Positions 1 to 52,084 of a stretch of 52,084 nt of DNA are shown here, in pieces; the stretch's first letter is position 1; every line of letters begins with the position of its first letter. The notes beneath the pieces were generated by a model. The model was not told where the DNA came from. It saw only the letters and a program-made list of their open reading frames with translations, and made no database searches. The position numbers were made by a program, and so were the translations under genes. Origin of the DNA: Peptococcaceae bacterium BRH_c4b (lineage in GTDB: Bacteria; Bacillota; Desulfotomaculia; Desulfotomaculales; Desulfocucumaceae); the NCBI GenBank assembly GCA_000961595.1, contig LADO01000016.1, positions 1 through 52,084 on the forward strand, written 5' to 3'.

Positions 1-1
1 C

Positions 2-226
2 GGTACGCCGCATGCTGATTCAGACCTGGATATTTATGTGGTGATGTCAGAGAATACAGATCTTCGGGAAATTGACGCAATGAGGTTGATCCACAGAGCA
101 ATCCGGGATAAAAAAACAATGCCTGTGGATGTGATAGTCAGCAAAAAAAATAAGTTTAACCAACGCAAATCCACTCCCACCATTGAGCGGCAAATAGCCC
201 AAGAGGGCATGGTGCTGTATGGATAA
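2..226 (+). CDS. MNT-type nucleotidyltransferase, C-terminal part (5' end outside window)
   Basis: The frame is open from base 2 and reads GTPHADSDLDIYVV, a version of the GSxxxxSDLD metal-binding motif of polymerase-beta-like minimal nucleotidyltransferases. It then runs about 60 residues to a TAA. The N-terminus lies before the window. The stop overlaps the ATG of the next gene, a HEPN protein, by 8 nt. This is the usual MNT-HEPN arrangement, in which the MNT protein can AMPylate and neutralise a HEPN toxin (family knowledge). The HEPN partner is frameshifted here, so the pair may be inactive. The internal ATG at 38 lies inside the catalytic motif and is not a plausible start. Confidence 0.75.
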   Translation, partial: GTPHADSDLDIYVVMSENTDLREIDAMRLIHRAIRDKKTMPVDVIVSKKNKFNQRKSTPTIERQIAQEGMVLYG

Positions 227-624
227 GCACACCCGCGCGCAGGAATGGCAAAGGCTTGCGGAAATGGATTTAAGCAGTGCCGAATATTTACTCAACATGC
301 ATCCTGTCCCTGTGAATTATCTGCTATCACTGCCATCAATCCGCCGAGAAATACCTTAAGGGTTATCTTGTTTTGCACGGTATAAATCCGCCCAAGATAC
401 ATGATTTAAATGAATTGCGCAAACTCTGTTCGGATTTGTCCGATACCTTTAAAAAGATAGCCGACCAATGCTCCGACCTGACGGCTTACGGCGTTCAGCC
501 AAGATACCCAATGGAGCTGATGCTGGAAGAAAGGGATATGCGGCAGGCATTGAGCAGTGCAAAAGCGATTCGAGATTTTGTTCTAAATCTTGCGCCGGAG
601 ATGGCACTGGAAAAACAGGAGTAG
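219..624 (+). pseudogene. HEPN-domain protein, frameshifted
   Basis: The ATG at 219 begins MDKHTRAQEWQRLAEMDLSS, a typical HEPN N-terminus. The frame reads off course near 305-315. Shifting frame there restores IICYHCHQSAEKYLKGYLVL followed by HGINPPKIHDL, the core helices of HEPN nucleotidyltransferase partners, and continues to a TAG at 622-624. A single small indel therefore separates residues 1-30 from the rest of a ~134-residue protein. HEPN proteins of this kind are RNases or MNT substrates in toxin-antitoxin pairs. The gene overlaps the upstream MNT gene. A sequencing error could mimic the shift, but the surrounding region is full of decayed genes. Confidence 0.7.
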
Positions 625-951
625 AACGAATCACCATCGCAGGACAGTCCTACATTATTGCCAAACAAATAATTACACAAAGCCACTGTTAGAAAAAGCG
701 GCGGTTTTGATATTCAAAAATATGGAACGTTTAGTGGAGTACCCCTTGGCGTTTTATTTTAGCTTTTTAGGTTACCGCCTTGTTTTTAATTTGACGAAGG
801 AATATTAGACTGCTGCAAACTGCTGAAAATATTGAAAATCTCATAACCTCCATAGCCATACGGGATATATTAGAGTCATTGTTATGCTTAATTTTAAGCC
901 CCATATCGGTGCATCTAAATCGGACTAACATTACAAATATACGTTCGCAAA

Positions 952-979
952 AGCGAGTAGGTTTCTACTTGCTTTTTTT
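952..979 (+). terminator. Rho-independent terminator-like hairpin
   Basis: AGCGAGTAG pairs with CTACTTGCT across a short GTTT loop and is followed by seven T. It lies in the 480-bp stretch (625-1105) after the HEPN remnant, in which I see no gene. Confidence 0.6.
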
Positions 980-1011
980 ATGCCCTTTTTGGTTACGATG
1001 CGGGTACTGTA

Positions 1012-1057
1012 AAAGCCGCGAACCCTTTGCATAAGGGAATGCGGCTTATTAGTTTTT
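1012..1057 (+). terminator. Second hairpin with T tract
   Basis: AAGCCGC and CCCTT pair with GCGGCTT and AAGGG around a TGCAT loop, with small internal loops (GAA/AAT). A run ending in TTTTT follows. Two terminators back to back suggest that at least one transcript end was brought in by rearrangement. Confidence 0.45.
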
Positions 1058-1105
1058 GTAACCATAGAAATCCGCTATGGTTATACTTCGGTTGGTATTT
1101 ACTCG

Positions 1106-1305
1106 CTATCCCCAAATTATCTTCACCATTTCAAACAATAATTTCTGGCGTTCCTCAATCGCTATACTATCAAATTTATTTATCGGTCTAAAATTTAAAT
1201 TGTACTTTGAAATAAAGTCTTGGAAACCTTTATTGCTATGGTAAAAATTGTCTGTGAGTGTCTGAGCCCACAAGGTACCATGGGAGTAAGCTTGCCCCGC
1301 TAAAA
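1106..1305 (-). pseudogene. C-terminal gene fragment cut by the IS3 element
   Basis: An open frame of about 65 codons on the minus strand ends at 1106 (last residues EMVKIIWG). It runs into the IS end at 1306, which supplies its only start codon. The residues (SNKGFQDFISKYNLNF...) look protein-like but I do not recognise the family. The simplest reading is the tail of a gene interrupted by the insertion. It may also be a chance open frame. Confidence 0.25.
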
Positions 1306-1412
1306 TGGACACGGTAAATGGCTAGTTTCTCCTGATTACATAGATTTTCATTTTTAATGTAGGTTACTTAAATCCTCATAATTCGACCAGTATTAGATAA
1401 GCACCGTGACCG

Positions 1413-1520
1413 CCCTTGACATTGGAGCCTCGCACCCGTGTTTTCAGGGGCCTAAAGGGCACCCACGCTTTCGCTTGGACCCCTTGCCAAGAAAGGCTAA
1501 CACGGGCTCCGTATCAAGGG
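1413..1520. repeat. Long imperfect palindrome inside the IS left end
   Basis: CCCTTGACATTGGAGCC...CACCCGTGTT (1413-1442) is largely complementary to AACACGGGCTCC...TCAAGGG (1499-1520). A GC-rich centre (GGGGCC TAAA GGGC) lies between them. The outer start CGCCCTTGACA and the word GAGCCT recur in the palindromic element at 51680-51816, also next to an IS3 transposase gene. IS3 elements normally have no such insert between orfB and the terminal repeat, so this is probably a second element nested in the IS. Confidence 0.55.
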
Positions 1521-1576
1521 TCTACGCTTCGCTCTGATGAACGGCCACTGGGTTTTCCTGCTATTGAGAAACTTTA

Positions 1577-2402
1577 CTATGCCACCAGTTTAAAAATATG
1601 CTCGTATTCCACTGGCGACATATATCCAAGAGCAGATTGCAGTCTTATGCGGTTATAAAAGACTTCAATATACTCAAAGATAGCCTGGCGAGCTTCTGCC
1701 CTTCTCCTGAAGCGGTTTCCATAAATCAATTCCCGCTTCAGTGTTCCAAAAAACGATTCCATACAAGCATTGTCATAACAGTTACCCTTGCGGCTCATGC
1801 TTGGTATCATTTTCATAATCCTTTAATGCCCGTTGATATTCATTACTTGCATATTGAGTTGCACGGTCTGAGTGATGAATAAGACCTGCTGGTGGACGGT
1901 AACGCCAGACTGCTTGTCTTATGGCATCCAATGTTAGCTGACGGGTCATGGTGCTGTCCATGGCCCAGCCTACAATTTTACGGTGGAAAAGATCCTCAAC
2001 TCCAGCAAGGTATAGCCACCCTTCATCAGTTGGGATATAGGTAATATCGGCTACTCATACCTTGTTTGGCCTATCTACAGTAAAGTTCTGATTAACCAGG
2101 TTTTCAGCAACCGGGTAATTATGTTTTGAGTTAGTTGTTGCTTTGTATTTTCTCTTAGACCGAGCGACAATGCCATTCTCCCGCATCAGGCGGGCTATCC
2201 GGTTTCTGCCGCAGGTAGTCCCTTCCTTGTTCAAAGCCTTTGTTATTCTAGGACTACCGTAAGTACCCCGGGAAACCGTGTAGATTTTACGGATTTTTTT
2301 TAGCAGTTCTCTATTTTGGATTTTTAGTCTGCTTTCCGGTCGTTTTAGCCAGGCGTAGTACCCGCTTCGAGACACTTCTAAAGCCACGCACATCTTCTTC
2401 AC
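1577..2402 (-). pseudogene. IS3-family transposase OrfB (DDE), broken
   Basis: The N-terminal part (2402-2055, [20 protein letters not shown]) is the HTH/linker of IS3 OrfB. It stops at a TGA (2055-2057) where relatives have Trp of the VWVTDITY motif; reading through gives V(stop)VADITYIPTDEGWLYLAG. The second catalytic Asp is in HHSDRATQYAS. A frameshift then occurs near 1816-1830, and the tail resumes as [19 protein letters not shown] with the catalytic Glu. Two lesions make it non-functional. In the IS3 family OrfB is fused to OrfA by programmed frameshifting. Its first codons lie just downstream of orfA in another frame. Confidence 0.85.
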
Positions 2403-2440
2403 CCGAAATTCGAAGCGGTGCTGTTTAATAAATCGGTATG

Positions 2441-2719
2441 CTATTTCTGGTGTTTTGCGAAGATGGCTGTGGCCTTTTTTAAAATAGCGTTTTCCTCCTG
2501 CAAGTCGGCTATCATTTTCTTTAAACGCCTGGTTTCTTCGTCCTCTGGCATAAGTTTACCGCTACCGGGAAAGGCTTGTTCCTTGTGCTTCTTATACTGA
2601 CCGATCCATTTGTAAAGGGTATTCTCATGAATATCTAGTTCTTTGGCTACTGCTGGTGCTGGCCGTTCCAGTACAAGGCGAACTGCTTCTTCTTTAAAAT
2701 GTTTATCATAACGCTTCAT
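2441..2719 (-). CDS. IS3-family transposase OrfA (HTH_Tnp_1)
   Basis: About 92 residues starting [20 protein letters not shown], the classic N-terminal helix-turn-helix of IS3 OrfA. It recognises the IS ends. A Leu/Ile-rich coiled coil follows ([20 protein letters not shown]). I chose the ATG at 2719 because GGAGGTG lies just upstream. A longer frame exists, but its start is inside the terminal repeat. The reading frame is intact, unlike orfB. Confidence 0.85.
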
Positions 2720-3050
2720 GATGGACACCTCCGCTGATCTTATTTTACCAGCCATTCCCCGTGTCCATCAAATCGGGGTAGGGTCAAATTTGAAGTCGTC
2801 CACCTTAAATCCATTCAGAAATGCCATTAATTAAAAAACCTCCCCGTATTATTAGGCCGCGTCCAGCCATAGAATTTTTCCGCATCTTTCCGCGTGGTTA
2901 GGCTTAAAGCCGGATTAATTTGCCCCGTTTAATCTCCATCCTAAACCGTTCCTGCCAGCGCTGCAAGGGCGACTATATTTGAAAAATAATGTAAATTTTG
3001 TAGCAATAATTATATAAATTGAATAAATTAGAAAAAAAGGAGGTGGCACT

Positions 3051-3167
3051 ATGGCTTTGGATTTTGATTTTCTGGGTAGTAAAAGTTTCTTACCAATCTG
3101 TTGTTGCCTTTTCTTTTTTCTAATTATTATAATAATTATTTGTTGTTGCCTATTTATACGTTGGTAA
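3051..3167 (+). CDS. 38-residue Cys-rich single-helix membrane protein, copy 1
   Basis: ATG at 3051 follows AAAGGAGGTGGCACT, an excellent ribosome binding site. The product starts MALDFDFLGSKSFLPI. It then has CCC, a hydrophobic stretch of Leu/Phe and six Ile, a second CCC, and a short end FIRW. The two CCC triplets flank the membrane helix, one near each face, which could allow metal binding, acylation or disulfides. I know no named family. The paralogue at 6870 keeps both triplets and the helix while other residues vary, which suggests the protein is real and selected. Probably cotranscribed with the next gene. Confidence 0.75.
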   Translation: MALDFDFLGSKSFLPICCCLFFFLIIIIIICCCLFIRW

Positions 3168-3225
3168 AAATTTGCCTTTCACAATGCTGAAGATGACAAA
3201 AGATTATTACAAAAAGAGGAAATAT

Positions 3226-3396
3226 ATGGGATCAAAAGTTGAATCACCTACACTAAGCCTATTTCCAAACCTTTTACAACCCTTTTTATCTAGGTTTACA
3301 ATTACAAATGTCTTGTTGGGTGTAATTGTCTTTCTGTTAATTGTGCTTATTATCATACTGTGCCTTTGTTGTAAAAAATTATTTAGTATTTGTTAG
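3226..3396 (+). CDS. 56-residue membrane protein with LCLCC motif, copy 1
   Basis: ATG at 3226 is preceded by AAGAGGAAATAT. The product begins MGSKVESPTLSLFPNLLQPF and has an amphipathic N-terminal half. One strongly hydrophobic helix (about residues 29-47, GVIVFLLIVLIIIL) is followed at once by CLCCKKLFSIC, so cysteines and lysines sit at the membrane boundary. Its paralogue at 7048 is about 80% identical. The gene lies 58 nt after the 38-residue Cys-rich gene and before a terminator, so the two probably form a bicistronic unit. The function is unknown. The open frame can be extended upstream to 3172, but that start has no binding site. Confidence 0.75.
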   Translation: MGSKVESPTLSLFPNLLQPFLSRFTITNVLLGVIVFLLIVLIIILCLCCKKLFSIC

Positions 3397-3433
3397 GCCA
3401 ACCTGGTGTCATTCAGTTTTCTTTCCTTTCACA

Positions 3434-3466
3434 ACCCGGAAAGTATTTACTTCCCGGGATTTTTTT
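3434..3466 (+). terminator. Terminator of small-gene unit, copy 1
   Basis: CCCGGAAAG pairs with CTTCCCGGG (one bulge) around TATTTA and is followed by AT and seven T. The same hairpin closes the second copy at 7256-7287. Confidence 0.8.
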
Positions 3467-3620
3467 AACCAATATGGAAGCGCCCTACTTACCGGATTGC
3501 TAGTGATGCAGATTATTTCAACTGCCCTTCTTTATTTGGTTTAAAAACTATAAAAATCTCTTTTTTACTGCACGTTAAAACTGTCCATGAATATTATGGT
3601 AAAAAAAGGGGGTGATTTTT

Positions 3621-3773
3621 GTGGCATTTGGATTTGGGCCAATTTTTAGACCACCTTTTAGACCACCTTTTAGACCGCCGTTCAGACCGCCTTTTAGACC
3701 ACCTTTTAGACCTCCGTTCTTTAGACCTGGTGGTTTTGACTCAGATCAAAAAGGAAAACACAGCACCTATTAA
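3621..3773 (+). CDS. FRPP-repeat mini-protein (50 aa)
   Basis: The GTG at 3621 sits four bases after AGGGGGTGAT, a near-ideal Shine-Dalgarno sequence. The product starts MAFGFGPI, has six perfect tandem FRPP units, then FFRPGG and a hydrophilic tail FDSDQKGKHSTY. The units are coded by variable codons (AGA CCA CCT TTT, AGA CCG CCG TTC), so this is not a simple fresh DNA slippage. Selection for the peptide repeat is likely. Cationic, aromatic and Pro-rich repeats of this kind are seen in spore-coat or surface-associated small proteins, but I cannot name a family. An in-frame GTG at 3612 is a weaker alternative start. Confidence 0.7.
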   Translation: MAFGFGPIFRPPFRPPFRPPFRPPFRPPFRPPFFRPGGFDSDQKGKHSTY

Positions 3774-3912
3774 AAATAAGCATTAACATTACTATCCGGC
3801 TTCCGTGGCGTGGCCGGGTTTTCTCTCTTCAAAGATAGGTTTTCTGCAATGGAGAACTCATTCCACTACCTGCCATCCTCTTAATCTGCAATTTTTTTGG
3901 GTATCAATCTGT

Positions 3913-4404
3913 TTATCTGCCACCCGGCATTCCCCCGTTCATCAAGAGCTGAAGGAGATTAGGCGGCAAGTTTCCAGGCATGGGAGACTGTTGAGGTTGT
4001 TGGGGCTGTTGGGGCGGGAACATTTGTGGAGGCATTTGTGCCACATCGGGCGACATTTGTTCACCCGGAGGCATCATGCCTTCCTGCGGTGGGATGATCT
4101 GTTCTTGGGGCGGCTGCCCTGGCTGTGGGGGCTGATCCGTGGGGGGCTGCTCACCGTTCCGGTTAAACAGCCTGTCAAGGATAATTTCTTTGGGCGGGAA
4201 TTTACCGGTTTCCATAACATCCCAAAGCGTCTCCAAGTCTATTGCCTTAACTCCGTAGAGTTCTTTAGCCAATTCCATATAATAAGAGCGGCCAGACGGC
4301 ATTTCACTTGCGACTTTAACCTGTACATCAAACTCAGGCGCGTATTCTTCATAATCCTTGCCTTCCTCCATACCCTCTGACGGCATAAAATCGCGTTTTG
4401 GCAA
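3913..4404 (-). pseudogene. Phage portal-protein C-terminal remnant
   Basis: The 163 residues contain FDVQVKVASEMPSGRSYYME followed by LAKELYGVKAIDLETLW. They resemble the end of P22/Firmicute phage portal proteins, where a conserved MPTSRAY-like segment precedes an ELxxxxYxxGAID segment. A low-complexity Pro/Gln tail follows (QPPQPGQPPQEQ...PQQPQQPQQS). No ribosome binding site precedes the Met at 4404. The region before it is joined to a different phage-like gene start (the amidase motif at 4.5 kb), so this is a 5'-truncated remnant. Family assignment is from recalled motif similarity only. Confidence 0.5.
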
Positions 4405-4507
4405 TGTCTTGTTATCCTTTTGAAGATGTAAACCTTCTTTATCTGCTCATTACTGAAATATGAAAGTAATAGAGTTGGTGAAATTATATTACAGGTTGTC
4501 GTCATCT

Positions 4508-4601
4508 TTCGGATCGACGGCTCAGGATCGCCCCCGCCGTGGCCGGGGTCAACTATGATGTTCCGATTGCTTCACCGTATCTATTTCAGACTGTTCCCCA
4601 T
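4508..4601 (-). pseudogene. N-terminal remnant of N-acetylmuramoyl-L-alanine amidase
   Basis: On the minus strand an ATG at 4601 follows AAGGAGGTATTAT. In the same frame, after two stop codons, comes NIIVDPGHGGGDPEP. VDPGHGGxDPG is the zinc-binding first motif of Amidase_3 cell-wall hydrolases. The frame then runs into the portal remnant without further amidase motifs. It is a dead gene start fused by deletion to phage sequence, in line with lysis-gene debris of an old prophage. Confidence 0.45.
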
Positions 4602-4877
4602 ATAATACCTCCTTGAAAAACTAATCGCCATGAAATAGAATCAGACCTAAGTAAAACAGCAGTAGATAGACGTTATCTTTTCATCTACCTACTTCACAAA
4701 CTTGTCTAACTGCTCTTTGAGATTATTCAGTTCTTTAAATTGCCCGTCGGTCCCCCCACTATCAGGGTGGTATTTCTTTCAAGAAACTGGATTACTACCG
4801 GGTGGGGATTTATCCCCTCCCCGGTTTACTCACGGGCAAAACACTGGTATAATATCTCATAGTAGGAGGGATTTGAA

Positions 4878-5090
4878 TTGGCCAGAAAAAGAACAGCAAC
4901 ACAGCTTGAACGCGATAGATTAGTTAAAGATGTATCAATTAGAATTCCTGTTAATGAACATGCTGATTTAGTAGAACTTCTGGAAGAATTAAACAAGGTT
5001 GAACTAGGTAGAGTTTACTTGCAGCAATATGGATTACACGCTATCCGGGAGCAAATGAGAAAGGATAAGGAAAGGTTTGGTATTCAGTGA
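4878..5090 (+). CDS. Small hypothetical protein, first gene of Uma2 operon
   Basis: TTG start at 4878 lies 7 nt after AGGAGGG. The 70 residues start MARKRTATQLERDRLVKDVS, followed by IRIPVNEHADLVELLEELNK. The N-terminus is basic, with a beta-strand-like segment and a long charged helix, compatible with a small DNA-binding (ribbon-helix-helix-like) protein. I cannot show that fold from sequence alone. Its TGA overlaps the GTG of the next, broken gene by 4 bp (GTGA), and the Uma2 gene follows, so all three were once one operon. Confidence 0.6.
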   Translation: MARKRTATQLERDRLVKDVSIRIPVNEHADLVELLEELNKVELGRVYLQQYGLHAIREQMRKDKERFGIQ

Positions 5091-5293
5091 TTAAAGTAAT
5101 TAACGATGAAGGCAAAATATGCTAAGTAGACGAAAAAGGTGTACTAACTTTTTTCATTGATGGTAAACCTTTAACTATGGAAGAATTAAAAAGCACATTA
5201 GTATTTTTACCCGACGATCTTCCCCCATTAATCTTTGAACTAGCAGAAGAACAAGGCTATCAGGTTATTGGGTTAGCTCCAAAAGAAAAGTAA
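5087..5293 (+). pseudogene. Small hypothetical gene with internal stop
   Basis: GTG at 5087 overlaps the upstream stop (GTGA). The frame reads MIKVINDEGKIC, then TAA at 5123-5125, then VDEKGVLTFFIDGKPLTMEE and on to a TAA at 5291-5293 (68 codons). Codon use and amino-acid pattern are the same on both sides of the stop, so it is one gene broken by one base change. It is not a Sec site, since the codon is TAA. The function is unknown. It sits between the small basic protein and the Uma2 gene. Confidence 0.55.
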
Positions 5294-5309
5294 TAAGGAG
5301 GCTTCTGAC

Positions 5310-5855
5310 ATGCAAGAAACTCCTAACAAGTTATATACTTATGAAGATTACTTAAAAATTAATGACGACAACCAGTATGAGCTAATCGGGGGTGAATTGA
5401 TATTGGTTCCATCACCACGAGCTACCCACCAGGAAGTAAGCACAAACCTAGTCTATGCAATTTTAGATTTTATCCGCAAAAACAAACTGGGTAAATTATT
5501 TCATGCGCCATTTGACGTTGTTCTAAGTGAAACAGAAAAACCACAGCCTGACATACTCTTTATATCTGCCAATCGTTTGGATATTATTACCGAATATAAC
5601 ATCAAAGGCGCGCCGGATTTAGTAATTGAAATATTGTCACCATCAACAGCCAGCCGGGATAAAGTAGAGAAAAGCAGGCTGTACTATAAATACGGAGTAA
5701 AAGAATATTGGATTGTTGACCCGGATGCCAAAGTAGTAGAGGTATTTACCCCCGGTGAAAAGAAATGGATTTTGCATGAAGCATACCGTAACGATGAGAT
5801 TTTAGTCTCCCCGCTGTTACCGGGATTACAAATTAATTTAGTGGATATCTTTTAA
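5310..5855 (+). CDS. Uma2-family (DUF820) putative restriction-endonuclease-fold protein
   Basis: ATG after AAGGAGGCTTCTGAC. The 181 residues contain the family blocks YEDYLKINDDNQYELIGGEL, QPDILFI and PDLVIEILSPST, then YYKYGVKEYWIVDP and a closing LPGLQINLVDIF. The Glu of YELI, the Asp of QPD and Glu of VIEIL match the PD-(D/E)xK active-site layout. Length is normal (~180-190). Uma2 genes are highly multicopy in cyanobacteria and also occur in Firmicutes; their role is not settled. It is the last gene of a three-gene operon and is closed by a strong terminator. Confidence 0.85.
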   Translation: MQETPNKLYTYEDYLKINDDNQYELIGGELILVPSPRATHQEVSTNLVYAILDFIRKNKLGKLFHAPFDVVLSETEKPQPDILFISANRLDIITEYNIKGAPDLVIEILSPSTASRDKVEKSRLYYKYGVKEYWIVDPDAKVVEVFTPGEKKWILHEAYRNDEILVSPLLPGLQINLVDIF

Positions 5856-5861
5856 ATTTAG

Positions 5862-5895
5862 AAAACCCCTGGCCGGTTTAGGCCGGGGGTTTCCC
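5862..5895 (+). terminator. Terminator after Uma2 gene
   Basis: AAACCCC.GGCC pairs with GGCC.GGGGTTT around a GGTTTA loop, seven bases after the Uma2 stop. The T tract is short (TTTCCCTTT). Confidence 0.7.
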
Positions 5896-5971
5896 TTTGT
5901 GCCCATCCCAGCTCCAGCTGTGATAATAATAGATTGGGTATTTTTTATTGCTTTAGCTGCATCAATAAAAT

Positions 5972-6706
5972 TTGTCGGTAAGTCCATCGCTTATCACCAA
6001 TTTCTCATACTGCTTTCTTGGCAGTACCGTTCAATGGGACAACAAATCACAAAAAGTCCTTATTTCAAAAGGCAAAATTTCCATTTCTCTGACCATAGAT
6101 AATCCTGTGGCACTTGTTAGCAACGACGGCGCTGTTAGGGGAGTTGTCATTGCTCCCCCTGAACTGGTCAAGGACAGAACCGTGGTTCCTTTGAGGTTTA
6201 TTAGTGAAGTGCTGGGAACAGAAGTTAATTACAATTCCCCCAGTGCAGGAAAAAACGGAAGGATAGATATAATCCCAAAATCCGTAAATTTACCGGAGGA
6301 ACCCATTAAAATAACAATTGAAACATCAAAGGGAGCTATAGTTGCCGAATTATACCCAAAACTGATGCCAATCACAGTTGGTAACTTTGAAAAACTTTTT
6401 AAATCTAACTTTTATAACAATTTAACATTCCATCGTGTTGAGGACTGGGTGATCCAAGGCGGTGACCCGCTGGGGAACGGTACAGGTGGGCCTGATTGGA
6501 CAATACCGTTAGAGGTGACCCCCACCCTTAAAAATGTTCGTGGCGCCCTGGCAATGGCGCGAAGCAGCGACCCTAATTCCGCAGACTCACAGTTTTATAT
6601 TGCACCCTGGCTGGATGGACAATACGCTGTATTCGGGAAAATAACCCAGGGAATGGATATAGTAGATAAAATAGAAATTGGCGACAAAATAATATCTGTA
6701 AAATAA
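5972..6706 (+). pseudogene. Cyclophilin-type peptidyl-prolyl isomerase with N-terminally truncated Cu-amine-oxidase-like domain
   Basis: The C-terminal ~145 residues form a small cyclophilin: [58 protein letters not shown] and [17 protein letters not shown]. The catalytic FHR and QGGDP motifs are intact. Before it lies the end of a copper-amine-oxidase-N/stalk-like domain ([29 protein letters not shown]). Extracellular proteins of this type begin with a signal peptide and the first half of that domain. Both are missing here. The only start is a TTG at 5972 without a binding site, so I call it 5'-truncated. If translated it would stay in the cytoplasm. Confidence 0.65.
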
Positions 6707-6725
6707 GTAGACCAAATATATCATG

Positions 6726-6760
6726 AAAAAGCCACCTTGAAGGTGGTTTTCGTTTTTTTT
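6726..6760 (+). terminator. Terminator after PPIase remnant
   Basis: GCCACCTT pairs with AAGGTGGT around GA. The following TTTTCGTTTTTTTT is a strong T tract. Confidence 0.85.
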
Positions 6761-6869
6761 GAATAACTTAATAATTTCGGTACCCGGTACCGGATGGAAG
6801 AACGTATTATAAATTTTGTAGCAATAATTGTATAAATTGAATAAATTAGAATAAAAAGGAGGTGACACT

Positions 6870-6983
6870 ATGGCTTTGGATTTTGAATCTCTGGGTGTAA
6901 AAAGCTTGTTACCCATTTGTTGTTGCTTTTTCTTATTTCTAATTATTATAATAATTATTTGTTGTTGCCTATTTATACATTAA
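6870..6983 (+). CDS. 37-residue Cys-rich single-helix membrane protein, copy 2
   Basis: ATG after AAAAGGAGGTGACACT. MALDFESLGVKSLLPI is followed by CCC, the hydrophobic helix FFLFLIIIIII, CCC and a short end LFIH. Compared with the copy at 3051, both Cys triplets and the helix are kept. Changes fall in the N-terminal segment (DF to ES, SKSF to VKSL) and the last residues. Retention of the reading frame in both copies supports a real protein. The function is unknown. Confidence 0.75.
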   Translation: MALDFESLGVKSLLPICCCFFLFLIIIIIICCCLFIH

Positions 6984-7047
6984 AAGAATTTACCTTGCAC
7001 AATGCTGAAGATAATAAAAGATTATAATTGTAAAAGGGGAAGTTTAT

Positions 7048-7215
7048 ATGGAATCAAGCGTTGAATCACTAATACTAAGCCTATTCCCAAACCTTTTACA
7101 ACCCTTTTTATCTAGATTTAAGATTGCAAATATCTTGCTGGGTGTAATTGTCTTTCTGTTAATTGTGATTATTATCTTACTGTGCCTTTGTTGTAAAAAA
7201 TTGATTAGTATTTAG
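7048..7215 (+). CDS. 55-residue membrane protein with LCLCC motif, copy 2
   Basis: ATG preceded by AAAGGGGAAGTTTAT. It starts MESSVESLILSLFPNLLQPF and has one long hydrophobic helix (GVIVFLLIVIIILL), followed by CLCCKKLISI. It differs from the copy at 3226 at roughly one residue in five while keeping the Pro-containing amphipathic part and the CLCCKK juxtamembrane motif. The last Cys of copy 1 is lost through an earlier stop. It follows the 37-residue gene and precedes the shared terminator. Confidence 0.75.
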   Translation: MESSVESLILSLFPNLLQPFLSRFKIANILLGVIVFLLIVIIILLCLCCKKLISI

Positions 7216-7255
7216 TCTGGCCAACCTGGTGTCACTCAGTTTTCTTTCCTTTCAC

Positions 7256-7287
7256 AACCCGGAAAGTATTTACTTCCCGGGATTTTT
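7256..7287 (+). terminator. Terminator of small-gene unit, copy 2
   Basis: Same CCCGG.AAG/CTT.CCGGG hairpin as at 3434, with ATTTTT after the stem. The 215 bp from here to the next gene show no other feature. Confidence 0.75.
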
Positions 7288-7503
7288 GTGCTCTCGCCAC
7301 GACCTCCGCCCCCCCAAATAAAAATGGGATAATTTTCCTAAAGGTTACCTCTATAGTGATTATTCATATGTTGGAATGCTATATTTTTTTTCCATATTAT
7401 TCTAAATTTATATAATTTGTTTCATTGCCACTATGCTGGCCTATGGTGTTTTGTTGGGTGCATATAGTATAATTTTCTATATCGTCCATGAGGAGGGAGC
7501 AGA

Positions 7504-8274
7504 ATGATCGATTATTCTTTGATTGACCAGCCCGAGGTGTTGAGCTATTTTTTATACCCCCGCAAGGATTATACTCCTTGTCCCGAAAATGCATCTGATT
7601 TGGCTGTCCCCGTTGATCAGAACATTTCTGTATCCTGCCGTTTTTTTCTGTCTGGCGAAAAATTGCCGTGGATACTGTACTTTCATGGGAACGGTGAGAT
7701 AGCCAGTGATTACGACGACATCGCGTCGTTGTACCATGAAGCAGGCCTGAATCTGGTTGTGGCCGACTACCGGGGCTATGGCGCCAGTCAAGGTTATCCC
7801 ACATTCTCTAATATGGTTAAAGACGCCCACCGCCTGTTTCCGGCCGTGCGCGAGGCGCTGGCTGAAAAGAACCTTTCAAAAGACATGTACGTTATGGGGA
7901 GGTCGTTGGGATCCATCCCGGCCCTTGAACTGGCCTACAGCTATCCGGATAAGCTGAAGGGAGTTATCATTGAAAGCGGTTTCACCAGCTTTGTTCACCT
8001 GATCAGGAATCTCGGATTAATCCAGGGGGTGGACACTGAAACATTCAACAATAAGTGCGTGGAGATGGTGACAAAAATAACCATACCAGCCCTGATTATA
8101 CACGGGGAACACGACCAGCTTGTCTCGCTGAAGCAGGGCATGTTTTTATACAGGCAGCTCGGGTCTTCTCACAAGAGCATGTTGATTATTCCCGGCGCAG
8201 ATCACAACGATATCCTTTATTACGGGCAATCGAAGTATTTTAAGGTGATCGGGGAATTTGTCGAAAGCGTTTAA
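7504..8274 (+). CDS. Alpha/beta-hydrolase fold protein
   Basis: ATG after GAGGAGGGAGCAG. The 256 residues carry the oxyanion-hole strand LYFHGNGE, the nucleophile elbow GRSLGS (Ser near residue 138), the acid in IHGEHDQLV (Asp) and the catalytic His in PGADHND, so the Ser-Asp-His triad is complete. The DYRGYGASQGYP block is typical of the BAAT/FSH-like (YqiA/YfhR-type) serine hydrolases. There is no signal peptide, so it is cytoplasmic. The substrate is unknown. The gene appears monocistronic, with its own terminator. Confidence 0.85.
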   Translation: MIDYSLIDQPEVLSYFLYPRKDYTPCPENASDLAVPVDQNISVSCRFFLSGEKLPWILYFHGNGEIASDYDDIASLYHEAGLNLVVADYRGYGASQGYPTFSNMVKDAHRLFPAVREALAEKNLSKDMYVMGRSLGSIPALELAYSYPDKLKGVIIESGFTSFVHLIRNLGLIQGVDTETFNNKCVEMVTKITIPALIIHGEHDQLVSLKQGMFLYRQLGSSHKSMLIIPGADHNDILYYGQSKYFKVIGEFVESV

Positions 8275-8284
8275 TCCACAGGAG

Positions 8285-8329
8285 AAAAAACAACCCCTTC
8301 TCCACTGCCGGCAGAAACGGGTTGTTTTT
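8285..8329 (+). terminator. Terminator after alpha/beta-hydrolase
   Basis: AAAAACAACCCC pairs with GGGTTGTTTTT around a longer internal region; the right arm ends in five T. Confidence 0.7.
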
Positions 8330-8414
8330 CACTAATTGAGTACAACAAGTAATCATAAAATCTTTACTTAGCTTTCTAGCACCTCTAGCAATAAAATCCT
8401 CAAATATAATTTTA

Positions 8415-8705
8415 TTAAATTAGTTCCTTTAAGGTTTTCAATTCTGGCTCTTCATCCAGCAACTCACCAAACTTCTCTGCTAGAGCCTTAAAATATGGAG
8501 TTTTGAAGTGGGCGTCTAAAGCCTCCTGGTCTGCATACTTTTCTACAAAAACTATTTCAGCGGGGTTTTCTACCGAAACGTGAGGTATGTACATTAGACA
8601 GCCCTTCTCATTTTCCCGAACTTTTTGGGCAATTTTTTTACTCTCCTCAGCTAATAAAGACTCCTTCCCTGGTTTCGCTTTAAGCTTGGCAATTAAAGTA
8701 ATCAT
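8415..8705 (-). CDS. ABM-domain (YgiN-like) putative quinol monooxygenase
   Basis: 96 residues with the antibiotic-biosynthesis-monooxygenase pattern: MITLIAKLKAKPGKE at the N-terminus, an ENEKGCLMYIPH strand, IVFVEKYADQEALDAHFKTP and YFKALAEKFGELL. These form a dimeric ferredoxin-like fold. Family members oxidise quinols or act on small aromatic or haem substrates without a cofactor. The precise substrate here cannot be read from sequence. GAGGAGGCAATACT precedes the ATG. The gene stands alone, divergent from the MBL-fold gene. Confidence 0.85.
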   Translation of the reverse strand: MITLIAKLKAKPGKESLLAEESKKIAQKVRENEKGCLMYIPHVSVENPAEIVFVEKYADQEALDAHFKTPYFKALAEKFGELLDEEPELKTLKELI

Positions 8706-8840
8706 AGTATTGCCTCCTCTGTTATTTTAGTAAAATATACCATAAGAATTATAAAAATCCTATAATAATCATTTTACAATTTCAAGTAAATCCATTGTGC
8801 CAGGTGTTTTTTACCTTTTAACTGAAAGAGGTGATTTTTT

Positions 8841-9689
8841 ATGAATGAGCCTGTCTTAAAAATAACGGTACTTTGTGAAAATAATGTAGGCGTGCCATTG
8901 GGTCTGGTTGGCGAGTGGGGCCTTGCCATGCTGGTGGAAACAGCAGGAATGAAAATTCTTTTTGATACTGGAGAACAAGGTTATCTGTTAGCTAATGCTG
9001 TCAATCTCGGCGTTGATCTGAAGTCGGTGGATACCCTGGTAATGAGTCATGGTCATTATGATCACACAGGAGGTATGCGGGCTTTTCTGCATCTCAGGGG
9101 ACAGTTACCGGTTTATGCCCATCCTGATTTTTTCATCTCTCACTATAGTTCTCTTAACAAGCCACACTATATAGGAGTACCATTCTGCAAAGAAGAACTT
9201 GAGAGCTCAGGCGCAGAGTTTATTTTTACCCACGAACCTCGGGAAATTGCCCCCGGTGTTTGGATAAGCGGAGAAGTACCCCGGAAAACTGATTTTGAAA
9301 AAGGAGATAGCCGTCTTTTTTGCCTGGAGAACGGTAAAACATTACTTGACCCTTTACATGACGATTTAAGCCTGTATTGCATTACACCAAAGGGACTTGT
9401 GATTATCCTGGGGTGTGCTCATGCCGGGCTGGTTAATATCGTTAAGCAAGCACAGAAAGTTACCGGGGTAAATCAGGTATATGGAATTATCGGCGGCACT
9501 CACTTAGGACCCACACCGGTCGCCCAGCAAGAGGCTACCATTGCCTTTCTCCAAAGCCTGAAACTTCAATTTCTGGCTCCCAATCATTGCACCGGACTGC
9601 CGATGATGGCACGGTTAGCCGGTGTGTTTGGACCCAGTTTCCGCTTTGCTCCCGTAGGCTCTAGTTTTACCTTGCCTATTAATGACTGA
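8841..9689 (+). CDS. MBL-fold metallohydrolase (ribofuranosylaminobenzene-phosphate-synthase-like)
   Basis: 282 residues; ATG after AAAGAGGTGATTTTTT. The zinc motif SHGHYDHTGG (HxHxDH) is intact. Further ligands are likely in GCAHAGLVNI and in the late PNHCTG. The start, VLCENNVG...GEWGLAMLVET, followed by KILFDTGEQG, matches the archaeal/bacterial family annotated as 7,8-dihydropterin-6-yl-methyl-4-(beta-D-ribofuranosyl)aminobenzene 5'-phosphate synthase, a name that covers many unrelated activities. Cytoplasmic. Convergent with the acetate-transporter gene, with a shared terminator between them. Confidence 0.85.
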   Translation: MNEPVLKITVLCENNVGVPLGLVGEWGLAMLVETAGMKILFDTGEQGYLLANAVNLGVDLKSVDTLVMSHGHYDHTGGMRAFLHLRGQLPVYAHPDFFISHYSSLNKPHYIGVPFCKEELESSGAEFIFTHEPREIAPGVWISGEVPRKTDFEKGDSRLFCLENGKTLLDPLHDDLSLYCITPKGLVIILGCAHAGLVNIVKQAQKVTGVNQVYGIIGGTHLGPTPVAQQEATIAFLQSLKLQFLAPNHCTGLPMMARLAGVFGPSFRFAPVGSSFTLPIND

Positions 9690-9826
9690 ATGATCTATAA
9701 AAACACCTCCACCATCTCTACTATCTCCACTAAAAGTCTTATTTCTGGGCGACAGTGGGGACAGTAATTAATATCTTTCATCTCGGCCTCTATACTGTTT
9801 GCACAATCAATTTAATTTGATATTAA

Positions 9827-9867
9827 TAATTAAGGGCTTATGGAATTGAATCCTAAGCCCTTAATTA
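9827..9867. terminator. Bidirectional terminator
   Basis: TAATTAAGGGCTTA and its exact complement are separated by 13 nt. A/T-rich flanks on both sides let it serve the two convergent genes. Confidence 0.8.
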
Positions 9868-9892
9868 ACATCGTTTTACGAGCTAATACTAA

Positions 9893-10483
9893 TTATCTCT
9901 GGGTTTCTGCAGCACCAACTTGACTTTGTTGCGTTTTGGGTAAAGCTTCTCGTAACTGCTCCATAAACGCAATGTATAAACCTAAGAAGCCAAGGAAGAA
10001 GAAAAGATAACCGCATATTACACTACCCTGTGCCCACCCTGCATACAACCCACCAAAACCGCATAAGGTGGCTACTACTACGACTGCAAATAATAATACA
10101 AAAGATTTAATTCCCAACTTGTAAGAATAAAACGTGTAGCCTGCAGAAACAAAACATGTATAAAGTAACACAAATGCCAGTGGACCTTCAACCCCCGGTT
10201 TCCATGTCAAGAGTATTACACCCAGTATCAACCATACCTGGGCAAAGAATCCGAATATACCGGCTCCCCACGATGATATAGGACCAGGATCACCCAAGCC
10301 CTTGCCCAGCAGCATTAAGTAGGATACGACCATGAGTATAACACCACTAAAGACCGCTACAGTACCCCCAACAAGAAAAACTCCTTCACCTGTAAACAAA
10401 CCGGCAAATATTGCCCCAACAACGAAGGCAGCCACACCAAATGCGAATACTCCCCAAGGGGCAGGATTAGCTACTTTTATCAT
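9893..10483 (-). CDS. satP: GPR1/FUN34/YaaH-family acetate uptake transporter
   Basis: 196 residues with six hydrophobic segments. Residues 5-15, ANPAPWGVFAF, are the NPAPLGLxxF signature of the acetate uptake transporter family. Length matches E. coli SatP (188). These proteins form hexameric channels that import acetate or succinate with protons. In an acetogenic or acetate-oxidising anaerobe this would move acetate (inference). GAGGTGAAGATTGA precedes the ATG. The gene is monocistronic; upstream is the long gap holding a structured RNA. Confidence 0.85.
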   Translation of the reverse strand: MIKVANPAPWGVFAFGVAAFVVGAIFAGLFTGEGVFLVGGTVAVFSGVILMVVSYLMLLGKGLGDPGPISSWGAGIFGFFAQVWLILGVILLTWKPGVEGPLAFVLLYTCFVSAGYTFYSYKLGIKSFVLLFAVVVVATLCGFGGLYAGWAQGSVICGYLFFFLGFLGLYIAFMEQLREALPKTQQSQVGAAETQR

Positions 10484-10951
10484 TCAATCTTCACCTCATT
10501 ATTAATTATAATTTAGTTTAATATAAATTTGGAGTCTACAATTAATCAGGTTATAAGTTATGTTTTTGTTAGAAATGATTGCACATATTACATTATAAAC
10601 CAAAATTAATTTCTAATTGCAACTAATGCCGGTAATTTAGGCGCTTGACCTGAGGTCTTAACTTTGATGTAAACTAATAAGTTTTTAATAACTACACAAA
10701 TCCAGCTTTGGCAGACTCTACATTTAAACAATCAAAGGCATCACCTCCCAATATATACCGAATTGGGAAATCTAAAACACATTGAATTTTTAACCTAAAA
10801 TTGTGCTTGATAAGAAAATAGATTTTTATCCATAGATTGTGCCCCACAGGAACATGAGAGTTAAGCGGATTAAACTATTTTCATAGAAGTTTGTGGTCCT
10901 TTGAGCCATAACAGTCTAGTATGTAAATTTTATAGAGGATGGGATTTTGCC

Positions 10952-11141
10952 TTAGCGAACCCGTTTCTGTAACTCAGGTAATAATACTTGTTGCAACCAT
11001 GGAGCACGGAATTGGGTATACGGGTATGGGGCGCCAACGCCTTATACTAAAGCCAGGTCGATGCTTGGCGGCGACCCGATTGTAACCGTGGTAAGCAATA
11101 GTGCGTATTTTGCGAAATAAATTCAGGCGAACGATGGCTAA
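10952..11141 (+). ncRNA. Candidate structured RNA (~190 nt, multi-helix, family not identified)
   Basis: No protein gene is visible from 10484 to 11944. This part folds into nested helices: TTAGC/GCTAA (10952-10956 with 11137-11141), CGTT/AACG (10962, 11130), AATAC/GTATT (10983, 11105), GTTGC/GCAAT (10990, 11095), CACGG/CCGTG (11005, 11086) and ATTGGGT/ACCCGAT (11011, 11074). They enclose two hairpins: GTATGGGGCG-CCAA-CGCCTTATAC (11024-11047) and GCCAGG-TCGATG-CTTGGC (11052-11069). All five non-Watson-Crick pairs are G-U when read on the + strand and would be A-C on the other, which favours + transcription. It does not match tmRNA, RNase P, SRP or 6S RNA as I know them. Confidence 0.55.
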
Positions 11142-11553
11142 TACACTACGGAACGGTAAATATATATGGTGTTTAATGAAGGTAATTTACGGGGTTTAAA
11201 TATTATGCATACCACATTATTTATATTAACAGAAAATTATCATAATTGCAAATATTGAAAAATCATCTAAGTGGTTTTTTGCATGCTTACCACATGGTAA
11301 TGAGTCGCAATTTATGGTCAAGATGATCAGAAAATAAGCCCTATTATATTCAATATACCCAATAATGACTTATTAAAGAGTAGTGTTTAATAATATTCTG
11401 ACAAACAGTTTAGTATTATTAATTGGTCAATAATTAAAATGCCTACATTTGTTGAAAATAAAGGAATATTGGACTTGAACCAGTAGCAAATTAGTAGTAA
11501 ACTATTTTCTAATATACTTTTCCATGAAAAAATTTCTGGAGATGGTGATAATT

Positions 11554-11628
11554 GTGGATCAAAATTATGTTGAGCATACTAAAAAGATATTTAAACAAAA
11601 AGGAAATTATGTATCGCCTCCCATCTGA
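11554..11628 (+). pseudogene. Possible 24-codon gene start, truncated
   Basis: GTG after GGAGATGGTGATAATT; reads MDQNYVEHTKKIFKQKGNYV then SPPI and a TGA. The spacing and composition look like a real gene start, but no continuation is visible in any frame downstream. It is probably a decayed gene or an unimportant open frame. The rest of 11142-11944 is A/T-rich with a short dyad TTACCACATGGTAA near 11286. Confidence 0.25.
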
Positions 11629-11944
11629 AGTGAAAATTAATGACTTTTGACCAATGATATTGGAATATTGAGAAAAATAAAAAAGAAATATCGTTGAAAG
11701 ATCAGCAGGGGGGAAATTTTTGTGATTTCATTGCTTTTTTGACACCGGCAAATACTCCAAGTATTTCGGGTAGTGGTAGCAAAATTCTAAGCTAGAAAAT
11801 GATGGATCTTTATAGTAATATAAACCATAAGTTGCCGAATAAACCAGGATTCTTTCGAAATTATGATCACAATTCGTATTGTGTTAAAAATAATTATGAT
11901 GCGAGGTATCCAGGTTTATATGTAAAATTATAGGAGGTATGTCT

Positions 11945-13591
11945 GTGAGTGTAAAGGAAAGTAAGACAATAGGGGGTATATCTATCGGGCTTCGCGTTCA
12001 ACTTCTAGTGGGATTTTGTTTGTTTTTGGCCATTATATTAACAAGCATTTTTTTTATCACCTACTATGAAACCAAAAAAGAAGTGCTCGATGTGGGGGGT
12101 GAAGTTGTAACCCGCTCGACGAAAGATATTGTTGGGTTGATGAAGCTTCAGGATGAGAGGGTAAAACGGGGGGAAATTTCATTAGAGCAGGCACAGGAGG
12201 AAGTGCGTACATATGTCCTTGGGCCGAAGCTGCCTGATGGAAACAGAGATCTTTCAAAAAGTAAAATGTCTTTGTACAAAGGCGACTACATGTATGTATG
12301 GGCTTCGCACCCGGATGGCACCCTTACAATGCATCCGTTCCCTTTTGAAGGTGTAAACGCATGGGACTTGCAAGTAAATGGAAAATATACGATAAGGGAT
12401 AGCTGGTCAAACCCGAAAAAAACCGGTTTTGTTTTTAACGAACTGTGGCAAAATACTGGTGAACCGGTTTATACTTTCATTGCCTATCAAGAGTATTTTG
12501 AACCCTGGGATTGGGTGGTTGGTTCCGGTGGCAGGCAAGAAGTTATTTATCAACAACGCTTACAAAAACTGATGTTCCTGTTTTTGATGAGTTCTGTGAT
12601 TGCTTTGCTCATCGGCGCATTACTGGCATACTTTTTCACGGGAAGAATTGTTAAACCAGTAAGTAGTTTAAGTGAATTGATGAGCCTGGCTGAAAAGGGC
12701 GACTTAAGTGTGCAAGCGCAAGTTAAGTCTGGAAACGAAATCGGCAGCTTGTCACGATCTTTTAACAATATGCTTAGCGGGCTGAGGAATGTAATTGGTT
12801 CGGTAAAAAAAGAAGCCGATCAGTTGTCTAGAGCATCTGATTCATTATCCCTGAATTCCCAGCAAACAGCTTCCGGTGCCACTCAGACAGCCGCCACCAT
12901 GAGCGAGATGTCTTGCAATGTTCAAGAGGTTGTTCAGAACGTTCAGCAAATGACTGAAGCATTCCGTTCTTCATCTCAGATGGGAGAAGACGGGCGCAAG
13001 CAAATAATCCAGGTTAAGGAGCAGATGGCCAGTATTACCAAAGGATTTGGGGACATCAAGATAGCCATTGAAGGATTGGTAGATAATTCAGAAAAAATAG
13101 GACAAATAACGGAAGTAATCACCGGCATAGCCGAACAGACCAACCTGCTGGCATTAAACGCCGCCATTGAAGCCGCCCGGGCCGGGGAAAGCGGGCGCGG
13201 GTTTGCTGTAGTGGCCGACGAAGTGCGCAAGCTGGCCGAGGAGTCGGTAAGCGCAGCCAACGAAATAAAATCGTTGATTGCAAGTGTACAATCCTCTGCC
13301 AATGTGGCTGAAAATGCAGTTAATACTGGAGCTCAGGGGATAGATGCAGGAACCAGTGTAATTGAAGAAGCAGGTGAAGTTTTTTCCAGTATTATTAATT
13401 CCGTTCAGACTCTTTTAGGACAGGTGGAAAGTATCGCTACTGCAACGACGCAGTTTGATTCCGCAATTGAAAACGTTGCTGCTGCTACGGAAGAACAAAC
13501 GGCCGCTATGGAAGAGGTCAGTTCTGCAGCGGAAACACTAAAAGCTATGGCCAGTGAGTTAAAAGCAATAACAAATCAGTTTAACTTGTAA
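11945..13591 (+). CDS. Methyl-accepting chemotaxis protein with Cache sensor
   Basis: About 548 residues. Order: TM helix (~18-40); single Cache-type periplasmic domain (~45-190) with [20 protein letters not shown] and WDWVVGSGG; second TM (~205-230); HAMP ([16 protein letters not shown]); methyl-accepting coiled coil. The signalling hairpin tip is [19 protein letters not shown], which binds CheA/CheW. AGGAGG at 11932-11937 is 7 nt before a GTG at 11945 but directly abuts the ATG at 11939, so I prefer the GTG. Cache_2 domains commonly sense small carboxylates (family knowledge). No CheA/CheW genes lie nearby. Confidence 0.9.
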
Positions 13592-13658
13592 TTGTATGCT
13601 TTTCTAGTCTAATAAATATTTTCAGGTGGGAATATGAATTGATTGGGAGTGGCTGACA

Positions 13659-14513
13659 TTGGATTTGAAAAGTAAGCTTGGCCAGGAGTTCGTGTTTACA
13701 ACTGAATTAGGGGGAATCAACGGTACTCTAATTGAAGAAAGCCTGGCAAAAGCCAGGGACTATGCGGGAATAGATGCCATTAATATTCATGATTGTCCAA
13801 ATGCCCGCCTGCGGATGAATTCAGTGATGGCGGCGGCTATTCTCCAGAAGGAATTGGGCATTACCGCCATTCCGCATTTCACCTGCCGGGACCGTAGTCT
13901 TTTGGGAACGCAGGCAGATCTACTGGGGGCCAGTGCTATGGGGATCAGGTATTTTCTGGTTACCACTGGGGATGGCCCTCAGCACGGTCCCTATCAATCT
14001 TCCGCCGTATATGATTACAATACGCTTAAACTGATTGAAATTATCAAGGGTTTTAACCAGGGTAGAGATGCCAATGGTGAGGCATTTAAAGGCCAGACTG
14101 ATTTTGCAGTATCAGCGACGGCTACTCCGGGAGCTAAAAACCTTGAAGCGGAGCTTAAAAGAATGTCCGGCAAAAAAACTGCCGGGGCAGATTTCTTCCA
14201 AACTCAGGCGGTTTATGATGTAGCGCAGGCAAAGGCCTTCCTGGCTCTAGCCCGGACTTTAGGAAAACCAATCCTTTTGGGCTTGATGCTTTTGAAAAGT
14301 TTGAAAATGGCGGAATTTGTTAATAAAAATGTTACAGGGATAACGGTTCCGGAGCGAATTATGAAAGAGTTGGAGCAGGGCAAAACCGGATTTGATATAG
14401 CTTGTGAGTTTATACGGGAAATTTATCAGGAAGTAGACGGTCTACATATCTTTGGTATGGGGAATGTGGCTCTCACCAATAAACTTGTGGAATTTACCCG
14501 CAGCCTTTTATAA
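13659..14513 (+). CDS. metF: Methylenetetrahydrofolate reductase (MetF)-like protein
   Basis: 284 residues, TTG start after GGGAGTGGCTGACA. TIM-barrel flavoprotein signs are FTTELGG (catalytic Glu), AIPHFTCRDRSLLG, FLVTTGDGP (Asp of the FAD/folate site), DFFQTQAVYD and GLMLLKS near the substrate end. It would reduce methylene-H4folate to methyl-H4folate, the last step of the methyl branch of the Wood-Ljungdahl pathway. Acetogens usually place metF next to metV and hdrCBA-mvhD. None are here, so the electron donor is not evident. It may alternatively serve methionine synthesis or a related folate reaction. Confidence 0.8.
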   Translation: MDLKSKLGQEFVFTTELGGINGTLIEESLAKARDYAGIDAINIHDCPNARLRMNSVMAAAILQKELGITAIPHFTCRDRSLLGTQADLLGASAMGIRYFLVTTGDGPQHGPYQSSAVYDYNTLKLIEIIKGFNQGRDANGEAFKGQTDFAVSATATPGAKNLEAELKRMSGKKTAGADFFQTQAVYDVAQAKAFLALARTLGKPILLGLMLLKSLKMAEFVNKNVTGITVPERIMKELEQGKTGFDIACEFIREIYQEVDGLHIFGMGNVALTNKLVEFTRSLL

Positions 14514-14620
14514 AAAGACATAGCTAGCCCGGGCGAATGAGTCTAATTGACGAGCTATATCCCGGTCTGACAAAAAATGTTTCACGGATCCATTAGTATT
14601 GTTTATAGTTGGATGGTTTT

Positions 14621-14648
14621 AAGTTCGAAACGTATACATTTCGAACTT
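14621..14648. other. Perfect inverted repeat
   Basis: AAGTTCGAAA, 8-nt spacer, TTTCGAACTT. There is no T tract, so it could be a protein-binding dyad or a mRNA 3' hairpin of metF. It lies before the stronger terminator at 14670. Confidence 0.4.
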
Positions 14649-14669
14649 GCTAAAGCAGATAATAAAAGT

Positions 14670-14713
14670 ATAAAAATATACCGGCGCATCAACATGCGCC
14701 GGTATATTTTTAT
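14670..14713. terminator. Strong 20-bp-stem terminator
   Basis: A perfect 20-bp stem (ATAAAAATATACCGGCGCAT and its complement) with loop CAAC. The lower stem is A/T-rich so each strand ends in a T-rich run. It closes the metF transcript and isolates the hydrogenase operon. Confidence 0.85.
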
Positions 14714-14871
14714 GTACGATGGTACAATATTTATCTAATATCATGAATAGCTTGAACATTTTATCACATCTTCAATCAACTGAGATTATGCCAATCTATT
14801 TGCAAAATAGTTGCCTAATGTAAACTGAAGTTGTAAAATAAATAAGTTGTCCTTTATTATATATTATTATC

Positions 14872-14907
14872 AAATAGTGTGAATTGTCAGGAAAATTCAC
14901 ACTATTT
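14872..14907. promoter_or_regulatory. Perfect dyad upstream of the hydrogenase operon
   Basis: AAATAGTGTGAATT, 8-nt spacer GTCAGGAA, then its exact complement AATTCACACTATTT. It ends 52 nt before the first start codon. There is no T tract, so termination is unlikely. It could be an operator for a dimeric regulator (core GTGTGAA/TTCACAC) or an mRNA leader hairpin. No regulator gene is adjacent. Confidence 0.5.
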
Positions 14908-14958
14908 CAAAACAAATTTACTATACAACAGCATTAAATGGTTTATGGAGGCGTAGAA

Positions 14959-16938
14959 ATGGTTGGTTTGCAGGAGAAATTGCTATTTATGACCCTGTTT
15001 TTATACCTGGCCGGTGCGGTATTGCCTTTAATGATCAGGGGGCGCCCCAAAGTGTCCCTGGGACTGGGCTGCTGCCTGGGAACGGCCGCCGGAATGCTGG
15101 GATTTGCGCTGGGGCTGTGGGGACTGCTTTCCCTGCAGCCGCTGGCGATTAGCTTTGGCTATATACTGCCCGGTGTGGAGTTCGGAATTTTTATTGACCG
15201 GCTCGGGGCCTTTTTTCTGGCCACCATTTCAATGGTGGCTTCCCTGGCAAGCTTTTACTCACTGGGCTATATGAGGATTTACGAAAAGGAAAACGTGTCC
15301 TGGTGGAGCTTCTGCTACAATCTTTTTGTTCTTTCCATGAGCCTTGTGGTAATAGTAAACAACACCGTGGTCTTCCTTATATTCTGGGAGCTAATGACCC
15401 TGGCCTCTTATTTCCTGGTGACCTTCGAGTACCGCCATCAGCAGGTCAGGAAGGCCGGCTTCGCTTACATAGTGATGACTCACCTGGGTACTGTTTTTAT
15501 TATCAGCGCTTTCTTTATGATGTCCGGCGGGGGCGGCTGGGGATTCGCCGATCTGGCGGCCAGAGCAAGCTCGCTTTCCCCCACCGCCAAAAGCCTGGTA
15601 TTTGCCTGCGCATTGATCGGTTTCGGCACCAAGGCAGGTGTGGTGCCGCTGCATCTGTGGCTGCCCTCAGCCCACCCTGCAGCCCCCAGCAACGTTTCAG
15701 CGGTGATGAGCGGGGTAATGTTGAAAACTGCAATTTACGGTATGGTCCGCCTACTAATTGACATCCTGGGGCCGGGCCCGGCCTGGTGGGGCGGAATTGT
15801 GCTGGCAGTGGGGATAGTATCAGCGTTAATCGGGGTGCTATACGCGCTGATGGAACACGACCTTAAGCGCCTGCTGGCCTTCCACAGCGTTGAGAATATA
15901 GGAATCATACTGATGGGCCTGGGGACGGGCATGATCTTTTATTCCTGGTCAATGCCGGTTCCTGCAGCCATAGCCGTGGCAGCCGGACTTTTCCATGTAC
16001 TAAACCACGCCGTGTTTAAAAGCTTACTCTTTCTTGGTGCCGGATCAATATATTACTCCACCCGCACCAGGGACATCGAAGAACTGGGGGGCCTGATTAA
16101 AAGAATGCCCCAGACAGCTGTTTTTTTCCTGGTGGGAGCGGTGTCTATCTCAGCTATACCGCCGTTCAATGGTTTCGCCAGCGAGTACCAGATCTACCAG
16201 TCGCTGCTGGCGCTGTCCTTTGCTAATGTTTCAGGATTCTGGAGCGCGGCCGGGGTGCTGGCCTGCGCCGCCCTTGCCCTTACCGGAGCGCTGGCCGCCG
16301 CCTGCTTTGTCAAAGCCTTCGGGATTTCCTTCCTGGCGCTGCCCAGGAGCCCACAAGCCGCCAGTGCGTCGGAGGTACCTCCTACGATGAGAATAGGCAT
16401 GGCGCCTCTGGCGGTATTATGCCTGGTACTGGGTGTGTTTCCCCAGGTGGTGATGAATAGCCTTTTAAGAGTAGCGGCACAAATTGTCCCCGGCCCGGAA
16501 ATACCCCCGCTGGGTGCCTTTAACCTCAGCCTGGCCCTGCTGCTGGCGGTCATTATGGCAGCGCTGGCAGTATTGAGCAGGTTGTTGGGGAGCTGTCAGG
16601 CAAGGCGGGCGGAAACCTGGGGCTGCGGTATTGTTCCGGATGCGACCATGGAATACACTGCCGCCTCCTTCTCCCAGCCGGTGAGAAGGGTATACCATTC
16701 CATACTTCAGCCGAAGCGGGGGGTACGTACGGATTACAGCTTACTACCGTATTTTAATTACAAGATACATTTCGATGAGCACATAAGATCGGTGATTAAG
16801 GATTACCTTTATCACCCGCTGAGGGAATTTACAATCGCCATGTCACAAAAATGGCGCTGCATCCAATGCGGTAACATCAACCTGTATCTGGGCTACATAT
16901 TCGTTACGCTGGTGATTCTGCTTATCTGGGTAAGATAG
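14959..16938 (+). CDS. hyfB: Group 4 hydrogenase antiporter-like subunit HyfB
   Basis: About 659 residues with more than a dozen hydrophobic helices (E. coli HyfB 672). It belongs to the proton-conducting NuoL/MrpA-like family: conserved Glu in FLIFWELMTLASYFLVTFEY, Lys/His in THLGTVFI and GTKAGVVPLHLWLPSAHP, and the broken-helix region HDLKRLLAFHSVENIG. It probably moves H+ or Na+ when electrons pass to protons at the hydrogenase head. GGAGG at 14947 is 7 nt before the ATG at 14959; the ATG at 14938 has no site. First gene of a six-gene operon, with 12 nt or fewer between stop and next start. Confidence 0.85.
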   Translation: MVGLQEKLLFMTLFLYLAGAVLPLMIRGRPKVSLGLGCCLGTAAGMLGFALGLWGLLSLQPLAISFGYILPGVEFGIFIDRLGAFFLATISMVASLASFYSLGYMRIYEKENVSWWSFCYNLFVLSMSLVVIVNNTVVFLIFWELMTLASYFLVTFEYRHQQVRKAGFAYIVMTHLGTVFIISAFFMMSGGGGWGFADLAARASSLSPTAKSLVFACALIGFGTKAGVVPLHLWLPSAHPAAPSNVSAVMSGVMLKTAIYGMVRLLIDILGPGPAWWGGIVLAVGIVSALIGVLYALMEHDLKRLLAFHSVENIGIILMGLGTGMIFYSWSMPVPAAIAVAAGLFHVLNHAVFKSLLFLGAGSIYYSTRTRDIEELGGLIKRMPQTAVFFLVGAVSISAIPPFNGFASEYQIYQSLLALSFANVSGFWSAAGVLACAALALTGALAAACFVKAFGISFLALPRSPQAASASEVPPTMRIGMAPLAVLCLVLGVFPQVVMNSLLRVAAQIVPGPEIPPLGAFNLSLALLLAVIMAALAVLSRLLGSCQARRAETWGCGIVPDATMEYTAASFSQPVRRVYHSILQPKRGVRTDYSLLPYFNYKIHFDEHIRSVIKDYLYHPLREFTIAMSQKWRCIQCGNINLYLGYIFVTLVILLIWVR

Positions 16939-16950
16939 GAGGTGTTACTG

Positions 16951-17850
16951 ATGACAGGAAATATTTTAACCACCGTGGGCCAGATAGTTTTTTTTATGCT
17001 TACGGCTCCACTGGTCAACGGAGTAATTAAAAAAGTCAAGGCCCTGACCCAATGCCGGAGAGGGCCGGGGGTTCTGCAACCCTATTTTGATATTGTGAAA
17101 TTCCTTCGCAGGGACCCCGTTGTGTCTGTACACACCTCCTGGGTGACTCTGCTGACTCCCTATGTTTGCCTGGGTGCCTATTTGGCTGTGGGAAGCATAA
17201 TCCCCCTTTGGCAGCATCAGGGTATAGTCTTTGGTGACCTGATAGCCCTTACCTATCTGTTCGCCCTTGCCAGGTTCTTTCTGGGGCTGGCCGGGCTGGA
17301 ACCGGGCAGCGCCTTCGGAGGGATGGGATCCAGTCGGGAAATGATGATTGCCTCCCTGGTTGAGCCCGTATTAGTTCTGGGGCTTTTCGGGCTGGTTCTT
17401 GTGGCCGGCTCCACTGATTTGAAAGTCCTGGCCGGGGCTGGGCGAAACCCTGCAGGACTACTGGCCTTTATCGGGCTGATGATTGTGACGGTGGCCGAAA
17501 CCGGGCGCATCCCGGTGGACAACCCCGATACCCACCTGGAGCTGACCATGGTGCATGAGGCCATGCTGCTGGAATATGCCGGCAGGCAGTTGGGATTTCT
17601 CCACTGGGCAGCCATGATCAAGCAACTAGTGCTACTGGCCCTGTTGGTACACTTATTCTGGCCCCAGCCCCCGGACATTACTGTAGCCGCTGCCCTGGGG
17701 CTTATGGCGGCGAAGGTTATGGCCCTTGGTCTGGTGCTGGCCTTCATAGAAAGCGTTCTTGCCAAAATGAGGCTTTTCAGGCTACCTGAGCTAATGGCTG
17801 GCGGGGCCGCCTTTTGCCTGCTGGCAGTCCTGTCTAACAGTCTGAAATAG
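16951..17850 (+). CDS. hyfC: Group 4 hydrogenase membrane-anchor subunit HyfC (NuoH-like)
   Basis: About 299 residues. The NuoH/HycD family block appears as KALTQCRRGPGVLQPYFDIV followed by KFLRRDP, then GLEPGSAFGGMGSSRE and VAETGRIPVDNPDTHLELTM, HEAMLLEY. These loops contact the hydrogenase large and small subunits and form the entry of the coupling channel. I start at ATG 16951 with AGGAGG (16937-16942) 8 nt upstream rather than the earlier GTG. The hyfB stop overlaps this ribosome binding site, which suggests translational coupling. Confidence 0.9.
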   Translation: MTGNILTTVGQIVFFMLTAPLVNGVIKKVKALTQCRRGPGVLQPYFDIVKFLRRDPVVSVHTSWVTLLTPYVCLGAYLAVGSIIPLWQHQGIVFGDLIALTYLFALARFFLGLAGLEPGSAFGGMGSSREMMIASLVEPVLVLGLFGLVLVAGSTDLKVLAGAGRNPAGLLAFIGLMIVTVAETGRIPVDNPDTHLELTMVHEAMLLEYAGRQLGFLHWAAMIKQLVLLALLVHLFWPQPPDITVAAALGLMAAKVMALGLVLAFIESVLAKMRLFRLPELMAGGAAFCLLAVLSNSLK

Positions 17851-17862
17851 GGGGATTTACCA

Positions 17863-18504
17863 ATGACCGAAATACTAGCGTTTGTGTTCCTGATCACAGG
17901 CTTGCTAATGCTGGTCAGCAGAATAGTGGTCAAAAACATAATCCTGCTGGCGGCCCAATCCCTGGCCCTGAGCGGAATAGCCTTTTACCTGGGCCTTGCC
18001 GGAAATCAAATCGACTTGCACATGCTGATCATAGGGACCCTCACCATGGTGGTTAAAGTGAGTGTTCTGCCGTTGTTGCTGTACAAAGTCGCCAGCAGAG
18101 TGGTGGTGTACCGGGAGGTGCCCCTGTCCATTGGGGCGGGGCCTTCCCTTCTGATTGGAGTGCTTCTGGTAGGGCTGACCTACTTCTACATGGTCCCGGT
18201 GCTGCTAAAGGAACTCCAATCCGAAAGCCAGCTCTTACCTATTGCACTGTCCACCGTTCTCCTGGGCTGTTTTTTCATGGTCAGCAGACGCTCAGCCTTC
18301 AACCAGATTATCGGGATAATCGAGATGGAAAACGGCTTGTTCCTGTGCGCTCTGGCCGTAACCGGAGGAATGCCCCTGATTATTGAGCTGGGCATATTCT
18401 TTGATTTACTTGTGGGAGCCATGGTGATGGGGATAATGACCTACCAAATCCGGGGAACCTTCGACACCCTGGACACTAAAGAATTAAGCAGGCTAAAGGG
18501 GTAA
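17863..18504 (+). CDS. hyfE: Group 4 hydrogenase membrane subunit HyfE (NuoK-like)
   Basis: 213 residues, almost all hydrophobic (E. coli HyfE 216). The N-terminal part resembles NuoK/MrpC (LLAAQSLALSGIAFYLGL...DLHMLIIGTLTMVVKVSVLP). The second half has a helix with ENGLFLCALAVTGGMPLIIE and ELGIFFDLLVGAMVMGIMTY, typical of HyfE. GGGGGATTTACCA precedes the ATG. It provides part of the lateral ion path between the antiporter-like subunits and HyfC. Confidence 0.85.
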   Translation: MTEILAFVFLITGLLMLVSRIVVKNIILLAAQSLALSGIAFYLGLAGNQIDLHMLIIGTLTMVVKVSVLPLLLYKVASRVVVYREVPLSIGAGPSLLIGVLLVGLTYFYMVPVLLKELQSESQLLPIALSTVLLGCFFMVSRRSAFNQIIGIIEMENGLFLCALAVTGGMPLIIELGIFFDLLVGAMVMGIMTYQIRGTFDTLDTKELSRLKG

Positions 18505-18509
18505 TAGAT

Positions 18510-19976
18510 ATGCTTTATCTTTTGCTGTTGATTCCCGCCCTCACTGCGGTGTTTTGCTTCCTGCCGCTAAATCCCTGGTGGTGGGAGCGGTTTAATATCG
18601 TAGGGTCACTGCTTACCGGGACCGCCGCACTTTACATTTCCCTGAAGGCGCTGCAGGCCCGTGAAGCAGAGTGGCAAGGCAGTTTCCTGGTGGTAGATGA
18701 ACTTTCTGCAGTGCTGGTGTTTATTATTGGAGTGGTCGGAACCGTCTGCTGCCTGTATACAGTCACCTACCTGCGGACCGACCAGAAAAACAGGGAAATA
18801 GAAAGCCGCAAGATCGGGTGGTTCTTCGGATTGCTGCAGCTTTTCGTGGGCACCATGTACCTGGCGGTGCTGGCGGATAACCTTGGGGTGATGTGGGTTG
18901 CCATTGAGGGAACCACCATTGTCTCTGCCCTGCTGGTGGGCTTTTACGGCACCAGAGCCTCCCTGGAGGCAGCCTGGAAATATATAATAATATGCACCGT
19001 AGGAATCACCTTCGCCATGCTGGGAATAATACTGACCTTTCACGCCGCCAGGGGAGTACTGGGAACCGGCGATATTAGCCTGAGCTGGCGATCCCTGTAT
19101 CCAGTAGCGGCCAGTCTGGACCCGAATCTTATGAAGCTGGCCTTTGTATTTGTGCTGGTGGGCTACGGCACCAAGGCCGGGCTATTCCCCATGCACACCT
19201 GGCTTCCTGACGCCCACAGCCAGGCGCCCTCACCGGTCAGCGCCCTTTTATCCGGAGTACTACTAAATTGCGCTGTTTACGCTATTATTCGTTTTCACCT
19301 GCTGGTTTCGGCTACCGGGGGGTTTTCTGGCAGTATATTGGTTGTATTCGGAATGATGTCTATGGCCGGGGCGCTGCCCTTTATTCTGGTCCAAAAGGAT
19401 ATCAAGCGGCTCCTGGCCTACTCCAGCGTGGAGCACATGGGAATTATAGTGCTGGGAGTAGGCATGGGCGGAACACTGGGCTATGCCGGAGCGCTGTTGC
19501 ACATGGTGAACCACGCCCTGGGCAAATCGGTGCTATTCCTCAGCGCAGGCACCCTGGCCCAGAGCTACCACAGCAAGCTGATCCCCAGGATAAAGGGGAT
19601 AGGCCAGCTGCTGCCCATCACCTCCACCATTTTCATGGCCAGCCTGCTGGCCATAGGGGGTGCCCCTCCCTTTGGGCTTTTTATCAGCGAGCTAAATGTA
19701 GCCACCAGAGGCTTTGAGGCAGGTAGGCCCCTGCTGGGGTTCGTTTTCTTAATGGTGGTGGCCGTGGTATTCACCGGAATGATATATTTTGCCGGGAAGA
19801 TGTATTTCAGTGACCTGCCCTCCCGCTATCCCAGGGGGGAAAGGTTCTCTGCCACCCACGTGCTTATTCTGCTGCCGGTCTGCCTGCTGGTCTTTCAGGG
19901 CGTCTACATGCCCTGGAATGTTCAGCATATGCTCTACAAAGTGGTTAACTATATGATTGCCGGGGGTGTGAATTAG
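18510..19976 (+). CDS. hyfF: Group 4 hydrogenase antiporter-like subunit HyfF
   Basis: 488 residues (E. coli HyfF ~526), a second NuoL/M/N-like subunit. Key features are MWVAIEGTTIVSALLVGFYG (Glu in helix 5), VGYGTKAGLFPMHTWLPDAH, SQAPSPVSALLSG and QKDIKRLLAYSSVEHMGII. E. coli Hyf has three such subunits (B, D, F). This operon has two, with no HyfD, so a smaller ion-translocating arm is predicted. The stop codon shares a base with the GTG of hyfG. Confidence 0.85.
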   Translation: MLYLLLLIPALTAVFCFLPLNPWWWERFNIVGSLLTGTAALYISLKALQAREAEWQGSFLVVDELSAVLVFIIGVVGTVCCLYTVTYLRTDQKNREIESRKIGWFFGLLQLFVGTMYLAVLADNLGVMWVAIEGTTIVSALLVGFYGTRASLEAAWKYIIICTVGITFAMLGIILTFHAARGVLGTGDISLSWRSLYPVAASLDPNLMKLAFVFVLVGYGTKAGLFPMHTWLPDAHSQAPSPVSALLSGVLLNCAVYAIIRFHLLVSATGGFSGSILVVFGMMSMAGALPFILVQKDIKRLLAYSSVEHMGIIVLGVGMGGTLGYAGALLHMVNHALGKSVLFLSAGTLAQSYHSKLIPRIKGIGQLLPITSTIFMASLLAIGGAPPFGLFISELNVATRGFEAGRPLLGFVFLMVVAVVFTGMIYFAGKMYFSDLPSRYPRGERFSATHVLILLPVCLLVFQGVYMPWNVQHMLYKVVNYMIAGGVN

Positions 19977-21553
19977 TGGAAAAACGCCCATTAATGGAGG
20001 AATTAAAAAACCGTACCGGCTGTGAGGTACTTGAAGCCGGCAGCTGCCCCGAAGGGCAGGCTGCCAGAGTGAAAATTCCTTTAGAAAAATTCCTGGAGTC
20101 AGCTTCCCTGCTAAAAAACCGGGGCTCCTTTCTACTGACCATGGCCGCTGTGGATCGCAGGCCGATTGATGGGTGTTTTGCGATATACCCGGTTTTCGCC
20201 GTTCCGGCAGACGGTCTAATTATTGAAATAAAAACGCTACTAAACCCGGACTGCCCTACCTACCCTTCCCTGACACCGGTGGTGCCATCGGCCCACTGGC
20301 TGGAAAGGGAGATCAGCGACATGTTTGGGATAACTCCACAGGGTCACCCGGACCCCCGCAGGCTTGTGCTACACCCGGACTGGCCCCCAAATGTCCATCC
20401 CTTAAGGAAGGACTTCGACGCCGGGACCACTGTGCTCAGGGTGCCCGGTGAGATGGAGTTCTGTCCCGTGGAGGGGGAAGGTATTTACCGTATTCCGGTG
20501 GGGCCTGTCCATGCGGGTATTATAGAGCCGGGGCACTTTCGGTTTTCAGCCTTCGGAGAAGATGTGATTAACCTTCAGGCTCAGCTTTTCTACACCCACC
20601 GTGGCATCGAAAAAGCAGCCGAGTCCAAGCATTTCAACCACGTCGCGCTAATGGCCGAAAGGGTGTGCGGAGCCTGCTCTGCCTCCCATGCCGTGTCTTA
20701 CGCCCAGGCGGTTGAATCACTGGCCGGGGTGGAAATTACTGCCACGGCCCGCTATATCAGAGTCATACTGTTGGAAATGGAAAGGCTGTATAACCATGTC
20801 GGTGACATAGGTAATATGTGCGCAGGAATAGGATTTTCCTACGCCATTAGCCGGGGAGCCATATTAAAGGAAAAGCTGATGAGAATGAACATGCGCCTGG
20901 CCGGTCACCGGTACCTGCGGGGTATGGTAATACCCGGAGGAGTACGGACTGGTCTCAAGGAGCTGCCGGTAATAATGTCTGAACTGGCTGAACTGGAGTC
21001 AGATTTGAAAAGAGTAACAGAAGTAATGCTCTCTTCCCAGGCACTGCTGGACCGGATGCAAACCACCGGCGTCCTGCCTTTACAGGCCGCGCTGGATCTG
21101 GGAGCCGTGGGTCCGGCCGCCAGGGCATCGGGGGTGGACAGGGACCTGAGGAGGGATCTGCCCTACGCCGCATACGGGGAATTAGAATTTAACGTTCCCG
21201 TCCAAGAACAGGGGGACGTATTTTGCCGCCTGATGCAGCGTATAGACGAGTGCAGGGAATCTTTCGGCATACTCAGGCAGGCATTTGAAAGGCTTCCCCG
21301 AGGGGAACTGGCGGTGAGTATACCGGACCTGCCCCCATACCGGACCTCGGTGGGCTATACCGAGTCCGCCCGGGGGGCCAACGTCCACTGGATTATGAGC
21401 GGACCTGCCAACACTATCTATCGCTACATGGTCAGGTCTGCCTCCCACTGCAACTGGCCGGTGGTTCCCCTCTGCGTGCCCGGAAACATCGTGCCGGACT
21501 TTCCACTGATTAATAAGAGCTTCGAACTGTGCTATGCATGCCTTGACAGGTAG
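19976..21553 (+). CDS. hyfG: Group 4 [NiFe] hydrogenase catalytic subunit HyfG (NuoC-NuoD-like fusion)
   Basis: 525 residues, GTG start overlapping the hyfF stop by one base. Residues ~1-155 are a NuoC-like domain (HWLEREISDMFGI, HPDWPPNVHPLRKDF). The rest is the large subunit. Nickel ligands are present: ERVCGACSASH (C231, C234) and the C-terminal CYACLDR (C519, C522). The protein ends right at that motif, with no extension for a maturation protease to remove, unlike E. coli HycE. The usual DPC of the last motif is ELC. With both CxxC pairs intact it should be a true hydrogenase rather than a Cys-less relative. Confidence 0.9.
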   Translation: MEKRPLMEELKNRTGCEVLEAGSCPEGQAARVKIPLEKFLESASLLKNRGSFLLTMAAVDRRPIDGCFAIYPVFAVPADGLIIEIKTLLNPDCPTYPSLTPVVPSAHWLEREISDMFGITPQGHPDPRRLVLHPDWPPNVHPLRKDFDAGTTVLRVPGEMEFCPVEGEGIYRIPVGPVHAGIIEPGHFRFSAFGEDVINLQAQLFYTHRGIEKAAESKHFNHVALMAERVCGACSASHAVSYAQAVESLAGVEITATARYIRVILLEMERLYNHVGDIGNMCAGIGFSYAISRGAILKEKLMRMNMRLAGHRYLRGMVIPGGVRTGLKELPVIMSELAELESDLKRVTEVMLSSQALLDRMQTTGVLPLQAALDLGAVGPAARASGVDRDLRRDLPYAAYGELEFNVPVQEQGDVFCRLMQRIDECRESFGILRQAFERLPRGELAVSIPDLPPYRTSVGYTESARGANVHWIMSGPANTIYRYMVRSASHCNWPVVPLCVPGNIVPDFPLINKSFELCYACLDR

Positions 21554-21567
21554 GGGGTTTGAGATAA

Positions 21568-22278
21568 TTGCTTAAGATACTGAAAGGACTGGCGAAAACA
21601 AGGATTGTCACCGAGGGGCCCTCAAACTGGGGGGAGACCCGGGGGAGAGGATTGCCTTTAATAGATTGGTCCGCCTGCCCGAAGAGATGTAGCATATGCC
21701 AGGATTCCTGCCCCACCGGGGCCATAACTGGAAAAACCGTTAACCCCAGACTGTGCATCTACTGCCATACCTGCCGGCAAGTTTGCCCCGGGAACGCTAT
21801 AGGCGAAACAGACATACCGCTGATTAAAGAATCATCCCGGCCGGGGGAAATAGGATCGGCCCTGCGGGAGAGGATTAAAAAAGTCTGCCGGAGGTCTCTA
21901 CACATCCGCTACGTGGATGCCGGAGCCTGCAACGGCTGTGACTTCGAGATCAACTCCCTGACCAATCCAGTATATGACCTTCAGCAGTATGGTGTGGATT
22001 TCGTGGCCTCACCCCGCCACGCCGATATGTTACTGGTCACAGGCGTGGTAACCAGGAACCTGGAAATCGCCCTGCAGAAAACCTATGAAGCCTGCCCTGG
22101 GCCAACACTGGTAGTAGCGGTGGGGGCGTGCGCCTGCGGAGGGGGATTATTCAGAGACAGCTACGCATCCGGGGGCGGGGTTGACCGGCATGTCAAGGTG
22201 GATGTGTACGTCCCGGGCTGCCCACCCACACCGGCCCAAATTATTATGGGCATACTTACAGCCGTAGACAGGCTATAG
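21568..22278 (+). CDS. hyfI: Fused ferredoxin-hydrogenase small subunit (HyfH-HyfI fusion)
   Basis: 236 residues, TTG start after AGGGGGTTTGAGATAA. Residues 30-80 form a two-cluster ferredoxin domain: CPKRCSICQDSCP (C37, C41, C44, C48; a C-x3-C-x2-C-x3-C spacing) and CIYCHTCRQVCP. Residues ~105-236 are the NuoB-like small subunit with GACNGCDFE (C121, C124), GACACGGG and PGCPPTP, the ligands of the proximal [4Fe-4S] cluster. In E. coli these are two proteins (HyfH and HyfI). The fusion makes a continuous electron path from an external donor to the Ni site. Last gene of the operon. Confidence 0.9.
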   Translation: MLKILKGLAKTRIVTEGPSNWGETRGRGLPLIDWSACPKRCSICQDSCPTGAITGKTVNPRLCIYCHTCRQVCPGNAIGETDIPLIKESSRPGEIGSALRERIKKVCRRSLHIRYVDAGACNGCDFEINSLTNPVYDLQQYGVDFVASPRHADMLLVTGVVTRNLEIALQKTYEACPGPTLVVAVGACACGGGLFRDSYASGGGVDRHVKVDVYVPGCPPTPAQIIMGILTAVDRL

Positions 22279-22329
22279 ACCAGGCTACTAATGGGTTACG
22301 GTTCCGGGATTATTAACAACCTGGTTTCT

Positions 22330-22383
22330 GAAACCTAAACAAATTAGATTTATTTAGGTTTCTCTCCCGCCGACTAACGGGAG
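22330..22383. terminator. Two consecutive hairpins after the hydrogenase operon
   Basis: GAAACCTAAA/TTTAGGTTTC (13-nt loop), then CTCCCG/CGGGAG. Neither has a clean T tract. They separate the operon from the convergent proA. A third inverted repeat, GGTGG...CCACC, lies at about 22434-22457 just beyond the proA stop. Confidence 0.45.
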
Positions 22384-22479
22384 GCAGTATCACAGGATTC
22401 AACTGCTTAGCTGTAAGCTCTCGCTTACATTCCGGGTGGTTTATAAAACCGCCACCTAGAGTGTTGCTAACCGTTCTCC

Positions 22480-23760
22480 TTAAGTCAGGCTCCTGTGCTT
22501 AAAACTTTTGCTTCGGTTGGCATAGTCCTCCACTACATGGCCATTGCCAAAAAGTTTGTATTTGTAGCTGACCAACCCGTCAAGTCCCACGGGCCCCCTG
22601 GCGTGCAGCTTGCCGGTGCTGACGCCTACCTCAGCCCCAAAGCCGTATCTAAACCCGTCACTGAAACGGGTTGAGCAGTTCCAGAAAACATTGCCGGAAT
22701 CCACCAGGGACATAAATCTGGTGGATTTTTCCCTACTACTGGTAATTATGCTGTCTGTATGGCCGGAACCATAGGTATTTATATGGTTAATGGCCTCATC
22801 AATATCATTCACAATCTTAATAGAAAGCTTCAAGTCCAAATACTCGGTTTTCCAGTCATCTTCAGTGGCCGGTGGGATATTTAAAATACTTACGGTTTCT
22901 TCGCATCCTACAAGTGCAACCTTCTTTTTATCCAGCTCTTTTTTCAAAACAGGTAAAAATGCTTTTGCAATATTAACATGCACCAGAAGCGTCTCAAGGG
23001 CATTACACACTGCCACATATTGTGTCTTGGAGTCCACCACCACTTTGACCGCCATATCTATTTCGGCATCCTCATGCACATAACAGTGGCAAATACCGTC
23101 AGCGTGACCCATGACCGGGATGCTGGAATTGTCCATGATGTAGCGCACAAAATCATTGGAGCCCCTGGGTATGAGTAAATCAATGTGCCTGTCCATTTTA
23201 AGTATTTCATTTACGTCCGCCCTGGTTTCAATAAGTTTAATCCAATCCGGCGGGATACCGACACTTGCAGTGGCCCCGGCGATAATATCCGTCAGAACCC
23301 TATTTGTTTCCCTGGCCTCGGAGCCCCCTTTTAAAACAACACCATTACCGCTTTTCAGGCAAAGCATGGATATCTGCACCAGGGCATCGGGCCGCGACTC
23401 AAAAATAATACCAATAACACCTATGGGACAGGTCACCTTATAAAGCTCAAGACCTTCATCCAGTTCTGTGGCCAGTTTCACCATCCCCACCGGGTCATTA
23501 AGTTTAATCAGGCTTTTGATGCCCTCAATCATGTCTTGTATTTTGGCATCGTCCAGTTTTAGCCTTTTGAGAAGCGGCGCTGCCAGGTTTTCCCCCTGAC
23601 TCCTCTGCACGTCATCAGCATTTGCCTTTAATATGGCTTCCCTTTTGTCCATAATGGCCTGAGCCACCTCTGCCAGCGCTTTGTTCTTCATGTCTGTATC
23701 CAAAGCCGCCAGCTTTAGGGAAGACTCTTTTACCCTGGCCACCATTTCATAAATGCTCAT
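22480..23760 (-). CDS. proA: Gamma-glutamyl phosphate reductase
   Basis: 426 residues of the aldehyde-dehydrogenase fold. The catalytic Cys is in QYVAVCNALETLLVH. Other family blocks are CPIGVIGIIFESRPDALVQI, KGGSEARETN, LIPRGSNDFVRYI and FRYGFGAEVGVSTGKLHARG, PVGLDGL. It reduces gamma-glutamyl phosphate to the semialdehyde with NADPH in proline synthesis. GGGGGGTTTTT precedes the ATG. proB is not adjacent, so the usual proBA operon is split here. Confidence 0.95.
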   Translation of the reverse strand: MSIYEMVARVKESSLKLAALDTDMKNKALAEVAQAIMDKREAILKANADDVQRSQGENLAAPLLKRLKLDDAKIQDMIEGIKSLIKLNDPVGMVKLATELDEGLELYKVTCPIGVIGIIFESRPDALVQISMLCLKSGNGVVLKGGSEARETNRVLTDIIAGATASVGIPPDWIKLIETRADVNEILKMDRHIDLLIPRGSNDFVRYIMDNSSIPVMGHADGICHCYVHEDAEIDMAVKVVVDSKTQYVAVCNALETLLVHVNIAKAFLPVLKKELDKKKVALVGCEETVSILNIPPATEDDWKTEYLDLKLSIKIVNDIDEAINHINTYGSGHTDSIITSSREKSTRFMSLVDSGNVFWNCSTRFSDGFRYGFGAEVGVSTGKLHARGPVGLDGLVSYKYKLFGNGHVVEDYANRSKSFKHRSLT

Positions 23761-23959
23761 AAAAACCCCCCCAGTGAAATAAAAAATAAATAACAGCTTT
23801 ACGATTACTTTTATGGTCTTATTTTCATTTTTTAAAACAAACCCGGCTGTACCAGCTTATTTTCTCCCTGATACTTTTTAACATATTTCATGTCAAAAAC
23901 CAAATCATTTTTTTGGACTATATCAAAATTCATCCCATTTTTCTCATATTGCGACACGT

Positions 23960-24227
23960 TGCGACACGGGACGGTTCTCTGTCGCATAAACGGGTTTGGC
24001 GTTGAGGCGATTTTCGAAAGCTTGTAGAGATGCTCATTGAGATAGCGCCTGCAGGACTGACTTTGGCATCAACCCCGATAATGCGCAAGCACCGGACTCA
24101 AGCCATGAAAAATGGGGGGCACCTGAAAAAACTGGTGGGCGCTCAGACGGAATCTGGCCTCTTGAACCTATTTTCCCCTCCCCGCGATAATTGCTCAATG
24201 CGACACCGAGAACCGTCCCCTGTCGCA
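23960..24227. repeat. BIME-like pair of inverted palindromic repeats
   Basis: The left unit TGCGACA...GGGACGGTTCTC...TGTCGCA and the right unit TGCGACACC.GAGAACCGTCCCC.TGTCGCA are each nearly palindromic, and are inverted copies of each other about 210 bp apart. The inner DNA has no recognisable gene. GGGACGGTTC-type repeats are often associated with REP-associated tyrosine transposases (family knowledge); no such gene is in the window. A relative lies at 27341-27367. Confidence 0.6.
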
Positions 24228-24334
24228 AATTTGGTCCCTTTCCCTTTCCTTCTTACCACCAGGCTCATTTTAAATTTTAGTATTTGGCAACTTACCGCTA
24301 TTTCCTTTATAATATATTTGGCGTACTGCTGAAA

Positions 24335-24760
24335 ATGGATATTACTTTGGAGGTGTTTGTAATTTTACTGGCTCAGCTGGAATCTTCCCTGACATGTTTT
24401 CTAACTAGCTTGATAATTATTCTGCTTACTATTTTTGTTTTCACCCGGGTAACCAAATATAATGACTGGAAGGAAATAGCAGAGGGTAATGTTGCCGCAG
24501 CCCTTGCCCTGGGAGGAAAAGTTTTCGGGGTGGCCAATATTATTCGCTTCTCGGTACTCAGCAGTACCGGTGCAACTGAAACTATCTTCTGGGGATTTGC
24601 CGGGGCTATTTTGTTAATACTTGTATACTTATTATTTGAGTGGCTTACACCAAAATTAAATATCAACCAGGAGATTGCCTCCGGCAATACTGCTGTAGGG
24701 CTGCTGTCAATGATTTTTTCAGTGGCTGCCAGTTACGTCATCGGCGCCAGTATATCTTGA
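24335..24760 (+). CDS. DUF350 membrane protein (YjfL-like)
   Basis: About 141 residues with four hydrophobic segments. The DUF350 repeats are FTRVTKYNDWKEIAEGNVAA followed by ALALGGKVFGVANIIR, and LNINQEIASGNTAVGLL followed by SMIFSVAASYVIGASIS. The ATG at 24335 is the best available start, though its binding site is weak; the frame extends to 24284. In E. coli yjfL (DUF350) lies in an operon with the PspA homologue yjfJ. Here a PspA gene follows 230 bp downstream, so an envelope-stress role is likely by association. Confidence 0.75.
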   Translation: MDITLEVFVILLAQLESSLTCFLTSLIIILLTIFVFTRVTKYNDWKEIAEGNVAAALALGGKVFGVANIIRFSVLSSTGATETIFWGFAGAILLILVYLLFEWLTPKLNINQEIASGNTAVGLLSMIFSVAASYVIGASIS

Positions 24761-24992
24761 GGCTGAGCTAATAATTATGATCGCCAGGCCATGAAAAAAC
24801 GAGCTTTAGCGAGCTTTTACTATATTTGCTCAGACCCGGGGTGTTGCCCTCGCCAGGAGAATCTGCCGGAAGCTGCATTGTCTGCCATGAGTCAGGTTAG
24901 AAGTTGTGTTTTAGCCGTAAAACAGATATATTGTTGCCGTAATCTAAATTCCCCGGCCGGGGCAAATTAAAAACAAGGAGGAGACGGGATTA

Positions 24993-25667
24993 ATGGGATT
25001 ATTTAAAAAAATTAAGGATTTAATGGAAGCCAACCTGAGTGATCTGATCAATAAGGCTGAAGATCCTGAAAAAATGCTGAACCTGTATATAGAAAAGGCC
25101 ACAGAGGAATTGAAAAATTTTAATGTCCAGGTAAACAGATCCGTAGCCGATGAGCTGCTGCTAAGGCAAAAGATTGAGGGCGCAGAAAAGGAAATAACCT
25201 CCTGGATGACCCAGGCCAAAGTAGCTATCCAGCAAAACAGGGATGATCTGGCTAAAATAGCTTTGGATAGAAAACAGACCGCAGAAAGAACCCTGGAAGA
25301 TCTCAAGGTTCAACTAACTGAACAGCAGGCTGCCGTTCAGGAACTGCGTGAAAACTACCGGGCGCTGGAGGAAAAACTCAGCAAGGCCAGATCTGAAAAG
25401 GATGCCCTGATCATGCGGCAGCGCCGTGCCCAGGCTATGAAACAGGCAGGAGAAGCGGTGAAAGAAGTTGCCAGCAGCAACGCCTTGGGCGACTTTGACC
25501 GGATGAAGGATAAAGTTGAGAGAATGGAAGCCGAGGCTAAGGCTACCAGCCTTTCTCTTAATAACACTATTGAAGACGATTTTGCTAAATTAAAACAGGA
25601 TTCCCAAAAGCAAGCAGTAGATGATGAACTTGCAAGACTGAAGGCAGAGCTGTCTAAAAAGGACTGA
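24993..25667 (+). CDS. pspA: PspA/IM30 family protein
   Basis: 224 residues: MGLFKKIKDLMEANLSDLIN with an amphipathic membrane-binding helix, then EDPEKMLNLYIEKATEEL and long coiled-coil helices rich in Glu, Lys and Gln. This is the standard PspA/Vipp1 design (ESCRT-III-like). It would assemble on the inner membrane face to protect it against proton leakage. AAGGAGGAG lies well placed before the ATG. Next gene starts 6 nt after the stop. The 230-bp gap upstream has a CCCCGGCCGGGG palindrome (24951-24962) but no gene. Confidence 0.92.
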   Translation: MGLFKKIKDLMEANLSDLINKAEDPEKMLNLYIEKATEELKNFNVQVNRSVADELLLRQKIEGAEKEITSWMTQAKVAIQQNRDDLAKIALDRKQTAERTLEDLKVQLTEQQAAVQELRENYRALEEKLSKARSEKDALIMRQRRAQAMKQAGEAVKEVASSNALGDFDRMKDKVERMEAEAKATSLSLNNTIEDDFAKLKQDSQKQAVDDELARLKAELSKKD

Positions 25668-25673
25668 TCAAGA

Positions 25674-26381
25674 TTGGCTAAGTTTAAAAAGTCACTATCC
25701 CTGTTAGTATTATCAATATTTATCCTGTCACTCCTGGCCGGCCCGGTGCTGGCCAAGGGGGCCAGGGGATTCTCCGGCGGGGGACGTACAAGTTTTTCCT
25801 CTGGAGCCAAAGGGTTTTCCAGCAGCAGCAGTAAATCCGGTGGCGGCTTTTTTAGCAGCAAACCGTCCAGCAATACTTCAGGAACTAAGGCAGACACATC
25901 TTCCGTCCCGGAAAGCTCTGTGGGCGGTGGCGCCAGTTCCTACGGAAAAGGTTATACCACCCAGGAAGGCAGTGGATTTTCCACCCCCCGGCAAAACAGC
26001 CCACCCACCCTGAACAGTGACTACAGTACAGGAAAACAGGGCTATGCCACCGGTAAAAACTCCTATAGTACCGGTACGGGCTCTTATGCCGGCAGTTGGA
26101 ACCGGGAAACATACTCAAAAGGTGGTTTAGACAAATACCCAACCAAAGCGCCGGTTGGCATTTTCGGCTCTCCCCCCCAGCCACCGTATTATTATCACAA
26201 CTATTACTGGGGGCTGCCCTGGCTGGCGCACATGTTCTTTCAGCCCAACTATTACCACAGCCCCTGGGGCTACCATTTCTTCGCTCCCAGACTGATTAGC
26301 TGGATACTGCTATTTGTTATTGTCGGCGCTGTAATCATCTTTATTAAAAACAAATATGGGAGTTCAGGACATCGATATTAA
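25674..26381 (+). CDS. Secreted or membrane-tethered Ser/Gly/Tyr-rich protein
   Basis: 235 residues, TTG start after AAAAGGACTGATCAAGA. A signal peptide (KKSLSLLVLSIFILSLLAGP, then VLAKG) is followed by a disordered Gly/Ser-rich tract (ARGFSGGGRTSFSSGAKGF). A Tyr-rich middle (PYYYHNYYWG...QPNYYHSPWGY) and a C-terminal TM helix (LISWILLFVIVGAVIIFI) with a basic tail follow. The predicted topology is an extracytoplasmic domain held by the C-terminal helix. It is coupled to pspA (6-nt gap). Low-complexity secreted partners also occur in the E. coli yjf cluster, but homology is not shown. No enzymatic motif. Confidence 0.7.
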   Translation: MAKFKKSLSLLVLSIFILSLLAGPVLAKGARGFSGGGRTSFSSGAKGFSSSSSKSGGGFFSSKPSSNTSGTKADTSSVPESSVGGGASSYGKGYTTQEGSGFSTPRQNSPPTLNSDYSTGKQGYATGKNSYSTGTGSYAGSWNRETYSKGGLDKYPTKAPVGIFGSPPQPPYYYHNYYWGLPWLAHMFFQPNYYHSPWGYHFFAPRLISWILLFVIVGAVIIFIKNKYGSSGHRY

Positions 26382-26404
26382 CCCTGAACCGGAGGTGAAT
26401 CATC

Positions 26405-26590
26405 TTGGAGTTTTTGAACGGAAAGCGAGTCTTCATCCGCAGGGATGGCGAGGAAAACGGTTTTGACGGTGTGGTTACCCAAATTAAGGGCAAGTGGATA
26501 TATGTAGCAGTGGCAGACCCTGACCCGGTGGGATTTGACGGCATTTGGGTAAATACGGATTTACAAAGGGAGTTGGCAGTTTTAAAATAA
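26405..26590 (+). CDS. Small hypothetical protein (61 aa), psp operon
   Basis: TTG start after GGAGGTGAATCATC. MEFLNGKRVFIRRDGEENGF is followed by DGVVTQIKGKWIYVAVADPD. It is probably an all-beta, SH3-like small barrel (G/V/I alternation), but I do not recognise the family. It follows the secreted protein gene by 23 nt and precedes a terminator, so it is the last gene of the psp cluster. Confidence 0.6.
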   Translation: MEFLNGKRVFIRRDGEENGFDGVVTQIKGKWIYVAVADPDPVGFDGIWVNTDLQRELAVLK

Positions 26591-26633
26591 TAGCAAAATG
26601 GCTGGCCCCCCTCCGCCGACACCAATTATAATC

Positions 26634-26655
26634 ACCGCCTAAAAGGCGGTTTTTG
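26634..26655 (+). terminator. Terminator of psp cluster
   Basis: ACCGCC-TAAAA-GGCGGT followed by TTTTGTTTG, 43 nt after the last stop. Confidence 0.85.
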
Positions 26656-26671
26656 TTTGTCTGGTCTGTAT

Positions 26672-26700
26672 TTGGCAATTCAAATAATCAATAGTATAAT
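26672..26700 (+). promoter_or_regulatory. Sigma-A-type promoter for the DUF502 gene
   Basis: TTGGCA, 17-bp spacer, TATAAT. The -10 ends 60 bp before the start codon at 26761 and directly follows the psp terminator. Confidence 0.75.
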
Positions 26701-26760
26701 AGTCTTGTTATATGGCAAAATACAGTTAAAAAAGAATTGGATGGAAAGTAGGTATTAATT

Positions 26761-27336
26761 TTGAAAAAGCTTTCTTTGTATTTCCTGCAGGGACTGATTA
26801 TTTTATTACCATTAGTGGGGACTTTCTACATCCTGGCGTTTATTTACGGCATGATAGCCGGGCTGGGCAACACTTTTCTGCTGCTTCTCTTTGGAAGAAC
26901 ACTACCCGGTGTTGACTTTATTTTTGTTGTAATAGTTATTGTATTAATCGGTATGATAGCTAATTGGTGGGTTTCCAAAAAATTATTAAGCCTTATCGAG
27001 AAACTTATTTCCCGGCTGCCAGGCGTAAGAAACATATACAATACAATAAGGGACACAATGAAATCGCTGGCAGGTGACAAGAAGAAATTCGATACGGTAG
27101 TTTTAGTCCATCTCTCAGACAAAATAGCGAGGTTAGGGTTTTTAACAGTAAAAGAATCACCATTTACAAACAAAGACGGTGTCGAAATGGTCGGCGTTTA
27201 TTTCCCCCAAACACTACAGATTGCAGGAGACATGTTCTGGGTCCCCATGGAATCTGTCAAAGTCATTGACATGTCCGTTGACCAAGCCTTAAGACTCATA
27301 ATTTCCGGAGGAGCAACAGGCTTACCGGAACAATAA
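26761..27336 (+). CDS. DUF502 family membrane protein
   Basis: 191 residues, TTG start with GGAAAGTAGG upstream. Two N-terminal TM helices (LQGLIILLPLVGTFYILAFI; FIFVVIVIVLIGMIANWWV) are followed by the family block LISRLPGVRNIYNTIRDTMK, then KFDTVVLVHLSDKIARLGFL and FPQTLQIAGDMFWVPMESV. The cytoplasmic or exposed domain is beta-rich. DUF502 proteins have no firm function. This one has its own promoter but sits beside the psp genes. Confidence 0.85.
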   Translation: MKKLSLYFLQGLIILLPLVGTFYILAFIYGMIAGLGNTFLLLLFGRTLPGVDFIFVVIVIVLIGMIANWWVSKKLLSLIEKLISRLPGVRNIYNTIRDTMKSLAGDKKKFDTVVLVHLSDKIARLGFLTVKESPFTNKDGVEMVGVYFPQTLQIAGDMFWVPMESVKVIDMSVDQALRLIISGGATGLPEQ

Positions 27337-27340
27337 AAGT

Positions 27341-27367
27341 GTGTCAGGGAACCGTCCCATGACTCAC
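27341..27367. repeat. Single GGGACGGTTC-type palindromic repeat
   Basis: Minus strand reads GTGAGTCA.GGGACGGTTCCC.TGACACA, matching the core of the repeats at 23960 and 24199 but with different flanking arms (TGAGTCA/TGACACA rather than TGCGACA/TGTCGCA). It starts five bases after the DUF502 stop. Confidence 0.5.
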
Positions 27368-27556
27368 TTAGCGCATGAAGCTTACTTTTATTTCCGGCAG
27401 GTATTTTTTTATGGTTTTAAATAAATCCTCCGTAAAACCCTCCTCGTCATTTACCATTCTCTCCAAATCATCCTTTTCCAAAAGTATATGCTTAAGTTTT
27501 GTTAACTCACTGTCTTTTATACACTCCGGATTGAAATTACGCACCCCTTTGCCAAT
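27368..27556 (-). pseudogene. Start-less gene fragment
   Basis: An open minus-strand frame of 62 codons ends at TAA 27368 and is bounded upstream by a TAG, with no usable start codon. It reads GKGVRNFNPECIKDSELTKL and ends KKYLPEIKVSFMR. The residues are protein-like (charged helices), so it may be the tail of a lost gene. I do not recognise it. It may also be chance. Confidence 0.25.
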
Positions 27557-27581
27557 CTAGTAACAAGGCTGCCGAAAAATG

Positions 27582-30500
27582 CTAACTAATATTACTTGCG
27601 GCAAATTTTTTTGCGTACCAGCTGGAGATTTTTATTCCCATATCATCAAAAATGGTATAAACCACCGGCACCAGCACCAGGGTAATCATGGTGGAGAGTG
27701 ACAACCCGAAGGCAATAACCACCGCCATGGGAGCCTGGCTTTCCGCGCCTTCGCCTCCGCCGAAGGCCATGGGCAAAATGGCCAGCACGGTGGTCAGAGA
27801 CGTCATAAGTATGGGGCGAAGCCTTACGGGGCCGGCCTCCAGAATAGCCTGGTTCCGCTCATAACCACTTTTCCTGAGGGTATTCACATAGTCGACCAGC
27901 ACAATAGCGTTGTTCATGACTATACCAATGAGCATTATGGCTCCCAGGAGGGCGGACACGCTGATGGAGTTGCCCGTAAGTCCCAGCCCAAGTATTACCC
28001 CCACGAATGTGGGCGGCAGGGAAAACATTATAATAAAGGGCTGGAAGAGGGATTCAAACTGGGCCACCATAACCATGAAGACAAGAACCACTGAAAGGAT
28101 CAGCGCCATGCCCAGAGAACTGAAGGACTCCGCCATATCTTTAGCCTCGCCCCCGAACTCCATCATGTACCCTTCCGGGAGAGGGAAGTTGCTTAACCTG
28201 TTTTGGATGTCCTTGTTTACGCTTCCGGTATCACGTCCGGAGATATCTGCTGTGATAGATACATCTCTGTTTTGTGAAGACCTGTTAATCTCCAGGGGAG
28301 CATCCTTGCTTTGAATGCCGGCTACCGAACTTAGAGGCACCCTCGCTCCCGTTGAAGACACAATGGTCAGGTTGGTCAGTGTATCTATGTTGGCCGTTGA
28401 GTTTCTAACCAGTTCCAGCCTTATGTCCACCTCGTCGTCACCTGTACGCATTCTGCTTACCACCTGGCCGTCAAAGGATGTAAGCACGGAAGACAGTATC
28501 TGGGAGGCTGACAGTCCGTAGCGAGCGGCCTTTTCCCTGTCCACAACCAGCATCATTTCCGGCCTGGTTTCGTTCAACGAGTTTTTTACGTTTCTTACTC
28601 CCTCAACCTCTTTGACAGTATTAACAATTGCATCGCCAATCTGCTGCAGCATGGTCAGGTCTTCTCCCCGGACATGTATTTCCACCGCGCTGCTTGATGG
28701 ACCCATGGCGGCGCTGCTTGCGCTGACGGTTATTTTGGCCCCCGGCACGTTGGACATGGCCTGCCGCAGCTTTTCCGCCGCTTCCTGGGTGCTTATCTCC
28801 CTCTGTTTCAGGGGTTTTAACTTAATCTGCAACGTGGCTTTCTCCCCGCTGGTAACGCCCAGGAAGGCCATTTCTCCTGATCCAACGGTGGTAAAGATGT
28901 TTTCTACACCGCCTATTTCATTCTTAACCAGGCCTTCCAGGTTGGAAGCCATTATTACGGTTTCGTCTATTTTGGTTCCCGGAGACATTTCCACGTCAAC
29001 AGCTATTGTCCCCTGGTCAGTCGCAGGTATAAATTCTGTACCAATTAAAGGCGTTGCGGCGATACTTAATACAAGCAGCACCAGCGTTATGGCCACCACT
29101 TTTTTGCGGTTGCCCAGCGCCCAGTTAAGAATAACCTTGTAAACGTCGTTCAGCCTGTGTAAGAAGGCTGAAAAAATATTAATCGGATTTTTGGTTTTTA
29201 TACCGGACACATACATAGTTTGCGGGGGAACGTTTTTCAAAAGCTTTGACGACAGCATGGGCACCAGGGTCAGGGCGGTAACCAGGGCGGCTATGTGGGA
29301 AAAGCTGACGGTCAGGGCCATTGGTCCGAAAAGTATGCCGGCGATCCCCTGAACGAATACTATGGGTAAAAATACCACCACCTGAGCCGACGCCGAGGCA
29401 ATAACCGCCGTGCTCACTTCGGAAGTCCCCAGTTTGGCGGCCTCAATCAATCCCATGCCTTTTTCCCGGTGGCGGTAAATGCTTTCCAGCACCACCACGG
29501 AAAAGTCCACCAGGGACCCCAGCCCCAGCACCAGGCCGCCCATGGTAAGAATGTTTATGGACTGGCCCCCGAAGTACATCATGGTAAAGGTGGCCACAAT
29601 CGATATCGGTATAACCAGTGCCACCACGAGGGTACTGCGAACGTTGCGAAGGAAAAGATAGAGTACCAGCACTGCTATCAAGCCGCCCAGTAGGCCGTGT
29701 TTAACAACGTTGTAGATTGACTGCTGGATGAATTCCGCATTATCCACAACGGTATCTATCTTTAACCCGGTGGGAAGTATTTTGTTTAACTCCTCAATTT
29801 CACGGTGAACGCTTCTGGCCACCTGGACAGTGTTGGCCCCTGAAGCCTTCATAATATCAAGGCCCAGGGAGGGCTTGCCGTTTACAAAGGTATAACTGTT
29901 CACTTTTTTAAAGGAATCCTCTATTGAGGCAATATCGGACAGGGCTATGGAGTTGCCGCCGGAAAGGCTTATCCTTATTCTTTTTATGTCCTCAAGTTTG
30001 TTATACTCACCTGTCACCCTGAGGGAAATTTCACCGGAGCCCTTTTCAATGACTCCCGCGCTGCCTGACACATTGTCCCCGGCCAGGGCCTGGGCCACCT
30101 GGGGAATGCTCAGACCGTAAGATTCCATTTTGGCCTGATCCAGCTTTACCCTTATCTCCCTTTCCTTGCCCCCGCTTATTGATGCCGAAGCCACTCCTTC
30201 TATTCTCTCCAGGCGGGGCTTTATGGTGTCTTCGGCTATTTTCTTCAGTTTTACCACATCGGCGCCTTCCACCGAAAGTGATATTATGGCCTGAGAGTTG
30301 GGGTCCATCTTCATAGTTTTGGGTGACTGAGCGTCTTCGGGAAGCATACCCCTGGCCATGTCCAGTTTTTCTCTAAGGTCGTTGACGGCATTATCCACGT
30401 TGGTGCCCCAGTTAAACTGGACAATAACCAGTGAGTTGCCGTAATTGGATATGGATTGGATCTCCTTTATGTTGCTTACCGTGGATACGGCCGACTCTAT

Positions 30501-30698
30501 GGGCTTGGTGATGGTTTTTTCCACTTCGGCGGGGGCTGCCCCTTCATAAGAGGTGGTTATAACGGCCACCGGTATTTCCATGTCCGGGTACAGGTCCACA
30601 TTCAAGCGGGGAAGGGAAACCAGCCCCACCAGAACCAGAGCTATGATAAACATGGCCACGGCTAAGGGGCGGTTAATGGAGAAGTCGGATAGTTTCAT
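27582..30698 (-). CDS. RND-type (AcrB/SwrC-like) multidrug efflux transporter
   Basis: 1038 residues with the 12-TM RND layout and two large external loops. It starts MKLSDFSINRPLAVAMFIIA and has LVVALVIPISIVATF and GLVLGLGSLVDFSVVVLESI in TM4. The second half has LLGAIMLIGIVMNNAIVLVD. TM4 keeps one proton-relay Asp (D398) but has Phe at 399 where AcrB has the second (D407-D408). TM10 has NNA instead of KNA, as common in the SwrC/CzcA-like group. It would work with the adjoining membrane-fusion lipoprotein, without an outer-membrane channel if the cell is monoderm. Its start overlaps the end of the MFP gene by 4 bp. Confidence 0.92.
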   Translation of the reverse strand: MKLSDFSINRPLAVAMFIIALVLVGLVSLPRLNVDLYPDMEIPVAVITTSYEGAAPAEVEKTITKPIESAVSTVSNIKEIQSISNYGNSLVIVQFNWGTNVDNAVNDLREKLDMARGMLPEDAQSPKTMKMDPNSQAIISLSVEGADVVKLKKIAEDTIKPRLERIEGVASASISGGKEREIRVKLDQAKMESYGLSIPQVAQALAGDNVSGSAGVIEKGSGEISLRVTGEYNKLEDIKRIRISLSGGNSIALSDIASIEDSFKKVNSYTFVNGKPSLGLDIMKASGANTVQVARSVHREIEELNKILPTGLKIDTVVDNAEFIQQSIYNVVKHGLLGGLIAVLVLYLFLRNVRSTLVVALVIPISIVATFTMMYFGGQSINILTMGGLVLGLGSLVDFSVVVLESIYRHREKGMGLIEAAKLGTSEVSTAVIASASAQVVVFLPIVFVQGIAGILFGPMALTVSFSHIAALVTALTLVPMLSSKLLKNVPPQTMYVSGIKTKNPINIFSAFLHRLNDVYKVILNWALGNRKKVVAITLVLLVLSIAATPLIGTEFIPATDQGTIAVDVEMSPGTKIDETVIMASNLEGLVKNEIGGVENIFTTVGSGEMAFLGVTSGEKATLQIKLKPLKQREISTQEAAEKLRQAMSNVPGAKITVSASSAAMGPSSSAVEIHVRGEDLTMLQQIGDAIVNTVKEVEGVRNVKNSLNETRPEMMLVVDREKAARYGLSASQILSSVLTSFDGQVVSRMRTGDDEVDIRLELVRNSTANIDTLTNLTIVSSTGARVPLSSVAGIQSKDAPLEINRSSQNRDVSITADISGRDTGSVNKDIQNRLSNFPLPEGYMMEFGGEAKDMAESFSSLGMALILSVVLVFMVMVAQFESLFQPFIIMFSLPPTFVGVILGLGLTGNSISVSALLGAIMLIGIVMNNAIVLVDYVNTLRKSGYERNQAILEAGPVRLRPILMTSLTTVLAILPMAFGGGEGAESQAPMAVVIAFGLSLSTMITLVLVPVVYTIFDDMGIKISSWYAKKFAASNIS

Positions 30699-31822
30699 TT
30701 GGACTGTCCCCCCCCTGCCGCGTTCACCACTTTCACCTTCTGGCCGTCAGTAACAAGTCTGTTTCCTTTAACTATAACTGTTTGCCCTTTAGCGACACCT
30801 TCTTTTATTTCAACCAGCTTGTCAGTTGTAATACCTGTTTTAACCTGCTTTTCTCTGGCTTTGCCATTTTCCAGCGTAAAAACATAATAAACGCCGTCAC
30901 GTTCTATTACCGCGTCGGCCGGCACCGATACGGCTCCTTTTGATATGCCTACGGAAAGTTTAAGGTTTGCCACCATGCCCGGCCTTATGTCTCCCTGTTT
31001 GTTGTCCAGAGTGATTTCAACCGGAAAGGCCCTGGTGGAGGAGTCGCTTTGAGGCCCCACCGAAACCACGGTTCCTGAAACCGTCTTCCCCAAAACGCCT
31101 ATACTTACTGGAACCTGCAATCCCTTTTGGATGGAGCTTATTACATTTTCAGACACGTTTGCCTTTACCTTCACCGAGTCCATTTTGACCACTGTTACAG
31201 CTGTCATTTGGGGGCTGGCCATCTCACCGCTATGTACATTTACTACGGCAACGTGCCCCGATATGGGAGAAGTCACCGCATAGTTGCCGAGATTATCCCT
31301 GGCGCTGGCCAGGGCTGCCTCCGACTGCCTCTGCTGTTCTTCGGCCAGCTGCAGGCCGTAGCGGGAGTTATTGAGAGCGCTTTGAGATTCCTCAAACTGT
31401 GCTTTGGAAACAGCCTGGGCCTGATACAGCGTGCTTATCCTATCGTAATTCTGCTCTGCATCGGCCAGTGCCTGGCGGGCTTTTAGCACATTTACCCTGG
31501 CTATACCCACTGCGGCCTCTGACTGTGCCACAGAGCTGCGGGATTCAGACGATTCCAGCAACAAAAGCACCTGGCCCTTGCTTACCCTGTCACCAACAGC
31601 CACATTAACTGAGCTTACCCGCCCGGAAATCTTCGGTGCGATGGCGGCCTCTTCGCTGGCTATTACTTCGCCGGTGGTATCAAATATGTGGGACAAGTCC
31701 GAAACAGTAGCCGTGGCGGTTTCCACCGGGGGCACATATTCCTCAGCAGCCGGCGACTTTTTAGCGCATCCGGACAATGCTATTACCAGAACCAACAAAA
31801 AAACAAAACGCATATACTTCAA
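30695..31822 (-). CDS. RND efflux membrane-fusion lipoprotein (HlyD/AcrA-like)
   Basis: About 375 residues. Lipobox ALSGC places lipid-modified Cys near residue 18. Then come the barrel-sandwich (lipoyl-like) halves (PKISGRVSSVNVAVGDRVSK; AVTSPISGHVAVVNVHSG), a long alpha-hairpin rich in Ala/Gln between them, and a beta-barrel and C-terminal domain (PGMVANLKLSVG; VIVKGNRLVTDGQKVKV). I start at TTG 31822, 9 nt after GGAGG, four codons before the ATG at 31813. A longer frame to 31879 lacks a site and would spoil the signal peptide. Second gene of tetR-MFP-RND. Confidence 0.9.
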   Translation of the reverse strand: MKYMRFVFLLVLVIALSGCAKKSPAAEEYVPPVETATATVSDLSHIFDTTGEVIASEEAAIAPKISGRVSSVNVAVGDRVSKGQVLLLLESSESRSSVAQSEAAVGIARVNVLKARQALADAEQNYDRISTLYQAQAVSKAQFEESQSALNNSRYGLQLAEEQQRQSEAALASARDNLGNYAVTSPISGHVAVVNVHSGEMASPQMTAVTVVKMDSVKVKANVSENVISSIQKGLQVPVSIGVLGKTVSGTVVSVGPQSDSSTRAFPVEITLDNKQGDIRPGMVANLKLSVGISKGAVSVPADAVIERDGVYYVFTLENGKAREKQVKTGITTDKLVEIKEGVAKGQTVIVKGNRLVTDGQKVKVVNAAGGGQSK

Positions 31823-31895
31823 TTTACAGTTCCTCCTTTTTTTATTTGACACCGCCAGGGCAAAAAAAGTAACTCTCATTTTTTTGATCTTTGAT

Positions 31896-31909
31896 ACCGA
31901 CTAGTCGGT
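31896..31909. promoter_or_regulatory. TetR-type operator, perfect 14-bp palindrome
   Basis: ACCGACTAGTCGGT lies between the tetR stop and the MFP start. It is the classic GACCGACTAGTCGGTC-type site. It would let the regulator control the pump genes separately from its own promoter. Confidence 0.85.
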
Positions 31910-31931
31910 CTTTGCAGATCAAAAAAAATGT

Positions 31932-32522
31932 TTACCTGTTTGATAAGCCTTCTAGGTAAATATGTATGGCGGTTTTAGCAATGCGTCGCAACGCAGAAAT
32001 ATCTTTATTCTGCGAATGATTCCACCTTATAATTATTCCGTCAAAAACGGCTCTGAAAATCTCAGAAGCGGCCCTGGCGTCCAGGGGTTTAAACTCCCCA
32101 TTTTCAATCCCCTGGTTAATTATAACAGTGATAATATTCTCTTCCGAATAGTTATCTACCAGGTTGATTATTTGATTAAATATACTCTTATCCCTTGACC
32201 CCATCAAAAATTCATGTACCAGCGCATACACCGGTGACTGGGCCTTTTCAACGGCGAAATCAACAAACTTGTTAAGCTTTGCGGTTGCCGAATCATCCGG
32301 GCTCAGGCGGGATTGAATTTCCCTTTTATGCTCGTGGAGCCATTTTTCGATCATGTACAGGAATATTTCTTCCTTGCTCTTAAAATGCCAGTATATGCCT
32401 CCCTTGCTTACTCCGGAGGCTTTCACGATATTATCCACCGAGGTGCCGCTGTACCCCGAGGCCAGAAAGCAGGACATAGCTGCGTCCGCGATTGAATCCT
32501 TTTTAACGTCTCTTTTCAACAT
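31932..32522 (-). CDS. TetR/AcrR family transcriptional repressor of the efflux operon
   Basis: About 196 residues. The HTH is IADAAMSCFLASGYSGTSVD, then NIVKASGVSKGGIYWHFKSK, the canonical TetR DNA-binding domain. The C-terminal half (TetR_C, helical) should bind the pump's substrate. I start at ATG 32522 after GGGGGG. The frame extends to 32555 but that would cover the operator and promoter. The next genes in the same direction are the pump, and two matching operators flank the gene, so it is very likely autoregulated. Confidence 0.92.
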   Translation of the reverse strand: MLKRDVKKDSIADAAMSCFLASGYSGTSVDNIVKASGVSKGGIYWHFKSKEEIFLYMIEKWLHEHKREIQSRLSPDDSATAKLNKFVDFAVEKAQSPVYALVHEFLMGSRDKSIFNQIINLVDNYSEENIITVIINQGIENGEFKPLDARAASEIFRAVFDGIIIRWNHSQNKDISALRRIAKTAIHIYLEGLSNR

Positions 32523-32537
32523 TATTCCCCCCTTCCA

Positions 32538-32553
32538 GACAGACTGGTCGGTC
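32538..32553. promoter_or_regulatory. TetR-type operator at the tetR promoter
   Basis: GACAGACTGGTCGGTC, an imperfect version (6 of 8 half-site bases matched) of the operator at 31896. It lies just downstream of the -10 box, where bound repressor would block transcription. Confidence 0.8.
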
Positions 32554-32559
32554 ACCTAT

Positions 32560-32588
32560 ATTTTATGATCCTGATTATTCCTTGTCAA
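32560..32588 (-). promoter_or_regulatory. Sigma-A promoter of tetR-MFP-RND operon
   Basis: On the minus strand: TTGACA, 17-bp spacer, TAAAAT. The start point would fall inside the operator at 32538-32553. Confidence 0.8.
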
Positions 32589-32770
32589 CGGAAATGAATT
32601 AATCTAGAATTGTCTATTTTTCTCATTTTAATATTCTTCAATTTTATAACATTTATAAAAGGAGAATAAAAATAAAGGACGAAGCTTGGATAGATATTTT
32701 TATTTACATAAGAGTGACGATTTGCCCAAAAGTAATCCTGGACTTATTTTTAATTTGAGAGGTAATCAGT

Positions 32771-33754
32771 ATGAAAAAATATTTAACAGCTCTTCTCATA
32801 ATACTATCAGCCCTTGTTCTGGTTGTTACGGGTTGTGCAAAATCCCAACAGGAAAACCACAATAAATCTGCTACTAAAACTGATACCGAAACACTCATAG
32901 TTCAGGCTCCTCTGGCCCCCCCCAGTATTCCACTGGTTTCCATGATAGGCAAGCAGAATGTGCAAGTAATCTGGTACAAAAAGACAGAGGAAGCTATGTC
33001 CCGGATTATTGACGATAGTGTAGATGTTTCTATAATACCGGTTAATTCAATGGCCGTGCTTTACAACAAAGGGGTAAATATACAACTGGGGGCTGTAAGC
33101 ACCTGGGGCATACTTTATCTGGTTTCCGGCGACCCGCAGATTAATGACTGGAAAGATTTACAGGGTAAAACTGTAGCAGTTGGAGCCATGGGGTACAGCC
33201 CGGATCTTGTTTTCAGGGGACTTCTGGCTAATAAGGGATTAGCTAACGACGTCAAAATTATATACGGAACCTCCCCCGAGATAGCACAGATGCTGATTGC
33301 CAAGAAAATTAATCTTGCCGTTTTGCCTGAGCCGCTGCTTACTTCCGTTTTGTCTAAAAACAAGGACACGAGCATAATAATGAATCTGGAGCAGGAATGG
33401 ATGCATGCTTTTACTGAAGCCCGCGGCCTACCCCAGGCAGGACTGGCTGTAAGCAAGAGGCTGATTACAGAAAATCCTTCTGCCTGGCGAGGGTTCTACG
33501 ATGAGTATAATGAAAGCCTGCTGGCTTACGTTAATAATCCTGGAAAAATAGGTTCAGATGAGGAAAAGTTGCTTAACCTGCCTGCGGCAGTTATCAAAAA
33601 ATCACTTGGCCGCAGCAACCTGAAACTCCAAAGCGCCCAGGAGGCCAAGGACTCTGTAAACAGATACCTGGAGCAAATACTTCTAATAGATCCGAATGCA
33701 GTAGGTGGGAAAGTTCCCGGCCAAGAAAGTGATTTTTACCTTAATTATAAGTGA
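32771..33754 (+). CDS. NitT/TauT-type ABC transporter substrate-binding lipoprotein
   Basis: 327 residues. Signal peptide and lipobox VLVVTGC; the Cys becomes the lipid anchor. The periplasmic-binding-protein type 2 fold shows in GKQNVQVIWYKKTEEAMSRI, DVSIIPVNSMAVLYNKG, WKDLQGKTVAVGAMGYSPDL and KKINLAVLPEPLLTSVL. This matches the SsuA/TauA/ThiY-like family. The substrate is not readable. A YkoF-like thiamine-binding protein 3 kb away hints at a thiamine precursor, but that is only context. GAGAGGTAATCAGT precedes the ATG. The partner permease-ATPase gene starts 180 bp on, beyond nested repeats. Confidence 0.85.
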   Translation: MKKYLTALLIILSALVLVVTGCAKSQQENHNKSATKTDTETLIVQAPLAPPSIPLVSMIGKQNVQVIWYKKTEEAMSRIIDDSVDVSIIPVNSMAVLYNKGVNIQLGAVSTWGILYLVSGDPQINDWKDLQGKTVAVGAMGYSPDLVFRGLLANKGLANDVKIIYGTSPEIAQMLIAKKINLAVLPEPLLTSVLSKNKDTSIIMNLEQEWMHAFTEARGLPQAGLAVSKRLITENPSAWRGFYDEYNESLLAYVNNPGKIGSDEEKLLNLPAAVIKKSLGRSNLKLQSAQEAKDSVNRYLEQILLIDPNAVGGKVPGQESDFYLNYK

Positions 33755-33759
33755 GCCTT

Positions 33760-33928
33760 GGGTTTGGAAGGGGTTATTCCCCTTCCAAACCCTTAGAGCG
33801 AACATAAAGGTATGGGGACACGCCTCCATTTGAAGCCTGACTTTGGGGTCGGAGGAATGTCCCCAACTTTGAGCTACACAGCCTGTTGATCCCCGACCTT
33901 CGAGGACGGGGTCTTACAGGCTGTTAAC
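33760..33928. repeat. Composite repeat: element B1 interrupted by a GGGGACA element
   Basis: The left part GGGTTTGGAAGGGG.TTATT.CCCC (33760-33782) and the right part CCCCGACCTTCGAGGACGGG (from 33891) are contiguous in an inverted copy at 37467-37512. The 108 bp between them holds a GGGGACA hairpin element. CCCC occurs at both junctions, as expected for a 4-bp target duplication. The left part also forms a perfect 14-bp hairpin with DNA of the insert (33760-33792), which may act as a terminator after the substrate-binding-protein gene. Confidence 0.65.
33814..33864. repeat. GGGGACA...TGTCCCC hairpin repeat, copy 1
   Basis: Ends GGGGACA and TGTCCCC; inner stem CCTCC with GGAGG. Inside are GAAGCCTGACTTTGGGGTC. 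Closely similar to 36997-37047 and related to 46564-46630. Confidence 0.65.
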
Positions 33929-33934
33929 GAGATA

Positions 33935-35368
33935 ATGAAGGAAAATACTATGCCTTTTAAGCTATCGAAAACTATAATATCATTTCTGTTATTTACCCTG
34001 GCCTGGAAGATGGCTTCACTATCCACAAACAGCCTGGTATTGCCTCCTCCTGAAAAAGTCATTTATAGTTTTGCAACTATTTTAATATCAGAAGATTCCT
34101 GGAAAACAACCGCCGGCACGGCCCGAAGGGCGCTGGCCGGGCTGTTCACCGCAGTATTTTCGGGAGTTTTTGCAGCAATAATACTGTCTCCCCTGACCCC
34201 TTACATACGCCCGGTAGTAACTCTGCTGCAAAATATACCACTGGTTTCGTGGACCCTGCTGGCCATCGTCTGGTTCGGCTTCACGGACGCCAGTGTTTCT
34301 TTTGTAGTTTTCACCTCAACCTTTCCTATTATCTACCTCAATACCATATCAGGTCTTTCCGGTATTAGCCCCCATTTGCAGGAGATATCCAAGAACTTCA
34401 GGCTTCCACCTGTATTGAAGTGGTACGGCATTGAATTGGCATCGGTGGGTATCCACATCTCCGCCGGTATTTCGGTGGCCATTGCCATTATGTGGAAATC
34501 TGTTGTGATGGCCGAGCTTTTTGCATCAATAAAGGGAGTCGGCCTGGCCATGGAAACCAGCAGAACATACCTGCAAACAGACATGTTAATGGCCTGGACG
34601 CTTTTGCTGGTTATACTCGGGCTAACTAGCGATATGGCCTGGCGCTTTTTAATTAAAAGCGGCTTTTTCATGAAATTCTACCGTTTGGGATTGCGTTGGC
34701 TTCCGGTACAGCTTTCAGTCATTGAACAAAATTTCCTTGACAACAACGTTTTCAAAATCGATGAGATAACAAAAAGCTATTGGCAGGACGGGCATTCCAG
34801 CAAAATACTCGACAATATATACTTGTCTCTTAATCCCGGTGAGGCAGTATATCTATCCGGCTTATCAGGTTCGGGCAAGACCACCCTCCTGCGCATCATG
34901 GCGGGACTTGAGACTCCCGATAGCGGTGAAGTTAACCAGAATGGAAGGAAACCATGCCTTATGTTTCAGGAGCCCCGGCTAATTCCATGGTTTACTGCCG
35001 AGGAGAACATTATTATAGTGCTTCGGCGCCAAATGCCATACAAGGCAGCAGCTTCAAAAGCCCGTCATATGCTCAATCATTTAGAAATACCCCACGACTA
35101 TTATCCTCAACAACTTAGCGGAGGCATGCAAAAAGCAGTTTCACTGGCCAGAACGCTGGCTGTGCTGAGTGACGTTATACTGCTTGACGAACCCTTTTCC
35201 TCATCTGATCCCGAACAAAAAAAACGTATGATGCAGTTAATTACCAGGGAGATAAGACCGGCGGATTCTATACTGATTGTGTCACACCACAGCGAAGATA
35301 TGTCCTTACCTGCCCATAGGAAATTAAACCTCGAGGGAAACCCGGCCGCACTATACGATTGTTCCTAA
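33935..35368 (+). CDS. ABC transporter permease-ATPase fusion (NitT/TauT type)
   Basis: 477 residues in two parts. Residues ~1-250 are a BPD_transp_1 permease with about six helices and the EAA-like loop (LQEISKNFRLPPVLKWYGIE). Residues ~272-460 are an ABC ATPase: Walker A GLSGSGKTT, Q-loop MFQEPRLIPW, signature LSGGMQKAVSLAR, Walker B VILLDEPF and H-loop SHH. NitT/TauT systems normally encode these as two proteins (SsuC and SsuB). The fusion would dimerise to give the full pore and two ATP sites. The start at 33935 has a poor binding site (ACGAGATA); ATG 33950 is an alternative. It is the partner of the upstream lipoprotein. Confidence 0.88.
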   Translation: MKENTMPFKLSKTIISFLLFTLAWKMASLSTNSLVLPPPEKVIYSFATILISEDSWKTTAGTARRALAGLFTAVFSGVFAAIILSPLTPYIRPVVTLLQNIPLVSWTLLAIVWFGFTDASVSFVVFTSTFPIIYLNTISGLSGISPHLQEISKNFRLPPVLKWYGIELASVGIHISAGISVAIAIMWKSVVMAELFASIKGVGLAMETSRTYLQTDMLMAWTLLLVILGLTSDMAWRFLIKSGFFMKFYRLGLRWLPVQLSVIEQNFLDNNVFKIDEITKSYWQDGHSSKILDNIYLSLNPGEAVYLSGLSGSGKTTLLRIMAGLETPDSGEVNQNGRKPCLMFQEPRLIPWFTAEENIIIVLRRQMPYKAAASKARHMLNHLEIPHDYYPQQLSGGMQKAVSLARTLAVLSDVILLDEPFSSSDPEQKKRMMQLITREIRPADSILIVSHHSEDMSLPAHRKLNLEGNPAALYDCS

Positions 35369-35530
35369 ATACCAGGACAAGGAATGCCCCACCGGGCCAT
35401 TTTAAAATACCCTTTTTCAAATACCTCCCCTGAATTTTTCTTTTGGACCATGGGTTAATTTTCATTAACACAATTATTATTCGATGAATATATTGGCAGA
35501 AAAGAAAACACGCTTAGGGGGGGTTGCGTA

Positions 35531-35677
35531 ATGGCATACGGATATGGTGGAGAATACGGTGGGGGATGCGGTGGCGGATACGGGGGTTTTGACGGCAGTT
35601 TCATCCTTTTCCTGATCCTGATTCTGCTGGTTTTCTCCATGCCGTACTACGGTGGATACTGCGGCGCCGACAAATAA
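35531..35677 (+). CDS. Gly-rich one-helix small protein 1 (48 aa)
   Basis: ATG after AGGGGGGGTTGCGTA. A Gly/Tyr-rich start (MAYGYGGEYGGGCGGGYGG) is followed by FDGSFILFLILILLVFSMP, a single hydrophobic helix, and YYGGYCGADK. The same helix and YYGGxxGA end recur in the next two genes, giving a tandem family of three. The layout resembles YjcZ-type sporulation small proteins of Bacillus, but I cannot prove homology. Two Cys are unique to this copy. Confidence 0.75.
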   Translation: MAYGYGGEYGGGCGGGYGGFDGSFILFLILILLVFSMPYYGGYCGADK

Positions 35678-35846
35678 TAATGTGGCATAAGCAAGCATCA
35701 GACTTTACTCACCAGGAAGCCCATGCCCTGCAGCTTGGGCTTTCCAGTTTTTTGCCATAATTTGTGAGGCAAAACGTTAACACTTTTATTTACTAACGAA
35801 TATATTGGCAATGTAGGATAACAACTTATTTAAAGGAGGGTTATTA

Positions 35847-35966
35847 ATGGGCTACGGATTCGGAGGCGGCGGCAGCAGCAGTTTCATTCTCTTTTTAGTT
35901 CTGATCCTGCTAGTTTTCTCCATGCCTTTCGGCGGCGGCGGATATTACGGTGCTGACCAAAAGTAA
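35847..35966 (+). CDS. Gly-rich one-helix small protein 2 (39 aa)
   Basis: ATG after AAAGGAGGGTTATTA. MGYGFGGGGSSSFILFLVLI then LLVFSMPFGGGGYYGADQK. The helix and the LVFSMP motif match the neighbours. The glycine-rich parts differ in length, so the copies have diverged under constraint on the helix. It lies 169 bp after the first copy. The sequence AACGAATATATTGGCA upstream (near 35796) is nearly repeated upstream of copy 1 (near 35480), suggesting that the promoter or leader was duplicated with the gene. Confidence 0.75.
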   Translation: MGYGFGGGGSSSFILFLVLILLVFSMPFGGGGYYGADQK

Positions 35967-36026
35967 TGCGGTTTTATGATGACCGCCAATAGTAAACCTT
36001 TTATTAAAAGTGTAAGGAGGTTTATT

Positions 36027-36134
36027 ATGGGCGGATACCCCTATTTTGACGGCAGCTTCATTCTCTTCTTAATTCTGATCCTGTTAGTTTTCTCTATGCC
36101 TTATTACGGCGGATATTACGGTGCCGGAAAATAA
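36027..36134 (+). CDS. Gly-rich one-helix small protein 3 (35 aa)
   Basis: ATG after TAAGGAGGTTTATT. MGGYPYFDGSFILFLILILL then VFSMPYYGGYYGAGK; the shortest copy. It keeps DGSFILFLILILLVFSMPYY exactly as in copy 1, so copies 1 and 3 are closest. It lies 60 bp after copy 2 and before a terminator, so copies 2 and 3 are probably cotranscribed. Confidence 0.75.
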   Translation: MGGYPYFDGSFILFLILILLVFSMPYYGGYYGAGK

Positions 36135-36168
36135 TGTGATTTGTCAGGCATGACCCGCCAGATTTGCC

Positions 36169-36199
36169 AAAAACCCTCCATTGCCATGGAGGGTTTTTG
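36169..36199 (+). terminator. Terminator of the Gly-rich gene cluster
   Basis: AAAACCCTCCA-TTGCCA-TGGAGGGTTTTTG; perfect stem with T tract. Confidence 0.85.
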
Positions 36200-36247
36200 T
36201 GATACTCGGTTCTTAATAACTTACAGTTTCATTCATCAGTCTACATA

Positions 36248-36278
36248 AAAATTCGGGCCGGGAAAAACCCCGGCCCTT
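36248..36278 (-). terminator. Terminator for the zinc-ribbon mini-gene
   Basis: Minus strand: GGGCCGGGG-TTTTT-CCCGGCCC then GAATTTTTATG. It follows the stop of the minus-strand gene at 36293 by about 15 nt. Confidence 0.65.
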
Positions 36279-36292
36279 AAAATTTCCAGTTT

Positions 36293-36415
36293 TTAATCTG
36301 CCTGATTGGGAATATATGTCATGTCACAATAAGGGCAACTTAGGTTAAGCAACCACTCCGGCCTGGATGCGGAGTAGCTTATTTTTTCGCAATAAGGACA
36401 GAAAATCCTGTACAT
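36293..36415 (-). CDS. 40-residue double-CPYC zinc-ribbon protein
   Basis: ATG preceded by GAGGAGTTGTTGCTG, TAA at 36293-36295. The product starts MYRIFCPYCEKISYSASRPE and ends WLLNLSCPYCDMTYIPNQAD. Two CPYC knuckles (C6, C9, C27, C30) 17 residues apart should bind one zinc (or a redox metal). Nothing else is left of a larger enzyme, so it is a stand-alone ribbon, perhaps an adaptor. It has its own terminator and is encoded opposite to the Gly-rich genes. No family recognised. Confidence 0.7.
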   Translation of the reverse strand: MYRIFCPYCEKISYSASRPEWLLNLSCPYCDMTYIPNQAD

Positions 36416-36662
36416 CAGCAACAACTCCTCTCCGACAGATGAAGCCAATTAAACGATACTATGACCCGAACAACTCCGGAGCATTTTGATTCTTTAGCCG
36501 GCTTACAATAAATATGACAACTTTTTACCTTTCTTTACACTTTCAAAATCCGGCATACTGGTATTTATGACCTTTTTTAGGGAAGAATGTTGTAAAATTC
36601 CCCATTATAAAAACTGCGAATTACGACATAATAAATCCAATTGATAAAACAGGAGGTGAATA

Positions 36663-36902
36663 GTGTTGATAACTGCCGAAGTGTCCCTTTACCCTCAGAA
36701 GACCACTAATGCCAGCCAGATAATAAACAATTCCCTTGAGACACTGACCAAATTTAACCTTGATAGCAATGTGGGGCCTGTTTCCACAAGGTTGCAGGGA
36801 GCAGACGAAGAAGTGTGGAACGGCATAAAAATCCTTTTTGAGCAGGCCAAAAACCAGAGCGAGGTAAATATGGTGGTTACCGTATCGAATTCAGCTGAAT
36901 AA
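36663..36902 (+). CDS. YkoF-like thiamine/HMP-binding domain protein
   Basis: 79 residues, start after AACAGGAGGTGAATAGTG: MLITAEVSLYPQKTTNASQI then INNSLETLTKFNLDSNVGPV, STRLQGADEEVWNGIKIL. The EVSLYP strand, the NxGPxSTRLxG segment and the closing VNMVVTVSNSAE match one repeat of the YkoF thiamine-binding fold. B. subtilis YkoF has two repeats, so this one-domain form would have to dimerise. It could bind thiamine or hydroxymethylpyrimidine in the cytoplasm. No TPP riboswitch is visible upstream. Confidence 0.7.
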   Translation: MLITAEVSLYPQKTTNASQIINNSLETLTKFNLDSNVGPVSTRLQGADEEVWNGIKILFEQAKNQSEVNMVVTVSNSAE

Positions 36903-36964
36903 TCTGAAAAAAAACCACATAAATGCCCGCAGGCGTTTAAATTGACAAGGTGAAATGTAGCTTT

Positions 36965-37047
36965 AAAGGAAAGGGGACACACCTCTTCAAAGGAAAGGGG
37001 ACACACCTCTCTTTGGAGCCGGGCTTTGAGGTCAGAGGAATGTCCCC
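36965..37047. repeat. GGGGACA...TGTCCCC hairpin repeat, copy 2, with 24-bp tandem duplication
   Basis: The full hairpin is 36997-37047 (GGGGACA, CCTCT ... AGAGG, TGTCCCC). The left end is preceded by an extra copy of itself: a 24-bp unit starting AAAGGAAAGGGGACACACCT occurs at 36965 and again at 36989. Confidence 0.65.
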
Positions 37048-37056
37048 AACTATTGT

Positions 37057-37094
37057 AAAACCACGCTATGCCTATAATGGCTGCGTGGTTTTTT
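37057..37094. terminator. Hairpin terminator downstream of selW-like gene
   Basis: AAAACCACGC/GCGTGGTTTT with a 16-nt loop. T-rich on both strands, so it can end the minus-strand selenoprotein transcript and also stop reading from the left. Confidence 0.7.
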
Positions 37095-37176
37095 GTTCTC
37101 CGTCGCAAACGGAGGCCGCTTGTTGCATGGTGATTCTTTCTCTCTTACGCGAAAGTGCAATATGGAAGTTGTTAAA

Positions 37177-37422
37177 CTACCGACCCAGCAGGGACGATAT
37201 TTTATTCTCCACCTCTCCCGCATTGGGGAAACGACCCTCCTTGTGTTTGGAGAAAATCAGTTGGTCGTTCAATACTACTTCAAACACGCCGCCGCTGGAA
37301 GGTGCCATAGAAATATCGTCGATGCCAAATTCCCTTTTAACAATATCGGCCAGACCGGCCGCTCTAGCCCTGTAACCTCAAGAGGTGCAGTAAGTAATAG
37401 AAAGTTTCCAATCCCCAGCCAT
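37177..37422 (-). CDS. selW: SelW/Rdx-family selenoprotein (UGA-encoded Sec in CxxU)
   Basis: ATG at 37422 lies 8 nt after AAAGGGG. The frame reads MAGDWKLSITYCTS, UGA (37378-37380), GYRARAAGLADIVKREFGI and on through APSSGGVFEVVLNDQLIFSK, EGRFPNAGEVENKI to a TAG at 37177 (81 residues if UGA is read as Sec). YCxxU/C-GYRARA, SSGGVFEV and KxEGRFP are the hallmarks of the SelW/Rdx thioredoxin-like fold, with Sec at the redox-active second position (C12, U15). A SECIS-like hairpin follows the UGA. It probably acts in thiol redox or peroxide handling. A gene finder that treats UGA as stop will miss it. Confidence 0.88.
37347..37361 (-). promoter_or_regulatory. Bacterial SECIS-like hairpin of selW
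   Basis: In the mRNA, CGGCC-GGUCU-GGCCG: a perfect 5-bp stem starting 17 nt after the UGA. Its GGUCU loop matches the SelB-binding loop of E. coli fdhF. It lies inside the coding region, as bacterial SECIS elements do. Confidence 0.8.
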
Positions 37423-37466
37423 TTTCTATTCCCCTTTCCATATTTCTTATTATCTCGCTAACAGAT

Positions 37467-37512
37467 GTAAGACCCCGTCCTCGAAGGTCGGGGAATAACC
37501 CCTTCCGAACCC
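37467..37512. repeat. Element B2, uninterrupted inverted copy of B1
   Basis: Minus strand: GGGTTCGGAAGGGGTTATTC, then CCCGACCTTCGAGGACGGGG and TCTTAC. It contains the hairpin CCCCGTCCT/AGGTCGGGG. It matches the outer parts of 33760-33928 with about one mismatch. It lies 45 bp upstream of the selW start codon and could affect that transcript. The following 300 bp (37513-37815) show no gene. Confidence 0.65.
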
Positions 37513-37815
37513 GAGGCTCGATTATACCGGCGTAGATAACCATAATGTCCAAGGTCCTACTACCCTAACAAGTTATTTTATCATAAAAACATACCCGGGC
37601 TCAATATTTGACGTTGACAAGTCCGGCCCAATCTGAGCATTCATCTTTTCCCAAGGGCTTAATCCGGGAACAAAAAATAAATTAAATAATTCACAAGGAA
37701 TCCTGGCAGTATTCGAGAATATTTTCAAACAAATGCAAGAATGCCCGTATTATTCTAGCGTGCCGGTCTATTATAGTCTGCTCATTATTCCAATCCGGTA
37801 TTTGGAGGTCTTACC

Positions 37816-40509
37816 ATGAAAGGGTTTAACTTTTCGAGCATCCGCGCCCGGCTTATGCTCCTAGTGCTGATAGCTATCTTGCCGGCGCTGGGATTAACCC
37901 TATATACGGCGACGGAACATCGCCATCAGGCTGCCGCTGAGGCACAGCAGGAGGCTTTACGCCTGGTGCGGCTGGCCTCCCAAGACCAGGAGGAAGTTAT
38001 TTCCAGGACACGCCAACTGCTGGCTGTAATGGTCCAGATCCCCGAAGTGCGCAGCGGCAATAGCGCTGCCTGCAATTCGCTGTTCTCCAGAGTTATAGAA
38101 CATTACCCGCTTTATGCCGGCTTCGGGTTGATTAATACCGACGGGAGTCTGTCATGCAGTTTCCCCCAAGCCAACAAGCCGGTAAAACTAGGGGACCGTC
38201 AATATTTTCAAACTGCTCTGAAAACAAAAGATTTCGCCATCGGCGACTACTCCATCAACCGCGTTACCGGAAAACCGTCACTCCAACTGGCCTACCCTGT
38301 TTTTGATGAAGAAGGACATGTAAAATCAGTGCTCTTTGTCTCGGTAAACCTGACCTGGCTGAATCAACTGGCTTCAAAGGCGGAGTTGCCCGATGGCGCA
38401 TCAGTTACAATCATCGACAGAAACGGCACCATTCTTTCCCGCCACCCCGACCCTGAAAAATGGGTGGGGAAAACCATGCCCGAGGCAGCCATCATCAGAA
38501 CAGTATTAGGAGTAAAAAGTGAGGGCACGGTAAAAAGCACCGGCGTGGACGGAGTACCGAAGCTCTACGCCTATAAACCACTGAACGGGCCGGACAAGGA
38601 AGCAAATTTATATATATATTCCGGATTCCCCGAAAAAGTCGTTCTTGCGGACGCCAACCGGATGCTGGCCCGGAATCTGGCCGCCATGGGTATGGAGGCC
38701 GTCACGGTACTGTTACTGGCCTGGGTGGGCGGGAAAATTTTTTTCCTGCGCCGGATACAAGATCTGTTAGAGTCAACCCGGCGGCTGGCCCGGGGAGAAC
38801 TGCAAGCACGTACAGATCTCCGCTATGACAAAGGCGAACTGGGTCAGTTATCCCGCTCCTTTGACGAAATGGCCGGAATACTGGCGCTGCGCGAGTCCCA
38901 ACTGAATGAGACCAATGCCAAATACCGTTCCCTGGTAGAGAACAGCACCCGGAAACTGGGCCAAAACCTGAATTTAGAAAGACTGGCGGAGGATGTTTGC
39001 CGCACCTGTGTTGAAAAATACGAAGTCAAGCTTGCCCGCCTGGCAACTGCAGAATCTGACGGAAGCGTCCGCTTGCTGGAGCAACACCCCCCGGATACCG
39101 AATTTCCCGCCGCGGGAATAAATATCCGCTGGGACGATACCTCCCCGGGGCAGGGGCCAACCGGGCGGGCCATCCGTAGCGAGTCACCGGTTATAATAAA
39201 CGATCTGGCCGGAGAGCCCGCAGGTGAACCGTGGGTTCGGGAAATGCTTGCCAAAGGATATCTATCCCTGGCTGCATTGCCGCTTGTCAGCCGGGACAAG
39301 GTATTCGGGGTACTGAACCTCTACAACGACAAACCGGGGTTTTTCAACCCCGCACGGATCGAATTTTTTCAAGCATATGTCCACCAGGCCGCAGCAGCGC
39401 TGGAAAACGCCCGTTTATACAGCGAAGCGCAGCAGCGTTACGAACGCCTGGGCGCGCTACGCAACATAGATCTTGCCATTACCGGCAGCCTGGACCTGCG
39501 TGTAACCTTTAACGTCATACTGGATCAGGTTACCTCCCAGTTGGGCATCGATGCCGCCGCCATCTTGTTGCTCAATCCATACACGCAACTTCTGGAATTC
39601 GCCGCCGGGAGAGGATTTCATACCAGCGGCATAAAACACACGGTCCGGCGCATGGGTGAGGGTAACCCGGGTTTTGCCGCCCTGGAGCGCCAGACCATCC
39701 ATATATCCAATCTGTCCGAGGCGAGGGAAACCTTTACCCGTTACACTCTGCTGGAAAAGGAGAATTTCATAGCCTACTATGGTGTGCCCCTGGTGGCCAA
39801 GGGACTGGTGAAGGGTGTCCTGGAAATATTTCACCGTGCGCCACTGAACCCGAACCGGGAATGGCTGGAATTTTTAAACACCCTGGCCGGCCAGGCGGCC
39901 ATTGCCATAGACAATGCCGCCCTTTTTAGCGATCTTCAGCGCTCCAACATCAAACTCACCCTGGCCTACGACGCCACCATCGAAGGCTGGTCCCGCGCCC
40001 TTGACCTAAGAGACAAGGAAACCGAGGGTCACTCCCGGCGCGTGACCGATAGGACTGTAGCCCTGGCTCAGGCCATGGGCATGAGCGAAGCGGATCTGGT
40101 ACACATACGCAGGGGAGCGCTGCTGCATGACATAGGCAAGATGGGGGTTCCGGACCACATACTGCTGAAACCTGGACCCCTTACCGACGAAGAATGGCGT
40201 ATTATGCGCCGGCACCCGGTATACGCCTACGAAATGCTTTCCCCTATCGCCTACCTGCTTCCAGCGATGGATATTCCATACTGCCACCATGAAAAATGGG
40301 ACGGCACGGGATATCCCCGGGGACTGACAGGTGAGCAGATCCCATTGCCGGCACGGATTTTTTCCCTGGTAGACGTCTGGGACGCCCTGTGCTCGGACCG
40401 CCCCTACCGTAAGGCCTGGTCCCGGGAAAAAGCCAGGGATTATATAAGCTCCCTGGCAGGAACACATTTTGACAATACGATAGTAGAACTGTTCCTGAAA
40501 ATGGAGTAG
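37816..40509 (+). CDS. Cache-HAMP-GAF-GAF-HD-GYP signalling protein
   Basis: 897 residues. TM1 (~12-30); double-Cache sensor (~45-285) with GDYSINRVTGKPSLQLAYPV; TM2; HAMP (RRIQDLLESTRRLARGE); two GAF domains (~390-535 and ~560-705); C-terminal HD-GYP (~715-897). The HD-GYP catalytic set is complete: HDIGKMGVPDHIL, MRRHP, and HHEKWDGTGYPRGL, so it should hydrolyse cyclic-di-GMP in response to an external ligand plus cytoplasmic signals. TTGGAGGTCTTACC precedes the ATG. No partner gene is adjacent; pcm follows. Confidence 0.92.
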   Translation: MKGFNFSSIRARLMLLVLIAILPALGLTLYTATEHRHQAAAEAQQEALRLVRLASQDQEEVISRTRQLLAVMVQIPEVRSGNSAACNSLFSRVIEHYPLYAGFGLINTDGSLSCSFPQANKPVKLGDRQYFQTALKTKDFAIGDYSINRVTGKPSLQLAYPVFDEEGHVKSVLFVSVNLTWLNQLASKAELPDGASVTIIDRNGTILSRHPDPEKWVGKTMPEAAIIRTVLGVKSEGTVKSTGVDGVPKLYAYKPLNGPDKEANLYIYSGFPEKVVLADANRMLARNLAAMGMEAVTVLLLAWVGGKIFFLRRIQDLLESTRRLARGELQARTDLRYDKGELGQLSRSFDEMAGILALRESQLNETNAKYRSLVENSTRKLGQNLNLERLAEDVCRTCVEKYEVKLARLATAESDGSVRLLEQHPPDTEFPAAGINIRWDDTSPGQGPTGRAIRSESPVIINDLAGEPAGEPWVREMLAKGYLSLAALPLVSRDKVFGVLNLYNDKPGFFNPARIEFFQAYVHQAAAALENARLYSEAQQRYERLGALRNIDLAITGSLDLRVTFNVILDQVTSQLGIDAAAILLLNPYTQLLEFAAGRGFHTSGIKHTVRRMGEGNPGFAALERQTIHISNLSEARETFTRYTLLEKENFIAYYGVPLVAKGLVKGVLEIFHRAPLNPNREWLEFLNTLAGQAAIAIDNAALFSDLQRSNIKLTLAYDATIEGWSRALDLRDKETEGHSRRVTDRTVALAQAMGMSEADLVHIRRGALLHDIGKMGVPDHILLKPGPLTDEEWRIMRRHPVYAYEMLSPIAYLLPAMDIPYCHHEKWDGTGYPRGLTGEQIPLPARIFSLVDVWDALCSDRPYRKAWSREKARDYISSLAGTHFDNTIVELFLKME

Positions 40510-40625
40510 TAGATTACCCTCACCGGACGGATAACAGTTAATGATGTGGTATATTATTAAAGTAAGTGCATTTACAGGTAATAGATAAATCATACGAACG
40601 GAAAAAAATAACGAGGAGTGGAAGT

Positions 40626-41291
40626 ATGTCACCACTACCTGACGAGTGGTCCGAAGAGCGCAAAAAAATGGTGGAGCTGCAGATCGCTGCCCGGGGCGTT
40701 AAAAATCAATCCGTATTGGACAGCATGCTGACCGTTCCCCGCCACCATTTTGTGCCGGAAAAACTGCAGCTTTACGCCTATGAGGACCGGCCCCTGCCCA
40801 TAGGCGAGGGGCAAACCATCAGCCAGCCCTATATAGTCGCTTTTATGGTAGCATCGCTGGAACCTGCCTCCAGGGACAGAATACTGGAAATAGGTACCGG
40901 TTCCGGCTACGCAGCAGCAGTCCTTTCCCGGATTGTGACTATGGTTTATACCATTGAGCGGCATGAGATCCTTGCCGGGGAAGCCAAGTCGCGCTTCAAG
41001 GATTTAAAATACGACAACATCAGTGTTCGTGTGGGAGACGGGACCAGCGGCTGGGCCGGGGAAGAACCTTTTGACGGCATACTGGTATCGGCCGGAGCCC
41101 CCTCGGCGCCTGACACTTTATTGAAGCAGCTCAAAACCGGCGGCTCACTGGTCATCCCGGTGGGAGAACTGGGCCGCCAGAAATTGCAGCGTATAACACG
41201 CCAAAAAGACGGGGGCTACACCCGGGAAAACATTGGACTGGTGCAATTCGTACCCCTTATCGGCAAAGAAGGCTGGGGTGAAAGCGAATGA
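40626..41291 (+). CDS. pcm: Protein-L-isoaspartate O-methyltransferase
   Basis: 221 residues from ATG 40626 (after GAGGAGTGGAAGT). Family signature: VPRHHFVPEKLQLYAYEDRP, LPIGEGQTISQPYIVAFM and the SAM-binding ILEIGTGSGYAAAVLSRI. The end has GGSLVIPVGELGRQKLQRIT. It methylates isoaspartyl residues in aged proteins so that they can be repaired, useful in long-lived spores. The frame can be extended to 40566 but that has no binding site. Convergent with the CBS gene (18-bp gap). Confidence 0.93.
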   Translation: MSPLPDEWSEERKKMVELQIAARGVKNQSVLDSMLTVPRHHFVPEKLQLYAYEDRPLPIGEGQTISQPYIVAFMVASLEPASRDRILEIGTGSGYAAAVLSRIVTMVYTIERHEILAGEAKSRFKDLKYDNISVRVGDGTSGWAGEEPFDGILVSAGAPSAPDTLLKQLKTGGSLVIPVGELGRQKLQRITRQKDGGYTRENIGLVQFVPLIGKEGWGESE

Positions 41292-41309
41292 GCCTTCCTT
41301 CGCAGCGCT

Positions 41310-41777
41310 TTACCCTCTATAAGCAGCCTTAATGACATCCTGCCTGGTGATAATACCCAGAAGTTTTTGATCTCCGTCCACCACCGGAACCCTGTTAATA
41401 CCCTTTTCCACCATCATGGTAGCCACCTTTTCCACTGGAGTTTCCGGCACCACCGTGTGCACCCTGCCGGACATAAGGTCGCCCACCTTTTGCGCTATAT
41501 GGCGCTTTAAATCTTCCATGAAGCGCTGGGGCCTTTCCAGGTAAATAATCCCCCCCAGTATATTGGTATACACCGGAGCTTTTATTTCCTCCTGCTGAAT
41601 TACCATGTCCCCCTCGCTGATAATACCCACAACCTTTCCTTCCCCGTCCACCACCGGCAAACCGCTTATTCTACGCTCCAGCAGCAGGCGGGCCACCTTT
41701 TCCACATCATCCCCGGGAGTTACGGTAACAACCTCCCTGGTCATTATATCTCCGGCCGTTGCTTTTTCAGTCATCAT
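41310..41777 (-). CDS. Tandem CBS-domain protein
   Basis: 155 residues: MTEKATAGDIMTREVVTVTP, ERRISGLPVVDGEGKVVGII, then DLMSGRVHTVVPETPVEKVA and INRVPVVDGDQKLLGIITRQ. Two CBS motifs separated by an insert (KAPVYTNILGGIIYLERPQR) form a Bateman module, which senses adenine nucleotides such as AMP, ATP or SAM. No effector domain is attached. I start at ATG 41777 after GGATGGGA; 41774 and 41783 are alternatives. The long open frame upstream is an artefact. Confidence 0.85.
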   Translation of the reverse strand: MMTEKATAGDIMTREVVTVTPGDDVEKVARLLLERRISGLPVVDGEGKVVGIISEGDMVIQQEEIKAPVYTNILGGIIYLERPQRFMEDLKRHIAQKVGDLMSGRVHTVVPETPVEKVATMMVEKGINRVPVVDGDQKLLGIITRQDVIKAAYRG

Positions 41778-42051
41778 TCCCATCCTTTCAATTGCGTTTA
41801 CTCTACATGTCATCTTATTGAATATAACTATAGTATAACAGTATTGACATTCATCTCCAGTAGAAATTTTGCAGTATTTTTCCACCCGGCAGCGGAATAT
41901 ATGCAAAAGGTTATGAAAACTACCGGGCAGCAGCCTGAGATGACCGGAGAGCATGAGCGAAACAGGCTCCTTGTCCGGTTCTATTTTTTCACCTGGCAAA
42001 ATATTCATTATAAGGTTGTCCTTTGCGGAATGACATGTGCGGGGTGATAAC

Positions 42052-42381
42052 ATGGATAATTTTGAAAACAAAATAGTTCTCGTTTTTTTTACCGCCCTGG
42101 GTATAATGCTGGGCGCAGTCATGATAGGCAGCATTGCTGCGGTGCTGGTACGGGAACCACCCATGGCAGTAATGTTGAAGCTGGCCAGGGACATGAAAAT
42201 ATGGGCTATCGCTGCAGCCATAGGAGGCACATTCTCCACCTTTGAAATATTTGAAAGCGGGCTTTTTAACGGAGAGGTAAGGGCGGTGGTAAAGCAAATT
42301 TTATACATCATCAGCGCCCTTGCCGGAACACAGGCCGGCTACTACCTGATCCTGGCCCTCTGCGGGGGTAGTAACGATTGA
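42052..42381 (+). CDS. ytrH: Sporulation membrane protein YtrH
   Basis: About 109 residues with three hydrophobic segments: FFTALGIMLGAVMIGSIAAV, then VREPPMAVMLKLARDMKIWA and IAAAIGGTFSTFEIFESGLF; end VKQILYIISALAGTQAGYYL. The KIWAIxAAxGGTFxTF block is the YtrH signature. In B. subtilis YtrH and YtrI are sigma-E-dependent and needed for proper spore formation. GGGGTGATAAC precedes ATG 42052. Its stop overlaps the TTG start of ytrI (4 bp), so the two are coupled. Confidence 0.85.
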   Translation: MDNFENKIVLVFFTALGIMLGAVMIGSIAAVLVREPPMAVMLKLARDMKIWAIAAAIGGTFSTFEIFESGLFNGEVRAVVKQILYIISALAGTQAGYYLILALCGGSND

Positions 42382-42866
42382 TTTTTAAATTTTTTAGATA
42401 CCTGTCCTTATTCATCCTTGGAGCACTGTTGGGCGCCGGCGCCATCGGCATGCTTATAGGCAATCAGGTGGACTATCTTACCCTAACTAACAAAAACCTT
42501 CAGGATCAACTGGCGGAAAGAGAATATCAGCTGCAAAAGTTAAAAGAGTCCTCCAGGCAGAATATGGAGCAAGTTATTTCTTCCATAGAAGCATATCTAT
42601 CCGCCGATTCCATGGAAGGACTTACCGAATATGATCAGTTAAGCCTGCAACTGGAAGCCAGTAAAAGGATCAAGGAATGGCTAAGCCCGCTGGTGGGACA
42701 GGATATCAACAGCCTGGACAATCTATTGATACCCCGCATTGTGGACGACCGTATTATAGAGGCCGGCAGCAGCAAATACCGCCTGAAAACACATCTCGTC
42801 ATAATTAATCAAAAAGTGAAAATATACGTCAAAGCCCGCCTGATTAAAACCGGAACCTCGGAATAG
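42378..42866 (+). CDS. ytrI: Sporulation protein YtrI-like
   Basis: 162 residues: one N-terminal TM helix (YLSLFILGALLGAGAIGMLI), a coiled coil (LTNKNLQDQLAEREYQLQKL), then a soluble domain ending LVIINQKVKIYVKARLI. The layout and position after ytrH match YtrI, which sits in the forespore outer membrane region. The start is TTG within the ytrH stop (TTGA). The pair is closed by a terminator at 42940. Confidence 0.8.
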   Translation: MIFKFFRYLSLFILGALLGAGAIGMLIGNQVDYLTLTNKNLQDQLAEREYQLQKLKESSRQNMEQVISSIEAYLSADSMEGLTEYDQLSLQLEASKRIKEWLSPLVGQDINSLDNLLIPRIVDDRIIEAGSSKYRLKTHLVIINQKVKIYVKARLIKTGTSE

Positions 42867-42939
42867 ACCCCTACCCGGCCCTCCCCCCAGGGCCTATATT
42901 TCCAGACTAATGACATCCCCGGAGAACTGATTGACCAGT

Positions 42940-42976
42940 AAAAAGGATTTTATGCTAAACTAATTGAATCCTTTTT
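42940..42976 (+). terminator. Terminator after ytrHI
   Basis: AAAAAGGATT/AATCCTTTTT with a 17-nt loop and extra T. Confidence 0.75.
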
Positions 42977-43026
42977 TATAATATAGCCAAAGCTTTCTTT
43001 ACGGGCTTTAAGATAAGGATGGTTGC

Positions 43027-43620
43027 ATGAGAGAGAAAAAAAGGATGTTCATACTATTGGCGGCGGGAATAGTGCTAATTGCACTTGGAGCAGTGTTTAC
43101 ATCTTTTGCCGGCAGGCTGCTGGTACTGGACGAACCGCCCCGCAAAGCCGACGTCATTGTGGTACTGGGCGGCGACAGCGGAGAGCGCGTGGAACGGGCC
43201 GTCTCCCTGTACCGGGCAGGCTACGCCCCTTACATGATAGTTTCCGGTGGGCAGCTATATCGCAATATAACCCAGGCTGGAGTGATGAAGGACCACGCCG
43301 TGTCATTGGGCGTACCCGCTGATAAAATCATACTTGAAAACCGTGCCGAAAGCACTTACGATAACGCAACCTTTTGTAAAGAAATCATAGACGAACACGG
43401 CTTCAAATCAGTCATGGTAGTTTCCTCGAACTACCACATGCAGCGGGTAAAATTTATTTTCCGGAAGGTTTTCAAAAATTCCGGAACCACCCTGGTCTAC
43501 TGTGCCGCTCAGGAACCCAAATTTAACCCGAACCGCTGGTGGGCCAACAATAAAAGCATCATGTATACCATTACCGAGTATATAAAATTCACAGGCTATG
43601 CCTTGGGCAGGAACATATAA
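43027..43620 (+). CDS. YdcF-like (DUF218) membrane-anchored protein
   Basis: 197 residues: one N-terminal TM helix (FILLAAGIVLIALGAVFTSF), then the DUF218 domain with ADVIVVLGGDSGERVERAVS, MIVSGGQLY, ENRAESTYDNATF and VVSSNYHMQRVKFIFRK. YdcF/SanA/ElyC proteins of this fold act in envelope polysaccharide metabolism or bind SAM-like nucleotides. The substrate is unknown here. The start has a poor binding site (AAGGATGGTTGC). Monocistronic. Confidence 0.85.
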   Translation: MREKKRMFILLAAGIVLIALGAVFTSFAGRLLVLDEPPRKADVIVVLGGDSGERVERAVSLYRAGYAPYMIVSGGQLYRNITQAGVMKDHAVSLGVPADKIILENRAESTYDNATFCKEIIDEHGFKSVMVVSSNYHMQRVKFIFRKVFKNSGTTLVYCAAQEPKFNPNRWWANNKSIMYTITEYIKFTGYALGRNI

Positions 43621-43637
43621 ATCCAATTTTAATGCAC

Positions 43638-44024
43638 TTAAGGTATCATGGTCTTGGTTTGCCCCGGGCTAATAATCTGAATTACTCCTCCATAGGCGCA
43701 CATTAACTTTGAGGAATTATTTAACGCCGGCATATTCGCCACCAGGACAGTTGGACAACCGGGCACCCATGGAGCCGGTATAACCGGAGTGCAGGGCATA
43801 GGCGTTAAAACTCCCAAGGCTGCGGCTGTGGCAGAAGCCACCGCCGGATTGGCAATGGAATTACACATACCAAAGGGCATTATATTCAAAAATGGAACGT
43901 TATCCATAATGTTGGCATAAGGCATCGTGGTCAAAGTTTTATTTGTTGGTAGTACCATCAGTGATGATGGTGCTACACCAAAACTACATTGTAAATTAGC
44001 ACCACCGCAGACAAAAACACCCAT
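43638..44024 (-). CDS. PAAR-like (DUF4280) protein, orphan
   Basis: About 128 residues from ATG 44024 (CCAGGAGGTATTTTT): MGVFVCGGANLQCSFGVAPS. It is rich in Gly, Pro and Cys (FLNIMPFGMCNSIANP; LTPMPCTPVIPAPWVPGCP) and ends LMCAYGGVIQIISPGQ. This is the DUF4280/PAAR-like fold that caps spikes of contractile injection systems and often carries effectors. No sheath, tube or ATPase gene is in the window. It lies 36 bp downstream of nadE in the same direction, so it may be cotranscribed with it. Role unclear. Confidence 0.75.
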   Translation of the reverse strand: MGVFVCGGANLQCSFGVAPSSLMVLPTNKTLTTMPYANIMDNVPFLNIMPFGMCNSIANPAVASATAAALGVLTPMPCTPVIPAPWVPGCPTVLVANMPALNNSSKLMCAYGGVIQIISPGQTKTMIP

Positions 44025-44060
44025 AAAAATACCTCCTGGTATATGCTTGACCCGCATCAA

Positions 44061-45986
44061 TTAAGGATGGTAATTACCACCTGACAGCAGTTTATTTTTT
44101 AACTCCAGGTATTCCGTAGTAAAGTACACTCCATTTTGCGCTTCCCTGTGGTCAAAGCCATAAGCCCTCCTGCTCACCGCCAGTACCGGCGGAGCCTGTA
44201 TCCTTTTAGCCACGGCAATGCCGGTGTACTGCCTCCACCACCGCTCCAGGTCGTCTATAAACTCGACCGGGCAGGTGAAAAGCCTGCCAACCAGTCCAGG
44301 CTCGCAGCCTATTTTTTCTTCCAGCACTCCTTCATTATACCATGCCAGTATATCACCGGGGGTGGCCCTATTCCAGTGCTCCATAAATGCCCGGAACAGG
44401 TAGTCATGGTAGGGGTAAATTATGGGATCACCCTTCCCCTCATCCACCGCCTGGTCGGAGGAAAGCTCCGCGCTGGGAACGATTTCAATTATACCCCTGG
44501 GGATGACCTCCCTCCGGTACACCTTTTCATTTATATATTCCGCCAGGGAGTATACCTGGTGTTTCCACAAATCCGCCAGGCAGGCGAAAAATCCTGCCAG
44601 GTCACCGTATAGCGTGGTATATCCGACGGTCATTTCGCTTTTGTTGGCGTTACAGGTAAAACCACCCCCGAAGGCTGCAGCAATACCTGCCAGGATCCTG
44701 GAAGAGCGGTCACGGGCCTGGATATTCTCCAGTACCGAAGAAGTTACCTTCAAGGTGAAACTGGTTCCGGTGGCGGGATTCAGCACCGGGGTCCCGCTGA
44801 TCTGGCTTACCGTATAATCCACGGTTTCCTGAATGGGCAGGACGGCATATAAACAGCCCAGGTTGCCAGCCATTTCCAGGGCAAGGTTCCTGGTGGTTAG
44901 AGAATTAAATTTACTGGGCATATTCACCAGCAGCACATTCTCCGGTCCCAATATTTTTGCGTATATTGCTGCGGCGAGGGCCGAATCGATACCGCCGGAG
45001 AGGCCTATCACCACTTTATTTATACCGACGGACTGCAGGAATTTTTCCGTGCCATAGGCCACGGCCTGATAAACACTGTCTATATCCCTGTCATCCGGCA
45101 ACACCACGGCGGTTGTACTCCCCCGACCCGGGGACAGGCCCAGTTCCACTGTTTCCGTGACCGGAGTGAATGGCCGGCAGTAATGGATCACGTCCCCCGT
45201 GCGGCCATATACAGTACTGCATCCGTCAAAGGTATAAACGGTCTTGCCGTTGTTCTGGATACCAACATTGTTGACGTATATCAGTGGGACACCGTATTTC
45301 CCGGCCTGACCGCCGAAAACCCGGTTGCGCTTGTTGTTTTTGCCCAGGGTAAAGGGCGAGCTGGAAATATTCACAAACAGGTCCACCGGTCCGTTGGCGT
45401 AAATTATTTCTATGGGCTTAACGAAATAATCATCACTCCAGCCGTCTTCACACAGTATACAGCCCAGGGACAATATTTTACCGGCAATCTCCAAACGCAC
45501 CGGCTGCAGCAGTTCTCCGGGTCCTTTACCCTCCTCCGAGGCAAGTTTGCGCAGGCTGTAAAAATGCCGGGTGTCGTCAAATTCCCGGTAGTTGGGGTGC
45601 AGGGTCTTGATGCGGAAGGGATAGGAGAAATTTTCCCCGCCGTGCAGCCGTCCGTTCCGGGCCACAAAGAAAGCGTTGTATTTGCGCACCCTGCCGTCGT
45701 TGCCCTTTTTATCCCAGTCCACGGCGACATTGCCGAACAGTACGCCTACGTCCTTAGAAGCGTCAACAACTTTACGGCCGTAATATTCACAATCCCGTAA
45801 AAATCCTTGCTGTTCCCAGGTATCCCCCAGCAGATAGCCGGGGATGGACATTTCCGGAAAAATTATCAGGTCAGCATCCTGTTGCCGGGCTTTGTCAATC
45901 ATAGCCAACATAGCTTCCGTATTCAAATCAGGCCTCCCCGGAACAACTTCCATTTGCCCCAGGGCAATCCTAATCATATCAGCCAT
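44061..45986 (-). CDS. nadE: Glutamine-dependent NAD+ synthetase
   Basis: 641 residues in two domains. Residues ~1-290 are a nitrilase-type glutaminase with Glu (IIFPEMSIPGYL), Lys region and Cys (LGCILCEDGW). Residues ~315-641 are the synthetase with the PP-loop IGLSGGIDSALAAAIYAKIL and the late ELSSDQAVDEGKGDPI and YPYHDYL blocks. It converts deamido-NAD+ to NAD+ with ATP and glutamine. GGAGTGATTTGCG precedes the ATG. Length is typical of the bacterial two-domain form. Confidence 0.95.
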   Translation of the reverse strand: MADMIRIALGQMEVVPGRPDLNTEAMLAMIDKARQQDADLIIFPEMSIPGYLLGDTWEQQGFLRDCEYYGRKVVDASKDVGVLFGNVAVDWDKKGNDGRVRKYNAFFVARNGRLHGGENFSYPFRIKTLHPNYREFDDTRHFYSLRKLASEEGKGPGELLQPVRLEIAGKILSLGCILCEDGWSDDYFVKPIEIIYANGPVDLFVNISSSPFTLGKNNKRNRVFGGQAGKYGVPLIYVNNVGIQNNGKTVYTFDGCSTVYGRTGDVIHYCRPFTPVTETVELGLSPGRGSTTAVVLPDDRDIDSVYQAVAYGTEKFLQSVGINKVVIGLSGGIDSALAAAIYAKILGPENVLLVNMPSKFNSLTTRNLALEMAGNLGCLYAVLPIQETVDYTVSQISGTPVLNPATGTSFTLKVTSSVLENIQARDRSSRILAGIAAAFGGGFTCNANKSEMTVGYTTLYGDLAGFFACLADLWKHQVYSLAEYINEKVYRREVIPRGIIEIVPSAELSSDQAVDEGKGDPIIYPYHDYLFRAFMEHWNRATPGDILAWYNEGVLEEKIGCEPGLVGRLFTCPVEFIDDLERWWRQYTGIAVAKRIQAPPVLAVSRRAYGFDHREAQNGVYFTTEYLELKNKLLSGGNYHP

Positions 45987-46118
45987 CGCAAATCACTCCT
46001 TATATAGATTATATTGCATTTTTGTTTTTTAGAAAATTGTTAACCAACTTTTGCTTCCCTGCATAAAAGGATAAAAGGCACAATGGTAGAAATATAAAGA
46101 GTAAAGGAGTTGATTTTC

Positions 46119-46463
46119 TTGACATCTGACAGCCAGTCCCAAAACATGGCCGTATTCTGCCATCTGGGTGGTCTTGCCGGGTATTTGATACCAATGGGAC
46201 ACATCATCATTCCCCTGGTATTGTGGTTAATTAAAAGGGACGAATCTCCCTTTATTAATCAGCACGGCAAGGAAGCGCTAAATTTTAACATTAGCTTTAC
46301 CATATATGCCATAATATCCGGACTGCTGTGTTTTATCTTGATAGGTTTCATACTGCTGCCTATTTTAGTTGTCATGCACATAGTGTTCATCATAATCGCC
46401 AGCCTGGCCGCCAGCAGGGGAGAATATTACAACTACCCGCTGATCATACGCCTGGTAAGTTAG
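46119..46463 (+). CDS. DUF4870 (Tic20-like) membrane protein
   Basis: About 114 residues with three hydrophobic helices: NMAVFCHLGGLAGYLIPMGH, IIIPLVLWLIKRDESPFINQ, HGKEALNFNISFTIYAIISG and a last one before SRGEYYNYP. This is the DUF4870 pattern. TTG at 46119 is 9 nt after AGGAG; the earlier TTG at 46110 touches the binding site. Function unknown. Followed by a perfect terminator. Confidence 0.85.
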   Translation: MTSDSQSQNMAVFCHLGGLAGYLIPMGHIIIPLVLWLIKRDESPFINQHGKEALNFNISFTIYAIISGLLCFILIGFILLPILVVMHIVFIIIASLAASRGEYYNYPLIIRLVS

Positions 46464-46472
46464 ATTAAACCT

Positions 46473-46508
46473 AAAAGGGCATCTCACCGTACGGTGAGAT
46501 GCCCTTTT
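46473..46508. terminator. 36-bp perfect palindrome, terminator
   Basis: Two 18-bp arms, AAAAGGGCATCTCACCGT and its complement, with no spacer and T-rich ends. It starts 9 nt after the DUF4870 stop. Confidence 0.85.
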
Positions 46509-46563
46509 ACTATGCTTATAAATTCAAAAGTGTACTCCTGCTACTTAGCGGCTATTAAGGTAA

Positions 46564-46630
46564 GGGGACACACCTTCTTTTGTTGCATAAAATTCCTTGC
46601 CTTTCAACGACTTCACGAAGGAATGTCCCC
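46564..46630. repeat. GGGGACA...TGTCCCC hairpin repeat, copy 3
   Basis: Same ends as 33814 and 36997, with inner stem CCTTC/GAAGG and a different central part. The stem sequence changes but pairing is kept. Confidence 0.6.
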
Positions 46631-46769
46631 AATTACTGGCTTGCCTTCTTGCTTGGATAGACTGGTAAGAACCCCCACTTGAGCACCGGTAAGGCAATGT
46701 TTTCTGAAGGTACTGTCAGCCTTTTTCTTGAATACCAAAAAGCCCCATAATCTTTTACCGCTGAATTTT

Positions 46770-46826
46770 AGAAAAACTTGAATATATATTTACATTCAGA
46801 AAAATTTTGAATATATATTTACATGC
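46770..46826. repeat. Tandem A/T-rich direct repeats upstream of chemoreceptor locus
   Basis: AGAAAAACTTGAATATATAT... and AGAAAAATTTTGAATATATA... lie head to tail, each ~28 bp and ending TTACATTC or TTACATGC. They could be an UP element or regulator sites. The 46631-47044 gap otherwise shows no gene. Confidence 0.45.
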
Positions 46827-47044
46827 AGATGCAAAATTGGTAAAGTATACATAGTGACAACAAGTACAAATTCAACCTCTCTACCACTGGCAAGGTACTT
46901 TCCATAAAAGTGATAAAAATAACAACCCTGGTTTAGATTGCCAGTATCGGTAATATATATCTTAACTTAAATTACTTATTTCATGACCCCAAAATTTGTA
47001 TTTAAACATTTTTACAAAAACTAGCAAAGCGAGGGGAGTGTTTT

Positions 47045-47383
47045 ATGAACTTTTTTGATAACCATAAAGAATGCTACCATAAGTGGCATTCAGGATACAG
47101 GGAGTATCAACATGTATGCACAGGCAAGCTAAAAAATATGTATGTGAACGAAATGCATAGTATTTTAGCAAATATTTTAATTCATTGCGGATCAAATTAT
47201 CTGGATTACTATATGAATATAATTAAAAGAAATAAAAATAGTTCCGGTGATATAAATTTAGGGATTACAACAGATACTGCGTTCTTTTTATACATAAAAA
47301 ATTATAAAAATATGCCTAGAATTGTAAGAATGATTATCGGAACACTACTACTGTGTAAAAAAACATATCATAAAACTATCTAG
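47045..47383 (+). CDS. Hypothetical His/Tyr/Asn-rich protein (112 aa)
   Basis: ATG after GAGGGGAGTGTTTT. The sequence starts NFFDNHKECYHKWHSGYREY and continues with CTGKLKNMYVNEMHSILANI and LIHCGSNYLDYYMNIIKRNK. It is soluble and probably helical, with no recognised domain. Several His and Cys residues in the first 70 could bind a metal, but there is no known pattern. It lies 42 bp before the two-CW chemoreceptor in the same direction, so a functional link is possible. Confidence 0.55.
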   Translation: MNFFDNHKECYHKWHSGYREYQHVCTGKLKNMYVNEMHSILANILIHCGSNYLDYYMNIIKRNKNSSGDINLGITTDTAFFLYIKNYKNMPRIVRMIIGTLLLCKKTYHKTI

Positions 47384-47425
47384 ACATGTGAATGTGATTA
47401 CTTACACTAGGGAGGGGTGCTTAAA

Positions 47426-49180
47426 ATGGCAAATTGCTGGGATACTATGGAATGTCCGAAAGGCAGAAAACAAGAATGTCCTGCTTTTAAAATTAATAGA
47501 GGAGATAAGTGCTGGCTATTAACAGATACTCTTTGCAAAGGTGAAAAAAAGGGTACAATGATAGAAAAAATGGCCAGTTGCAAAAATTGCAAATTTTACC
47601 AGGACAATAACAGAATTAAATTCATGGGAATAAAAGGTAAATTCTATATTGTAACGGCTCTTATATTGCTCATGGTTTGCTATCTTGGTTTGTTTTCACT
47701 TTATCAGATGAAGAATAATAATGACAAATTCAATGAATTAATTCAATATAATGTAGGTGTTATAAGCGATACAAAAAACGCCTTAATAGAATTTGAAAAA
47801 GGAGCTTTAGATTTAAGAGGTTATATACTTACCGGACAGGATAGGTATCTAAAAAATTACAGGAATGATAAGCAGAATTTTGAAAAATATATGACTGAAA
47901 TAAAATCATTGCTGCGTACAGATCAAGGAAAAGAGTTATATGTTGTTTTACAGAATAACTATGACATATTTTGCAAATATGCAGATACAGCAATAGAAAT
48001 CAGAAACACAAAAACAATAGCTGATGTAATTAAATATATAGAACAAAATCCTGGTGTCAATACCAATGTCGTTAATGCCGCCAAAAAATTAATAGAATAT
48101 GACGAGAAACTGCTAATAGAGGGACAGGAAGCTTCAGACAGGATGATTTCCTATACGACGAAAGCGATCATTATCTCATTAGCTATAGTTCTGCTTCTAT
48201 GTATTGTTGCTTCTGCCTTTCTTACAGCTTCAATAAGCAAGCCTCTGCTTAGCCTTGAGAAACAGACTAACCGTATTGCATCGGGGGACTTAACAGCCTC
48301 TCACGTATTAATTAAAAACAGAGATGAAATAGGCTCACTTGCCAATGCGTACAACCAAATGATAAACAGCCTGAAGGATATAGTAAACAGAGTTGCTGAA
48401 AAAGCCGTAGATGTTTCGTCAGCTTCCCAGCAGTTAAGTTCTTCCGCCGAACAAACCGCCGCCAGTGCCAGTGAAACAGCATCCACAGTTTGCGAAATAG
48501 CGCAGTCAGTTAACCAGGTTTCAAATAATGCACAAGTCGTAGCTGACGAGGCTCAAAATGTTTCCTCACATGCCGCCACAGGCTGGGAGGGTATAGAGAG
48601 TATAACGCAACAAATGGAAGACATAAAACAGTCAACCCAATCGATACTGGAAGTAATAAAGAGATTAAACGATAAGTCCGGGGAAATTACAAAAATTGTT
48701 GAGTTGATTACCCAAATATCAGATCAAACTAACCTTTTGGCTCTGAACGCAGCCATTGAAGCCGCCAGAGCAGGGGATGCCGGCCGTGGCTTTGCGGTTG
48801 TGGCAGAGGAAGTACGCAAACTGGCAGAACAATCCAATTTGGCCGCTAAAGAGATCTTTAATCTGATTCAAGCCATTCAGAACGAATCTCACGGAGCAGT
48901 TAGTATTGCTGAAAAGGGATCTGAGTCTGTAAAAGAAGGCACCGGAGTAATTATAGGGGTCGGTAAATCCTTTAAAAATATAATTGATTCTGTTCATAAG
49001 TTGAGTAAAGAGATACAGAATGTTGCTACCTCAACTATTGAGATGTCTGATGGAATGCAAAATATTGCCGGTGTATCCCAGGAGCAAAATGCAGTTATGG
49101 AAGAAATATCAGCATCAAGCCAAACCATGGCAAAAACTGCACAGGAATTGAATCATATAGCTTCACTCTTCAAGAGATAA
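47426..49180 (+). CDS. Chemoreceptor-like MCP with N-terminal two-CW domain
   Basis: About 584 residues. Residues 1-55 form a Cys-rich two-CW module before the first membrane helix: [32 protein letters not shown], then SCKNCKFY. Then TM1 ([20 protein letters not shown]), a CHASE3-like helical sensor (~85-240), TM2, HAMP ([20 protein letters not shown]) and the MCP domain with tip [20 protein letters not shown]. Such a cytoplasmic Cys module may sense redox state or bind a metal (inference). GGGAGGGGTGCTTAAA precedes ATG 47426. The next gene's start is covered by a hairpin involving this gene's stop codon. Confidence 0.88.
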
Positions 49181-49219
49181 TTGACATCTTAGGATTACAG
49201 CAAAGGAGATGTCAATTAT
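49177..49219 (+). promoter_or_regulatory. Hairpin covering the start of the GGDEF/HD-GYP gene
   Basis: ATAATTGACATCT (49177-49189) pairs perfectly with AGATGTCAATTAT (49207-49219). The left arm contains the TAA of the MCP gene. The right arm covers the end of AAAGGAG and the first two bases of the ATG. Ribosomes finishing the MCP would open it, so it is a likely translational-coupling device. Confidence 0.65.
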
Positions 49220-50921
49220 GGCAAAAGTAATATATGTTTCAAGGGCTACTGTTATATCAGCTTCCATATCCATAATTACCCTTTTTCTGACGGTTTACAA
49301 ATTATCTTTTAGACATATTTTAGATGAAACAACCATTTTAAGTTTAATATTAGTAATATCTGCAACTGCAACTACTATTCTGGTGATTATAAAAGTTATT
49401 AATGAAAACTTAATTTATCGTCTTACAGTGTTGCATAGCCATAACGCCGTTATTACTATTACTGCAAAGGGCCAGATTAACAGTATTAATCTGATAGCCG
49501 AAGATATTTTTGGATTGAGAACTGAAGAACTTACCGGTAAAAACTTTAAAGAAGTTTTTACCGGTAAATCTGGCGATAATGAAATACCTCTTACCCTACC
49601 TATAGATGATATATTAAAATCTGGTAAAAGTATCTGCGGTGAGGAAAAGGTTTTTACTGATTCAGACGGGTGGATAACCAATTTAGTTGTAGACATCTTT
49701 CCCCTTCTATATGGTATTAAGACTATAGGGGCAGTAGCTATCGCCAGGGATATGACTCATCGCAAAATTATGGAAGAACGGCTCCGTAGTGCAGTTGTGC
49801 GTGACAGCCTGACAAATCTATATAACCATAAATACATAAAAGAACGACTGGAAATGGAGTTGGCTGTAGCAGGTAAAAACGGTGCCAACCTGACCTTATT
49901 ACTAATTGACATAGATAATTTTAAGCATTGTAATGATAATTACGGGCATTTATACGGTGACCAGGTATTGTATACCTTTGCAAACATACTAAAAAGCAAT
50001 GTAAGGAATAGCGATATTGTGGGGCGTTATGGTGGTGATGAATTTGCCATCATCTTACCTGATACTGACATACAGATTTCCAGGGAAATAGCGGAGAGAA
50101 TCAGAGAGTCGGTTCAAGGCTTTGAATTCCTTCAAAAAGAACTGTTGCCCGGGGGGAGGCTGACAGTTAGCATTGGTATAGCAGGCTATCCGGACAATAC
50201 ATCCAATCCTTATGAACTAATAAAAATGGCTGACGAAGCCCTGTATGAAGCCAAGCGAACTGCCAAAAACAAGGTGGAGGTTTATTTTTCTGCGTTAAAA
50301 GAGTTTCAAAATGAACTATGTGATGCTGAACGCTCAGTAATTGAAACCACAAAAACCCTCCTTGCCGTAATTAATGCCAAGGATAAATACACGTACAGTC
50401 ATAGCGAACAGGTTGCTTTTCACGTTGGCATAATTGCCAGAAGTTTGGGCATTCCTGATCAGGATGTTAAAAAACTCAAACTTGCTGCTTTCTTGCATGA
50501 TGTCGGCAAAATTGAAATTAACCCGGAAATACTTAATAAATCCACACCATTAACTCATGATGAGTGGCAAATCATAAAGCAGCATCCGGAATGGGGCGCC
50601 GAAATACTCAGGCCCCTCGGTCAGACGATGCAAGATATTCTACCGGCAGTGTTAGGTCACCACGAACGATTTGATGGAAATGGTTACCCTAACGGCCTGG
50701 CGGGTGAAAAAATTCCTCTGGGGGCCAGAATAATTACTTTAGCTGACGCATATGACGCCATGAGAACAAACAGGCCATATAAAAAAGGTATGACAATTAC
50801 AGAAAGTATAGAAGAAATAAAAAAATGCCGTGGCATTCAGTTTGATCCGTTTCTTGTTGATATTTTTACAGGTGAAATAATAAAACAAAATTATTGTGTG
50901 GGCAGATATTGCGCAGGATAA
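49218..50921 (+). CDS. PAS-GGDEF-HD-GYP cyclic-di-GMP enzyme
   Basis: 567 residues: two TM helices (~6-60), PAS domain (~75-190), GGDEF domain (~195-355) with the intact active site RYGGDEFAIIL, then HD-GYP (~370-560) with HDVGKIEINPEIL, KQHPEWGAEIL and HHERFDGNGYPNGL. It has all residues for both making and breaking c-di-GMP; one activity usually dominates. ATG 49218 is preceded by AAAGGAG at 9 nt; the earlier ATG 49209 touches it. Coupled to the upstream two-CW chemoreceptor. Confidence 0.92.
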   Translation: MAKVIYVSRATVISASISIITLFLTVYKLSFRHILDETTILSLILVISATATTILVIIKVINENLIYRLTVLHSHNAVITITAKGQINSINLIAEDIFGLRTEELTGKNFKEVFTGKSGDNEIPLTLPIDDILKSGKSICGEEKVFTDSDGWITNLVVDIFPLLYGIKTIGAVAIARDMTHRKIMEERLRSAVVRDSLTNLYNHKYIKERLEMELAVAGKNGANLTLLLIDIDNFKHCNDNYGHLYGDQVLYTFANILKSNVRNSDIVGRYGGDEFAIILPDTDIQISREIAERIRESVQGFEFLQKELLPGGRLTVSIGIAGYPDNTSNPYELIKMADEALYEAKRTAKNKVEVYFSALKEFQNELCDAERSVIETTKTLLAVINAKDKYTYSHSEQVAFHVGIIARSLGIPDQDVKKLKLAAFLHDVGKIEINPEILNKSTPLTHDEWQIIKQHPEWGAEILRPLGQTMQDILPAVLGHHERFDGNGYPNGLAGEKIPLGARIITLADAYDAMRTNRPYKKGMTITESIEEIKKCRGIQFDPFLVDIFTGEIIKQNYCVGRYCAG

Positions 50922-50940
50922 TTATTAATTACTGGTGTAT

Positions 50941-51282
50941 TTATAGGAATTGAGATGAAGAGTTTATGCAAGAAAGGATTTGCTCATACCGTGCAATGTT
51001 TCTTCCATTTTCCGTGAGGTAATCGAATATAAAATCAAGCTGTTTTTTGGATATACGTTTCCCATCTTCCAAATAATATTGAACAGTGCCTTGGCTGAGT
51101 TTCACCCATCCATTTTTTTCAAGGGTCATTTCTGGGTCTTTGTTAAAAAAACCCTTGACCAGAATTTTAATATTCTGCCTGTGACATATTTCCTTAGCCT
51201 TATCCCAGTGCTCGGTATATAAGCACTCATAAAACTCTCCTGTAGGCGAAAGCCATCCACTAACTGATATTAATTTTCTCAT
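50941..51282 (-). CDS. Hypothetical protein (113 aa)
   Basis: The product starts MRKLISVSGWLSPTGEFYEC and continues LYTEHWDKAKEICHRQNIKI, then FDYLTENGRNIARYEQILSC. It resembles small Firmicute hypotheticals found near mobile DNA, but I cannot name a family. The start is supported by GAGGTGATAAGG. That binding-site segment is itself a tandem 14-bp duplication (AGGTGATAAGGATG twice), which may have changed its expression. Confidence 0.6.
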   Translation of the reverse strand: MRKLISVSGWLSPTGEFYECLYTEHWDKAKEICHRQNIKILVKGFFNKDPEMTLEKNGWVKLSQGTVQYYLEDGKRISKKQLDFIFDYLTENGRNIARYEQILSCINSSSQFL

Positions 51283-51517
51283 CCTTATCACCTCATCCTT
51301 ATCACCTCAGGAATATAGCTTATATTTAATATATTCAGAATATTCCAATTTGTCAATACTGCAACCTACTTTCACTTCACCAGGCCAATACCTGGCCCAA
51401 AAACCTCCGTGATAAGATAGAAAAGAACCTGGTTCAATATTGACAAAAAATAATGTGCATGATATTTTGGGTCCAGAAATATTCGTTGGACGCAATTAAA
51501 TTTACGGGGTGTTTATT

Positions 51518-51607
51518 TTGAACAGCAACAGCGATATTTACGAATTTATACTGGATAATATTCAGAAGATAGTTGTCCCTGAAGAGCTCATCACGATAGA
51601 ATTATAA
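51518..51607 (+). pseudogene. 5' fragment of a regulator gene (MarR-like?)
   Basis: TTG start after ACGGGGTGTTTATT; reads MNSNSDIYEFILDNIQKIVV, PEELITIEL, then TAA. The helix and PEEW-like turn resemble the N-terminus of MarR-type regulators, but the HTH is missing. Just downstream lies repeat DNA (GTTGTCAAG) and the palindromic element, which probably cut it off. Confidence 0.4.
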
Positions 51608-51679
51608 TGCCCCCCGTTGTCAAGACACGAAAAAGATTTTGTAAGTTATTCTCCTTTCCGTGTTTGTGTGTTTTTACGA

Positions 51680-51816
51680 CCCCTACCCGCCCTTGACAAC
51701 GAGCCTCTGCTCGCGTATTCAAGCAGGCAAGGAAGCAGGCCCTACGGGGCCTGCTTGGCCTTAAATAGCCTACTACACTCGCCCTCATTGTCAAGGGTAA
51801 AATGCACGGGTAGGGG
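51680..51816. repeat. Large palindromic element (~137 bp)
   Basis: Outer arms CCCCTACCCG (51680) and CGGGTAGGGG (51807), then CCCTTGACAACGAG (51690) with CTCATTGTCAAGGG (51784), one mismatch, and a central hairpin AAGCAGGCCC-TACG-GGGCCTGCTT (51733-51756). It shares CGCCCTTGACA and GAGCCT with the palindrome at 1413-1520. The left flank holds another GTTGTCAAG. It is a MITE-like or REP-like repeat, or a structured RNA; no gene inside. Confidence 0.65.
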
Positions 51817-51874
51817 GGTTAGCTAATTTAGGCCATTGATACCATAAAAAGTAAAAATAATTCTGGCTGCAATA

Positions 51875-52084
51875 TCATGCAACTTCTTGATGATGCTTAC
51901 CATCATAGACTTGGGCCGGGCATTGTCCTCCAATGGAAGAATGGGGACGATAGGTATTGTACACTAGAATGTATTGGTTCAAAGCAATTCTCAACTCCCG
52001 GGGGCTGTTGAATTCATTGATGTAAACGCAGTCATATTTTAAAGTCCGGAAAAACCGTTCTGTTCTCACATTATCCAGGGCTTG
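51875..52084 (-). CDS. IS3-family transposase OrfB, C-terminal part (5' end outside window)
   Basis: On the minus strand the frame enters from the window edge: ALDNVRTERFFRTLKYDCVY, INEFNSPRELRIALNQYILV, then YNTYRPHSSIGGQCPAQVYD. It contains the catalytic Glu (RTERFFRTLK) and the conserved YNxxRPHSSL-like end of the rve/DDE domain. It is unlike the IS at 1.3-2.8 kb (tail [17 protein letters not shown]), so a second IS3 subgroup is present. Integrity of the rest cannot be judged. Confidence 0.85.
   Translation of the reverse strand, partial: QALDNVRTERFFRTLKYDCVYINEFNSPRELRIALNQYILVYNTYRPHSSIGGQCPAQVYDGKHHQEVA

Follow-up and report, generated by a model that had tools for sequence, protein, structure and literature searches.

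We report that positions 37177 to 37422 of the window (the whole 52,084-nucleotide stretch analysed, from Peptococcaceae bacterium BRH_c4b) hold, with a probability that we put at about 97%, a functional SelW-like (Rdx/SelT-SelW-SelH) selenoprotein gene in which selenocysteine is inserted at the UGA of codon 15. The case was built from directly computed properties, namely the gene anatomy, the family assignment, the Sec machinery, and the conservation of the UGA, the reading frame and a downstream hairpin. The features of the locus, hereafter selW, are:

37177..37422, minus strand: SelW-like (Rdx family) selenoprotein gene, 81 codons including the predicted Sec, then a TAG stop
37378..37380, minus strand: in-frame UGA, codon 15, predicted selenocysteine in a CxxU motif (YCTSU)
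37431..37439, minus strand: Shine-Dalgarno-like GGAAAGGGG, 8 nt before the ATG, recognized from the sequence
37347..37361, minus strand: putative bacterial SECIS core CGGCC-GGUCU-GGCCG, 5-bp stem and 5-nt loop

The first-pass annotation had described an 81-codon SelW-like frame with a single in-frame TGA in a CxxU motif and a good start, giving no strand. It is the minus strand that carries the frame; there GGAAAGGGG was indeed found 8 nt before an ATG, and the Rdx signature is absent from the plus-strand translation of 37177..37422. The frame begins with this ATG, its sole internal TGA is codon 15 (37380..37378), and the readthrough product of minus-strand positions 37422..37177 is MAGDWKLSITYCTSUGYRARAAGLADIVKREFGIDDISMAPSSGGVFEVVLNDQLIFSKHKEGRFPNAGEVENKISSLLGR. 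The redox motif Y-C-T-S-U-G-Y occupies codons 11-17 with the TGA at the second redox position, giving the protein the N-terminal CxxC/CxxU motif of the Rdx / SelT-SelW-SelH family. The Pfam search that had been proposed for the readthrough product bore this out: with the TGA translated as Cys, the product scored 77.7 bits against PF10262 (Rdx; E 8.1e-22; curated cut-off 22.6 bits), residues 7-76 spanning profile positions 2-73/74. It also scored 66.2 bits against TIGR02174 CXXU_selWTH (cut-off 34.2), while its 86.9 bits against the NCBIfam equivalog NF041051 SelTWH_Campy fell just under the cut-off of 88, and membership of that equivalog is not claimed. A six-frame PF10262 search of the whole 3.62-Mb genome returned selW as the sole Rdx locus (69.8 bits, one TGA inside) at E = 7.3e-19, so the match is not a product of chance; Rdx proteins of solved structure, such as 2fa8 (E 2.2e-11), are likewise homologous to the product. 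Under the standard code the locus reads as 14 codons up to the TGA plus a 43-aa ORF that starts at an ATG further on. The suggestion that standard calling splits or misses the gene is therefore plausible, and such calling would probably miss it.

The genome carries the complete set of genes expected where a bacterial selenoprotein is made, selA, selB, selD and a tRNA-Sec(UCA):

selA: contig C6, E 2.7e-184, adjoining selB
selB: contig C6, E 8.6e-119, adjoining selA
selD: contig C21 (L019:1399-2436, minus strand), E 6.6e-117, with its own in-frame TGA
tRNA-Sec: contig C42, 67.5 bits, called by ARAGORN as tRNA-SeC with anticodon TCA

The absence of selA, selB or selC, which the first-pass annotation had named as grounds for abandoning the reading, is thereby excluded. 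The in-frame TGA of selD sits in MTRASGUAAK, and SelD is itself a predicted selenoprotein, so that the genome would hold at least two selenoprotein genes. Across the order, selA scored above its cut-off in 107 of 113 genomes, so that the Sec trait is more widespread there than SelW. One point counts against the reading: a genome of the same genus (G029, assembly 84% complete) keeps both a UGA-containing selW and a UGA-containing selD (loci L035 and L060), but no selA, selB or convincing tRNA-Sec was found in that assembly. Its best tRNA-Sec score, 48.5 bits, is close to the 48.8 bits that a match of lower rank reaches in the window genome, where the true tRNA-Sec has 67.5. Incompleteness of the assembly is the simplest reason and a likely one.

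Relatives with a true stop and an unconserved downstream region had also been raised as a possible objection. Rdx matches were found in 22 of the 113 genomes of the order, at 23 loci, and each of the 23 contains exactly one in-frame TGA; no Cys form occurs among them, and the TGA stands in the context [YF]C-x-x-*-G[YF] (the asterisk being the TGA) in every locus whose sequence was read. In a phylum-wide sample of 398 genomes, 31 had an Rdx match, nearly all with one TGA, the matches without a TGA being three (G453, G256 and a partial one in G284). More distant TGA forms were found in Planctomycetota, Myxococcota and Minicystis rosea, and homologues from Shinella (YCTQC) and Aenigmatarchaeota have Cys at the CxxU position. 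The UGA of selW is thus aligned with the Sec or Cys of its homologues and is followed by a conserved frame. Differences among orthologues 3′ of the TGA numbered 3073, 2175 and 5108 at the three codon positions, with third positions changing most, and the median dN/dS there was 0.22 (59 of 136 orthologue pairs having usable dS). Judged by these substitutions, the frame downstream of the TGA is under purifying selection, and together with the conserved TGA this excludes the objection of a true stop without downstream conservation in close relatives.

The hairpin with a GGUCU loop noted earlier was found at 37361..37347 as CGGCC-GGUCU-GGCCG; a 16-nt spacer separates it from the UGA, and its stem starts at the 17th nucleotide. 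As in known bSECIS elements, it lies immediately 3′ of the UGA and has a G in the apical loop. The fold of the 55-nt region taken alone is unexceptional (z -1.1, the minimum free energy favouring an overlapping 7-bp pairing); the case for the hairpin rests on comparison. A perfect stem (5/5 pairs) stands at the identical offset in every one of the 17 close orthologues, with 5-nt loops of GGUCU, AGUUU, AGUCU or AGGCU. In 5000 synonymous redraws, with codons taken from the family's own pool, a mean of 2.0 and a maximum of 8 of the 17 stems were perfect, and mean local hairpin energy was -3.7 kcal/mol (sd 0.49) as against -7.8 in the orthologues. In an alignment of 20 sequences that included planctomycete and myxobacterial ones, 100 of 100 cells were paired, three of the five pairs changed on both sides and 16 double-sided compensatory cells were counted, the sequences being related by descent and the counts therefore not independent events. 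The pair at columns 21:33, formed by two third codon positions, occurs as GC, AU, UA, CG and UG. The covariation score was 0.485, compared with 0.152 after shuffling and at most 0.125 with the partner slid, and the pattern reaches as far as Planctomycetota and Minicystis rosea. Fixed offset and covariation support the hairpin as a putative bSECIS.

The same evidence bears on two other explanations of the TGA. The locus could be a pseudogene in which a Cys codon (TGT or TGC) mutated to a TGA stop, or the TGA could be a sequencing error; the change from TGT or TGC is a single one, and a Cys form is known in other lineages, as in the YCTQC of Shinella. Yet one TGA recurs in all 23 Rdx loci from 22 separate genomes of the order, the frame 3′ of it bears the marks of purifying selection, a covarying hairpin follows at a fixed offset and the genome decodes Sec. 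The conservation of TGA, frame and hairpin contradicts both versions, which we reject as extremely unlikely. An open frame alone, on the other hand, does not identify the residue inserted, and the UGA could be read as some other amino acid, through general recoding (for example as Trp) or ordinary leaky termination. This is very unlikely given that the genome has the full Sec machinery, that the UGA falls exactly at the catalytic Cys/Sec position of the family and that the element downstream has bSECIS-like geometry.

For a selenoprotein gene, we infer both the actual insertion of Sec at codon 15 and the redox chemistry of the product. Ribosomes would reach the UGA at codon 15, where the hairpin 17 nt downstream would recruit SelB with Sec-tRNA(Sec); selenocysteine would then be inserted, and the 81 residues of the finished protein would include Cys12 and Sec15 as a C-x-x-U redox pair. 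In bacteria generally, Sec-tRNA(Sec) is delivered to the UGA by SelB bound to the SECIS (PMC1794560). The SelW-like product, probably a thiol/selenol oxidoreductase of small size and thioredoxin fold, would cycle through a selenenylsulfide and act in thiol-disulfide exchange.

The selW gene of the window genome stands alone: a cysteine-synthase-like gene found just upstream of selW in five relatives (L023, L025, L027, L028, L029) is not shared by it. Antisense frames that clustered in the neighbourhood analysis were set aside as mere shadows of selW. The search for a promoter upstream gave nothing convincing, the region having two sigma-70-like matches where 1.8 are expected, and two "terminator" matches at selW proved to be no terminator but the SECIS hairpin itself with T-poor sequence after it. 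Elsewhere in the vicinity, two adjoining 23-nt copies of AAAGGAAAGGGGACACACCTCTT/C occupy 36965..37011 and are absent from the rest of the window. Positions 36663..36902 (plus strand) encode a 79-aa YKOF/thiamine-binding-like protein (PF07615, 24 bits, cut-off 21), and 36293..36448 (minus strand) a 51-aa ORF with two CPYC motifs and no Pfam match. Paralogous tiny proteins of 48 and 52 aa, encoded at 35531..35677 and 35976..36134 (plus strand), share FDGSFILFLILILLVFSMPYYGGY; they have no Pfam match, and we take them to resemble YjcZ-type sporulation peptides. A 477-aa frame at 33935..35368 (plus strand) reads by eye as a fusion of an ABC-transporter permease with an ATPase and adjoins a gene at 32771..33754 that resembles, also by eye, one for a substrate-binding protein.

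Some relatives within the order, one of them (G028) in the same family as the window genome, encode a longer Rdx protein. The one at L040:1477-2367 (plus strand) has 296 aa; its Rdx domain, which contains the UGA, is N-terminal and is joined by a linker rich in Cys to a DUF2703 domain (PF10865, E 8.6e-38). The match region of L043 (minus strand) has the same arrangement, its DUF2703 recognized by eye, and that of L041 (minus strand) holds a longer Rdx protein whose DUF2703 part is cut in the sequence; frames of similar length occur in G123, G207, G269, G293 and G317. In the fusions the Rdx motif is YCVEUGF/Y and a SECIS-like hairpin lies at the same offset as in selW. None of the papers searched mentions a selenoprotein together with DUF2703, and these proteins are possibly an undescribed selenoprotein fusion.

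The apical loop of the E. coli fdhF bSECIS is GGUCU. The selW hairpin shares this loop and the position just downstream of the UGA, but differs in stem sequence and length, having a 5-bp stem 17 nt after the UGA. Eukaryotes insert Sec by means of a SECIS in the 3′ UTR, in contrast to the hairpin directly after the UGA here; eukaryotic selenoprotein W (e.g. 2npb) belongs to the same Rdx family with the same CxxU position and is distant in sequence from the selW product (E 0.047). A 2006 catalogue already contained SelW-like selenoproteins and listed Desulfotomaculum reducens by name (Zhang et al, 2006; PMC1794560), and a 2008 survey of the GOS marine metagenomes counted them, with the motif CxxU, among the selenoproteins of widest occurrence there (PMC2398784). 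D. reducens, evidently of the same Desulfotomaculum group as the organism studied here, likewise combines an Rdx protein, a CxxU motif and Sec with SelD in the genome. The family, the CxxU position and the presence in this group are thus already published, and selW is an ordinary family member that differs from the published bacterial ones only in species. Cys homologues of the family were also described as very scarce or absent in bacteria that use Sec (PMC1794560), which matches the lack of a Cys form among the Rdx loci of the order. From this lack, even though most Sec-decoding genomes there are without the gene altogether, one might suppose that Sec is indispensable to SelW for a specific anaerobic redox partner, a suggestion that we regard as rather doubtful; the Rdx-DUF2703 fusions of L040 and L043 may hint at the nature of the SelW partner.

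On its own, the selW locus makes the function of bacterial SelW-like proteins no more testable in a new way. Its reading as a selenoprotein gene corrects a probably missed gene and adds one Sec protein to the genome, and the comparative set provides a covariation-supported putative bSECIS for the SelW-like family.
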